Below are positions 1-41,464 of a DNA stretch of 41,464 bases, in pieces (position 1 is the first letter of the stretch; the number at the start of each line of letters is the position of its first letter). Source of the DNA: an uncultured Candidatus Saccharibacteria bacterium (GTDB taxonomy: Bacteria > Patescibacteriota > Saccharimonadia > Saccharimonadales > Saccharimonadaceae). The position numbers and the translations under genes are program-made. The stretch is from assembly GCA_946414345.1 (NCBI GenBank), contig CAMKOB010000009.1, positions 1 to 41,464 of the forward strand, given 5' to 3'. The notes under the pieces are model-generated. The model worked only from the letters and a program-made list of their open reading frames with translations. It did no database searches and had not been told where the DNA came from.

Positions 1-442
1 CAGTAGCAAAGACTGCAGTATCGTTCAGATCTACATCAATCTTAATGTCACTAGCCGTAATAGTAAGACTATTGCCGCCATTGTTCTTTAAATCGTCCAC
101 AAGCAGTACTGCACTAGCTAGATTAGAAAGTTTGTCTAGATTCATTACAGCCAGTGCACCTAATAGTACTACAACGGATAGTGTAGTAAGTTTAGCTACT
201 AAGTGTTTATTAGTATGAGTAGTAAAACGATTTACTTTTCTGCGACGAGATATTACTACAACCGTTCCTGCAATAATAGCAATTATTAAAACAGTAATAC
301 CAATAATTGGTAAAATCATACTAGTATTAAAACTCACTCCGTCTGTATGAGAGACGCTAAACATACCAGTATCTGGTGCACTAGTGTCTGGCACTACAGA
401 TGGGCTAGCATCGTTTACATTAATTAAGAGTTTTGATGACAT
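1..442 (-). CDS. Surface/membrane protein with PDTG motif near its N-terminus (3' end outside window)
   Basis: The frame is open from an ATG at 442 to the window edge (147 codons seen), so the C-terminus is missing. A short Ser/Pro/Asp-rich N-terminus carries a PDTG motif (residues 23-26). It is followed by a hydrophobic span (about 42-64), an Arg/Lys cluster (RRRK, 66-69), a second hydrophobic segment (about 85-100) and a polar, beta-like region. PDTG, a hydrophobic span and then positive charge is the layout of a sortase-type sorting signal, normally found at the C-terminus. The second segment could be the real export signal. The start is supported by AAAAGG upstream and a strong promoter at 489-517. 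Function is unknown; a cell-surface role is inferred. Confidence 0.6.
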   Translation of the reverse strand, partial: MSSKLLINVNDASPSVVPDTSAPDTGMFSVSHTDGVSFNTSMILPIIGITVLIIAIIAGTVVVISRRRKVNRFTTHTNKHLVAKLTTLSVVVLLGALAVMNLDKLSNLASAVLLVDDLKNNGGNSLTITASDIKIDVDLNDTAVFAT

Positions 443-488
443 ATGTCTTTTACCTTTTTGTGTTTGTGTTTATAAACTTTATAAAAAC

Positions 489-517
489 ATAATAGCGCAG
501 CGAAAAACAGATGTCAA
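489..517 (-). promoter_or_regulatory. Consensus-type promoter for the left-edge surface gene
   Basis: On the minus strand a TTGACA -35 (512-517) and a TATTAT -10 (489-494) are separated by 17 nt. The predicted start of transcription is near 482, giving a leader of about 40 nt before the ATG at 442. The -35 box begins just after the U-tract of the upstream small-RNA terminator. Confidence 0.7.
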
Positions 518-518
518 T

Positions 519-550
519 AAAAAAAAAGAACCAAACAAATATTTGATTCC
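519..550 (-). terminator. Intrinsic terminator of the small RNA
   Basis: On the minus strand GAATCAAA (549-542) pairs with TTTGGTTC (535-528) across a 6-nt loop, with one G-U pair. Nine U follow (527-519). Confidence 0.7.
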
Positions 551-700
551 ATTTATTAATCATATAACCAAACACCCACTCTAAAAGCTGATCACAACAC
601 ATTTTCTAGGCGGAATACAACCACAATAACACACACTGACCACCCTACACTTACCTCCAGGCTCCGGCCTCTCTCAACGGATTGATTTGGTCTGAACCTA
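519..700 (-). ncRNA. Putative stand-alone small RNA, about 180 nt, family unassigned
   Basis: This 423-nt gap between two genes holds a complete transcription unit without a convincing ORF. A promoter lies at 706-733 (TTGACA, 16 nt, TAAAAT) and would start transcription near 699. An intrinsic terminator lies at 519-550. ACCAAA near the 5' end can pair with TTTGGT near 595, so part of the RNA could close into a long-range stem. I could not match it to the conserved cores of SRP RNA, RNase P RNA or tmRNA. The size and isolation would suit a 6S-like or regulatory RNA, but that is a guess. A 66-codon frame at 651-851 crosses the promoter and was not accepted as a gene. Confidence 0.55.
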
Positions 701-705
701 CTTCC

Positions 706-733
706 ATTTTAGCATATGCCAATACGTTGTCAA
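706..733 (-). promoter_or_regulatory. Promoter of the putative small RNA
   Basis: TTGACA (728-733) and TAAAAT (706-711) on the minus strand are separated by 16 nt. The nearest protein start downstream is more than 250 nt away and has its own promoter. Confidence 0.6.
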
Positions 734-865
734 TATTGATTTTGAATAATTTTAATGTTTTAATATAAACTTTTCCACAACCAAAAACCAAAGCAAAAAA
801 ACATATCCAACAGAGACAAATTACAAAAACCGAACAAATAATACTTGACAAAATAATGATTATAT

Positions 866-1585
866 TTAACTATTTAATCCTGCGTCAAAATACATCAACA
901 CGTGATCCCATCCCCAACTCAAATCAAACCCAGACAGCACATACTCATTAAACTTGAAATACGGCAATCCATTAACATACTGCGTCATCCGTTTGGCATC
1001 TTCTTTCACTTGTGCTACAGTCTCATCATTTCTTACGCATTGCTCAAAGTCTTCACCAAGTCCCACGCTCTTCCCCATCTCAATCCAATAATCCCTGCCC
1101 ATCTTATTAAACTCCGAGAACGACGATTTACCCATACCTTTAAACCACTCGTTCCAAACCTTAGTTACAGCTAAATCGTAAAATTCCCAAAATTTACCTC
1201 TATCTCTTGCGCAATATGTTGCCACCGCCGAGTAACGCGACTCAATCGGCATCGATTCACCAAATTCAAACAAAAAGTCCGTTGCTCTTACCTCAATTAA
1301 GATATCATTGGCCTCTATATACCTTTCTAAATCTTCTTGGTGCTCTATCATTGCATTTTCAAATGCAATACAATATGGACACGCGATATCCGAATAGATT
1401 ATAAAATGGTTCCTGGCATCCAGATTTCCCATCGTCATTTCTTCATACCAAATTTCCCTCGGAGCTGAATTACCGCCACCGCCCATACTTGCACCAATTG
1501 CTACGCCAATTATAAGAACTATTACAACTATTAGCGCAATTCTACCTATCACACCCGCTATGTTTGACTTTTCGTTCGTTTCCAT
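866..1585 (-). CDS. Membrane-anchored DsbA-like thiol:disulfide oxidoreductase
   Basis: 239 aa. An N-terminal membrane anchor (about 13-33) and a Gly-rich linker lead to a thioredoxin-fold domain with helical insert. The CPYC active site is at 69-72 and a GLPYF cis-Pro loop lies near the C-terminus. This is the DsbA/DSBA-family layout seen in extracytoplasmic oxidases that introduce disulfides into exported proteins. The start at 1585 is supported by GAGGAG a few nt upstream, inside the preceding gene. The reading frame overlaps that gene by 44 nt, so the two are probably translated from one mRNA. The exact redox direction (oxidase or isomerase) is not decidable from sequence. Confidence 0.85.
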   Translation of the reverse strand: METNEKSNIAGVIGRIALIVVIVLIIGVAIGASMGGGGNSAPREIWYEEMTMGNLDARNHFIIYSDIACPYCIAFENAMIEHQEDLERYIEANDILIEVRATDFLFEFGESMPIESRYSAVATYCARDRGKFWEFYDLAVTKVWNEWFKGMGKSSFSEFNKMGRDYWIEMGKSVGLGEDFEQCVRNDETVAQVKEDAKRMTQYVNGLPYFKFNEYVLSGFDLSWGWDHVLMYFDAGLNS

Positions 1586-2201
1586 CTAACTCCTCTACTC
1601 TTTTGGCCTTCTTCGCCAAATATTTTTCATTAGTTATTATAGCATACATTTCGAGCCCCATCCGCTTTAAAGACAAAATCGCAATCACAACCGCCAACAC
1701 CGTTACTATACCAGATACTACACCAGCTATCGCAAAACTTCCTGTTGAAAAAATCATCCCAAGAAACGGCGTAATCAGAGTAGTGCCACAGGTTGGACAA
1801 CCAGCCCCTAGTGCAATCAAGCCAGTAATAATCCCCACCTTCTGTACGTTCTCCGAATTTTTATTCTTCTTATTCCAAAGTAACACAATTAGCCCAATCA
1901 AAATTCCCTGCAAAAGCGAGATAAAGAACACAAAAATCCAATCGGTAAATATCATATTTATACCGAATATCCCAATAATCGCCTCACCGATGATTCGCAT
2001 ATTCTTCGGAAAGCCCAACGCCCCCATTAACTCAAATTTCGTTAATCCACTAGATAATAGATTCATTAATGTTCCGAAAAATAAGAAAGCAATTACGAAA
2101 CCTATCCAGAACTTTTTCTCTTTCGTCGCCAAGAGAATTCCTTTTCCCGCCAAAATAAAGTCATCACACCATTTACGCCAATTAAACTTAATTTTCTTCA
2201 C
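1542..2201 (-). CDS. Polytopic membrane protein with CPTC motif, possible DsbA redox partner
   Basis: 219 aa with about four to five hydrophobic segments. A Cys-Pro-Thr-Cys motif (135-138) sits in a hydrophobic Gly/Ala-rich stretch near the start of a membrane segment. The N-terminus is basic (KKIKFNWRK), and the C-terminus is charged and probably cytoplasmic. I do not recognise a named family. The 44-nt overlap with the DsbA-like gene suggests coupled expression and, by inference, a functional link such as re-oxidation or electron delivery to its CPYC site, in place of DsbB/VKOR or CcdA/DsbD. It lacks the usual VKOR and DsbB motif sets as far as I can see. Confidence 0.6.
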   Translation of the reverse strand: MKKIKFNWRKWCDDFILAGKGILLATKEKKFWIGFVIAFLFFGTLMNLLSSGLTKFELMGALGFPKNMRIIGEAIIGIFGINMIFTDWIFVFFISLLQGILIGLIVLLWNKKNKNSENVQKVGIITGLIALGAGCPTCGTTLITPFLGMIFSTGSFAIAGVVSGIVTVLAVVIAILSLKRMGLEMYAIITNEKYLAKKAKRVEELDGNERKVKHSGCDR

Positions 2202-2222
2202 CCTACCTCCAACAAGTAATTA

Positions 2223-3500
2223 TTATTTAAAATCTTTAATTGTGTATTTTCCTGTAGCTACCTCATTCTCGCCGATTACAATGCCGGCCTTTGCTACAGA
2301 AGCAGCATATTTTAATTTATCCCCAATACCCTTACCCGCATAAACAACATCAACCAAGTTACCTTCTGCGCGTAATTTCTGAGCCACCTCCATAGCAAAT
2401 GGTATCTCTGAGTCCGTAATTGGACAAACACAATAATCAAGCAAACCACCAAATTTATTTTCATCGATTAAGCCGTACTCGTTCAACACATAGAATAAGC
2501 GCGTCAGTCCAATCGATATTCCCACGCCTGGCAAATGCTGCTCCGTGTAGTAACTAGCCAAATTCTCATATCGTCCACCAGAGCAAATTGAGCCAATCTC
2601 TTTATATTCGGGTATTACCGTCTCAAATACCGAACCAGTATAATAATCCAAACCTCTTACAATCATCATATCGGCAATGACCCCCCCCTTCAGACCCTGA
2701 GATTCAATCAAGCCTAGTACCGTCTCAAGTTCAGAAACTCCTGCCGTTAGTAAATCTCCACCAACTTTATCACGAATTGCCTCAAGTTTTGGCAATACCT
2801 CGTCGAGCGAACCATGAATCTCTGTAAATTCTTTCAACGTCTCAATCTGTGAGTCATCCAAACCCTCTTCGGCATAAGCCTCCACTGTCTTTTCCATCGG
2901 CACTTTCTCGGCATGGTCGATTATGCCAAAAACCTCATCAGATTTATCCGCAAGACCAAGCCCTACCAACAAACCCCCCAAAATCTTCCTGTTTGAAATC
3001 CTCACCATTATCTCTGGCTTCACAAATGTCTTCAAGGCTTCATAAGCCGTCATCACCACATCGGCATCATAAGACAGCGGCAACTTTCCCCGCCCAATCA
3101 CATCTATATCACATTGATAAAATTCACGAAAACGCCCTTTTTGCGCTCTTTCACCCCGGAAATTTCGCCCAATTTGCGTCACCTTAAAGGGGAATTTCAA
3201 ATCATTCTCGTGTTCTACCACATACCGAGCTAGTGGCACCGTGTGATCAAACCGCAACGCTTGATCGGCGTCGTCGGCAGTCTCATTAGTCTTGATTACT
3301 CTATAAATTTGTTTTTCTGTATCCCCACCAGCTTTAGCTAGCAGTATCTCTGTTCTATCAATTATGGGAGTTTCAATCGACAAAAAACCATGCGCATGAT
3401 AAACACTTGCAATCTGTTTCAAAAGGTTATCAAAAATAGCCTGTTTTTTTGGTAGTAATTCTTGCATGCCAGATATTGGCGAAGTATTTATCTTTTTCAT
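2223..3500 (-). CDS. hisS: Histidyl-tRNA synthetase
   Basis: A class II aminoacyl-tRNA synthetase that charges tRNA-His in the cytoplasm. Motifs visible are GMQELLP near the N-terminus, motif 2 (FRGERAQKGRFREF), the HisA-type GLDYYTG and a SGGRY segment, with a C-terminal anticodon-binding domain. Length is about 425 aa, normal for bacterial HisRS. ATGs lie at 3530, 3509 and 3500. The 3509 ATG overlaps the -10 box TGCTATAAT (TATAAT at 3508-3513), so the ATG at 3500, 7 nt past the box, is chosen. The mRNA should then be leaderless. The gene is divergent from tRNA-Phe. Confidence 0.95.
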   Translation of the reverse strand: MKKINTSPISGMQELLPKKQAIFDNLLKQIASVYHAHGFLSIETPIIDRTEILLAKAGGDTEKQIYRVIKTNETADDADQALRFDHTVPLARYVVEHENDLKFPFKVTQIGRNFRGERAQKGRFREFYQCDIDVIGRGKLPLSYDADVVMTAYEALKTFVKPEIMVRISNRKILGGLLVGLGLADKSDEVFGIIDHAEKVPMEKTVEAYAEEGLDDSQIETLKEFTEIHGSLDEVLPKLEAIRDKVGGDLLTAGVSELETVLGLIESQGLKGGVIADMMIVRGLDYYTGSVFETVIPEYKEIGSICSGGRYENLASYYTEQHLPGVGISIGLTRLFYVLNEYGLIDENKFGGLLDYCVCPITDSEIPFAMEVAQKLRAEGNLVDVVYAGKGIGDKLKYAASVAKAGIVIGENEVATGKYTIKDFK

Positions 3501-3507
3501 ACTTTTC

Positions 3508-3531
3508 ATTATAGCACAGATGTGGTACAAT
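3508..3531. promoter_or_regulatory. Divergent promoter pair, hisS (minus) and tRNA-Phe (plus)
   Basis: The minus-strand TATAAT (3508-3513) lies 7 nt before the hisS ATG. The plus-strand TACAAT (3526-3531) lies 9 nt before the first base of tRNA-Phe. The two -10 boxes are only 12 nt apart. Confidence 0.6.
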
Positions 3532-3540
3532 ATAAATATT

Positions 3541-3616
3541 GGCGCTGTAGCTCAGTTGGTAGAGCAGAGGCCTGAAGAGCCTTGTGTCACTGGTTCAAGT
3601 CCAGTCGGCGCCACCA
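3541..3616 (+). tRNA. tRNA-Phe (GAA)
   Basis: A full cloverleaf. The acceptor GGCGCTG pairs with CGGCGCC, the anticodon loop CTGAAGA gives GAA, the T-loop is TTCAAGT, and CCA is encoded (3614-3616). Confidence 0.95.
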
Positions 3617-3625
3617 TTTTTTTAC

Positions 3626-3677
3626 AAAAAAAGAGCCCCCGGCTTTACCCGTACTGATTGTACGGAAGTCGGGGGTT
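3626..3677 (-). terminator. Intrinsic terminator after the EEP-hydrolase operon
   Basis: A long GC-rich hairpin (3634-3677; AGCCCCCG side against CGGGGGTT side) is followed on the minus strand by CT and seven U (3632-3626). It lies about 40 nt past the stop at 3715. Confidence 0.8.
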
Positions 3678-3714
3678 GATTTGTCAATACTATAATGGCA
3701 AGCTTATCTGTAAA

Positions 3715-4458
3715 CTATAGTTCAATCAAAGCAACCAATGCCCTATGATCCGATATTGCAGCGTCAATTAAATTAAAACTCTTACATTTCAACTCATTTG
3801 TAATTAAAATATGGTCACATGCCACATCCTTTACGAAACGTACATTTCTCAACGTAGTTTTCACTTGATTTATTGCAGTTAAATCTTGCATAAAACCAAG
3901 TTCTCGCATAGCAGGTGATTCCGAGATCACATTTAAGTCTCCGCACATTACAGTTGGGCAATACCCATCCTTAATAAACTCTGCTACTTTATGCATACAT
4001 TCCACCGACGTCTTGTCCCCAAGGGGGTCCTTCAACCAATAACCATGATAGTTTACAACAGCTAACCCATTGTTTAGTATAACTTTCTGGACAGTATAAT
4101 ACTGGTTCTTCGCTTTTTGAAGATCCGAAAAACTCTTAATCACTATATATTCGCCTATTACGATCTTCTCTTTCGTGTCAACAAAAGGAATTTTACTCAA
4201 GATTGCATTTCCTATTTCAAATTGGCCGCTACCATCCAACACTTTCGTTCCGTAGTTAGAGGTTTTAAAGACATAATCAAACGCAGCCATCCTTACAATT
4301 TTATCTACCGTATCAACATATAGCTCTAAATAGTCGTTACAATCATCACTCCAAATCGCCTCCTGGATACAAACTACATCGTAATCGCCCTCCTTAATAA
4401 AACGAACCAATCCGTCTTTTATTCTACCGGTCCAACCATTAATTTGTAATACTTTCAT
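3715..4458 (-). CDS. Endonuclease/exonuclease/phosphatase (EEP) fold hydrolase
   Basis: 247 aa. Signatures of the EEP/DNase I-like superfamily are in order: CIQEA with the metal-binding Glu (about 30-34), the NYHGYW segment in the middle, GDLNV (catalytic Asp/Asn, about 173-177), and a C-terminal SDHRALVA with the catalytic Asp-His. All main metal and catalytic residues appear present. No signal peptide is seen, so it is probably cytoplasmic. The family covers AP endonucleases, DNases, phosphodiesterases and lipid phosphatases, and the substrate cannot be told here. It follows an anchored orphan gene by 6 nt and probably shares its mRNA. Confidence 0.85.
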   Translation of the reverse strand: MKVLQINGWTGRIKDGLVRFIKEGDYDVVCIQEAIWSDDCNDYLELYVDTVDKIVRMAAFDYVFKTSNYGTKVLDGSGQFEIGNAILSKIPFVDTKEKIVIGEYIVIKSFSDLQKAKNQYYTVQKVILNNGLAVVNYHGYWLKDPLGDKTSVECMHKVAEFIKDGYCPTVMCGDLNVISESPAMRELGFMQDLTAINQVKTTLRNVRFVKDVACDHILITNELKCKSFNLIDAAISDHRALVALIEL

Positions 4459-4464
4459 AATTAA

Positions 4465-5031
4465 TTAATTCATTAAAAACATCTTTTTGAAATCTTCTAT
4501 CGAATATGCTTCCCTACTACCCGGAATAGTCACATACTGATACGCACCGTTTTCCTCTGCAATGGTAAACGCTTCATCCGTCCAATTAAATACCCCATGC
4601 CCAGTAACCACTTCATTCCAGTCCGGACTACCATAAGACTTTGTAGTACTAACAGTATTAATATAAGAAAAGCCGTAATTAGCCTGATCGTTGTCGTCCT
4701 TATAAATATAGGTCTGGTATGTTCGCTCGCCAACACCTCCGTGAAAAACTGCAACATATCCATCTGGCACCGTATCTTGATCAGACGCATCTGTGTCGAC
4801 CAGACCACATTCTTCTATATCAACCAAGCCACATTCTTCTAGTTGAGACATTAAAAAATGTATCTGTTGATCTTGCTGCGAAATATATACCATAGCACAA
4901 ACGCTAAAAACAATACCACAAATAGCCAAAACAGAGGTAATAATAGTAATTATCTTCCATTTAGCATTATTATTCTTGCTATTATCCACAGTCAAATCCT
5001 CTATTATTGTATTCTGCTCCATTGTCCGCAT
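4465..5031 (-). CDS. Single-pass anchored protein of unknown function
   Basis: About 188 aa: a short polar N-terminus, a membrane segment (about 25-48), then an extracytoplasmic domain containing a tandem eight-residue repeat (EECGLVDI, EECGLVDT) and a Tyr/Asp-rich region. No known family was recognised. A longer frame reaches 5145, but a -10 box (TATAAT, 5056-5061; TTGTGA -35 17 nt upstream) puts transcription start near 5049, so the start is the ATG at 5031 or 5022. GGAAAG lies just upstream of 5031. It heads an operon with the EEP hydrolase. Confidence 0.65.
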   Translation of the reverse strand: MRTMEQNTIIEDLTVDNSKNNNAKWKIITIITSVLAICGIVFSVCAMVYISQQDQQIHFLMSQLEECGLVDIEECGLVDTDASDQDTVPDGYVAVFHGGVGERTYQTYIYKDDNDQANYGFSYINTVSTTKSYGSPDWNEVVTGHGVFNWTDEAFTIAEENGAYQYVTIPGSREAYSIEDFKKMFLMN

Positions 5032-5152
5032 TCTTTCCAAAATTCTTATGTCACAATTATAACACACTATCTCTGTAATCACAAAACAAGAAATATAGTG
5101 TTTTTTGCAATTATGTGATATAATATAACAGTGGCTAAAATCCACTTGTTGT

Positions 5153-5229
5153 GGGCTGGTAGCTCAGCTGGTTAGAGCACGGGCCTTTTAAGCCCGGTGT
5201 CGAGGGTTCGAGCCCCTCCCAGCTCACCA
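5153..5229 (+). tRNA. tRNA-Lys (TTT)
   Basis: The acceptor GGGCTGG pairs with CCAGCTC, the anticodon stem CGGGC/GCCCG closes loop CTTTTAA (anticodon TTT), and CCA is encoded. An extended -10 box (TGATATAAT, ending 5124) precedes it. Confidence 0.95.
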
Positions 5230-5238
5230 CAAAAAAAA

Positions 5239-5315
5239 GGACGCTTAGCTCAGTTGGCTAGAGCGTGTCTTTGACGTAGACAAGGTCAGAGGTTCAACTC
5301 CTCTAGCGTCCACCA
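5239..5315 (+). tRNA. tRNA-Val (GAC)
   Basis: The acceptor GGACGCT pairs with AGCGTCC, the anticodon loop TTGACGT gives GAC, and CCA is encoded. It lies 9 nt after tRNA-Lys and is surely co-transcribed with it. Confidence 0.95.
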
Positions 5316-5317
5316 AA

Positions 5318-5545
5318 TCATCTAATTATTTCCACCACCTTCTGGTGGCTTTTTTGTCCTCGACGTATCAAAATGCAGCTCTTCGCCACATGATAATAAT
5401 CCGCCAACACCCGCACAAGCGCCTCATTCGCTTCCCCATCATGTGCCTTTTCTCTTAAATAAACTGTCAAACCATCAAAAGAAGGAGCCACTTCTACGAG
5501 CGGCCCCTTCTTACTTCCAGGTTTTACTAAAACCGAAATAATCAT
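5318..5545 (-). CDS. DUF167 / YggU family protein
   Basis: 75 aa. The pattern KPGSKK near the N-terminus, a central LREKAHDGEANEALV and the C-terminal RRGQKSHQKV match the DUF167 (YggU/C15orf40) family. This is a small alpha/beta protein of unknown role, and the length is typical. The start overlaps the stop of the preceding membrane-protein gene by one base (TAATG), so translation is probably coupled. Its 3' end overlaps the tRNA-Val terminator on the other strand. Confidence 0.85.
   Translation of the reverse strand: MIISVLVKPGSKKGPLVEVAPSFDGLTVYLREKAHDGEANEALVRVLADYYHVAKSCILIRRGQKSHQKVVEIIR
5335..5355 (+). terminator. Intrinsic terminator of the tRNA-Lys/tRNA-Val unit
   Basis: CCACC (5335-5339), a TTCT loop and GGTGG (5344-5348) are followed by C and six T. 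It lies inside the 3' end of the oppositely oriented DUF167 gene, so one sequence serves as both codons and terminator. Confidence 0.75.
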
Positions 5546-5946
5546 TATTTCTTGGTATTGTTAGCAATATCCTGAGTATTACGCCAAATCATGATAAACA
5601 TCATCAAACCTTCGTAGGCAAGACGAACCAAGACTGGGCCGAGGATAAGCATTAGTAAGAATGAAAGGAAGCTAAAGCTAATCATCGAGAACGAAGCAAG
5701 AACTACATAGATAGTTGCAATGTAATAAATAACCTTTAGCAAAGTTTCAATCCACATAATTTTGAAGGCAAGAAAATCCTTCAACCATTTTAGAAACTTG
5801 CCTTTTGGCTCATTCTTGCCTTTGACAAACAAGAAATGGACCAAAATGCCACCTACTAGTGCAATAATCGCCGCAATGATTAGCCAGATACCGGCATCGG
5901 CAGCAGACGATCCTGTTGAGTAAGTTGATGTTGTTGTTGGAAACAT
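5545..5946 (-). CDS. Small polytopic membrane protein, DUF4282-like
   Basis: 133 aa. A Ser/Thr-rich N-terminus leads to a first hydrophobic segment (about 20-40), a charged loop (KGKNEPKGKFLKWLKDFLAF), and further hydrophobic spans at about 65-85 and 90-115. The later part, with a long hydrophobic pair ending in an Arg-Asn-rich tail, resembles DUF4282, which is a tentative match. AAAGGAG lies 6 nt before the ATG. A TTACAA, 16 nt, TAAAAT promoter (5977-6004) is plausible. It is the first gene of a two-gene operon with DUF167. Role unknown. Confidence 0.6.
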   Translation of the reverse strand: MFPTTTSTYSTGSSAADAGIWLIIAAIIALVGGILVHFLFVKGKNEPKGKFLKWLKDFLAFKIMWIETLLKVIYYIATIYVVLASFSMISFSFLSFLLMLILGPVLVRLAYEGLMMFIMIWRNTQDIANNTKK

Positions 5947-6027
5947 TTATAACTCCTTTACTTAAATGTTACCCCAATTTTAGCTTAAATAATTTAATTT
6001 GTAAAGACTTTTTGCTATAATTATCCT

Positions 6028-7221
6028 ATGAATAGAGTTCCGTTGGCTGAGCGCATGCGTCCAACCAAACTAAGCGACGTTCTTGGCCAAGAAGAAATTA
6101 TTGGCAAAGGCAAAATTTTAACTGAAATCGTCAAAAAAGGTGAGCCAGTTAATCTTATTTTTTGGGGCCCACCAGGCACCGGCAAAACTACTCTTGCCCG
6201 CATTTTAGCCCACGAATTTAAAGCTGATTTTGTTGAAATCTCTGCCGTCACCGCCGGCAAAAAAGATATCGAAGAAGTTGTTAAACGCGCCAAAACTAAC
6301 TGGAATTTAAAAACCCGCACAGTATTATTTGTAGACGAAATCCATCGCTTCAACAAAGCTCAACAAGATGCTTTTCTTCCCCATGTCGAGTCGGGACTCA
6401 TTACTTTAATCGGCGCCACCACCGAAAACCCATCTTTTGAAGTCATTTCTCCACTGCTCTCCCGCTCGCGCGTCGTCATCGTTAAACCATTATCTAAAGC
6501 CGCCATTATGAAAGTTCTAAAACGCGCTTGCAAAGAAGAAAGCGTTGATGTCAAATCCGAAGCTTTAGATTATATCGCTGAATTATCTGGCGGTGACGCC
6601 AGAAGCGCCCTAGGCGACTTAGAATTAGCTTTGTCCCTTACAAAAAACGTCACAAAAGACACTGTCATTGAGGCCGCCGGCAGAAAACTCCCTGGGTACG
6701 ATAAAAAAGGCGACAACCATTATGACACGATTTCCGCTTTCATTAAGTCCATGCGCGGCTCCGATGTCGACGCCGCTCTCTACTATTTAGCCAGGATGGT
6801 CCAAGCCGGCGAGGACCCAAAATTTATCGCTAGAAGAATGGTTATTTTTGCCTCGGAAGATATTGGTCTCGCCGGCAATGGCGCCCTAAGCCTCGCTACT
6901 GCTTGTTTCCAAGCTGTCGAGCGTGTCGGCATGCCAGAATCCGGCCTCATTCTCGCTCATACAGTAGTTGCTCTTAGTCTCTCCAAGAAGTCTCGCGCCA
7001 CCACAGATGCCTGGTTCAAAGCTCAAGACTTAGCCAAGCAAACCATGGGCGAGCCAGTTCCAATTTGGCTCCGTAACGCTCCCACCAAACTCATGAAAGA
7101 CCTTGGCTTTGGCAAAGGCCAAAAATGGGAATCCGGCTTCCACCTGAACAAAAACTACCTACCAGACATCATCAAAGACGAAGTAATTTGGAATAAAAAT
7201 AAAGATAATTCTGAGCATTGA
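6028..7221 (+). CDS. rarA: Replication-associated recombination protein A (RarA/MgsA), AAA+ ATPase
   Basis: 397 aa, near full length for the family. It carries Walker A GPPGTGKT (47-54), Walker B FVDEIHR (101-107), a TENPSFEV segment typical of RarA, a sensor region with GDARSAL, and the C-terminal tetramerisation region (ASEDIGLA). RarA is a clamp-loader-like ATPase acting at stalled replication forks. TGCTATAAT (TATAAT 6016-6021) ends 6 nt before the ATG, so the mRNA should be leaderless. It is transcribed away from the DUF4282/DUF167 pair. Confidence 0.95.
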   Translation: MNRVPLAERMRPTKLSDVLGQEEIIGKGKILTEIVKKGEPVNLIFWGPPGTGKTTLARILAHEFKADFVEISAVTAGKKDIEEVVKRAKTNWNLKTRTVLFVDEIHRFNKAQQDAFLPHVESGLITLIGATTENPSFEVISPLLSRSRVVIVKPLSKAAIMKVLKRACKEESVDVKSEALDYIAELSGGDARSALGDLELALSLTKNVTKDTVIEAAGRKLPGYDKKGDNHYDTISAFIKSMRGSDVDAALYYLARMVQAGEDPKFIARRMVIFASEDIGLAGNGALSLATACFQAVERVGMPESGLILAHTVVALSLSKKSRATTDAWFKAQDLAKQTMGEPVPIWLRNAPTKLMKDLGFGKGQKWESGFHLNKNYLPDIIKDEVIWNKNKDNSEH

Positions 7222-7245
7222 GCAAACCCAACAACGAATCTGTTA

Positions 7246-8988
7246 TTATTCCAAGAAAGCCCCGCTTTGGCGATTCCATAGTTTTGCATATTCACCATTT
7301 TTAGACAATAACTTCTTATGCGAACCTTGTTCCACGATCTTTCCATCTTTTAGCACCACTATCTCATCTAACCCAGCAATCGTAGACAACCTATGTGCCA
7401 CCACAATTGTTGTTCTTCCCTCCATCAAATTAGCTAGCGCTTCCTGTATCGCCGCTTCTGATTCCGAATCAAGTGCCGAGGTCGCCTCGTCCAAAACCAA
7501 AATCGGTGCATCCTTTAAAATCGCCCTAGCTATCGCAATCCTCTGCCTTTGTCCACCAGATAGTTTCACGCCTCTTTCACCCACCATCGTATCATAACCA
7601 TCTGGCAATTCCGCAATAAATTCATCCGCATTCGCAAGCCGCGCCGCCTCAAAAACTTCCTCATCCGTCGCATCTGGCCTCCCGTATGCAATGTTTTCAA
7701 AAACCGAACGATGAAACAGTGCCGATTCTTGTGGCACATATGCAATCGCCGAACGAAGCGAAGTCTGTGTCACATCGCGAATATCCTGCCCGTCAATATA
7801 AATCGCCCCTTTCTTAACATCATCGAATCTTAACAAAAGTTTTGTCAACGTCGTTTTGCCAGAGCCACTTACCCCCACAAGCCCCACACTTTTTCCAGGC
7901 ATTATCTCCAAATTGAAGTCTTCAAACAATTTTTCTTTTTGTTTCTCATGGCTAAAGCTCACGTGACTAAATTCAATTTTTGCATCCGATACTTTTAGCG
8001 GTTTATCAGTTTTATCATCAACAATATATGGTAAATCTAAGATTTTAACCATTTCTTTTGCATCGCCAAAAGACGTATTGATATTTCGCAATATATGATT
8101 AATCGTCCATACGTTCGACAACAAGATATTCGAAACAGAATATAAAAACACCACATTTGCAATTGTAAGGCCAAACAAATTATGACTTAAAATAATCAAA
8201 ACAATCACTACAACAAAAGCAATCAAACTCACTACATTAAGCGACAAATTTCGGAAAAAAGATACTTTCGCAACTCTCATCGTTGCAGCAAAAGTTCGTC
8301 CCGTCACCCGCTCGAACCGCGCTCGTTCAAATTTTTCTCGCGCATAAGATTTTACCGAAATCTCATTCGTAATCGAATCGGCCAGTTGCCCAGTCTGTTT
8401 ATTCTCCGCCTCTGCAAGAGCCGCATCTACATTCATCGTCTTATAATACGTCACCACTGCCACCGTCATATAAGTCGCAGTACAAATAAATAAGATCAAA
8501 GCAAACGGCAAGCATACAAACGCAGCACTTCCGATAGTGTAAATCACAGTTAATATCAAAGGATAAAAATCCCAAATAAAATTTGATTTTAATCTAATAA
8601 AAGCACTCGGTAGCTTATTTGCTGCACTCGTCAATGAACCCGAAAATCTATTACTATGAAATGTCATCGACTGGTTGACTACCGCATCAAAAGCAAGGAG
8701 TGCCAAATATCTTCCACATCGCGCATCGAGCGACCAATCCAACCAATCCACAAACCTTATTACAAATAAATTATTTATTGCCACCGGAAGCAAAGTAATT
8801 AACAATATTCCGACATAATTTGCAATTTCAAAATCACCGCTTGAAAGTTTTCCGATAATTTCCGACACACCGTATGGCTCCAAAACATTCGATACAAAAA
8901 TCCACACAGTCACAAAAAACAAAACCAAAATGGTTCGCACTTTGTATTGCATTAAAGCCTTCCAAAAATAATACAGCGTTCGCTTCAT
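7246..8988 (-). CDS. ABC transporter, fused permease and ATPase (exporter type)
   Basis: 580 aa. The N-terminal half (1-310) has about six hydrophobic segments. The C-terminal ATPase has Walker A GVSGSGKTT (372-380), a Q-loop (PQE), signature LSGGQRQR (476-483), Walker B ILVLDEATSALD (496-507) and an H-loop (VVAHRLST). This is the MsbA/LmrA type of exporter half-transporter, probably acting as a homodimer. Substrate unknown; lipid, peptide or drug export are all possible. TGATATAAT (TATAAT 8995-9000) ends 6 nt before the ATG, so the transcript should be leaderless. It is divergent from ppa. Confidence 0.9.
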   Translation of the reverse strand: MKRTLYYFWKALMQYKVRTILVLFFVTVWIFVSNVLEPYGVSEIIGKLSSGDFEIANYVGILLITLLPVAINNLFVIRFVDWLDWSLDARCGRYLALLAFDAVVNQSMTFHSNRFSGSLTSAANKLPSAFIRLKSNFIWDFYPLILTVIYTIGSAAFVCLPFALILFICTATYMTVAVVTYYKTMNVDAALAEAENKQTGQLADSITNEISVKSYAREKFERARFERVTGRTFAATMRVAKVSFFRNLSLNVVSLIAFVVVIVLIILSHNLFGLTIANVVFLYSVSNILLSNVWTINHILRNINTSFGDAKEMVKILDLPYIVDDKTDKPLKVSDAKIEFSHVSFSHEKQKEKLFEDFNLEIMPGKSVGLVGVSGSGKTTLTKLLLRFDDVKKGAIYIDGQDIRDVTQTSLRSAIAYVPQESALFHRSVFENIAYGRPDATDEEVFEAARLANADEFIAELPDGYDTMVGERGVKLSGGQRQRIAIARAILKDAPILVLDEATSALDSESEAAIQEALANLMEGRTTIVVAHRLSTIAGLDEIVVLKDGKIVEQGSHKKLLSKNGEYAKLWNRQSGAFLE

Positions 8989-8994
8989 AAAACC

Positions 8995-9012
8995 ATTATA
9001 TCATGGTATAAT
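8995..9012. promoter_or_regulatory. Divergent -10 boxes of the ABC exporter (minus) and ppa (plus)
   Basis: The minus TATAAT (8995-9000) and plus TATAAT (9007-9012) are 6 nt apart, each preceded by TG and one base. The polymerase sites overlap, so firing in one direction should hinder the other. ppa has a leader with AGGAG; the exporter is leaderless. Confidence 0.6.
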
Positions 9013-9039
9013 ATAGTTTATAAACAGGAGTTATAAATA

Positions 9040-9570
9040 ATGGCAGACTTTAATAAAGTTTTGACACCAGGTGATTACGAAAACGGCGAACTAAACGTTG
9101 TTATCGAAATCCCAACTGGTAGCAATCATAAAATTGAATGGGACAGAAAGCACGCTTGCTTTATGCTTGATCGTGTCGAGCCAATCGCTTTTGCCAAACC
9201 ATGCAACTACGGCTTTATCCCACAAACTCTCGACGAAGATGGCGACGAACTAGATGTCCTCATGATTACCGACCAGCCACTCACTACTGGCATTTGGATG
9301 AAAGCCAAAATTCTTGGCGTCATGAAATTTGTCGATAGCGACGAAGTGGACGACAAAATCATCTGTGTTCCAGCTGATGATCGCAACAATGGTGACATGT
9401 ATAATACTTTAGAAGATTTGCCAAAGCAAACCTTAAAGCAAATTGAATATCATTTCAACCATTATAAAGACCTCAAAAAACCAGGCTCTACTGAAGTTAA
9501 ATCCTTTGAAGGTCTCGACGTAGCTAAAAAAGTTATCGCCGACGCTATCGAACGCTTTAAAAAACAATAA
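9040..9570 (+). CDS. ppa: Inorganic pyrophosphatase, family I
   Basis: 176 aa, the usual bacterial length. It hydrolyses pyrophosphate to drive polymer synthesis and uses Mg2+. Visible features are the N-terminal EIPTGSNHKIEWD segment (substrate-binding Glu/Lys), YGFIPQT, and the signature DEDGDELDVLM (four metal-binding acidic residues) around 66-76. AGGAG lies 9 nt before the ATG. The TATAAT at 9007-9012 predicts a leader of about 20 nt, unlike the leaderless divergent neighbour. Confidence 0.97.
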   Translation: MADFNKVLTPGDYENGELNVVIEIPTGSNHKIEWDRKHACFMLDRVEPIAFAKPCNYGFIPQTLDEDGDELDVLMITDQPLTTGIWMKAKILGVMKFVDSDEVDDKIICVPADDRNNGDMYNTLEDLPKQTLKQIEYHFNHYKDLKKPGSTEVKSFEGLDVAKKVIADAIERFKKQ

Positions 9571-9576
9571 CCCATC

Positions 9577-9610
9577 AAAAAAATAACCCCTTTCTGGGGT
9601 TATTTTTTTT
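9577..9610. terminator. Bidirectional intrinsic terminator between ppa and an anchored orphan
   Basis: AAATAACCCC (9581-9590) pairs with GGGGTTATTT (9596-9605) across a 5-nt loop. T-rich runs on both sides serve ppa (plus) and the convergent gene ending at 9625 (minus). Confidence 0.85.
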
Positions 9611-9624
9611 ACAGTCTTATTTAT

Positions 9625-10224
9625 TTATTCCTCAACCTCTTCAGTTTCAGCCTCGTCGACATCGCCAGAATTTTGAATCTGCTCATAAAACTCAACATAA
9701 CTTTTTATATCCGACGCACTCATATCAGCATATTCTTTTTTGTCAGCAACCATAATTACGTATTTACCGTTCAACTTATAACCGCTAACGGATTCTTCAT
9801 CATTCTCCGCAACAAGCTCCGACATAAGATCGTAAAAAGTCTTTGCGGATTCATTATCCTTAAACTCATAATAATATTCCGCACCAGTAACAGTATCACC
9901 TTTGTAATAATAGACAACATGTGTCGCCACAGCTCCCTGTTCATTTTCTTCAGCAGGCAAATTAATCACATATTTAGTTCCATCAGACACGAAGTAGTCA
10001 CTAGTAATTACATTACTCCTTAACGCCAATGCCGCAGCCACAACAAGAATTGCAACTATCACCACACAAAGGCACACAACTTTACCGATTTGTGGTTTAC
10101 TCCAAGACGTATCCTTTTTACCAGTCACCGATGACTTAATTGTAGGCTCTTTTACAACTCGTTTAGTTGTAGTTTTTGCCGCAGTTTTTTTATTCTTTGT
10201 AGTTTTTTTAGCCTTCGCAGCCAT
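9625..10224 (-). CDS. Anchored protein with Lys/Thr/Ala-rich tail, YFVSD family (copy 1)
   Basis: 199 aa. A strongly basic, low-complexity cytoplasmic tail (residues 1-45, many AKKTTK-like runs, histone-H1-like) leads to a membrane segment (about 47-68) and an extracytoplasmic domain, then an acidic C-terminus (DEAETEEVEE). The outer domain shares DYFVSDGTKYV, THVVYYYKGD and KLNGKYVI with the protein at 11705-12187, so the two are paralogues flanking glyS. The basic tail could bind nucleic acid or the membrane. The start follows AGGAG and TGATATAAT. Function unknown. Confidence 0.7.
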   Translation of the reverse strand: MAAKAKKTTKNKKTAAKTTTKRVVKEPTIKSSVTGKKDTSWSKPQIGKVVCLCVVIVAILVVAAALALRSNVITSDYFVSDGTKYVINLPAEENEQGAVATHVVYYYKGDTVTGAEYYYEFKDNESAKTFYDLMSELVAENDEESVSGYKLNGKYVIMVADKKEYADMSASDIKSYVEFYEQIQNSGDVDEAETEEVEE

Positions 10225-10324
10225 AATATACTCCTTTTATATAAAAAATTATATCATACTTATGCTAAAAACTATAAAACAATACGGAAAAATGCCCATT
10301 TTATTAAAAAGTTAAAAAACCTAA

Positions 10325-11677
10325 TTACAAATTGCTAATTTTGGTACGTTTTTGTTTCGTGGTGTCACGATCACGCACTGTCACCGTATCATCATTTAAA
10401 GTGTCAAAATCAACCACCACACATTTAGGTGTACCAATTTCGTCTTGCTTACGATATCTCTTGCCGATATTCCCAGAGTCGTCCCATGTCACATAAACAT
10501 ATTTTTTCCGAAGCAATTCATAAACTTCCTTGGCCTTTTTTACGAGCTCTGGCTTATTCTTGAGTAACGGCGAAACACAAAATCTATACGGAGCAAGATT
10601 CTCAGGCAATTTCAAGACAATGCGTTTTTCACCATTTATTTCATCTTCTGTATATGCATTCGAAAGAACAGCAAGAAACAACCTCTCAACACCAATTGAT
10701 GGCTCAATCACGTGAGGAATAAAACTCTCACCAGTATTTTTATCACGATATTCCATCGATTTACCAGACTCGCGCTGGATATTTGACAAATCAAAATCAG
10801 TACGATAAGCTAAGCCCATCAACTCTTCTTCACCATTCGGATAATCATACATAAAATCAATCGTCCGTTTGCTATAATGAGCACGATCTTCCTTCGGCAC
10901 ATCAAATTCATGAATGTTCTCCGACTTCAAACCAATCACATTCTCAAGAAAATCATGTTGCAAAAGACGCATTTTTTCAAAATTTTCTTCCCAAGTATCT
11001 GGCGCCACAAAATATTCGATTTCCATTTGCGAACATTCACGATCACGCAAAATAAAATCACGCGGGCTTATCTCATTACGAAATGCTTTACCTTGCTGGC
11101 AAAGACCAAAAGGAATGTTTGGATAAATCGTATCAACTACATTCTTATAATTGGTAAAAATACCTTGGGCGGTTTCAGGACGTAGATATGCAATGTTTTT
11201 TTCCGCAAGTTCTGGGTTATCCGAAATGTCTTCCGGAAGTACAGCACCAACATGAGTACTGAACATCATATTAAATTTACGAATCGGACCCCATGCCTCC
11301 TTACCACAAGTTGGGCACTTAGTGTGTGTTGCCAAAAATTCTTCAGTAGTAACAGACTCAGTAATACCATCAGCAATTTTATCAGCGCGAAAACGTGATT
11401 TGCACTCTTTGCATTCAACGAGCGGGTCGGCAAAAGTCGCTACGTGACCAGAAGCCACCCAAGTTTTAGGATTCATAATGATGGCTGCGTCAATCCCGAA
11501 CATATCATCGCGCGTTTCAACAAAATAGTTCCACCACGCATCCATTATTTTTTTCTTCGTCATAACACCAAGCGGACCAAAGTCCCAAGTGCCAGACATC
11601 CCCCCATACACATCACTTCCCGGGAAAATAAATCCCCGCCTTTTGCATAAACTTACTATATCATCCAATTTACTCAT
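10325..11677 (-). CDS. glyS: Glycyl-tRNA synthetase (dimeric, eukaryote/Gram-positive type)
   Basis: 450 aa. A class II synthetase charging tRNA-Gly. The N-terminal GRS1-type signature (KRRGFIFPGS), Cys pairs CKECKS and CPTC likely to bind zinc, LRPETAQGIF, motif 2 with FRNEISPRDF and a motif 3 region (PHVIEPSIGVERL) are present, with a C-terminal anticodon-binding domain. This is the single-chain type rather than GlyQ/GlyS. TGGTATAAT (TATAAT 11684-11689) ends 6 nt before the ATG, so a leaderless mRNA is expected. It is the only gene between two paralogous anchored proteins. Confidence 0.96.
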   Translation of the reverse strand: MSKLDDIVSLCKRRGFIFPGSDVYGGMSGTWDFGPLGVMTKKKIMDAWWNYFVETRDDMFGIDAAIIMNPKTWVASGHVATFADPLVECKECKSRFRADKIADGITESVTTEEFLATHTKCPTCGKEAWGPIRKFNMMFSTHVGAVLPEDISDNPELAEKNIAYLRPETAQGIFTNYKNVVDTIYPNIPFGLCQQGKAFRNEISPRDFILRDRECSQMEIEYFVAPDTWEENFEKMRLLQHDFLENVIGLKSENIHEFDVPKEDRAHYSKRTIDFMYDYPNGEEELMGLAYRTDFDLSNIQRESGKSMEYRDKNTGESFIPHVIEPSIGVERLFLAVLSNAYTEDEINGEKRIVLKLPENLAPYRFCVSPLLKNKPELVKKAKEVYELLRKKYVYVTWDDSGNIGKRYRKQDEIGTPKCVVVDFDTLNDDTVTVRDRDTTKQKRTKISNL

Positions 11678-11704
11678 TACTTTATTATACCATATTCTGG
11701 TATA

Positions 11705-12187
11705 CTATTGTTCTAAATCATCATCCTCGACATATTCATCATCAACACCAAGAGCTTGTTTCACAAAGCTCGTAGTAAGGCCACTCCGAAAATCACTATT
11801 GGTATTGAATATTATATATTTACCATTTAGTTTACGACCAGTTACCCAATTTTTATCATCTGTTTTTATATTTTTATCAGCCTCACGCGCCTCTTCTTCG
11901 CTTTTATAACTATAAAAAACTCTAGCATCAATTATATCGTCACCACTGTAATAATACACAATGTGTGTTATATCCGGCTCATATTCACTCGTTTCTAAAG
12001 ATGCTGATTCCTTCGTAAGTGTGAGTATCAATTTGCTATCGTCCGAAACAAAATAGTTATCATCGATCGGCTCATAAAAAGAATTACTAGCCGATATTGC
12101 CAGTACTATCACAACAACTAAAGCCACCACGGCAACTAAAATTATTTTATAATTTTTCTTTATAAAACCAATAAACTTGTCCATCAT
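11705..12187 (-). CDS. Anchored protein, YFVSD family (copy 2)
   Basis: 160 aa. A short basic N-terminus, a membrane segment (about 14-34) and an extracytoplasmic domain with NYFVSDDSKLI, THIVYYYSGDD and KLNGKYIIF lead to an acidic end. It is a paralogue of 9625-10224 but lacks that protein's long basic tail. AAGGAG lies about 7 nt before the first of two adjacent ATG codons. It begins 16 nt after recO ends and may be co-transcribed with it. No known family was recognised. Confidence 0.7.
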   Translation of the reverse strand: MMDKFIGFIKKNYKIILVAVVALVVVIVLAISASNSFYEPIDDNYFVSDDSKLILTLTKESASLETSEYEPDITHIVYYYSGDDIIDARVFYSYKSEEEAREADKNIKTDDKNWVTGRKLNGKYIIFNTNSDFRSGLTTSFVKQALGVDDEYVEDDDLEQ

Positions 12188-12202
12188 AATGCTTCTCCTT
12201 TT

Positions 12203-12886
12203 TTATTTTACCATAATTCTCAACAAGTTTAAAATCTTGTCTATCCAGTTTTCTAGATTCCTTACTCTCGACACTAGTTTCAAATCCGCAGTAGTCATCA
12301 ATCTCATTATTTTTATTTCCTCCGCCCCATATTCACCATTTTCTTTTGGTAAATACGCCTTTTCCATTACATCATAACTATAACGCATATCAGCTAAAAG
12401 CTTGCTTCCGTTCCCATCACGATATAAATTCACTTCCTCTCCACTTGTTTTAGATAAGTTAATTAGAAACCACGCTTCAACCACGCGCTTATCGATTCCT
12501 TCATCTAGCCCCTCCAAGCTCTCCCTTGTAATCCGAAAAAAATCAGCATTTACCGCTCCCTCTGCCGCCCTATTAATTTTCTTTAATATCTCTGCTGCAA
12601 GCTCCATTCTATCCAAGCTTGTTACCAAACTGCCATAATATTTCAGCATTCGCGCGCTTGTTACTGTGCCAAGTTCACTCTTTCCTTGATGAATATTTAG
12701 TTCAATTAAAGAAAACATTTCCACGCCACCCGCCAATTTAGATTTTTCTTTACGCACCCCCTTCGCAATTGCTGACATCTTTCCATTAGGAGTTATTAAG
12801 TTCAAAATTCTATCGGCTTCACCAAAATTTGTCCGACGAAGCACATAAGCCAAAGTTTTGACATCATTGCGTGTATTTTGTGACAT
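12203..12886 (-). CDS. recO: DNA repair protein RecO
   Basis: 227 aa. An N-terminal OB-fold (LAYVLRRTNFGEADRIL, then LITPNGKMSAIAKGVRK) and a helical C-terminal domain match RecO. RecO helps load RecA onto SSB-coated single strands in the RecFOR pathway. The Cys zinc site present in some RecO proteins is not seen. The start overlaps the end of the receiver gene by 23 nt, placing recO in an operon with a signalling pair. This is an odd partner, and may simply reflect compaction. Confidence 0.85.
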   Translation of the reverse strand: MSQNTRNDVKTLAYVLRRTNFGEADRILNLITPNGKMSAIAKGVRKEKSKLAGGVEMFSLIELNIHQGKSELGTVTSARMLKYYGSLVTSLDRMELAAEILKKINRAAEGAVNADFFRITRESLEGLDEGIDKRVVEAWFLINLSKTSGEEVNLYRDGNGSKLLADMRYSYDVMEKAYLPKENGEYGAEEIKIMRLMTTADLKLVSRVRNLENWIDKILNLLRIMVK

Positions 12887-13211
12887 ATTCCGTAATATCC
12901 TCCGGTTTCATCGTATCTTTGTTCAGAAAACCCACCACTCCATACATGCTTAAATCAAACTTAGAAAGATCCAAATCACTAATAATAACCGCCGGCACCT
13001 TTGATGTGTCTTCATAACTAATAACTTCATTTAAAAAAGAAAAACCGTTTGGTCCAGTCAAATCAATATCCATGAAAATCAAACTCGGTAAACAGTTGTC
13101 TAATGCTTGCATCGCTTCAATAGCATTATGAAAAATTTTAACTACACAATCACCACACGCCTTCGCTACACAATTAGCCATTTCTATATTACTATCAATC
13201 ACAAAAACCAT
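12864..13211 (-). CDS. Single-domain response regulator (receiver only)
   Basis: 115 aa from the ATG at 13211 (a TTG at 13214 is also possible). A CheY-like receiver fold: the acidic N-terminal site reads VIDSN, so the usual acidic pair is reduced to one Asp. The phosphorylation site FMDIDLTGPNGF is intact, followed by the VIISD Ser and the Lys of LNKDT. There is no output domain. GAGG lies 8 nt before the ATG, and the ATG overlaps the kinase-like gene's stop (TGATG), so the two are translationally coupled. Its target could be a protein, or it could be a phosphate sink. Confidence 0.85.
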   Translation of the reverse strand: MVFVIDSNIEMANCVAKACGDCVVKIFHNAIEAMQALDNCLPSLIFMDIDLTGPNGFSFLNEVISYEDTSKVPAVIISDLDLSKFDLSMYGVVGFLNKDTMKPEDITEYVTKYTQ

Positions 13212-13891
13212 CAAAACAACCTCGCTTGTTTAGAAACTGTAAGATCCACATAAAAACTCGTTCCATCACGATGCCTCACCGCTCCTATTCCTGCTCCCAT
13301 GTACCGCGAAAATCTTGACGCAATATAAAGCCCCAACCCACCAGTTCCTGGCCGCATCGCAATTGATGTTGGCTTCTCTATAAAACCCCGTTTCATTTCC
13401 CTCCAAACATCTACTGGCAAAGAAGGCCCATAATCCCGTACTATTACCCGCACCTTGTCGTGAATGTCTTTTACCACCAATTCTGATTTCACTCCATCAC
13501 CGGTGTAATAAACTGCGTTTAAAAGATAATTATAAATAATACTCTTCAATAATTCATAATTTGCCGTCACAAGTCGTGCACGATTGGAGTACCTAATAAA
13601 TAGATCTCTTTTGTTAAAATGAAAAAGATATTGCAATTCCCTTGTTACCTCATCGCAAACACCCCTCACCGCCACCGGTTCCATTTCAAAAAGCCTGTCG
13701 CCTAATTTTCCGATTCTCATCAAATCATTTACTTGCCGAATCGCCCTATCCGACACCGCTACCATATCATCGCGTACTATTTTATTATTGACATCAAGTC
13801 CACCAAGAGAAAGTGCCATTTGCCGAAGCGTCGCAAGCGGACTTTTAAGTTCCGTTGCCACCAACAAAATATTGTTTACCTCCTCATCCAT
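13211..13891 (-). CDS. Soluble histidine-kinase-like protein with Thr in place of the phospho-His
   Basis: 226 aa, no membrane segment and no sensor domain. The dimerisation helix reads VATELKSPLATLR, where HisKA kinases have a His before E-L-x-x-P-L; here residue 13 is Thr. The ATPase domain keeps an N-box (NYLLNAVYYT, 121-130), a G1-like DYGPS (153-157) and G2 GTGGLGL (182-188). It could be a pseudokinase, a phosphatase for the adjacent receiver, or a kinase using another residue. TGCTATAAT (TATAAT 13898-13903) ends 6 nt before the ATG, so translation should be leaderless. It is first in an operon with the receiver and recO. Confidence 0.8.
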   Translation of the reverse strand: MDEEVNNILLVATELKSPLATLRQMALSLGGLDVNNKIVRDDMVAVSDRAIRQVNDLMRIGKLGDRLFEMEPVAVRGVCDEVTRELQYLFHFNKRDLFIRYSNRARLVTANYELLKSIIYNYLLNAVYYTGDGVKSELVVKDIHDKVRVIVRDYGPSLPVDVWREMKRGFIEKPTSIAMRPGTGGLGLYIASRFSRYMGAGIGAVRHRDGTSFYVDLTVSKQARLF

Positions 13892-13908
13892 GCCCCCATT
13901 ATAGCATA

Positions 13909-14784
13909 CTACTCGTTGAAATGAACGGTTGTAAGCAAGGCATCAAAATCAGGAATAAACAAAGTTGCATCAGTCTGCATAACTACGGTTTTATCACGTA
14001 TCTTAAAAACCACAATCACACCATTTAGGTTTGTATTTGGAATCGTACCAGTAAAGCGCATTGCTGCTGTACCAGCCACTGTAACCGCCTCAGCACTCAA
14101 ATTAGAATTCTTTTTCTCAACTATAGCCCGATAGCCAGCTACCACATTGTCATAAGAATTATCAAGGATAAAAACCCTTAATGCATAAAGCGATGACCTA
14201 GAAACTGCATTCACCATTATTGGATTAAAATAAGCCTCAAAATTACCACCTTTTGCTGCATCGGATGCCACATACACACTCCATGTCTTTGGATATTCAA
14301 AAGATAGTTCACCATAGTCTACTGGCCCTGCAAAAGTTAGAAGTGGATATTTTTCTCGCTCAGCAAACTCTTCCTCCATTTTCAGTTCTTGTTCTTTTTT
14401 TGCCTCTGCTACCGCAACTTTAATCTGGCCTTCAACATCCTCACTCACTTCGGTGTATTGATTATTCATCCAAATGAACAACCCTACAAAAGTAGCCGTA
14501 GTAAGAAAAAGAATTATGATAACAATCGTCATAATTATACTTGTCGTCTTGCTTTTTTTCTCAAGCAACATTGCATTAGCTTCCGCACGTCTGACATTTG
14601 GATCAGATGAAACAACGGGCTGCGCCTGTGGCATCGCAGCAGGTTGACCAAGCTGTGGCACTACGGGGGTTTGGTCAACTTGTGGCATCACGACAGCTTG
14701 ACTCGTCTGCGACGCCGATGTCGCAGGAGGAACCGGGGTAACAGGTTGTGCCTGAGGCATTTGTGGAGTTTGATTATTATCCAT
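13909..14784 (-). CDS. Anchored protein with Pro/Gln-rich tail and PsbP-like outer domain
   Basis: 291 aa. A cytoplasmic N-terminus of about 65 residues is rich in Pro, Gln and Val (repeats like MPQAQPV). A membrane segment (about 80-107) and a short charged coiled stretch follow, then an outer domain (from about 145) with GELSFEYPKTWSVYV. That pattern resembles the PsbP/MOG1-like fold (e.g. DUF1795/PsbP-like), a tentative call. TGATATAAT (TATAAT 14791-14796) ends 6 nt before the ATG, so the mRNA is probably leaderless. It follows xseB and has its own promoter. Function unknown. Confidence 0.65.
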   Translation of the reverse strand: MDNNQTPQMPQAQPVTPVPPATSASQTSQAVVMPQVDQTPVVPQLGQPAAMPQAQPVVSSDPNVRRAEANAMLLEKKSKTTSIIMTIVIIILFLTTATFVGLFIWMNNQYTEVSEDVEGQIKVAVAEAKKEQELKMEEEFAEREKYPLLTFAGPVDYGELSFEYPKTWSVYVASDAAKGGNFEAYFNPIMVNAVSRSSLYALRVFILDNSYDNVVAGYRAIVEKKNSNLSAEAVTVAGTAAMRFTGTIPNTNLNGVIVVFKIRDKTVVMQTDATLFIPDFDALLTTVHFNE

Positions 14785-14799
14785 AAGTATATTATATCA

Positions 14800-15000
14800 C
14801 TATTTTGTAAAATCTTTCGACAATACTTCAATTTCGTTTTTTAGCTCAGTCAAATCTTTTTCAATTTTTTTTGCGAGATTTGCAGCTTCTTTATATTTTT
14901 CTACCGCCTTTTCAAGCTCAAAATCATCAGAGTAAAACCATTCGACCTTTCTATCAAGTTCGGCTATTTTTTCATTTAAACTATTACCATTTTTGTTCAT
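14800..15000 (-). CDS. xseB: Exodeoxyribonuclease VII small subunit
   Basis: 66 aa, helical and charged, with the family pattern of two helices (LNEKIAELDRKVEWFYSDDFELEKAVEKYKEA, shown here as its key stretch around residues 8-39). Several copies of XseB coat the XseA subunit in exonuclease VII, which degrades single-stranded DNA. The start lies inside the 3' end of xseA (17-nt overlap), so the two are coupled. Confidence 0.88.
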   Translation of the reverse strand: MNKNGNSLNEKIAELDRKVEWFYSDDFELEKAVEKYKEAANLAKKIEKDLTELKNEIEVLSKDFTK

Positions 15001-16159
15001 CCTTCCTCCTTTTTATAATTTTTTGAATCAATGTCGTAATTTCTGAATCATATGTTGTAATCTTTACAACACTACCAGGTGACATCTTGCCAGACAATAT
15101 CGCATATCCTTGTTTTAAAACTGTCTCAGGATTTAATGCCGAAAGTATTTTAACTTTTTGTTTTATATAGCTATCTTTTAATTCAAATTCACGTTTAATA
15201 TTTACAAGAACATCGGATATGTTTTTTTGTATCTCACTTAACTTCGGCTCGATATATCTAGTTAGCATTCCGTGCGATAATTTCTCGATTTTTTCACGAT
15301 TATCATCCGTCGCCCGTTGAGTCTCACCCATCAATTCCTCGCCTACCCGTGACATTTTTTGCCGTACTTTCCAAATTTCTTCTTTCCTATCCGGAGTTAG
15401 CATTTCTGCCACATTGGACGGTGTCGAAGCGCGCACATCTGCCGCTAGATCCACTAAAGATTCATCCACTTCATGTCCAATACCAGTAATTACCGGAATT
15501 TTACTTGCCGCCACTGCTCGCGTTAACTGTTCATCATTAAAACAAGCCAAATCATCCTTGCTTCCTCCTCCGCGCAAAATAGCAATTGCCTGTACATCAC
15601 CACGTTCATTAAAATAATTCAAAGCCCGAATAATCTGGTCTGGCGCATCCATACCTTGCACCTGTGTATGCGCCACCACTACCTTCATCCCACCCCACCG
15701 CGCATTAATTATCTTAATAAAATCAGCATAGCCTGCCGCCTGCGTGGACGAAATCACACCAACTCTATCTAGATATTTTGGAATATCTCGCTTTTTTGAC
15801 TCGTCAAACAGCCCCTCAACGGAAAGCTTCTTTTTTAACATCTCATAAGCCTTCTTTAGGGAGCCTTCCCCCACTGGCGCAACCTGAGACACAGTCAAAG
15901 AAAACTTTCCCCACTTCGTAAGCTTTGGCACCCCCTTTACTATCACCTTCATTCCATCTTCAAGCGGCTGTCTCATTGTCCACAAAGTCATAAAACATGA
16001 AATGTTTGATTCCTCATCCTTAAGATCAAAAAAAACCCACTTACCTTGATTTACCTTAAAACTCGCCACCTCTCCAACAATTGTCACGCTACTATAAGCA
16101 TATTCTAAAGTTTGGTTAACTACCGCAATAAATTCAGTCGGGGTAAAACTATTCTCCAT
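14984..16159 (-). CDS. xseA: Exodeoxyribonuclease VII large subunit
   Basis: 391 aa. The N-terminal OB-fold (FTPTEFIAVVNQTLE, IVGEVASFK) leads to the catalytic domain with GVISSTQAAGYADF, RGGGSKDDLACFND and PVITGIGHEVDESL, then ADVRASTPSNVAE. All are strong XseA signatures. A helical C-terminal part binds XseB. The nuclease cleaves single-stranded DNA from both ends in repair. Its start overlaps the flippase-like gene by 11 nt. The order is flippase-like, xseA, xseB, then the PsbP-like gene with its own promoter. Confidence 0.95.
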   Translation of the reverse strand: MENSFTPTEFIAVVNQTLEYAYSSVTIVGEVASFKVNQGKWVFFDLKDEESNISCFMTLWTMRQPLEDGMKVIVKGVPKLTKWGKFSLTVSQVAPVGEGSLKKAYEMLKKKLSVEGLFDESKKRDIPKYLDRVGVISSTQAAGYADFIKIINARWGGMKVVVAHTQVQGMDAPDQIIRALNYFNERGDVQAIAILRGGGSKDDLACFNDEQLTRAVAASKIPVITGIGHEVDESLVDLAADVRASTPSNVAEMLTPDRKEEIWKVRQKMSRVGEELMGETQRATDDNREKIEKLSHGMLTRYIEPKLSEIQKNISDVLVNIKREFELKDSYIKQKVKILSALNPETVLKQGYAILSGKMSPGSVVKITTYDSEITTLIQKIIKRRKDEQKW

Positions 16160-17195
16160 CTTTTCCTCGAATCACCCTATAATACGGCATAGTACCAGTT
16201 GCAATCGTAAATAGCAACGTAAACACTCGCGTCATTACGGTAACAATCGTTGCAGTTGGGAAATCAACTCCAAGTGCGATCATCACGCCAGCCATTCCCA
16301 ATTCATAAAGTCCATAAGGTACAATTCCATCAAACACCGAACCAATCGCTTCGCCCACTAGAATAAATGGCAAAAGCTCTGGCCTACCCAGAGAAATAGC
16401 CACTATCCAATACGTTGCAATTTCAAAAAACGAATAAATAAAACCCCACAACACCGGCTTCCTTAGATATCGCTTGTTTTCCTTTGCTATTTTTACACTC
16501 TCATGAATGTCCGCAAAATAGTCACTTATTTTTTCATCATTAATAAAATGCTTTTTTCGTCCAAATGTTGTAATTTTCACAACATTATTGGCTAGTTTCG
16601 CAACTATTCGTGAGAAAAAACTAATCCGTTTCTTACTACTCGCCACATAAACAATTAATCCAAGCCCCAATGCCACTCCAAAGTTCATCAAGAGCGATAC
16701 TGGTATTACCCACATTGCTCCATCTGGGATCAGGTTAAACACGAATAACACCAATATTGCAACTAAAGCTTGCGCATAATTCACCACCGTTGTTATAGCA
16801 TAGCGAAAAATATACAAAAAACTTGCTTGCCCAGCGGTCACATTAAATGGCCTCAGTCTATAGGTAAGATATGCTAACCCACCGAGACCACCAGCTGGCA
16901 CTGCATGATTCACGAAATTCAGCTCCGTCGAAATGGTTAAAATTTTCTTCGCCGAAAAAGACTTGACATTCTTTCGGTTTCTAAGATACGAAAAGAAAAT
17001 CTGTCCACAAGCGTAATACATAAATAGTTGCTCAGGAATCAATAATAACAAAACTAGCAAATTTGCTTCACCTAGATGATGAAAAGTCTCCACAATGTCC
17101 GGCCAATTTTGGTACACCACATATCCTACCAGAATTAAAGTCAAAACCGACAAAATTGCCCGCACAGAAATCAGCTTACGCTTTTTTTTCGCCAT
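16149..17195 (-). CDS. Lysylphosphatidylglycerol-synthase-TM / flippase-like membrane protein
   Basis: 348 aa with about eight hydrophobic segments. The features NHAVPAGGLGGLAYLTYRL, an Arg-rich loop, and a C-terminal region with VGEAIGSVFDGIVPYGLYELG match the UPF0104/LPG_synthase_TM family (MprF N-terminal flippase domain, AglD-like). Such proteins are thought to move lipid-linked or amino-acylated lipids across the membrane. The catalytic MprF C-terminal domain is absent. TGGTATAAT (TATAAT 17203-17208) ends 7 nt before the ATG, so translation is leaderless. It is divergent from the Trm11-like gene. Confidence 0.85.
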   Translation of the reverse strand: MAKKKRKLISVRAILSVLTLILVGYVVYQNWPDIVETFHHLGEANLLVLLLLIPEQLFMYYACGQIFFSYLRNRKNVKSFSAKKILTISTELNFVNHAVPAGGLGGLAYLTYRLRPFNVTAGQASFLYIFRYAITTVVNYAQALVAILVLFVFNLIPDGAMWVIPVSLLMNFGVALGLGLIVYVASSKKRISFFSRIVAKLANNVVKITTFGRKKHFINDEKISDYFADIHESVKIAKENKRYLRKPVLWGFIYSFFEIATYWIVAISLGRPELLPFILVGEAIGSVFDGIVPYGLYELGMAGVMIALGVDFPTATIVTVMTRVFTLLFTIATGTMPYYRVIRGKDGE

Positions 17196-17202
17196 ATAAC
17201 TT

Positions 17203-17226
17203 ATTATACCACGTTTATGATATAAT
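17203..17226. promoter_or_regulatory. Divergent leaderless promoters, flippase-like (minus) and Trm11-like (plus)
   Basis: The -10 boxes are at 17203-17208 (minus) and 17221-17226 (plus), 12 nt apart, each extended by TG and one base. The two start codons are only 37 nt apart, so the entire intergenic region is promoter. Confidence 0.65.
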
Positions 17227-17232
17227 AACCTT

Positions 17233-18411
17233 ATGAAATATCTTGCCGTTCTCGGTCGCGAACCTCAGATTTCTCTTGCCGAACTCTCGGCTCTTTATTC
17301 TGACGTCAAACAAACATCACCAAATCTTGCCACTTTTACAACAGAAGAAGTAAGCATTAATCGTCTTGGCGGCTCACTTAAGATCGCCCAAGCAATTGAA
17401 GCCACACCATTAGAGTTCCTCCGCAATTTGCCGGAAGGTAAAATCACTCTCGGAGTATCAGATTACTCTAAAAATGCCAGCAGAAGATCAGCCACCACTG
17501 AAGCTTTAAAACTAAAAAAAATACTCGTCCGACACGGTCGCTCTGTTCGCGTAGTTGAGAACAAAGACGCTTTTCTTTCTACTGCCACATCACTTCATAA
17601 TGGACTATCAGGCAAAAATGATCGAAAAATCGAACTGGTCAAATCTAATTCCAACTGGTACAAAGTAGTTGGCATACAAGATATCGATGCCTACGCCAAA
17701 CGCGACCAAGCACGCCCCGCCCGCGACGCTCGCGTTGGTATGCTTCCACCTAAACTCGCCCAAATTCTCATCAATCTTTGCGGCCCTCTGCCAAAAGGTT
17801 CTCGCATTCTCGACCCATTCTGTGGCACCGGCGTTGTTTTACAAGAAGCTCTTCTCATGGGTTACCAAGTCTACGGCACCGACCTCAGCGAAAGAATGAT
17901 CGACTACAGTACGCGCAATATTGAGTGGATTTCAAAAAGTGCTTTAGAGGAAACTTTCGCAGGCCGCTGCCGAGAACGTAGGGAGCCGAGCCCTGTAAAG
18001 ACAGGCGCGAGGACTCCCGGTTCCGAAAAAGCACTTTTTGAAATCTGTGTCGGCGATGCCACATCCTTTAAATGGCAACCACCAATCGATGCCGTCGCTT
18101 GCGAAAGCTACCTAGGCCAACCAATGTCACAGATTCCCTCCGACTTAAAGCTGAAAGAGCAACAACAGGAATGTGGCAACATTATTTTAGGCTTTCTAAA
18201 AAACTTATCTACCCAAATCAAATCTAACACCCCAGTTGTCATCGCTATTCCTGCTTGGCTACGCCAAAACGCTACCTATGAGCGCTTAAAAATACTTGAC
18301 GATATCGAAGATATGGGGTATAATGTTAGTAAGTCATCTCGTGATGGTCTACTTTATCATCGTGAAAAACAGATTGTCGCAAGAGATATAATAATATTGA
18401 GGAAAAATTAA
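17233..18411 (+). CDS. Trm11-like RNA methyltransferase carrying a palindromic insert
   Basis: 392 aa. The N-terminal 150 residues look like the THUMP-type RNA-binding part. The Rossmann methyltransferase has motif I DPFCGTG (about 195-201), YGTDLS (acidic ribose binder), and a motif IV region ACESYLGQP in place of the usual N/DPPY. The family methylates guanines in tRNA, e.g. Trm11/TrmG10-type G10; the exact base is inferred only. Residues about 232-273 are encoded by a GC-rich palindrome (17928-18055) and have no place in the fold: an in-frame insertion. Leaderless start (TATAAT 17221-17226). Its stop abuts the rpmA ATG. Confidence 0.8.
   Translation: MKYLAVLGREPQISLAELSALYSDVKQTSPNLATFTTEEVSINRLGGSLKIAQAIEATPLEFLRNLPEGKITLGVSDYSKNASRRSATTEALKLKKILVRHGRSVRVVENKDAFLSTATSLHNGLSGKNDRKIELVKSNSNWYKVVGIQDIDAYAKRDQARPARDARVGMLPPKLAQILINLCGPLPKGSRILDPFCGTGVVLQEALLMGYQVYGTDLSERMIDYSTRNIEWISKSALEETFAGRCRERREPSPVKTGARTPGSEKALFEICVGDATSFKWQPPIDAVACESYLGQPMSQIPSDLKLKEQQQECGNIILGFLKNLSTQIKSNTPVVIAIPAWLRQNATYERLKILDDIEDMGYNVSKSSRDGLLYHREKQIVARDIIILRKN
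17928..18055. repeat. In-frame palindromic insertion in the Trm11-like gene
   Basis: The outer arms are perfect over 18 bp: GATTTCAAAAAGTGCTTT at 17928-17945 and its reverse complement at 18037-18054. Inside are nested GC-rich hairpins, e.g. GGGAG with CTCCC around CCTGT-AAAG-ACAGG, and GCAG-GCCG-CTGC. The reading frame is kept across the whole element. It recalls Rickettsia palindromic elements in logic, not visibly in sequence. Confidence 0.8.
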
Positions 18412-18684
18412 ATGTCACACGTAAAAGCTGGCGGTACCGCCAAAAACGTCCATAACAATGCTGGCCAGCGCCTTGGCGTCAAGCGCTTCGGTGGCCAAAA
18501 GGTCAAAAAGGGTGAAGTGCTAGTTCGTCAAACTGGTGCCACCAAACTCGCAGGCGAAGGCACATACATGTCTCGCAATTTCACCATCCACGCAGCCAAA
18601 GATGGCGTAGTTACTTTTGTCAAAACCAAAAAAACCCACTTTTCCGGTAAAAGCTTACCACGAATTCGCGTAGAAGTAAGATAA
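18412..18684 (+). CDS. rpmA: 50S ribosomal protein L27
   Basis: 90 aa. A component of the large subunit near the peptidyl-transferase centre. The N-terminal HVKAGGTAKN followed by QRLGVKRFGGQ is the clear L27 signature, and the C-terminal beta part is typical. The start directly follows the stop of the methyltransferase (TAAATG), with GAGG about 10 nt upstream, so it is in that operon. Its usual partner rplU is not adjacent. There is no N-terminal extension of the kind cleaved in Firmicutes. Confidence 0.97.
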   Translation: MSHVKAGGTAKNVHNNAGQRLGVKRFGGQKVKKGEVLVRQTGATKLAGEGTYMSRNFTIHAAKDGVVTFVKTKKTHFSGKSLPRIRVEVR

Positions 18685-18687
18685 AAT

Positions 18688-18842
18688 AGTATAGTATCGG
18701 TGAACTTAAGCAAGCCCAAGAAACAAAAAAATAATTTCACAGATTTGAATCCTGTACTGCAATACAGGTGAAAATCTATCTGAAATTATTTTTTGTTTCC
18801 TGGTGCGAAGCGACGACAGCCACCAACACTATACTTTTTTTA
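18688..18842. terminator. Large composite palindrome/terminator between rpmA and tyrS
   Basis: The outer stem AGTATAGT (18688-18695) pairs with ACTATACT (18828-18835), followed by seven T (plus strand). GGTG/CACC comes next. An inner long stem (about 18720-18744 with 18778-18800) has one bulge, and the tip is CCTGTA-CTGCAA-TACAGG. It probably terminates both convergent genes, but is far larger than a normal terminator, as if a second palindrome had been nested in its loop. Confidence 0.7.
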
Positions 18843-18844
18843 TC

Positions 18845-20110
18845 TCACTTTACTATCACGAATTTATTCTTGCCTTTTTTAACAATGGCAGTTTGATTAA
18901 CGTCAAGTTCAGAAGTCACCTTTGTGCCATTGATAGAGATGGCGCCTTGTGCAATAAACTCACGCGCCTTTTTCTTTGATTCCGCCAAACCGGTCGACGT
19001 CACAACATCAACTAAAGCTGTCCCTTTAGCGACAACTGGTAAATATGCTGCAAATTCCGTTAGCTCATCCTCAGAGAATTCCGAGAAATCCGTATCATGA
19101 TTAAACAAAGTCTCGGTCAAAGTCTCTACCGCTTCCGCCGCTGCTGCGCCATGCACCACGACCGTCGCTCCACGAGCAAGGGCTTTCTGTGCAATACGCT
19201 TTTCAGGAGCCTCTTTATGTTGCGCCATAATATCTTCAATTTCTTCTTTAGAAAGCAAAGTATAAATTTTAATCAAATATTCCACCGCCTCATCTGGCTG
19301 GTTCATCCAAAATTGATAAAAATCGAAAATGGATGTGTAATTGCCGGAACCATTGTCGGAACCAGCAAGCCAAATCGCATTCCCCTCAGACTTACCAAAT
19401 TTACGTCCAGTTACCGGATCAATCACGAGTGGGGTACTCCACACATCAGCTTCAGCATCTTCCAATCTCTTAATTAAATGAATTCCGGATGTACAATTAC
19501 CATACTGATCTGCTCCACATAACTGCAAATTCACTCCATACTTACGATATAAATGCAAAAAATCATATCCCTGAATTAGTGTATACGAAAATTCGGCATA
19601 AGATATACCGCTTCCACCTTCACCAATTCGATTTTGTACAAATTGCCTATCTAAAAGCTGCGTCATCGAAAACGCCTTACCGACTTCGCGCAAGAACGCA
19701 AGATAATTCATGTCTTTAAACCAATCATAATTATCCACCATTGTTAAGCCCGGAGTCGCATAATCCTTTACATTACCATCACCCACATTTATTACACGTT
19801 CAATCTGCTCACGAATACATTTTTTATTGTGTTCAACCTCATCTAAGCTCTTCAGGTCTCTCTCGCCATTCTCCTTTGGGTCACCAATTTGACCAGTCGC
19901 ACCACCAACCAAGAGATACGGTTCATAACCATGCCGTACGAAACACGCACACATCATAAGCGCAGCCAAGTTCCCAATCGTAAGCGAGTCTGCCGACGGA
20001 TCCGCCCCCCAATAAAATTTTTTCACAACCCGAGTATCCAAATCCTCTGGCTTCTCAATTGTCGTTTCCGCTACAAACCCCCGATATAATAATTCCTCTG
20101 ATAGTTTCAT
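18845..20110 (-). CDS. tyrS: Tyrosyl-tRNA synthetase
   Basis: 421 aa. A class I synthetase with the GADPSADSL segment, KFGKSEGNA (the KMSKS loop) and a C-terminal S4 RNA-binding domain (AREFIAQGAISINGT). The HIGH motif reads TIGN (44-47): both His positions are replaced. A substituted first His is common in some TyrRS, so this need not mean loss of activity. The start is taken at 20110, because the -10 box TGGTATATT (TATATT 20117-20122) ends 6 nt before it. The longer frame to 20128 would start upstream of transcription. Confidence 0.95.
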   Translation of the reverse strand: MKLSEELLYRGFVAETTIEKPEDLDTRVVKKFYWGADPSADSLTIGNLAALMMCACFVRHGYEPYLLVGGATGQIGDPKENGERDLKSLDEVEHNKKCIREQIERVINVGDGNVKDYATPGLTMVDNYDWFKDMNYLAFLREVGKAFSMTQLLDRQFVQNRIGEGGSGISYAEFSYTLIQGYDFLHLYRKYGVNLQLCGADQYGNCTSGIHLIKRLEDAEADVWSTPLVIDPVTGRKFGKSEGNAIWLAGSDNGSGNYTSIFDFYQFWMNQPDEAVEYLIKIYTLLSKEEIEDIMAQHKEAPEKRIAQKALARGATVVVHGAAAAEAVETLTETLFNHDTDFSEFSEDELTEFAAYLPVVAKGTALVDVVTSTGLAESKKKAREFIAQGAISINGTKVTSELDVNQTAIVKKGKNKFVIVK

Positions 20111-20190
20111 ATATATAATATACCACATTTCGTATCTTTTTTCATCAATCTTACCTATAAACCGCCCAGGATTTATGTTATAATTAAGTT

Positions 20191-20799
20191 ATGTTAATCA
20201 CAGCAAGTAAATTTATCGGTACTCCGATTCTTAGCATGCAAGCTAGTGGCCAAATTGGTCAGGTAACCGATTTCATTATTGAACCAGAATCATTAAAAGC
20301 AATCGCTTTTATTGTTTCTGGTCCAGGCATCAATCCAGAAACAGACATTTTGGACGCCAAATCTATTCGTGAATACTCTAGCTATGGCATAGTTATTGAT
20401 TCAGAAGATGACTTGACCGCTCGCGGGGATGTCATTCGCATCGACAAAGTTCTCGAACTAAATTTTGCACTAAACGATCTTATAGTTGAAACTAAAAAAG
20501 GTAGTAAGCTCGGTCATATCGTTAACTTTACCATGACTAGCGATAACTTTACCGTTCAACAATTGATAGTTAGACGTCCCAAACTCAAAGCCATCATCGA
20601 TGCTGAACTTACCATCCCAAGAAGCGAAATAGTTGAAGTTACGGATGACAAAATCATCGTTAAAGACGAGGAGAAAGTCATCAAAGCCCGCGCCGAGAAA
20701 GAAGATTTCATTCCAAATTTTGTAAATCCATTCCGCAAGACCGAACTTTCTCGCGCGCCAGTTCAAACGAAAAACCCTGCCGACACAGATACGCTATAA
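20191..20799 (+). CDS. Protein with two PRC-barrel domains
   Basis: 202 aa, no signal peptide. Two PRC-barrel-like units are seen, one starting at about residue 5 (LITASKFIGTPI..GQIGQVTDFII) and a second at about 90 (LNDLIVETKKGSKLGHIVNFT). A charged linker and tail follow. PRC barrels bind RNA or proteins, as in RimM. Function here is unknown. TGTTATAAT (TATAAT 20179-20184) ends 6 nt before the ATG, so it is leaderless. Its last 92 nt overlap the 3' end of recX on the other strand. Confidence 0.8.
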   Translation: MLITASKFIGTPILSMQASGQIGQVTDFIIEPESLKAIAFIVSGPGINPETDILDAKSIREYSSYGIVIDSEDDLTARGDVIRIDKVLELNFALNDLIVETKKGSKLGHIVNFTMTSDNFTVQQLIVRRPKLKAIIDAELTIPRSEIVEVTDDKIIVKDEEKVIKARAEKEDFIPNFVNPFRKTELSRAPVQTKNPADTDTL

Positions 20800-21376
20800 G
20801 CTTATCGTCATCATATTTCGCCCTTTTCTTTGCAATAACCTTGTCGATTTCTTCCTCATCATCACGCCCATCGAGCACCTCATTAATCGTTTCGGGGGCA
20901 ATGCCCTTCTTTGCCAATTCCATTTGGAGCCTTTTTTTTGAAATTCCTTTTTTTACGAACCGATTTTCCACCCAAAACTCAGAAAATTTATAATCATCCA
21001 AATATTTTTTACTCTTTAGTCTATTAATAATGCTATTAATATATTCCTTATCCAACTTTTTCTCAAAAATCTTCTTATATATATAGTCTCTCGTTTCTTT
21101 TTCGCTACGCGGTCTCGTGAGCACCCATTCAAGCGTCCTCTGATACAATTTTCCGAATTCACTCGCCCGCTGAAACTCTACCAATTCTTCTTCGGTTATT
21201 TTCCTTCCAACTTTTATTTTTAAGTCCACTATTTGTGTCACATCTAAAGAAAAAGAGAAACGCGAATTTATAAACACATTTACCCTATCCGGGTTTTTTA
21301 CCCCTTGTTTCAAATCCGTTATTACAAAATCCTTTTTGACATTCTCGGAAAAATCACTTAATTTATAAATTTCCAT
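20708..21376 (-). CDS. recX: RecX regulatory protein
   Basis: 222 aa. A modulator that binds RecA filaments. The three-helix repeats of RecX are visible: LTRPRSEKETRDYI, KKYLDDYKFSEFWVENRF, LQMELAKKGI, and a C-terminal LCRQGFSFELAREKV. There is an extra N-terminal domain of about 70 residues with beta-rich character (VFINSRFSFSLDV), seen in some long RecX proteins. The start overlaps the Nudix gene by 14 nt, so the order is recA, nudix, recX. The 3' end overlaps the convergent PRC-barrel gene by 92 nt. Confidence 0.88.
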   Translation of the reverse strand: MEIYKLSDFSENVKKDFVITDLKQGVKNPDRVNVFINSRFSFSLDVTQIVDLKIKVGRKITEEELVEFQRASEFGKLYQRTLEWVLTRPRSEKETRDYIYKKIFEKKLDKEYINSIINRLKSKKYLDDYKFSEFWVENRFVKKGISKKRLQMELAKKGIAPETINEVLDGRDDEEEIDKVIAKKRAKYDDDKLIAYLCRQGFSFELAREKVRSCGMDLQNLE

Positions 21377-21920
21377 TCTGCAAAAACCATTCTTTTAATA
21401 ACTCAAAGGTCAATTTTTCTTTTTTAAGTGGCGCCTTAGCGTACTTCTTTCTAAACGTTTCTGTCTCATCAAATGGTACCCATCTCACTTCGCTTACTTC
21501 CCCATCATTATAATGAAACGATTCTTCTTTGCCAGTCCAGTCCACCACAAAAACCCACGCAAAACGATTTTTATTAAATGGCCGCATCGTCACAAACCTT
21601 AGCACATCCGCCGATATTTCCGCGCCAATTTCCTCATGACACTCTCTTACAGCACCTTCTATTATAGATTCACCTAAATTAATATGCCCTCCCGCCGAAA
21701 TATCATAATCACCCGGATATCGATCTACCTTTTCAGATCTTCTTTGCCACAATAATTCTAATATACCATCATCACTAACGCGATAAATAAAAATTACCGA
21801 CACACCAACAATTGCATCCGCATGGGTGACCTCCGGATTATCGAGAGCCGAATCCCACCCCACTCCAGGAATCGGCTCGCCATTCGGCCGATAAATTTGC
21901 CAAATCTCATCATGATGCAT
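21363..21920 (-). CDS. Nudix hydrolase
   Basis: 185 aa. A complete Nudix box is seen: GHINLGE, seven residues, then RECHEEIGA (about 97-119), which binds the metal and cleaves nucleoside diphosphates linked to X. An N-terminal extension (IYRPNGEPIPG) resembles the Nudix branch near isopentenyl-diphosphate isomerases and YfcD-like proteins. Substrate not determinable. It starts 2 nt after recA and overlaps recX, so it lies in the recA-recX operon. A pool-cleaning role there is inference. Confidence 0.88.
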   Translation of the reverse strand: MHHDEIWQIYRPNGEPIPGVGWDSALDNPEVTHADAIVGVSVIFIYRVSDDGILELLWQRRSEKVDRYPGDYDISAGGHINLGESIIEGAVRECHEEIGAEISADVLRFVTMRPFNKNRFAWVFVVDWTGKEESFHYNDGEVSEVRWVPFDETETFRKKYAKAPLKKEKLTFELLKEWFLQNGNL

Positions 21921-21922
21921 GA

Positions 21923-22954
21923 TTATTCTTCAGCAGCCTTCTCGCGCACCTGCGCTTCAATCTCGGCCATTAATTCTGGTTTTTCACGGAATAATTTCTT
22001 CACTGCTTCACGACCTTGACCAAGAGTTTCACCTTTGTATTTAATAAATGCACCAGATTTTTCTAGTACGCCATATTGTACACCAAGATCCAATACATCA
22101 CCAGATTTTGAAATACCTTCATTATACATAATATCGAATTCTGCCGTACGAAAAGGTGCCGCAATTTTATTCTTTACAACCTTAATTTTAGTACGATTAC
22201 CAGAAATGTTATCACCATCTTTAATCTGCCCAATTCGTCGAATATCAATTCGCACCGATGCATAGAATTTCAAAGCATTACCACCAGTTGTGGTTTCTGG
22301 ATTACCGAACATTACACCAATCTTCATCCGAATTTGGTTAATAAATATCACTGTCGCACGAGATTTTGAAATAATACCAGTGAGTTTACGCATTGCTTGC
22401 GACATCAATCTAGCCTGCAAGCCCATCTGCGAATCACCCATGTCGCCATCAATTTCTGCCTGTGGCACAAGAGCAGCCACTGAGTCTACAACAATCAAAT
22501 CCACCGCATTTGAACGCACCAATGTTTCACAAATTTCAAGTGCCTGCTCACCATTATCTGGCTGAGAAATCAGCAAATTTGCTGTATCTACGCCAATTTT
22601 TTTCGCATAAGCCGGATCAAGAGCGTGTTCTGCATCAATAAATGCCGCCTGCCCACCTTGCTTTTGAATTTCCGCAATCGCATGAAGCGCAAGAGTCGTC
22701 TTGCCAGAAGATTCTGGTCCATAAATTTCAATTATTCTTCCCTTCGGATAACCACCACCCAGTGCTAAATCTAAAGCCAAAGAGCCAGATGGCAAGAGCT
22801 CAACATTCATTTTTGGCGTATCACCAAGCTTCATTATTGAGCCATCGCCAAACTGTTTAGTAATTTGTGCCATTGCCAGCTTCAATGCTTCACTTCTGCC
22901 GTCGTTCTTTTCTGTCTTTTTTGCTTCTTTTTCCACCACATCTTTTTTCGTCAT
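21923..22954 (-). CDS. recA: Recombinase RecA
   Basis: 343 aa, standard length. It forms filaments on single-stranded DNA for homologous recombination and repair. Walker [10 protein letters not shown] is at 79-87; Walker [13 protein letters not shown] and the L1/L2 loops ([28 protein letters not shown]) are intact. The acidic C-terminus is typical. GAGGT lies about 6 nt before the ATG and the -10 box is at 22981-22986, so unlike many neighbours this mRNA has a leader. It leads a recA-nudix-recX operon. Confidence 0.98.
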
Positions 22955-22980
22955 ATGTTACCTCGTTTTTAGTTAAATTT

Positions 22981-23009
22981 ATTATATCATAGGTCACAGC
23001 TCTTGACCA
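22981..23009 (-). promoter_or_regulatory. recA promoter with overlapping inverted repeat
   Basis: TATAAT (22981-22986, extended by TGA) and TGGTCA (23004-23009) lie 17 nt apart. A perfect inverted repeat GGTCA-N7-TGACC (22992-23008) covers the spacer and the -35 box, so a bound repressor would block polymerase. It is not the Gram-positive or E. coli LexA box. Confidence 0.5.
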
Positions 23010-23084
23010 TTCCGCCTATGTACCCAACCTATTTTTCGTTTTATCAAACAATTTTACATCTGTCAAACAACACAAGCGATATCA

Positions 23085-23126
23085 AAAAAGTGGAGGGTTG
23101 AACACTTTTTGCGTCTATGTTACAAT
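23085..23126 (+). promoter_or_regulatory. Upstream murB promoter overlapped by an inverted repeat
   Basis: TTGAAC (23098-23103) and TACAAT (23121-23126, extended by TGT) are 17 nt apart. The inverted repeat AAAAAGTG (23085-23092) and CACTTTTT (23103-23110) covers the -35 box. A second promoter (TGCTATAAT, 23174-23179) lies at the murB start. Confidence 0.45.
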
Positions 23127-23186
23127 ACCCCCACCCCCAAGCCCACAAATTCAAATAAGCTCCTCAGACGTGCTATAATAATATAT

Positions 23187-24254
23187 ATGAAAATATCCGA
23201 AAATGTCCCAATTAAAGAGCTCACCACCATGCGAATTGGTGGCCCCGCACGCTACGTTTTAGAAGTTGATAATCCCTCCGAAATTCCTGAAGCTTACGAA
23301 TTTGCCAAATCCAAAAACCTTCCCGTCTTCATCCTCGGCGGCGGTGCCAACACCATCGCCCACGACGAAGGCTTCGATGGCGTCATACTAAAGTACACCA
23401 AAACCGGTATTATATCCGAGCGGGTGACGGCTGTGGAGGGGGCCCCCCACAGAGTTTACGATGTGGGGGAGGATAACAGCCGGCAGGACCCGCTCCATAT
23501 AATAACGGTTAATGCAGGCGAACCTTGGGACAACGTCGTCGCCTTCGCCTGCGAACGTGGTCTTACCGGTATCGAAGCCCTATCTAAAATTCCTGGCCTC
23601 GCCGGCGCCGCACCAGTCCAAAACATCGGTGCCTACGGCCAAGAGCTCGCCGACACATTTGTTTCAGCCGAAGTATACGATTCCAAAACTAACGAATTCA
23701 AAACTTTAAATAAAGCTGACTTTGGCTTTTCTTATCGCAAATCTATCCTCAACTCCACCGAAAAAAACCGCTATTTTATTATATCTATTACTCTAGCGCT
23801 CCAAAAAGGCGAAATGAAACGTCCATTCTATAATTCCATCGAAAAATACATCGAAGTACATAATATTACCGACTTTTCACCGCAATCCATCCGCGAGATT
23901 GTATCAACAATTCGTGCTGACAAACTTCCGGATCCCGCCAAGATACCATCCGCAGGCTCATTCTTTAAAAACATTTATCTTACGGAGGATCAAGCAAAAA
24001 TCGCTGAAAAAAATGGCTACCCAGTGTATAAGGGCCACGATGGATTCAAAATTAATTCCGGTTGGCTAATTGAACAAGCTGGTTTTAGCGACAAGTTGCT
24101 TCACGGTATTCGCATCAATAAAAAAGCCGCGCTAGTTCTCATCAATGAATCAGCTAATTCATATGACGACCTCGCCAAAGCCCGCACCGAAATAATTGAA
24201 GCCGTCAAAAATAAATTCGGATACACCCTCGAACAGGAGCCAAACGAAATATGA
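23187..24254 (+). CDS. murB: UDP-N-acetylenolpyruvoylglucosamine reductase with palindromic insert
   Basis: 355 aa from the ATG at 23187. It reduces the enolpyruvyl group to make UDP-MurNAc for peptidoglycan, using FAD and NADPH. FAD-binding TTMRIGGPA, ILGGGANT, IPGLAGAAPVQNIGAYG and SAGSFFKN (catalytic Ser) are present. The usual length is about 300-320 aa. The surplus is residues about 73-107, encoded by a palindrome at 23402-23510 and placed between two beta strands of the FAD domain. The TATAAT at 23174-23179 ends 7 nt before the ATG, so a leaderless mRNA is expected. It overlaps folD by 4 nt. Confidence 0.93.
   Translation: MKISENVPIKELTTMRIGGPARYVLEVDNPSEIPEAYEFAKSKNLPVFILGGGANTIAHDEGFDGVILKYTKTGIISERVTAVEGAPHRVYDVGEDNSRQDPLHIITVNAGEPWDNVVAFACERGLTGIEALSKIPGLAGAAPVQNIGAYGQELADTFVSAEVYDSKTNEFKTLNKADFGFSYRKSILNSTEKNRYFIISITLALQKGEMKRPFYNSIEKYIEVHNITDFSPQSIREIVSTIRADKLPDPAKIPSAGSFFKNIYLTEDQAKIAEKNGYPVYKGHDGFKINSGWLIEQAGFSDKLLHGIRINKKAALVLINESANSYDDLAKARTEIIEAVKNKFGYTLEQEPNEI
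23402..23510. repeat. In-frame palindromic insertion in murB
   Basis: About 48 nt on each side are nearly self-complementary. From outside in the arms share AACCG, TATTATAT/ATATAATA, GAGCGGGT/ACCCGCTC, CGGCTGT/ACAGCCG and CCCCCACA/TGTGGGGG, around a short GTTTACGA loop. It is GC-rich, unlike the flanking gene, and keeps the reading frame. Confidence 0.85.
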
Positions 24255-25060
24255 GAATATTAAACGGCAAGGAGCTTGCAGGATTCGTTAAAGAACGCCA
24301 GTCTCATATGGTTAAAATTCTCAAAGAGAAACATATTCAACCAACTCTCTTGATCATTTACGATAACGACAACCCAGTTATCCAAAAATATATACAACTT
24401 AAAAATCGTTATGGTGAAGATATTGGCATAAAAGTTGAAATTCATCGTGCAAACAATTCAGACGATATTGCTACCACAATCGAAAAAGCAAACAGCAATC
24501 CAGACATTCACGGTATTATTCTTCAACTCCCCATTAACGATTTGCAAAAAACCGATGAATTAACTAGCAAAATCGCCGCAGAAAAAGACGTTGATGGCCT
24601 TTCCAATAACATTGGCTCATATGATTCTGCCACCGCTACCGCCATCAATTGGCTCCTTACAGGCTACAATATTCCACTCGAAAAATCTAAAATCGCCATT
24701 ATTGGTCGTGGCAAACTCGTTGGCGCTCCACTTTATAAAATGTATCAAGCTTCTAACTACAACGTAACACAGTTCCATAAAGGTGACGATTTATCAAAAC
24801 TCACTAATTACGATGTTATCATTACTGCCACTGGTGTTCCCAATCTTATTACCAATGAAATGATTTGCCCAGGAGCTACCATCGTAGATGCTGGCACCGC
24901 TAGCGAAAAAGGGGTTATCAAAGGGGATGTTTCCGAAGAAATTCGCGCTCGCCAAGATCTCACCGCTATCACCCCAATCATCGGTGGCGTCGGCCCACTC
25001 ACCATTTCATGTTTATTCGACCACGTCATTCAATCCGCTTCAAAAAACCCAAAAAAATAA
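24251..25060 (+). CDS. folD: Bifunctional methylenetetrahydrofolate dehydrogenase/cyclohydrolase
   Basis: 269 aa. It interconverts 5,10-methylene-, methenyl- and 10-formyl-THF for one-carbon metabolism. Visible are YIQLKNRYGEDIGI (catalytic Lys), GIILQLPI, KDVDGLS, the NAD(P) loop IIGRGKLVGAPL, DAGT and the C-terminal TPIIGGVGPLT. The PCTP segment common in FolD is replaced by ATATA. It is somewhat shorter than typical (about 280-290). ATGA overlap with murB means translational coupling. The stop codon lies in the terminator stem. Confidence 0.95.
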   Translation: MRILNGKELAGFVKERQSHMVKILKEKHIQPTLLIIYDNDNPVIQKYIQLKNRYGEDIGIKVEIHRANNSDDIATTIEKANSNPDIHGIILQLPINDLQKTDELTSKIAAEKDVDGLSNNIGSYDSATATAINWLLTGYNIPLEKSKIAIIGRGKLVGAPLYKMYQASNYNVTQFHKGDDLSKLTNYDVIITATGVPNLITNEMICPGATIVDAGTASEKGVIKGDVSEEIRARQDLTAITPIIGGVGPLTISCLFDHVIQSASKNPKK

Positions 25061-25086
25061 CGGAGAATTTCTTCTCCGTTATTTTT
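25051..25086. terminator. Bidirectional intrinsic terminator, folD and surface protein
   Basis: AATAACGGAGAA (25056-25067) pairs with TTCTCCGTTATT (25072-25083) around TTTC. T-rich tracts on both strands serve folD and the convergent gene ending at 25116. Confidence 0.85.
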
Positions 25087-25115
25087 CTTAACCACCCTTG
25101 CGAAGCGGCCAATAA

Positions 25116-26831
25116 TTAACGATTTTTTCGGCTAAGAATGAAGTAGCCAGCAGCGGTTACTATAGAACCAGCACCAACAGCAGCACCCATAATCTCAGTT
25201 GCACCAGTGTTAACAATTACCACTGGATCTGGATCTGGTTCTGGCATTGGCTCTGGATCTGGATCCGGAGTTGGATCTGGATCTGGGTTAGTACAAGTAC
25301 GAGACACAGACACAGAAGCATCATCCTTTACCTCTTTTTTATCTACTGTAGCGCTTGCCCAGTTTACGAGCTTATTGTCGCCACAAGAAAGAGATTTCTC
25401 TACAACTTTTGCAACAAAGCGAATAGTTGCGCTCTCCTTAGAATCGTAACTACCAATATTGATACCAGTAGTAGTAAGAGTATCTTCACTAACTTTTACA
25501 CCCTTAGTATTTTTAGAATTATAAAGATAGGTTGTACCTTTAACATATTCCAAATTACTTGGCAAAACATCGCTAATTTTCACATTGTCAACTTTCTTAT
25601 CTGAAAGGTTCTTATAAACAATTTGAAACTCAACTTCTTCACCAATCTTCGCTTTTACAGACTCAGCAAAATCTTTATTTGAGCCCTTAATACGAACGGT
25701 TTTAGCAATGCTACTCTTAGTTTCTGGATCTTTCTTCGGCTCACAAACAACATCTACCATTACCGAAGCGTCGTCCTTAACCACTGTGTCGTGGCCAACC
25801 GTAGCATTTGCCCAGTTGACCAATTGGTTACTACCACAAGCTAAGGTCTTATTGACCACCTTAGCAGTAAAGCGTACATACGCATTACCACGAGATTTAT
25901 AGCTACCAATGTTAATACCAGTTGTAGTTACAGTATTTTCATTGATAAGTACACCATCTTTGTGGTTAGAGTTATAAACGTAAGTAGAGTTCTGAACATA
26001 TTCCATGTTAGTAGGAAGAATGTCGCGAATCATTACGTTATTAACAGTCTGATCAGAGAGGTTTTTGTACGCAATCTGGAATTCTACCTCATCACCAATC
26101 TTTGCATCAACATGCTCAGCAAACTCATCACCAGAGCCTTTGATACGTACAGTTTTGGCGATACGGTTTGGTACAGAGTTGTGTACTTTTACCTGAATAG
26201 TTACCTGACCATCATAGTCGTAACAACCAGGAATTTGACCATTCATAGAAGTGTAACCGAGTTTAGCGCCAGATGTAATAACGCTATCGTCCAATCTAAA
26301 TGTACCTTGTGTATTGGTATATCTAGCTGAACCACTTACGAACTCAAGATAAAAAGTATCGTTAGACGTAAATGTTACCTCATCCCAGTAACGAGTAGGT
26401 TTTGCATTTTCAGCATTCAAATACCCAATCACGGTATGAGATTTGCTTACTGTAGTAGGAAGTGAAACACTTGCCGATACGCCAGTCGCAATAGCACTAG
26501 TCCCAAGAGGGCTGTTATTGTGAACATAAAGACGAATCGTATAAGTTTCACCATCTTTCACAGCAATCGTATCCGCATTCCATTTGTCAGCGGTGCTAGA
26601 GCTAAGCTTAGCTCCAACGAAATTGCGCTCATCGCCAATTTTACCATTGGTAATAGAGTTAAAAGTAATGGTTTTACCAAGTTTACCAGCATTAATCTGC
26701 TCTAAGGTATAAGTGGTACGACCATTATTAGAGTCGCCCCAAGCTATAACATTAGCAGGAACGATTATTGACGCACCAGCCACAATTGCAGTAGCAGCTA
26801 CGCCAAGAATAGTTTTGTAAACTTTATTCAT
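25116..26831 (-). CDS. Large cell-surface protein with two DUF11-like repeats and C-terminal NTG sorting-like signal
   Basis: 571 aa. A signal peptide (1-30, ending NVIA) leads to an N-terminal domain with repeated aromatic/Thr strands. Two tandem units follow (about 224-363 and 375-514), each beginning IAKTVRIKGS and ending with the DDASV strand, resembling DUF11/isopeptide-type beta sandwiches. A Pro/Asp stalk follows (about 515-537). The C-terminus has VNTG (540-543), a hydrophobic span and SRKNR, a sorting-signal layout without the usual LPxTG. AGGAAAGGAA precedes the ATG. It is probably exposed on the envelope and may mediate host or neighbour contact (inference). Confidence 0.8.
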   Translation of the reverse strand: MNKVYKTILGVAATAIVAGASIIVPANVIAWGDSNNGRTTYTLEQINAGKLGKTITFNSITNGKIGDERNFVGAKLSSSTADKWNADTIAVKDGETYTIRLYVHNNSPLGTSAIATGVSASVSLPTTVSKSHTVIGYLNAENAKPTRYWDEVTFTSNDTFYLEFVSGSARYTNTQGTFRLDDSVITSGAKLGYTSMNGQIPGCYDYDGQVTIQVKVHNSVPNRIAKTVRIKGSGDEFAEHVDAKIGDEVEFQIAYKNLSDQTVNNVMIRDILPTNMEYVQNSTYVYNSNHKDGVLINENTVTTTGINIGSYKSRGNAYVRFTAKVVNKTLACGSNQLVNWANATVGHDTVVKDDASVMVDVVCEPKKDPETKSSIAKTVRIKGSNKDFAESVKAKIGEEVEFQIVYKNLSDKKVDNVKISDVLPSNLEYVKGTTYLYNSKNTKGVKVSEDTLTTTGINIGSYDSKESATIRFVAKVVEKSLSCGDNKLVNWASATVDKKEVKDDASVSVSRTCTNPDPDPTPDPDPEPMPEPDPDPVVIVNTGATEIMGAAVGAGSIVTAAGYFILSRKNR

Positions 26832-26969
26832 AATAAAATTCCTTTCCTAATTTATTAAAAAACGTTTACAGTTGATATTAGTTACATCTAAATTAACTCG
26901 TCACTTCTTAGCCGAATTGTTAATTTTCGTCTGCAACCGAATCATCTCAAGCTTCAAAATCATGGGGGA

Positions 26970-26995
26970 GGCCCGGCAGCCGAAGCTGCCGAGCC
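26970..26995 (-). terminator. Strong hairpin past the six-TM gene
   Basis: An 11-bp GC stem with a UUCG tetraloop on the minus strand (GGCAGC-TTCG-GCTGCC core) lies about 30 nt after the stop. No real U-tract follows, so it may be a stability or processing hairpin instead of a classic terminator. Confidence 0.5.
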
Positions 26996-27025
26996 AACGC
27001 TAAGGAACAATATATACATTGCAGA

Positions 27026-29164
27026 TTACGGGGCGTCGATGTCCCACTCTTCACCGGCGTCCTCATCAGCAAATGAGCTTGTTTCCCCCGTACCCGGGTC
27101 AGTATAAGTGACCTCGGGGTCAATCGGGGTAGCGTCGTCCGCCCCTCCGTTTCCGGTTCCATTGTCGCCGTTATTGTCAATGACAGGCGGGGGCGGAGGA
27201 GTTTCCTCCGGTTTTGCCGGAGTAGGAGAAGGCGGTACATAGGAAGGCTCATTTGAGTCTCCCGCCTTCTTCTGGGGTTCCTGCAACTCCTCTTGCTTCT
27301 CCCAATATTCATCCAAGGTGTCGTGCAGCGAGTTGCTCGGTTGCTCATCCTTGGATTCCTTGGCTCCCCGGCCGTTATTTGTGTCTGGTCCAGGACCAGG
27401 CACGTCATTGGGCCCTACATCGGTCCCCTTGGTGGGGTCCTTAGGCTCAAAAGACGGGGGTGGAGGCGGGGGAGGAAGTGTCGGGGTCGGGGTCGGAGGA
27501 GGTAACGTCGGCGTAGGCGTCGGCGTAGGCGGAGGCACCGGCCTCCAGGTCGGAGGCGGCGGTACCGGCGTAGGTGTAGGCGACGGGCTCGGGCTAGGAC
27601 TCGGGCTCGGAGACGGGCTCGGGCTAGGACTCGGGCTCGGAGACGGGCTCGGGCTCGGAGACGGGCTCGGAGACGGGCTCGGGCTAGGAGACGGGCTCGG
27701 AGACGGGCTCGGGCTAGGACTCGGCGAAGGCTTCGGAGTCGGAGTCGGCGTGTTCGGATTCGGGATAACCGTCACCGGTGCAACCTCAGCCACGTTAGTA
27801 GGCTGGAAGTCGCAATCGACCCGGTACCGCACTTCAATCAGCTCAGTGCCCTTGATCCAATCCTTAAACGTCAACATGAAACCACTATGGTTGTGGCTGG
27901 TCATGACGATGACGTCAGGAACACCATCCAATGTGTAGTGGGTTTGGTACATTTGGTCATCCAAACCAGACTTCACATAGGTGATGAGGATCTCATCGCT
28001 ATCCAACAGTGCCGCCTTGTAAAGCTCCAGGACCCTCAGGTATTCATCCTGATCTTCCAGCCACTCCCTAGATTTCGCGTTTATATGCTCCATCAGGGCG
28101 TCTGGATGATCCAGAAGCTCCGTTACAAACGCCCCCAGGAAACGAGTTCCATGAATGACGTCGTAATACCCCATATCGGCTGCGCCTTTCACAGGATCCA
28201 TCGCCAAGACCTCGAAGAAATAGTCGAGGAGGTCATCCACGACAAGCTGATACAGCTCCTTTTCCGTCTTGTTTTCAAGATCCTTGGGTTTGAGTTCGCC
28301 GCTCGCCACTTTTCTGGCGAAAATCTCGGTCAACGGATTCGGACCGAAGTCGTCGTCGTTGACCTTTTCCTCGTCCTCCAAAACCAACAAGTGGCGGAGA
28401 ACATACCAGGGTTCTTCTTCCTCAATTTCCTTGAGAACAGGTTCGGGCGTGGGTTCAGGCGTGGGTTTGGGCGTAGGCTCCGGCGTGGCTGTCGTGGTCG
28501 GTCCCTTAATCACGATATCGTTGCTCTTCTTGGGAATGGTGTCCCATTTTACCCCAAGAGTAAGCATCAAGATCGCAAATATCAGGAAAAGGACCATGAA
28601 GAACCAAGCACAGATATGTGCCATTCTTTCTTCGCGCGAACCAGGAGTGGCCCGCACATCGCGATAGAAAAGGCACAAGTCTACGAGCATCACACCGAAG
28701 ACCATGGTCGACAAGATCCAAACGACAGTCGTCAACAAGGACAACACAAAGTCGGACTTGAACAACCCGGCCACCATAGCGGCCTCCACCGATGCGGCCC
28801 ATGCAAACAGGGCGCTAAGGATTGCAAACATGAACAGCTCTATAGCTTCAGAGCCGCCATGAGTCGGGTGTCTCCACCAGAGAGCCAAGCCAACAATAGC
28901 GGCCAAGCTCACAAGGAAAAGCCCGATATGCAGGATCCAACACCACCACGTCGCCGCAGTAAATGTCGGTCCAAATTTGATAACGAACCACCAGGCCACA
29001 CCCACGATGACGGCGTAAAGCCAACCACCGAGGTTGCAGTGATCCAGGAAGGTCCGCCGCGCCGCGCCAGTAGCCGCAGGCGTCGTCCGTACACTCCCAC
29101 CATTCATCAGATGAATGGTGGCGGCCATGATGAAGATCACGACCAGTCCAGCAATCAACAACAT
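27026..29164 (-). CDS. Six-TM protein with long soluble tail and Ser-Pro repeat
   Basis: 712 aa from the ATG at 29164; a TTG at 29185 is also open but overlaps the Shine-Dalgarno AAAGGAGAG. Six hydrophobic segments occupy about residues 1-210. A Thr/Pro linker, a helical charged domain (about 245-400), then a long (SerPro)n stretch, Pro-rich segments and a Gly/Asp-rich acidic end follow. The DNA is clearly richer in G+C than its neighbours, with different codon choice. It has a consensus promoter and a long leader. No family was recognised. It may be a transferred envelope protein; the (SP)n part could span or thread the cell wall. Confidence 0.7.
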   Translation of the reverse strand: MLLIAGLVVIFIMAATIHLMNGGSVRTTPAATGAARRTFLDHCNLGGWLYAVIVGVAWWFVIKFGPTFTAATWWCWILHIGLFLVSLAAIVGLALWWRHPTHGGSEAIELFMFAILSALFAWAASVEAAMVAGLFKSDFVLSLLTTVVWILSTMVFGVMLVDLCLFYRDVRATPGSREERMAHICAWFFMVLFLIFAILMLTLGVKWDTIPKKSNDIVIKGPTTTATPEPTPKPTPEPTPEPVLKEIEEEEPWYVLRHLLVLEDEEKVNDDDFGPNPLTEIFARKVASGELKPKDLENKTEKELYQLVVDDLLDYFFEVLAMDPVKGAADMGYYDVIHGTRFLGAFVTELLDHPDALMEHINAKSREWLEDQDEYLRVLELYKAALLDSDEILITYVKSGLDDQMYQTHYTLDGVPDVIVMTSHNHSGFMLTFKDWIKGTELIEVRYRVDCDFQPTNVAEVAPVTVIPNPNTPTPTPKPSPSPSPSPSPSPSPSPSPSPSPSPSPSPSPSPSPSPSPSPSPSPSPSPSPTPTPVPPPPTWRPVPPPTPTPTPTLPPPTPTPTLPPPPPPPSFEPKDPTKGTDVGPNDVPGPGPDTNNGRGAKESKDEQPSNSLHDTLDEYWEKQEELQEPQKKAGDSNEPSYVPPSPTPAKPEETPPPPPVIDNNGDNGTGNGGADDATPIDPEVTYTDPGTGETSSFADEDAGEEWDIDAP

Positions 29165-29323
29165 TTCGTTGTTCTCTCCTTTCAAAATCAGAATGAGTGG
29201 GATGGTAACTGCAATATATATAACAGGTTATCAATTGGCATCAAAACCATTTGAAACCTGAGATGATTCGGTTGTTAATGGTCTTCGTCGTTTAAAAAAC
29301 ACACTAAAACTCAGACTGGTTCC

Positions 29324-29352
29324 ATTATATCACACATAAGCGTATTTGTCAA
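29324..29352 (-). promoter_or_regulatory. Consensus promoter of the six-TM gene
   Basis: TTGACA (29347-29352) and TATAAT (29324-29329) are separated by 17 nt, with TGA before the -10 box. It predicts a leader of about 150 nt, which contains the right copy of the inverted repeat. Confidence 0.8.
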
Positions 29353-29381
29353 TACTCTTACCACTAAATCAAGCTTATGGC

Positions 29382-29423
29382 AAAAAACAACAAAAACACC
29401 CCCGACCTTGCGGTCGGAGGCAT
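29382..29423 (-). terminator. Intrinsic terminator of the coiled-coil gene
   Basis: On the minus strand CCTCCGACC, GCAA and GGTCGGGGG form a hairpin, followed by a U-rich tract down to about 29382. It lies just past the stop at 29441. Confidence 0.8.
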
Positions 29424-29440
29424 TTTTTCAAGGGGAAGGA

Positions 29441-30055
29441 TCAGATGATCCCATCGAGGAAATCATCCTCTTCGGAATCCTGGGATTCCCACTTCTCCAA
29501 GAGCTCAAGGAGATCTCTCCTGTTGTTCCTGATGGCCTCGATATAAGGCCGAGCTTCAGAGACGCGCGCCTGACTGTTCAGCAGCCTCTTCAGGCGAGCC
29601 GAACCGCCACCGGACTTGGCCTTTTTGGCCTCTTCTTTGGCGGCAGCAGCCTCGGCCTGGGCGATAGCCAGCTTCTTCTGGGACTCGGCGCTTTCAGCCT
29701 TGGCCTTAGCGACCTCATCCTGCAAAGCATTCAGCTTCTTCTGGGACTCGGCGCTTTCAGCCTTGGCCTTAGCGACCTCATCCTGCAAAGCATTCAGCTT
29801 CTTCTGGGACTCGGCGCTTTCAGCCTTGACCTTCGTGGCCTCCTCCTGGGCGATAGCCAGCTTCTTTTGGAGCTCGTTGATATCCGCCTTGGGGGACTTC
29901 TTCTTCAAGTCCTCCAATTCTTTCTTCGTGAGCCCCAAGTCCTCGGTTAACCGCGTGTTCGCCGCACGCGTTTCTTCGTAGGCCTTCTTGGCATCTTCGA
30001 GCTCCTTCAGGGTCTTTTGGTACTCTTCCTGAGAAACAAAATAGTTTCCTTTCAT
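29441..30055 (-). CDS. Coiled-coil protein with 63-bp tandem repeats
   Basis: 204 aa, no signal peptide or membrane segment. Nearly the whole length (about 10-150) is predicted coiled coil by eye: heptads rich in Ala, Glu, Lys and Leu. A 21-residue unit (NALQDEVAKAKAESAESQKKL, given in parts as NALQDEVAKAK and AESAESQKKL) repeats nearly perfectly, both in protein and DNA. A Gly/Ser hinge (about 152-156) leads to a basic helix and an acidic tail (SEEDDFLDGII). The gene is GC-rich like its downstream neighbour. AAGGAGG lies close before the ATG. No family assigned; a cytoskeletal, scaffold or nucleoid role are guesses. Confidence 0.75.
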   Translation of the reverse strand: MKGNYFVSQEEYQKTLKELEDAKKAYEETRAANTRLTEDLGLTKKELEDLKKKSPKADINELQKKLAIAQEEATKVKAESAESQKKLNALQDEVAKAKAESAESQKKLNALQDEVAKAKAESAESQKKLAIAQAEAAAAKEEAKKAKSGGGSARLKRLLNSQARVSEARPYIEAIRNNRRDLLELLEKWESQDSEEDDFLDGII

Positions 30056-30128
30056 TTCCTTCCTCCTTAAAGATCAAGAATTTTTTTATTTAAACCCCAT
30101 TTGGGGAGAAAACTCTCAAAACACTATC

Positions 30129-30157
30129 ATTATAGCACGTAGAACCAATTTTGTCAA
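30129..30157 (-). promoter_or_regulatory. Consensus promoter of the coiled-coil gene
   Basis: TTGACA (30152-30157), 17 nt, TATAAT (30129-30134, preceded by TGC). The leader of about 65-70 nt contains a small hairpin (CCCC-AAAT-GGGG). Confidence 0.8.
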
Positions 30158-30237
30158 TACCAAAAACATAAAAACTTTTACAATCCAAAAACTTGCAATT
30201 TTACCCCCCTTGCGTTATAATAATTAAAGCGACACCT

Positions 30238-30315
30238 GGTGGGATTAGCTCAGCTGGTTAGAGCGTCTGATTGTGGTCCAGAAGGTCGTCGGTTCGATCC
30301 CGATATCCCACCCCA
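30238..30315 (+). tRNA. tRNA-His (GTG)
   Basis: The acceptor GTGGGAT pairs with ATCCCAC, with an extra G at 30238 (G-1) opposite C73, the tRNA-His identity feature. The anticodon loop TTGTGGT gives GTG. CCA is encoded. TATAAT at 30216-30221 is a likely -10 box. Confidence 0.95.
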
Positions 30316-30329
30316 TATCGTCGTAATTT

Positions 30330-30404
30330 GCGGGTATAGTACAGTGGTTAGTATGCAAGTTTTCCAAACTTGAGATGAGAGTTCGATTCTCTCTACCCGC
30401 ACCA
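30330..30404 (+). tRNA. tRNA-Gly (TCC)
   Basis: The acceptor GCGGGTA pairs with TACCCGC, the anticodon stem CAAGT/ACTTG closes TTTCCAA (anticodon TCC), and CCA is encoded. It is co-transcribed with tRNA-His. Confidence 0.95.
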
Positions 30405-30409
30405 AAAAA

Positions 30410-30436
30410 CGAGCTTCATAGCTCGCTTTTTATTTT
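30410..30436 (+). terminator. Intrinsic terminator of the tRNA-His/tRNA-Gly unit
   Basis: CGAGCT-TCAT-AGCTCG (30410-30425) is followed by CTTTTTATTTT. It reaches into the 3' end of the oppositely oriented gene at 30430. Confidence 0.8.
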
Positions 30437-30726
30437 CTAGTAATTCCCGGATTAACTCGCTGTGGCATTGGCCTATTTTGCGTCTCAGTCGGCTTCACGT
30501 AAGCACTCGCTCTAGGAGAACTAATTCTTGCTCGCTGCATCAAATTTGAATCACCATAACGCCTAACAATTTGCCGATTTGCCTCAATTCTCTGCCTCTC
30601 CTCAAAACTCTGCGTCGAAGAAGCGCCCATAGAACCAGCGTTTTGAGCTCTAGCATATGCCGAAGTATGCAAAACATCCTCTGTTTTTTCTTTCATCATA
30701 TATTTTAAAAGAGGGTTTTTATCCAT
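30430..30726 (-). CDS. Small basic hypothetical protein
   Basis: 98 aa, no membrane segment. It is rich in Arg, Gln, Ser and Met, low in hydrophobic residues and likely disordered, with FEERQRIEANRQIVRR as its only helical-looking stretch. No family was recognised. It starts 7 nt after the preceding gene and so is the third gene of the tpiA operon. Its stop region overlaps the tRNA-Gly terminator on the other strand. Confidence 0.6.
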   Translation of the reverse strand: MDKNPLLKYMMKEKTEDVLHTSAYARAQNAGSMGASSTQSFEERQRIEANRQIVRRYGDSNLMQRARISSPRASAYVKPTETQNRPMPQRVNPGITRK

Positions 30727-30733
30727 TTCTATC

Positions 30734-31330
30734 CTATTTAGGTAAAAGCAAAAATGCCACCGTTCCTGCTGCAGCGCCCAAAATAATTGTAATAATTATT
30801 GTAACGACCAACCCCACCTTTGAATCCTTCTCTGGTTTATGAATAATAGTTACCGGACCTTGCGGAATTTCTTTTGGCTCTGCGACCTTTTTTTGATACA
30901 CATTTTTTGATAACGGCCTTTTTACAACTTTATCGGTATTGACAAAACGCGTTTGAGACACTCTATATGTCTGATTAATAGCACCGGCTTTCATGGCGGT
31001 CTGTTCTAATACTTCATCCTTCTGAGCTGGCACTTCGATACTAGCTGATTTTGCCACCCTAGCGGCTTTTTTGGATCTAAAAGTACGCTTCATTGCTGAA
31101 CGAATCATACCATCACCCATCAAAGCCGATGGTTTCATTGCAATCTTCTTTGATTTTGCATCTTTTGCGGTTTTAACACTGCTAGCGTCTTTTGTCGCCT
31201 TTTCCTCTTTTGCATCACTAACAACCGACTTCTTCTCTGCTGACGAAGAAGGCATAATCACCTGCGGCGACTTCTTAGCTCGGGTAGCGCCAGCGTTTTT
31301 CGGGACAAAGTCGATATATTTTCTATTCAT
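30734..31330 (-). CDS. Lys/Ala-rich tail-anchored protein
   Basis: 198 aa. About 165 residues of Lys-, Ala- and Ser-rich, probably disordered cytoplasmic sequence (runs like KKSVV, KTAKDAKSKK) lead to a C-terminal hydrophobic segment (about 173-196) ending in LLLPK. This is a tail-anchor topology. It overlaps the end of tpiA by four nt (ATGA), so expression is coupled. Basic and flexible, it could tether nucleic acid or ribosomes to the membrane (inference). No family was recognised. Confidence 0.65.
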   Translation of the reverse strand: MNRKYIDFVPKNAGATRAKKSPQVIMPSSSAEKKSVVSDAKEEKATKDASSVKTAKDAKSKKIAMKPSALMGDGMIRSAMKRTFRSKKAARVAKSASIEVPAQKDEVLEQTAMKAGAINQTYRVSQTRFVNTDKVVKRPLSKNVYQKKVAEPKEIPQGPVTIIHKPEKDSKVGLVVTIIITIILGAAAGTVAFLLLPK

Positions 31331-32091
31331 CTCTGCACTCTTTTTGCTATTTCTATTATATCAAGAAATTCGCTCAGAATCAAGCTTGACCCACCCATCA
31401 AAACCCCATTTACACCTGGTATAGTAAGATATGCGCCAGCATTGGACGGATTTACACTTCCTCCATATAATACAGGCATATCCGCGCCACCATCAAACGA
31501 CTCGCTTAAAACATTTCTAATAAATTTGACTGCATCTGTCACCTCATCAAGCGACGCCAACTTTGACGACTCCACCGAAGAAATCGCCCAAATTGGCTCA
31601 TAAACAATTATTACCTTGTCGAGATCTTCTTTGGAGACATCGCGAAGCCCAGACAGTACCTGATCTCGCAACACATCTGCCGTTTCCCCATATGCACGAT
31701 CGCTCTCGGTTTCACCCACACACAAGATTGGCGTAATCTTATTTCGTAACGCCGCCGAAACTTTCTTTGCAATTATTTTGTCGTCCTCACCAAAAACATA
31801 TCGCCGTTCACCAGAACCAATAATCACATAATCCACGAGTCCATTCAGCTGTGAAAAAGAAGTTTCACCAGTATATGGTCCATAATCACGATAATATCCA
31901 TTTTGCGCCGCAAGCTTCAACTTGTGCCTGTCTACTTGCAGAGACAAAGATTGCAAAGCAACCATCGGAGGCGCAACTATCACAGCCACATCTCTGTAAT
32001 TCGGTAATTTTCTTTGTATTTTGTGAAGATAAATCGATGCCTCACCCACTGTAAAGTTCATCTTCCAGTTGCCCACGACATATGTTTTCAT
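31327..32091 (-). CDS. tpiA: Triosephosphate isomerase with altered catalytic histidine
   Basis: 254 aa, normal length. It should interconvert dihydroxyacetone phosphate and glyceraldehyde 3-phosphate. The catalytic Lys in NWKMN (K10), catalytic Glu in VYEPIWAI (E165), the phosphate-binding YGGSVNPSN and LMGGSSL are present. But the catalytic-His motif, normally IGHSERR, reads IGSGERR: Ser93 stands where the electrophile His belongs, and the lid loop after WAI (usually GTGKTA) reads SSVESS. Activity may be reduced, or use another residue. TGGTATAAT (TATAAT 32098-32103) ends 6 nt before the ATG, so it is leaderless. Confidence 0.9.
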   Translation of the reverse strand: MKTYVVGNWKMNFTVGEASIYLHKIQRKLPNYRDVAVIVAPPMVALQSLSLQVDRHKLKLAAQNGYYRDYGPYTGETSFSQLNGLVDYVIIGSGERRYVFGEDDKIIAKKVSAALRNKITPILCVGETESDRAYGETADVLRDQVLSGLRDVSKEDLDKVIIVYEPIWAISSVESSKLASLDEVTDAVKFIRNVLSESFDGGADMPVLYGGSVNPSNAGAYLTIPGVNGVLMGGSSLILSEFLDIIEIAKRVQR

Positions 32092-32097
32092 GTCTCC

Positions 32098-32139
32098 ATT
32101 ATACCATAGTCAACATAAAAAACACAAATATGATATAAT
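32098..32139. promoter_or_regulatory. Divergent leaderless promoters, tpiA (minus) and PfkB-like gene (plus)
   Basis: The -10 boxes are at 32098-32103 (minus) and 32134-32139 (plus), both TGN-TATAAT and each 6 nt from its ATG. They may co-ordinate the two sugar-phosphate genes. Confidence 0.6.
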
Positions 32140-32145
32140 TACCAC

Positions 32146-33435
32146 ATGGATATCTTTATCGTGGGCAATATAGTAAAAGATGTTTATCTTAGCATTGATT
32201 CTCGCATAGAAGATCTCGAAACCGATCGTCACAACACTAAATGGTTAAATCTCAGTTTTGACGCATCGGCACATCGCTATTTTCATCGCATCAGCAGCCT
32301 TGGTGGCGCCGCCGTCACCAGCGAAGTTTTAACTAAAATGGGGCTCGCAAACACCGTCACAAACTCTCCAAACGAAAGCCGTACCTATCGCTACATCTTA
32401 ACCTCTGATGACAATGTTTGCTATCTTACCCCCACCAAATATACTTCCGCAACTTTTGTCGAACCAGAATTTCCACCAAAATATCTCTATGTCGATCGTT
32501 CGGCTAATTTAGATGCCAAAAATTGTGAAAGAATTAATAACTATCTAAATACTAATTCAAATACAACATTTGTTTTGTATCTAAAAGACTTTAACAATCG
32601 TCATTTAAACAGATTAATCAAAAACGCGAAAATTGTTTTTCTCGAAAAATCAAATAAAATCCCCGAAGAATATCAAGCTCTTCTCGCAAACACCGAGAAA
32701 GTCATTTATGTCAACGAACATTTTCTCAAACATCAAAATTTTACCGAAACAGTCCGTCGCGAACGCATAGATAAAATGACGCATTTATCCGCCTACTCTA
32801 TCGCTTCCGCAACCATTCTAGGTGGTATTATCCTTGATAAGCCAATCGAGGATTGCCTCCGCCTTGCTCGTGTCAATCTGGAAAACTCTACATTGGATGC
32901 TTCCCTCACTCTCCACGAACTACAAACCATTGCCAGTGTGCCGCCAGAGAACCTAGAGTTAATCGCTGCCACTCTAATAAAAAGTACGAATAGTCCTATA
33001 TCAGCTAAATCAATCACCGCAAATTTCTCCCTCAATCCTTCACATACACTAAACAAAAAACTTCTTCAAGCTTACGCAGACGGCTTCCGCATCGCCGAAT
33101 ACAATTTCAACGTAACCGAAGATATTAGTGAGCAGTCCCATATTCTAGCTGACTGTGCCAAACGTAGTCAATCCGCTGGACTTGTGCCAACAATAGTTTT
33201 TGATACAATTCCCACCGAAGCCAACTTAAAAGCCCTCCTAGGAGAGCTTTTAAGTTACAGTGTCAATCTTTATGCTACTGTTTTTAAAATAAATCGGGAT
33301 TATTCTTTGGCTTCTTCAGCTTCAGCTGGAGCACTACCATTCTCAGATGGTACATCGGCCGCTTCAACCGGCGCAGCTTCAGCCGCAGCCTTTTCTTCAG
33401 CTTCACGCGCAGCAGCTTCAGCCGCTGGATCATAA
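32146..33435 (+). CDS. PfkB-like sugar kinase fused to a shortened class I aldolase-like domain
   Basis: 429 aa. Residues 1-250 resemble a PfkB/ribokinase-type domain: MDIFIVGNIVKDVYLSID, a SSLGGAA segment, and a late helix ATILGGIILDKPIEDCLRLA. The DTxGAGD catalytic motif is not evident, so kinase activity is uncertain. Residues about 260-385 (e.g. ILADCAKRSQSAGLVPTIV) look like part of a bacterial class I fructose-bisphosphate aldolase, but the C-terminal barrel end is missing. The last 45 residues, Ala/Ser-rich, are antisense to rplY and look unnatural. Leaderless start (TATAAT 32134-32139). Divergent to tpiA, so a glycolytic role is inferred. Confidence 0.6.
   Translation: MDIFIVGNIVKDVYLSIDSRIEDLETDRHNTKWLNLSFDASAHRYFHRISSLGGAAVTSEVLTKMGLANTVTNSPNESRTYRYILTSDDNVCYLTPTKYTSATFVEPEFPPKYLYVDRSANLDAKNCERINNYLNTNSNTTFVLYLKDFNNRHLNRLIKNAKIVFLEKSNKIPEEYQALLANTEKVIYVNEHFLKHQNFTETVRRERIDKMTHLSAYSIASATILGGIILDKPIEDCLRLARVNLENSTLDASLTLHELQTIASVPPENLELIAATLIKSTNSPISAKSITANFSLNPSHTLNKKLLQAYADGFRIAEYNFNVTEDISEQSHILADCAKRSQSAGLVPTIVFDTIPTEANLKALLGELLSYSVNLYATVFKINRDYSLASSASAGALPFSDGTSAASTGAASAAAFSSASRAAASAAGS
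33223..33256. repeat. 34-bp near-perfect palindrome inside the PfkB-like gene
   Basis: AACTTAAAAGC (33223-33233) and its reverse complement (33246-33256) flank CCTCCTAGGAGA, itself nearly palindromic, with one mismatch pair. It is terminator-like in shape, 44 nt past the rplY stop, but without a long U-tract. It may terminate rplY while coding for the fusion protein. Confidence 0.65.
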
Positions 33436-33986
33436 AGCGATGCAACTACTTGCTCAGGCGACATCTCTTTATCAGCAAATTCCACACCAGACGGCAACTC
33501 AATATCGCCAATCGTCAATTTGTCGTCAACATTCACGAGCTTTGAAGCATCAATTGTAAGTTCTTTTGGTAAATCAGCAGGCTTAGCTCTTACATCAATC
33601 TCTTCCATTGCGCGCACCATTGCAAAGTGATAAATCTTCGAAGCATCGCTACCCTCATAATTCACAATTACAATCGGTGTAGTAGCTTCCACCACTGAAT
33701 CAGCCTTAACAGCTTGAAATTCAATGTTAATAATTTTACGCGAAATTGGGTCAAGCTGCACATCCTTCACGATTGCGAGTTGCTTCTTACCATCAACATC
33801 CAAATCAATTGGCGAGTGGTAGCCCGCTTGCTCTAGCACTTTCTCGGTCGCAACATATTCAGAAGCACCAAGTTTTGGTTCTCCTTCACCATAAACAACG
33901 GATGGTATCATCCCGTTTTCTCTTAAAGTCTTTAATTTTTTGCCCGTAAGCTCACGCTTATCAAGCTTCAAACTATATTCAGCCAT
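33300..33986 (-). CDS. rplY: 50S ribosomal protein L25 (CTC type)
   Basis: 228 aa. It binds 5S rRNA. The N-terminal L25 domain (KLDKRELTGKKLKTLRENG, PSVVYG) and the C-terminal TL5/CTC domain (GSDASKIYHFAMVRAMEEIDV, ADLP) are clear, followed by an Ala/Glu-rich tail. AAAGGATT precedes the ATG. The last 136 nt are antisense to the end of the PfkB-like reading frame. Confidence 0.94.
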   Translation of the reverse strand: MAEYSLKLDKRELTGKKLKTLRENGMIPSVVYGEGEPKLGASEYVATEKVLEQAGYHSPIDLDVDGKKQLAIVKDVQLDPISRKIINIEFQAVKADSVVEATTPIVIVNYEGSDASKIYHFAMVRAMEEIDVRAKPADLPKELTIDASKLVNVDDKLTIGDIELPSGVEFADKEMSPEQVVASLYDPAAEAAAREAEEKAAAEAAPVEAADVPSENGSAPAEAEEAKE

Positions 33987-34051
33987 GTTTAATAATCCTT
34001 TTTCTGATAATTATTACATATTTTATCACTTATCTCTTATTTTGTAAACCC

Positions 34052-36460
34052 CTAGTATTTACTTATCCAATCCTCAATCACCGCTTTGTTTTTTGCAATC
34101 ATCTTTAATCTTGCTTCAATTTCATTCTGCCCCATCTCCATCGCTCGCGCAAGCGCCGGGTCATCCTTAAGCATCCCAAAACAATCCAACCACTCCTTAT
34201 ACTCCTTCTCATTTCTTACGGATGCAGCCGTATATCGCGGATAGTTCTCTAGCGACTTATCACCAGACACTTTTTTAATGTATTCCCATCTTCGATTTGC
34301 CCACTTTATCACTTCGGTTTTTACCCTAAAATTACGATATAAATACAAAAACAGATAAAATAAATCTTGCGGCTTCACTATGTCTGGCTTATCCAAAAGC
34401 TCCATTACTTTCTTGAGCTGACTCTTATCACGCACTAGTGTTACGGCAAACAACAAATCGTATTTAATTTCAACGTCAACTGTTTTACGGTATGCCATCA
34501 AATACTCCCCCGTAAATTCTGGCTCCAAATAAAGCTTCGCATCCAAGATATCATCACGTATCTCCGAATCAAGTTTTGTGTAATCTTGATTATACATACT
34601 TGCAAGCTCTCGTAGTCTCTCCTTATCCTCGCCAAAATAGTTTAGAGCCAACAAAATCGACCTCAATCTCAAGGTATTTTCATCGTCGCTCTTTCTTGTC
34701 ACTAATCCAATTTCAGACAATAATGGAACTGTCAGCTCTCGAACAAACTCTTTATATTTCTTTTCCATCTCGGAATCATGTTCGAAGAATAAACTAATTC
34801 CATTTATAATTGAAACTACAATACTCCAAACCGCCGCGCTATGCTCATTTTTAAATTTAACAATAAGTGGCAATAACGAAACTGTCTCTACCACCCCAGC
34901 CTTAGCAAGCAAATCACGATCAATTAACAGCCTCAGTTTTTCCTCTAGCCCAAGCTCATCAAATCGCGCCAATCGCTCATCAAACTCCGTTTTCGACAAG
35001 TTCAATACATAATGACCGCTCATATCCTCTGATATCTCCGGAAGTAACCAATTAGATTCCGGCATTTCCGCGCCTAACAAAAACCTCCTTTGATTATATC
35101 TCTCAAAATCTTTTCCAATGCTCGTAATAACAAGGTATCCTGGTTGGTCAATAAAAGTATGCATCATTGCGCCTACATCAAAATCAGCATAGTCTCTAAG
35201 CGCCGCCCACAAGTTATCTCCTACTGTATTTCCATACTTATATTTTTCAAAATAATCCCGTACGCCCAAACAGAACTTATCCCAGCCCATCGCTCTTATT
35301 ACCATCAATATCAACCTTGCGCCTTTAGCATACACAATCGCTGGATCAAACAAAGTTGAAATCTCCGCCGGGTCCTTTACGTCTTGATGCACCGACTGAA
35401 CACCAACCAAACAATCTCGTCTTAATGCCGCCAAAGCATCACCGGTAAAGAATCCTTCCCAAATCTTGAATTCCGGATAAATATAATCAGTCGCATAGTA
35501 TTCCATGATACTAGCAAATGATTCATTCAGCCATAAATCATCCCACCAATTCATTGTTACAAGATCACCAAACCACTGATGTGATAATTCATGTGTCACA
35601 GTCAACGCCACACTTTTTTTAGTATCAAGCGTCGCATTCTTATTGGCAAGAAGCATGGATTCACGATAAGTCACAAGTCCCCAGTTTTCCATTGCTCCAG
35701 CTTCGAAATCTGGCAAAGCCACCTGCGTACATTTAGATAACGGATATTTAACCCCAAAATTATCATCAAAATACTCTAGTGCCCTCGCGGCTGTCTCATT
35801 CGCAAATACCACCGAATCGATATCTTGATTCAAGGCGGCGTATGTTGTAACCTCCACACCATAGCGGTTAGTGATTGTTTTACCATGGAATTTCCCAATC
35901 ACCCAAGCCAATAGATACGTGCTCATTCTTGGCGTCGGTTCAAACATTGTAGTTTTACCAGAATCGGTTCGAGTCCCAGCGCATTTCCCTTTCAACTCCG
36001 GCATATTTGCAAGAACCAAATCATCCTTATCTGGTATAGTGATCGATAGCTCAAACACAGCCTTTGCTGCTGGCTCATCTATACAGGGGAATGCTTCTCT
36101 GGCGTAGTGACTCTCAAATTGCGTCGTTACTATTACCTCTGTCCTGCCCTTATACTTATACGTTGATAAATACGCCCCCTCCATGTTTTCGTTTAGAGAG
36201 CCATGGTACACCACTTTAATGCAAGAAGCGTTCTTAGGCACCTTAAAAAGCGTTAAAGCACCATTATCGGCTTCAAATTTAGCTTTTTTGCCATCAATTT
36301 CCACGTCGTCAACCGCTAGTTCAACTGCATGAAGTTTCACTGTTTGAGAAAGAACCTTCCCGAATATTTCAACCGTCCCAGAAATAGTCTTTTCATGTTT
36401 ATCTATCAATAAATCTAATACATATCTTTCTGGCGCAAAATAATCCAAGAATCTTTCCAT
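34052..36460 (-). CDS. pepN: M1-family zinc aminopeptidase
   Basis: 802 aa. The substrate-recognition motif GAMENWG (255-261), the zinc site HELSH (290-294) and the third ligand Glu in NESFA (E313) are all present, with a helical C-terminal domain typical of long M1 enzymes. It removes N-terminal amino acids from peptides. No signal peptide, so probably cytoplasmic. In a CPR cell, which imports much of its nitrogen, it could process host-derived peptides (inference). It starts 12 nt after ftsH, GAGAGA lies upstream, and both are co-transcribed. Confidence 0.93.
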   Translation of the reverse strand: MERFLDYFAPERYVLDLLIDKHEKTISGTVEIFGKVLSQTVKLHAVELAVDDVEIDGKKAKFEADNGALTLFKVPKNASCIKVVYHGSLNENMEGAYLSTYKYKGRTEVIVTTQFESHYAREAFPCIDEPAAKAVFELSITIPDKDDLVLANMPELKGKCAGTRTDSGKTTMFEPTPRMSTYLLAWVIGKFHGKTITNRYGVEVTTYAALNQDIDSVVFANETAARALEYFDDNFGVKYPLSKCTQVALPDFEAGAMENWGLVTYRESMLLANKNATLDTKKSVALTVTHELSHQWFGDLVTMNWWDDLWLNESFASIMEYYATDYIYPEFKIWEGFFTGDALAALRRDCLVGVQSVHQDVKDPAEISTLFDPAIVYAKGARLILMVIRAMGWDKFCLGVRDYFEKYKYGNTVGDNLWAALRDYADFDVGAMMHTFIDQPGYLVITSIGKDFERYNQRRFLLGAEMPESNWLLPEISEDMSGHYVLNLSKTEFDERLARFDELGLEEKLRLLIDRDLLAKAGVVETVSLLPLIVKFKNEHSAAVWSIVVSIINGISLFFEHDSEMEKKYKEFVRELTVPLLSEIGLVTRKSDDENTLRLRSILLALNYFGEDKERLRELASMYNQDYTKLDSEIRDDILDAKLYLEPEFTGEYLMAYRKTVDVEIKYDLLFAVTLVRDKSQLKKVMELLDKPDIVKPQDLFYLFLYLYRNFRVKTEVIKWANRRWEYIKKVSGDKSLENYPRYTAASVRNEKEYKEWLDCFGMLKDDPALARAMEMGQNEIEARLKMIAKNKAVIEDWISKY

Positions 36461-36472
36461 GTTTTTCTCTCC

Positions 36473-38413
36473 TTAGTGCAATTTAGCAACAGTAGGCATT
36501 TTCGCTTCTTTTAATAGTGGTTCAAGCTCTTTTTCTTCCAGCGTCTCGTGTTTTAATAGTTCTTCTGCAAGTTCATCTAGAACCTTCTTATTAGCTTTTA
36601 AAACCTGTTCCGCTCTTGCTGCTGCCTCATCGGATAACTTTTTTACCTCCGCGTCTATCATTTCGGCAGTCTTCTCCGAATAAGGCTTACCAGTTGTAAT
36701 AGTATAATATCCAGTCTGCTCGTCTGGGAACACGATATTGCGCAATCCAGCGCTCATACCTTCTTCTACTACCATAGACTTCGCCAATTCTGCTACATTT
36801 CTCAAATCCGATGATGCGCCGGTTGTAATTGCATCCTCACCAAAAATTATCTTCTCTGCAATCCTACCACCCATTGCCCGCGCCAAAATATCTTTTAATT
36901 CATAAATATTTTTGTAACTTCTGTCTTCTGGCGGCAAAAACCATGTTACACCACCAGTTTGACCACGTGGAATAATCGTCACTTTATGGACCGGGTCGGA
37001 ATCTGGCAACACATGGCCCACCACGGCGTGCCCAGCTTCATGATAAGCTGTAATTTTACGCTCTTTGTCGTTCATTACTTTAGACTTTCGCTCTGGCCCA
37101 ATCGCCACTCTTTCAAACGCTTCCGTCAAGTCATGGTTAGAAATCGCTTTATGACCTTCGCGCGCCGCTGTAATTGCAGCCTCGTTTGCTATATTTGCTA
37201 AATCAGCACCAGATGAGCCAGCCGTCTTCTTTGCAAGAGCTTCGAGATCTACATCAGCCTCCACTGGTTTACCTTTAAAATGCACTTTCAAAATCTCTAA
37301 CCGATCCTTCCGTTCTGGTAGCGTCACATTAACATGCCTATCAAACCGTCCTGGACGAAGCAACGCTTTATCAAGCATATCTACACGGTTGGTTGCTGCC
37401 ATTACAATTACACCAGAATCATTATCGAACCCATCCATCTCAACCAAAATCTGGTTCAAAGTTTGTTCATCCTCACGTCCAGCTCCACCACGCGCATCAC
37501 GTTTGTGCGCCACTGCATCGATTTCATCAATAAAGATAATCGACGGTGCATTTTTCTTTGCCTTCGAGAACAAATCGCGCACACGAGATGCACCCACACC
37601 CACAAACATCTCTGCAAACTCCGAACCCGAAATCGAGAAAAACGGCACATCAGCTTCACCCGCCACCGCGCGCGCCATCAAAGTTTTACCAGTACCAGGA
37701 TCACCCGCGAGAAGCACGCCACGCGGAATTTTCGCCCCAAGTTTTTCATACTTTTTTGGATTTTTCAAGAAATCGACAATCTCAGTCAAATCCTGTTTTG
37801 CCGCCTCATTTCCTGCCACATCTTTAAAAGTAACTTTTTTCTTATCGGGTCCATACATCCTAGCCTTTGCCTTACCAAAAGACATTGATGAATTATTTGC
37901 TGCTGTCGCCTGACGCATAATCCATGTGAAGAAAATCGCAATCGCAACAATTGGTAAGATTGTCAAAACTACGTCGAGCACAATTCCCCACACATTTACA
38001 TCTTCTTTGTATTCAATCGTTGGATAAGTATCTAAACATTTTGCTAGTTCTTCACCTTCTAACTTCTCACAATAATTCTTTAAACCTTGATCGTACAAAG
38101 TACCAGACGAATCTTTACGAGATGTCTCCGTCGGCTTATCCTCACCCTTCAAAGTAATATCCAGAGTGTTACCAGTAATCGTTATTTTTTCAATATTGCC
38201 TTCCGGATCGTTTGCTCGCATTATTACATCCGATATTGCTACTTCTGCCTTTTGCGCATTCTCACCAGAGTTGCCCATATTTATCACTATCATCGCAGCA
38301 AGACAAGCGATCAAAGTAATAAAAATAATGCTCCTAAGATTGTTTGATTTACTCGAATTTGGACCATTTTGCCCATTAAGCCCTGTATTCTTTTTCGGTA
38401 ACTGTTCCGCCAC
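36473..38413 (-). CDS. ftsH: ATP-dependent zinc metalloprotease FtsH
   Basis: 646 aa. Membrane-bound AAA+ protease degrading membrane and soluble proteins. The first membrane segment (about 25-47), an outer domain to about 140, and the second membrane segment (about 141-167) lead to the AAA module: Walker A GDPGTGKT (237-244), Walker B IIFIDEIDA and the SRH. The HEAGH zinc site is at 458-462. The start is GTG at 38413 with AGGAG 8 nt upstream. The gene probably forms an operon with pepN, coupling proteolysis and peptide trimming. Confidence 0.97.
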   Translation of the reverse strand: MAEQLPKKNTGLNGQNGPNSSKSNNLRSIIFITLIACLAAMIVINMGNSGENAQKAEVAISDVIMRANDPEGNIEKITITGNTLDITLKGEDKPTETSRKDSSGTLYDQGLKNYCEKLEGEELAKCLDTYPTIEYKEDVNVWGIVLDVVLTILPIVAIAIFFTWIMRQATAANNSSMSFGKAKARMYGPDKKKVTFKDVAGNEAAKQDLTEIVDFLKNPKKYEKLGAKIPRGVLLAGDPGTGKTLMARAVAGEADVPFFSISGSEFAEMFVGVGASRVRDLFSKAKKNAPSIIFIDEIDAVAHKRDARGGAGREDEQTLNQILVEMDGFDNDSGVIVMAATNRVDMLDKALLRPGRFDRHVNVTLPERKDRLEILKVHFKGKPVEADVDLEALAKKTAGSSGADLANIANEAAITAAREGHKAISNHDLTEAFERVAIGPERKSKVMNDKERKITAYHEAGHAVVGHVLPDSDPVHKVTIIPRGQTGGVTWFLPPEDRSYKNIYELKDILARAMGGRIAEKIIFGEDAITTGASSDLRNVAELAKSMVVEEGMSAGLRNIVFPDEQTGYYTITTGKPYSEKTAEMIDAEVKKLSDEAAARAEQVLKANKKVLDELAEELLKHETLEEKELEPLLKEAKMPTVAKLH

Positions 38414-38524
38414 TTTATTATCTCCTTACTGTATTAATTCTACCATAATGGTATTTTTTTTTCTACATAAAAAATAATTGTGATATAATATTAACATAAG
38501 CAAATTATTTTTAAGGAAAAACAA

Positions 38525-39166
38525 ATGGAACAGAATGAAACGGGCGCACAACCAACGCCAAACCAGCCAACACCAACTCAACCGGCAGCACCTGCTATGA
38601 CGATGGAAGAACAAGTTGCAGCTGCAGTCACAGAAACAACACCTGAACAAACAGTTACACAAGAACCAGCAGCAGCAACCGAAGCAGAAGCTCCCAAGAA
38701 AAAAAGCAAGGCTAGCGCCTTTGTTATGGCATTCCTTGCAATTATTGCTATTTGTGGCATTGGCTTCGGCGTCATGATGATGATGCAAAAAGACAATCAA
38801 GCCAAAACCTACGAAACCCAAATAGCCAGTCTTAAAAAATCTAACGCAGATTTGACAGAGCAACTTGAAGAAGTTTTGCCAATCAATGGCGACGAGGCAT
38901 TAGCCCTCATGAAAGCAAAAGTTAAAACCGAAGGTTTACCTTATAATATTTTCAATGCTAACGTCTACGCAGTATATGATGGTGAAGAGGAACAAACATC
39001 CTACTGGATAAAAATGATTTATGCTTTAAACATAGACAACACAGTCAAATTGGCTAGCAACGTCATCTTCACCCTAGACGAAGAAACCGGTAAATGGGAT
39101 TTCGAACTACCGGGCTTTATCACCAATACAGAAGAGCTAGCCAAAGAATACAAAGTACTTGAATAA
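38525..39166 (+). CDS. Anchored protein with Pro/Thr/Gln/Ala-rich cytoplasmic tail
   Basis: 213 aa. A 60-residue N-terminal region rich in Pro, Thr, Gln, Ala and Glu, a KKKSK cluster, a membrane segment (about 65-86), a short coiled coil (TYETQIASLKKSNADLTEQL) and an outer domain containing YNIFNANVYAVYDG follow in order. The overall plan (low-complexity tail, TM, small outer domain) is the same as for the genes at 9625, 11705 and 13909. TGATATAAT precedes a leader with AAGGA. No family was recognised. Confidence 0.65.
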   Translation: MEQNETGAQPTPNQPTPTQPAAPAMTMEEQVAAAVTETTPEQTVTQEPAAATEAEAPKKKSKASAFVMAFLAIIAICGIGFGVMMMMQKDNQAKTYETQIASLKKSNADLTEQLEEVLPINGDEALALMKAKVKTEGLPYNIFNANVYAVYDGEEEQTSYWIKMIYALNIDNTVKLASNVIFTLDEETGKWDFELPGFITNTEELAKEYKVLE

Positions 39167-39178
39167 TTTGCAATCTTT

Positions 39179-39215
39179 AAAGAACCGCCCGCACTCTGCC
39201 AGCGGTTCTTTTTTT
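39179..39215 (+). terminator. Intrinsic terminator of the anchored-protein gene
   Basis: AAAGAACCGC (39179-39188) pairs with GCGGTTCTTT (39202-39211), followed by a T run (to 39215). Confidence 0.85.
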
Positions 39216-39246
39216 GTTCAAAGTTTTTTATGTTATAATTATTCTT

Positions 39247-39771
39247 ATGAAAAAGTTTTTGGCCAGCATCGCACTTGTAGCAACCGCTCTTCTGGCGGTT
39301 TTAGCCAGTTTTAACTACGCAAAAGCCGAGACAAACACCGACCCAACCAGCGAACAAATTAATGCCATCAAAAAAAATTGTGCCATTATTAAAGATAACC
39401 TCAAGAGCATACAATACGAAGACTCCCGTGTACGTGTACATCTTGGACGCTACTACGACACAATTCAGTCCAATTTTATTACGCCACTTAATATCGCGCT
39501 AATCGGCAACAATATTTCAAATATCAATCTCATCGAAAACCAAACCAATTTTGTAACAGCCCGCTCAAAATTCGCCAGCGATTACATCGCATATCAAAAA
39601 GGCCTCGAAGAATTAGTTTCATTAGACTGCACTGTCGAACCAGTAAGATTTTACAATAAGCTGACATCCGTCCGCGAAAAACGCGCCAAAGTTGCAAATA
39701 GTACAACCAAACTACGAGAACTCACCGACAAACAAGTTAATTTAGTAACCAAACTCAGGGAGGTTTTATGA
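39247..39771 (+). CDS. Secreted protein of unknown function
   Basis: 174 aa from the ATG at 39247; the longer frame from 39214 starts before transcription. A signal peptide (about 1-26, KKFLASIALVATALLAVLA..KAE) is followed by a mainly helical mature part, with two Cys (about 43 and 127) that could form a disulfide, perhaps by the DsbA-like enzyme encoded near 1 kb. TGTTATAAT (TATAAT 39234-39239) ends 7 nt before the ATG, so it is leaderless. It overlaps the next gene by 4 nt. No family was recognised. Confidence 0.7.
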   Translation: MKKFLASIALVATALLAVLASFNYAKAETNTDPTSEQINAIKKNCAIIKDNLKSIQYEDSRVRVHLGRYYDTIQSNFITPLNIALIGNNISNINLIENQTNFVTARSKFASDYIAYQKGLEELVSLDCTVEPVRFYNKLTSVREKRAKVANSTTKLRELTDKQVNLVTKLREVL

Positions 39772-40097
39772 GCAAAGGCGCCCGCAATTTATTAATTCTC
39801 GGTTTTCTGTCTGCCGCCATCGCCCTTACCACTACCGGCGTGAGTCTTGCTATTTACCACAATTCTGGTGACATTTATCTCGATCGCTCGCGTCCAGGAT
39901 TTTTACCAGATGATGACGAAATCGAAAAAGACAAAAGCGAAAGTGGTGACGACTATAAACTCGACGAAAACGCCATCATTACAACAGAAATATTGGATGA
40001 ATATCTAGAAAGCCTCCTTCAAGAAATCGAAAATATTGATACCTACAAAAACCCATTCTCCAGCGAAGGCTTAAGCGACGGTCGTCTAGGCATTTAA
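39768..40097 (+). CDS. Small membrane-anchored acidic protein
   Basis: 109 aa. An N-terminal membrane segment (about 7-29) leads to an acidic, probably disordered outer part (DDDEIEKDKSESGDD) and a short helix. The 4-nt overlap (ATGA) with the secreted-protein gene, and AGGGAGG just before the ATG, indicate coupled translation. A two-component envelope unit with its partner is inferred. No family was recognised. Confidence 0.65.
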   Translation: MSKGARNLLILGFLSAAIALTTTGVSLAIYHNSGDIYLDRSRPGFLPDDDEIEKDKSESGDDYKLDENAIITTEILDEYLESLLQEIENIDTYKNPFSSEGLSDGRLGI

Positions 40098-40148
40098 TTT
40101 TCAATTCTTGCACATTTTAACCAAAAATATGTTATAATTATAATATAA

Positions 40149-40224
40149 CTGGGTGTAGCACAGTTGGTAGCGCGCGACGTTTGGGACGTCGAGGTCGCAG
40201 GTTCAAGTCCTGTCACCCAGACCA
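40149..40224 (+). tRNA. tRNA-Pro (TGG)
   Basis: The acceptor CTGGGTG pairs with CACCCAG, the anticodon stem CGACG/CGTCG closes TTTGGGA (anticodon TGG), and CCA is encoded. Two overlapping TATAAT boxes (40133-40144) lie just upstream. Confidence 0.95.
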
Positions 40225-40239
40225 AAAAGCATAGACAGA

Positions 40240-40266
40240 AATCCAAAATTCTATTTTGGATTTTTT
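40240..40266 (+). terminator. Intrinsic terminator of tRNA-Pro(TGG)
   Basis: AATCCAAAAT (40240-40249) pairs with ATTTTGGATT (40253-40262) around TCT, followed by a T run. Confidence 0.8.
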
Positions 40267-40272
40267 GATGTT

Positions 40273-40304
40273 AAAAGCCCCGGGGCGCATGCTCCAGGGC
40301 TTTT
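40273..40304 (-). terminator. Intrinsic terminator of the secreted acidic orphan
   Basis: On the minus strand AAAAGCCC and GGGCTTTT form the outer stem around a GC-rich inner part (a GCATGC palindrome lies near its tip), just past the stop at 40307. The run of U is short. Confidence 0.7.
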
Positions 40305-40306
40305 AA

Positions 40307-41251
40307 TTAATTGTCGTACGGATTGTGAGGACTGTCGAAAGGGTCATAAATGTCCCCCCAACAGTACCTATAAAATTCATTATAAAAGTGATTGGAGTCG
40401 CGGTCGTCGAAGAACAAATGCGTTTTTGGCATCGTTCTACCAACGATTTCCTCTGGAAGGCCATAGTCCTCCAGAATTTTTCGGGCAAACACGTCCCGGA
40501 CAATCAACTCTATTTGAGGGTTAGGCTCCTTTGACAGATTTTCGTCGTTGTATGTCGAAAATTGATTCCTCGCCGACAGTATTCCGATTATACTGCTATT
40601 ATTCTCGAAACCACTCTTGCCAACTCGCGTGACAATCACCCACACGTGAGCCGACCAGACCGTGTCGCTATGTGCGACCTCATCCTCCGCCATGACGATC
40701 AGTGTCGTCTGGCGAATTTCTTCTCCAGTATAGAAAAGGAGAAGGTGGTTCTTAACCCAATCTAAGGTCAAAAGACCTTCTTCTGCCCATGCGGTCAAAG
40801 TCGCCTCACGGGTGGACTCGTCGTACCACCACTCTGGCACTTCAAACCCAGATTCGGACGTAGATTCAAGTTTGGGTTCAGTCTTGGGTTCAGTATCGAA
40901 TTTAGTCTTGGGTTCGGTTTCGGATTTAGTCTCAGGTTCGGTTTTGGGTTCGATACCAGATTCAAGAACCATTCTGTCCAGAAGAAGTTTTTTCGGCTTC
41001 TCAGAGCTATTTGATTCCTGCCGAGAAGATTCGAGACGAACCGCTACAACAGCTTCTTGAAATTCCTTATAATCGGCAACACTCAAATCTTTTTCTGGAT
41101 CAAAATACCCCAACTGTTCAAGACGAGTCTCTTCCAGAACCGGTTCGGCAGCATTGGCTTTACTCATGTGGATATGACAAGCCAAAGCCGCCGCGACACA
41201 CAACAGAACAACAAAAAAACCAAACGAGACAATTTCTTTCACTTTTTTCAC
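40307..41251 (-). CDS. Secreted protein with Glu/Pro/Thr/Lys-rich repeats, unknown function
   Basis: 314 aa, starting at GTG 41251 with AGAGAGG 8 nt upstream. The ATG at 41353 lies in the -35 box and is excluded. A signal peptide (about 1-35, ending KANA) is followed by a helical region, a repeat-rich stretch (units like EPKTEP, ETKSET), then a folded, Trp/Tyr-rich domain to the C-terminus (WWYDES, WSAHVWVIV). The DNA repeats as well. It has a perfect promoter and long leader like the two GC-rich orphans. No family was recognised; the outer domain may be an enzyme or adhesin. Confidence 0.65.
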   Translation of the reverse strand: MKKVKEIVSFGFFVVLLCVAAALACHIHMSKANAAEPVLEETRLEQLGYFDPEKDLSVADYKEFQEAVVAVRLESSRQESNSSEKPKKLLLDRMVLESGIEPKTEPETKSETEPKTKFDTEPKTEPKLESTSESGFEVPEWWYDESTREATLTAWAEEGLLTLDWVKNHLLLFYTGEEIRQTTLIVMAEDEVAHSDTVWSAHVWVIVTRVGKSGFENNSSIIGILSARNQFSTYNDENLSKEPNPQIELIVRDVFARKILEDYGLPEEIVGRTMPKTHLFFDDRDSNHFYNEFYRYCWGDIYDPFDSPHNPYDN

Positions 41252-41324
41252 TAGATTTACCTCTCTTCCGTAGCTTTTTAAAATTCTTCTACCCCTATAC
41301 CCCCAGGTAGACAATATACGCTTA

Positions 41325-41353
41325 ATTATAGCACAAAATCCAATTTTTGTCAA
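41325..41353 (-). promoter_or_regulatory. Consensus promoter of the secreted acidic orphan
   Basis: TTGACA (41348-41353), 17 nt, TATAAT (41325-41330, preceded by TGC). Transcription should start near 41318, giving a leader of about 67 nt to the GTG start. Confidence 0.85.
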
Positions 41354-41400
41354 TGCAAAAATCTTCCTTTTCCACCTTATCTATGCTATAATAATCACAT

Positions 41401-41464
41401 CTGGGTGTGGCGCAGTTGGTAGCGCGCTACGTTCGGGACGTAGAGGTCGCCCGTTCAAGTCGGG
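41401..41464 (+). tRNA. tRNA-Pro (CGG), cut by the window end
   Basis: Starts CTGGGTG. The anticodon stem CTACG/CGTAG closes TTCGGGA, giving CGG. The sequence stops in the T-arm, so the acceptor 3' strand is not seen. TGCTATAAT (TATAAT 41387-41392) precedes it. The first half closely resembles tRNA-Pro(TGG) at 40149. Confidence 0.9.

Follow-up and report, generated by a model that had tools for sequence, protein, structure and literature searches.

The palindrome described here lies in a window of 41,464 nucleotides, contig CAMKOB010000009.1 of an uncultured Candidatus Saccharibacteria bacterium, where it sits in frame in a gene for a tRNA methyltransferase. The host reading frame encodes 392 amino acids and runs open straight through the palindrome. 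The protein scores above the cut-off of UPF0020 (Pfam) and matches TIGR01177 with an E value of 2e-16, at a score under the family cut-off; the gene is matched in 58 of 60 relatives. On these profile matches the gene is taken to be a methyltransferase of the UPF0020/TIGR01177 type, and the in-frame position within a Trm11-like gene, proposed in an earlier note on this DNA, is borne out. The Pfam SAM-binding matches stop near residue 230, immediately ahead of the insert. The structure predicted for the host protein has low confidence (pLDDT 57, and below 50 in the insert region), so that exposure of the insert at the protein surface is only suggested. The features are as follows:

17233 to 18411, forward strand: host gene, a Trm11/TIGR01177-like tRNA methyltransferase (reading frame, profile matches), carrying the insert in frame
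17926 to 18047, forward strand: family-1 palindromic element including its arms (folds; covariance model match at 17939 to 18034, E 1.5e-14)
17926 to 17945, forward strand: left arm, locus-specific, paired with 18028 to 18047; its sequence tracks the locus, not the core
17947 to 18026, forward strand: core, with tandem GA/GA mismatches at 17947-17948 and 18025-18026 as its limits
17955 to 17975, forward strand: core hairpin 1 (RNA fold)
17981 to 18018, forward strand: core hairpin 2 (RNA fold), with the conserved motif GAGCCC(C/T)GT-loop-AC(A/G)GGCGCGA
18028 to 18047, forward strand: right arm, paired with the left arm; its outer half consists of host codons
23413 to 23503 (approximate), forward strand: second-family palindromic insert, in frame in murB (pattern search; alignment of copies)

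Positions 17928-17945 (GATTTCAAAAAGTGCTTT) and 18028-18045 are exact reverse complements and form a perfect inverted repeat of 18 bp. Counting G-U pairs, the helix 17926-17945/18028-18047 is 20 bp long and the whole element measures 122 nt. Both inner hairpins are closed by pairing of 17949-17951 with 18022-18024. The RNA fold of 17920-18062 reaches -63.0 kcal/mol against -40.6 +- 3.6 for shuffled sequences (z -6.3), with none of 200 dinucleotide shuffles as good as the native sequence. A perfect 18-bp outer repeat enclosing inner hairpins, as first noticed, is thus confirmed by exact complementarity and by folding; the right-hand end had been placed at 18055, some 8-10 nt too far, since the helix stops at 18047. 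The outer half of the right arm encodes the host residues F-E-I within a conserved F-x-V...GDA motif. No Rfam covariance model matched the element at its gathering score or at E <= 1.

Copies of the element were sought with a structured covariance model of 94 positions, built from 53 copies. It matches in 159 of the 174 genomes of the genus, many of which hold 15-24 or more copies (copies were scored up to 24 per genome, so that the top figure means at least 24). The window genome has five matches, four of them beyond the Trm11-like gene: gyrA, lepA (antisense), the dihydrouridine synthase gene dus (antisense) and a weak match, also antisense, in a diacylglycerol-kinase-like gene, these gene names coming from reading of the translations. 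A plain BLAST/DNA search of the same genome found no second full copy, only arm-length matches at chance level. The search for further copies by covariance, suggested at the outset, thus brought the count to five for the window genome and into the hundreds for the genus as a whole. Of 36 sampled genomes of the genus, 24 contain the hairpin-2 motif CCCGTAACGACGGG; among 24 other genera of the order none has it, while an exact 21-base stretch of the core, among the GTDB matches listed, is confined to Ca. Saccharibacteria, mostly from ruminant guts. The element family is dispersed across most species of one gut Saccharibacteria genus. It is apparently undescribed; in the open literature searched there was no report of such elements in Saccharibacteria or other Patescibacteria. 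Carriage by phage or plasmid was rejected, since the viral contigs and plasmids searched gave no match to the element.

The copies are built alike. From the outside inward come the arms (about 20 nt), a tandem GA/GA mismatch, a short stem, and a three-way junction bearing hairpins 1 and 2; there are further GA/GA mismatches. The mismatch after the arms was recognised in 86 of about 155 copies. Core length is mostly 73-77 nt, and the element as a whole spans about 115-125 nt. This fold is conserved across copies with compensating changes. There are 342 double (compensating) changes, compared with 132 +- 10 in shuffles; in 30 of 35 base pairs both partners vary, and shifting the register of the proposed pairing gives a far poorer result in every case. 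The covariation of the outer helix is favoured by the selection of aligned copies for a paired arm. RNAalifold, run on the first alignment, recovered hairpin 2 alone because the arms do not align.

Of the 29 same-genus orthologues of the Trm11-like gene that were read first, roughly half show a short linker in place of the insert, and the remainder carry a longer, mostly structured insert of some kind. The comparison with orthologues thus gives no family-wide conservation, and the insert is, as the alignments read, not part of the ancestral protein. Inserts at this site use different reading frames, yielding SPVTTGA or EPRNDGR about one hairpin. One genome (G127) carries the same core subtype as the window genome and G110 at the same codon site, in inverted orientation. 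Unrelated palindromes without the family-1 core motif also occupy the Trm11 codon site (L017, L018, L020, L022) and, at other sites, the same codons (L100, L137, L168).

Reading of 160 copies placed 97 in sense and 28 in antisense orientation within open reading frames (125 in all) and 35 between genes. The genes hit are usually essential ones, and their reading frame stays intact. Wherever an intragenic copy could be set against an orthologous site without a core, the length change was a multiple of three (45 of 45). Open sense frames number 1.29 in intragenic sense copies, compared with 0.77 in intergenic copies and 0.77 in shuffled sequences. Insertion that is tolerated at permissive linkers is the best reading of this pattern. 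The idea of a class of palindromic invader that tolerates in-frame sites accordingly stands; selection for such sites, the other half of the proposal, is not proven.

A second palindromic family is represented in the window by the insert in murB, which had been singled out earlier and proves to have copies of its own. Its relatives lie in a penicillin-binding protein gene of the window genome (G000:C11:34614-34628, L193) and in ileS of another (G035:C4, L191), and all three share one frame, RVxxxEGAPH...DVGE...RQDPL. In ileS a family-1 copy is also present, some 700 bp away from that of family 2, and a further family-2 copy was seen by eye in mnmA (L168), where relatives carry family 1. The shape of family 2 resembles a bulged hairpin, unlike the three-way junction of family 1. 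Just past rpmA, at 18714-18806, lies an intergenic hairpin with A/T-rich arms of about 20 bp and an inner hairpin flanked by GA/GA; it does not match the family-1 covariance model and is possibly a third palindrome type.

Core and arms behave differently. Between identical cores in different genes, arm similarity is near random (0.57, against a background of 0.48), whereas at orthologous sites with similar cores it reaches 0.81-0.86 (7 pairs); a comparison of all pairs, which are not independent, gives a weaker trend in the same direction, the arms tracking the site. Near-identical cores make up 16% of pairs within one genome, 5% at orthologous sites and 2% elsewhere, again from non-independent pairs. 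Orthologous arms can differ by a compensating change, GTGC/GCAC in the window genome against ACAC/GTGT in G110, and the cores of two loci (L142 and L153) are identical but oppositely oriented. At mnmA and trmD, neither arm has a counterpart in the sites that lack the insert. Complementarity also extends past 20 nt into the flanks (4.46 against 3.54 +- 0.08). In some cases (Trm11, ileS) an arm coincides with conserved codons of the host gene, something that simple cut-in of an element leaves unexplained. Length differences show a peak at 75 nt; its source is largely Trm11 and valS-like sites, and precise insertion of the core is therefore not claimed as general. The check for a target duplication, which had been suggested for the element ends, found none: shared direct repeats in the outer flanks measure 3.47, against 3.48 +- 0.07 by chance.

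One locus (L051, at about 1390-1640 and about 2062-2312) contains two copies of family 1 at a spacing of 672 bp; their arms are identical and their flanks unrelated. This exceptional pair is the clearest case of movement of a whole element together with its arms, and demonstrates that arms can travel. Elsewhere (L149, about 4160-4380) a partial left half, consisting of the arm and hairpin 1, lies in tandem directly upstream of a complete copy.

The complementarity of the arms is compatible with fast drift under a pairing constraint, with remaking at insertion, or with exchange of the core inside standing arms. A two-part cassette, in which the core alone is mobile and each site makes or remakes its own complementary arms, is conceivable, though we would not bet on it; in that case the core would enter, leave and flip within a locus-specific hairpin, perhaps by recombination of a DNA or RNA hairpin involving no known transposase.

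Candidate mobilising enzymes were sought in the genus. The Y1/RAYT transposase (PF01797) occurs in one of 30 genus genomes and not in the window genome (G000); its absence from 29 of 30 excludes RAYT/REP as a general partner in the genus. Reverse transcriptases are found in 19 of 30 genus genomes compared with 1 of 20 other genera of the order. Those of the genus (L249, L250, L251 and others) are of mixed defence-like types (DRT-like, one of them a clear Drt2), and show no link to copy number (11.5 vs 9.4 copies, p 0.32). A reverse transcriptase was rejected as mobiliser on these two grounds.

REP/BIME repeats are mostly extragenic and are mobilised by RAYT (Y1) transposases. The present elements resemble them as short structured palindromes at many sites, but the Y1 transposase is nearly absent from this genus. 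Copies of the Correia/NEMIS, RUP and ERIC MITEs have terminal repeats in common and often target duplications. Here, in contrast, arms are near-random between copies with identical cores, that is, there are no shared terminal inverted repeats, and no target-site duplication is seen. What these bacterial MITEs share with the present elements is that they are small, structured and non-autonomous; some of them also contain open frames (PMC2229807). Coding potential is likewise described for palindromic repeats of the archaeon Methanocaldococcus jannaschii (Suyama 2005, as summarised in PMC2229807), with which the comparison is one of description.

The closest parallel is with the palindromic elements of Rickettsia (RPE) and Wolbachia, dispersed stem-loop repeats of 100-150 bp in reduced, host-dependent bacteria, which lie in frame in conserved genes, form several families and recur at the same sites (PMC2229807, PMC3767692, PMC10969869). 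The family-1 element is similarly a dispersed, multicopy palindrome with a long stem-loop (122 nt, z -6.3), and it too lies in frame in conserved protein genes and is missing from some orthologues (45/45; 125/160 in reading frames). The present elements differ in that they occur in another phylum and have a core built as a three-way junction in which tandem GA mismatches recur; their arms are hypervariable and specific to the locus, and a single core can be found at one site in either orientation. Five insert peptides searched against NCBIfam gave no match up to E 10, and from this and the listing of exact-core matches the two series are apparently unrelated. In kind, then, the elements match the coding palindromes of Rickettsia and Wolbachia, while phylum, anatomy and, as far as tested, peptide sequence differ.

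The insert is probably a copy of a non-autonomous, hairpin-forming mobile element, similar to the RPE, that has spread in one gut Ca. Saccharibacteria genus. Direct support comes from the dispersed family, the sites with and without insert, the in-frame bias and the conserved structure, as well as from the presence of one core in many unrelated genes and from a site at which one core subtype occurs in either orientation. The structured core (about 75-80 nt, two hairpins, tandem GA mismatches) would be copied to new sites by an enzyme acting in trans, presumably by way of a single-stranded DNA or an RNA hairpin. Within genes, a copy would survive only if it adds a multiple of three nucleotides, has one open frame and falls where the protein can accommodate an added linker. 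The methyltransferase gene would be translated through the hairpin, adding about 40 residues past the SAM-binding part, and the addition may be neutral to the protein. The best-supported account is that of selfish elements which are mobilised in trans and whose copies are then sieved by selection, as has been proposed for the RPE. Against it stand the lack of a linked enzyme, of a target duplication and of a strain pair above 90% identity that differs by a recent insertion and would fix the insertion ends and the source of the arms, as well as the arms over conserved codons and the bias towards the sense strand.

That bias (97:28, p 4e-10) arises although the antisense strand has more open frames, and it hints at a role at the RNA level, which pure selfishness would not require. 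Together with the strong covariation, and with a core that evolves at a lower rate than the arms when orthologous sites are compared, it could indicate a functional RNA or linker, the sense-strand fold being kept for a benefit to the mRNA or protein (pausing, stability or RNase III processing). Such a function is unlikely to account for the family, given that presence at any single site differs among species, that of 160 copies about 35 fall between genes and 28 run antisense, and that in other species these codon sites are taken by unrelated palindromes.

Local growth of palindromes, by template switching at small hairpins that copies one flank onto the other with the core as an occasional passenger, would account for arms that are locus-specific yet still complementary and for the pairing that continues into the flanks. 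It would also fit the Trm11 right arm, which consists of the host F-x-V codons, and the left arm in another genome (G135), which mirrors those codons. Improbable as a whole, this process is unable to yield one core in unrelated genes, and the two new arms at mnmA and trmD speak against it. An intron-like or bypassed segment, cut from the RNA or skipped by ribosomes, might be suspected from a long closing stem that joins the ends and from the location in conserved genes, but is scarcely credible because a removed segment would need neither a length in frame (45 of 45) nor frames that are open in genic and not in intergenic copies.

Protein-coding palindromes have so far been known mainly from Rickettsia and Wolbachia. 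The mobile elements proposed here would add a second, apparently unrelated and far larger series, one that covers 174 species and hundreds of copies, with occupied and empty sites and with both orientations. The hosts are again members of a reduced, host-dependent phylum, which points to small genomes as recurrent hosts of such invaders, and the question of mobility now becomes testable through comparison of close strains. On this reading, many Saccharibacterial enzymes, gyrA and aminoacyl-tRNA synthetases included, would carry linkers of about 25-40 residues that are of mobile-element origin.

Follow-up and report, generated by a model that had tools for sequence, protein, structure and literature searches.

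A palindromic insert in murB of a Saccharibacterium belongs to a dispersed family of hairpins that appear to be translated within essential genes

Introduction

What is a 109-bp palindrome doing inside the reading frame of a murB gene that otherwise looks complete? The question is raised by a 41,464-nucleotide stretch of DNA, referred to here as the window, from an uncultured Candidatus Saccharibacteria bacterium. The best-known palindromic elements of this in-frame kind are those of Rickettsia. There, palindromic repeats lie in frame within unrelated protein genes, and the host proteins are apparently intact (review PMC10969869). An earlier note on the window, made from the sequence alone, had likened the murB palindrome to these elements. 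A literature search on the repeat, on palindromes in CPR bacteria or Omnitrophota, and on the literal motif returned nothing relevant, preprints and most subscription papers being outside its coverage.

Results

The murB insert

The palindrome is real, and its coordinates, 23402-23510, are exact by the predicted fold, which spans the 109 bp from end to end and pairs 23402 with 23510 as its outermost base pair. With RNA parameters the folding energy is -56.2 kcal/mol, compared with -38.9 ± 3.5 for shuffled sequences (z = -5.0), and none of 200 shuffles folded as well; with DNA parameters z is -5.3. As the earlier note had claimed, the murB frame is free of stops throughout the palindrome and the gene is otherwise intact, its product retaining both MurB domains (Table 1). 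That note had also taken all 109 bp as inserted. The palindrome stands but this extent does not, as only about 84 nt constitute the repeat unit. The outer arms consist for the most part of Ile-Ile codons native to murB, ATT ATA to the left and ATA ATA to the right, which pair fortuitously.

Alignment of orthologs reveals an empty site in most MurB proteins. Nearly all relatives lack the insert and have a short turn of 14-18 residues in its place, and the segment is not kept at the protein level in all related MurB proteins. Relative to this turn the gain is approximately 20-24 residues, or 28 codons with the entire unit included, rather than the roughly 35 residues first proposed. By alignment, the insert lengthens the turn that links two FAD-domain strands, and it most likely brings no benefit to the cell. 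A single-sequence AlphaFold model of this MurB had a pLDDT of 43, too low to reveal the loop, whose position comes only from aligning the sequence with orthologs and PDB entries. Elsewhere in the window, a 719-aa ORF at 27026-29185 on the minus strand contains a long (SP)n low-complexity stretch.

Table 1. Features of the murB locus and of one related site, in window coordinates
Feature	Position	Strand	Description	Evidence
murB host gene	23187-24254	+	355 aa, UDP-N-acetylenolpyruvoylglucosamine reductase; both flanks of the insert intact	Pfam FAD_binding_4 and MurB_C above cut-off; aligns with solved MurB over 2-353
Outer left arm	23402-23414	+	native murB (..T-G-I-I); pairs by chance, probably outside the repeat	GIK, encoded by different DNA, at this place in sister species G135; pairing not conserved beyond the unit
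Repeat unit	23415-23498	+	84 nt (28 codons), made up of the hairpin GGGTGAC..GGCAGGACCC, the five-position outer stem and 2 further bases per end; ends approximate	covariance-model match 23415-23496, 90.8-100.6 bits; limit of arm pairing across copies
Outer stem, 5' arm	23417-23425	+	ends in GGGT; outermost position is a C.C mismatch in the murB copy	fold, covariation, covariance model
Internal loop GA, 5' side (conserved)	23426-23427	+	covarying non-canonical pair A23427/G23483	counts across copies
Inner stem, 5' arm	23428-23434	+	sequence varies between copies, pairing kept	6 of 7 pairs changed on both sides
Purine-rich internal loop GGAGGGGG (plus first C)	23435-23443	+		GGAGGGGG invariant in seven own-genome copies
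Apical hairpin	23444-23469	+	stem 23444-23451 with 23462-23469; GA/GA dinucleotides opposed at 23452-23453 and 23460-23461	fold and covariation
Inner stem, 3' arm	23476-23482	+		covariation
Internal loop GCAGG, 3' side (conserved)	23483-23487	+		copy comparisons
Outer stem, 3' arm	23488-23496	+	begins ACCC	fold, covariation, covariance model
Outer right arm	23499-23510	+	native murB (I-I-T-V)	IIT also in L137 and L132 MurB and in G135
Empty site (approximate)	17338-17358	+	G135 orthologue occupied, own genome empty	alignment of L353 (G135) with L389 (window); coordinates approximate

Structure of the repeat unit

From the outside inward, the element consists of an outer stem reaching to GGGT/ACCC, a GA/GCAGG internal loop, an inner stem of variable sequence, a purine-rich loop and an apical hairpin of variable length. 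Across copies, the pairing of the arms outside GGGT/ACCC falls from 0.76 at the fifth position to the background of 0.30 at the sixth. Because arm pairing stops five positions outside GGGT/ACCC, we place the unit at approximately 23415-23498; its exact ends are uncertain, since some copies (murB, hrcA-adk and rpsA) have further TATCC/TAT letters in common.

The stems are paired in 94% of cells among 39 distinct aligned copies, and the cells changed on both sides number 204, against a mean of 52 in shuffled controls and 16-38 in slid controls. The A on the 5' side and the G on the 3' side of the conserved internal loop also change jointly (A.G 65, G.A 24, G.G 7, A.A 1; Fisher 1.7e-15). Both comparisons count related copies as independent.

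Copies in the genome, the genus and beyond

Sequences resembling the arms were searched for genome-wide and proved to be dispersed through the genome, several of them in frame in other genes. Six more copies are 77-83% identical to the murB insert, and a covariance model built from seven copies identifies nine in this genome, each with E <= 5e-7. Outside murB there are eight copies: one each inside queA and the genes for a NifS-like aminotransferase and a penicillin-binding protein, a fourth in a pseudouridine synthase gene, a fifth that starts miaA, and three that are intergenic.

The genus contains 641 copies in 91 of 174 genomes, at most 25 per genome, with none found in the remaining draft genomes. 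Matches occur in the phylum in 26 of 380 genomes and 23 of 313 genera. Among the matches listed from a strict pattern scan of genome contigs, the same architecture is present in ruminant Saccharibacteria, Roizmanbacteria, Uhrbacteria, Kerfeldbacteria and Daviesbacteria, as well as in Omnitrophota and in MAGs filed under Deltaproteobacteria. GC-rich matches in Streptomyces, Pseudonocardia and Marinicauda are hardly palindromic past the pattern and are probably due to chance, and the 80 genome matches listed for the element pattern include none from Rickettsia. The hairpin family is much broader than a single CPR genome.

Carriage by phages or plasmids was considered and set aside: 2.9 million viral contigs yielded one exact pattern match, and blastn against phages and plasmids yielded none. 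At locus L022, a copy at 1501-1584 lies 38 nt upstream of an RNase P RNA gene (1623-1965).

Location within genes and signs of translation

Most distinct copies (75 of 103) are wholly contained in ORFs no shorter than 200 aa; 56 of them have the sense and 19 the antisense orientation. When 40 host proteins were scanned with Pfam, known domains were recognised in most of them, in many cases on both sides of the insert, which often falls within or between such domains. The hosts include IleRS, LeuRS, PheT, TyrRS, Obg, YchF, TypA, UvrB, PriA, TopA, LigA, DnaX, an amidase, RNase HII and MnmA. Since an Omnitrophica record has the element within an rRNA adenine dimethylase, the habit of residing in genes is not limited to Saccharibacteria.

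For the 52 internal copies, defined as having at least 30 codons on each side, 39 have lengths of 1 mod 3 (p = 1.7e-9 for a comparison with one third; Fisher 0.007 for a comparison with the other copies; related copies are again counted as independent). In this length class the unit, counted with its two flanking bases per side, is divisible by three; the other 13 fall into the other length classes. The conserved GGGTGAC contains a stop in one sense frame, the frame used by six ORFs. Five of these six have GGG-TGG, compared with 31 of 97 copies overall. In the sixth (L111), the element lies two codons into the stop-to-stop frame, and the true start may be downstream of it. In addition, the ATG of miaA lies within the element in three genomes (G000, G004 and G006). 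The length bias, the TGG replacement and the miaA ATG are all expected if the insert is translated and selected for frame.

These observations bear on the idea that mRNA processing takes the segment out or that the ribosome bypasses it, as for a mini-intron or bypass element, leaving a protein of normal length. A hairpin that covers the entire insert and a host list with many housekeeping genes would suit such a process. We nonetheless consider it highly improbable, because the preference for frame-keeping lengths inside genes and the near-constant replacement of the conserved TGA by TGG where it is read are expected only if the insert is translated. The hairpin lies in murB and other essential genes, which it leaves intact, and appears to be translated there into an additional loop of approximately 28 aa.

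Gain, loss and repeated insertion

Occupancy differs between the genome under study and that of its sister species G135. The copy after rpsA is missing from G135, which in turn carries copies absent here, in ileS and in the orthologue of the window gene at 17233 (Table 1). Comparisons of empty and occupied sites show no obvious target-site duplication, the relatives compared being strongly diverged. Pairs more than 85% identical make up 42 of 380 comparisons within genomes and 34 of 4873 between genomes, and G004 has two identical copies with unrelated flanks.

Several sites are occupied more than once. PheT and Obg are each hit at the same point in opposite orientations in different genomes, one YchF loop is occupied in three genomes in two frames, the MurB loop is occupied in G000 and G029 in different frames, and IleRS has insertions near EFDAY in several genomes. 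To judge from these positions, the same loops are hit independently in different genomes, in other frames or orientations.

The fold and the distribution together allow us to weigh whether the element is a functional structured RNA, a cis-regulatory or processing signal present in many genes, with its fold under selection. The very strong covariation, which extends to the non-canonical A.G/G.A pair, the invariant loops and the sense-strand bias in genes (56 to 19) are what such an RNA would produce, but a fold conserved for mobility accounts for the covariation equally well. Moreover, the element occurs patchily among species of one genus, in both orientations even at one position of one gene, and deep within unrelated coding genes, and no Rfam family matched it. 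We consider a functional RNA quite unlikely as the general explanation. For the single case of murB, the stem covariation at the same site between this genome and G135 could alternatively reflect local selection on RNA structure.

Half-copy remnants and nested copies also exist. Elements at L112, L118, L120, L382 and L385 lie beside or inside the remains of older elements, nested or partial, and ileS of G135 (L355) contains two complete elements plus a right-half remnant (CAGCAGGACCCGTCCA, read HGQQDPSN). The copies nearest in sequence are sometimes close neighbours, 430 bp apart at L039, 1239 bp at L038 and 960 bp at L378, which hints at local hopping.

Search for a mobilising enzyme

REP sequences are imperfect palindromes with conserved mismatches that are probably recognised as a folded strand. 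The hairpin is likewise an imperfect palindrome with conserved mismatches, and a REP/BIME-type repeat mobilised by a RAYT (Y1, IS200-like) transposase would account for a folded hairpin, its mismatched internal loops and the lack of an obvious target duplication. However, Y1_Tnp gave no match in this genome (98.8% complete) or in any other carrier of the genus, although the same search was positive in other families of the order. The copies are also mostly intragenic, whereas REPs are typically extragenic. This explanation is thus already contradicted for the genus, and we regard it as very improbable.

RVT_1 had no match in carriers G000, G004, G026, G029 and G033, and the TnpB zinc ribbon had none in 60 genomes. 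RAYT/Y1, TnpB and a reverse transcriptase were each rejected as mobiliser, all being absent from this genome. An IS605-type element was rejected as well, with no TnpB in the 60 genomes and no TnpA in carriers of the genus, and no parent IS for the hairpin was found. Most sampled species of genus g1 have 1-4 reverse transcriptases, and the genome of the window has none.

Discussion

We conclude, with a probability of roughly 0.85, that the murB insert represents a single copy of a mobile palindromic element that is non-autonomous and whose in-frame insertions survive. Mobility is indicated because the family is dispersed, occupancy differs between sister species and similar copies cluster within genomes. 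Translation of the insert as a peptide of approximately 28 residues is indicated because copies lie mostly in open frames and show the length and stop-codon biases.

As for the mechanism, the conserved mismatched loops and covarying stems suggest that the element would move as a folded single strand, probably ssDNA. Its conserved internal loops would be recognised by an enzyme acting in trans, and insertion would leave no evident target duplication. Selection would then purge insertions that disrupt the frame or strike functional parts of the protein, and those in frame in tolerant loops would persist; since the latter survive, the same loops would be refilled repeatedly.

A wider proposal, which we offer tentatively and at somewhat less than even odds, is that the hairpins are an ancient mobile class built on a single conserved structural core, which Patescibacteria and Omnitrophota share with a few further lineages and which an undescribed enzyme moves. 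Such a class would repeatedly extend essential proteins with translated loops, at tolerant sites that recur, and would be a general means by which reduced genomes acquire new protein segments.

The earlier note's comparison with the behaviour of Rickettsia palindromic elements finds support, by analogy, in the empty MurB sites and the dispersed in-frame copies. As with those elements, the palindrome is repeated and dispersed in the genome (nine copies here, with a conserved hairpin), and its sites are in frame within otherwise intact genes (75 of 103 in long ORFs, with Pfam domains recognised). Unlike them, the hairpin has different hosts and conserved GGGTGAC/GGCAGGACCC loops, measures approximately 84 nt instead of approximately 150 bp, and keeps a single architecture in several phyla; it is also read in either orientation and in several frames. 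Thus, the hairpin would work like a Rickettsia palindromic element; the likeness is one of behaviour and does not class it as a member of an RPE family.

The hairpins form a much larger and apparently independent set of in-frame palindromes, in episymbionts whose genomes are reduced. The set includes copies in aminoacyl-tRNA synthetases, translation GTPases and proteins of replication, insertions into the same loops serve as natural replicates, and it becomes directly testable whether selfish DNA builds new protein segments. The copies also map the loops of essential enzymes that tolerate approximately 28 residues, and they point to an undescribed mode of movement. Tests are possible because some Saccharibacteria can be cultured with their hosts.

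Bacterial MITEs are short, non-autonomous, multi-copy elements able to fuse to ORFs (PMC10969869), and the hairpin is likewise short, non-autonomous and multi-copy. It differs in being palindromic throughout, whereas a MITE, being derived from an IS, has terminal inverted repeats and a target duplication; for the hairpin no target duplication was seen in comparisons with diverged relatives and no parent IS was found. The two meet in genome G331, where nine near-identical MITE-like repeats (L369-L377) have terminal inverted repeats of approximately 27 bp, TA ends and the hairpin inside. These nine copies were discounted as an active hairpin, as the repeat runs on into the inverted repeats with TA ends of a MITE-like carrier. 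By its sequence context, the G331 hairpin looks like one amplified as MITE cargo.
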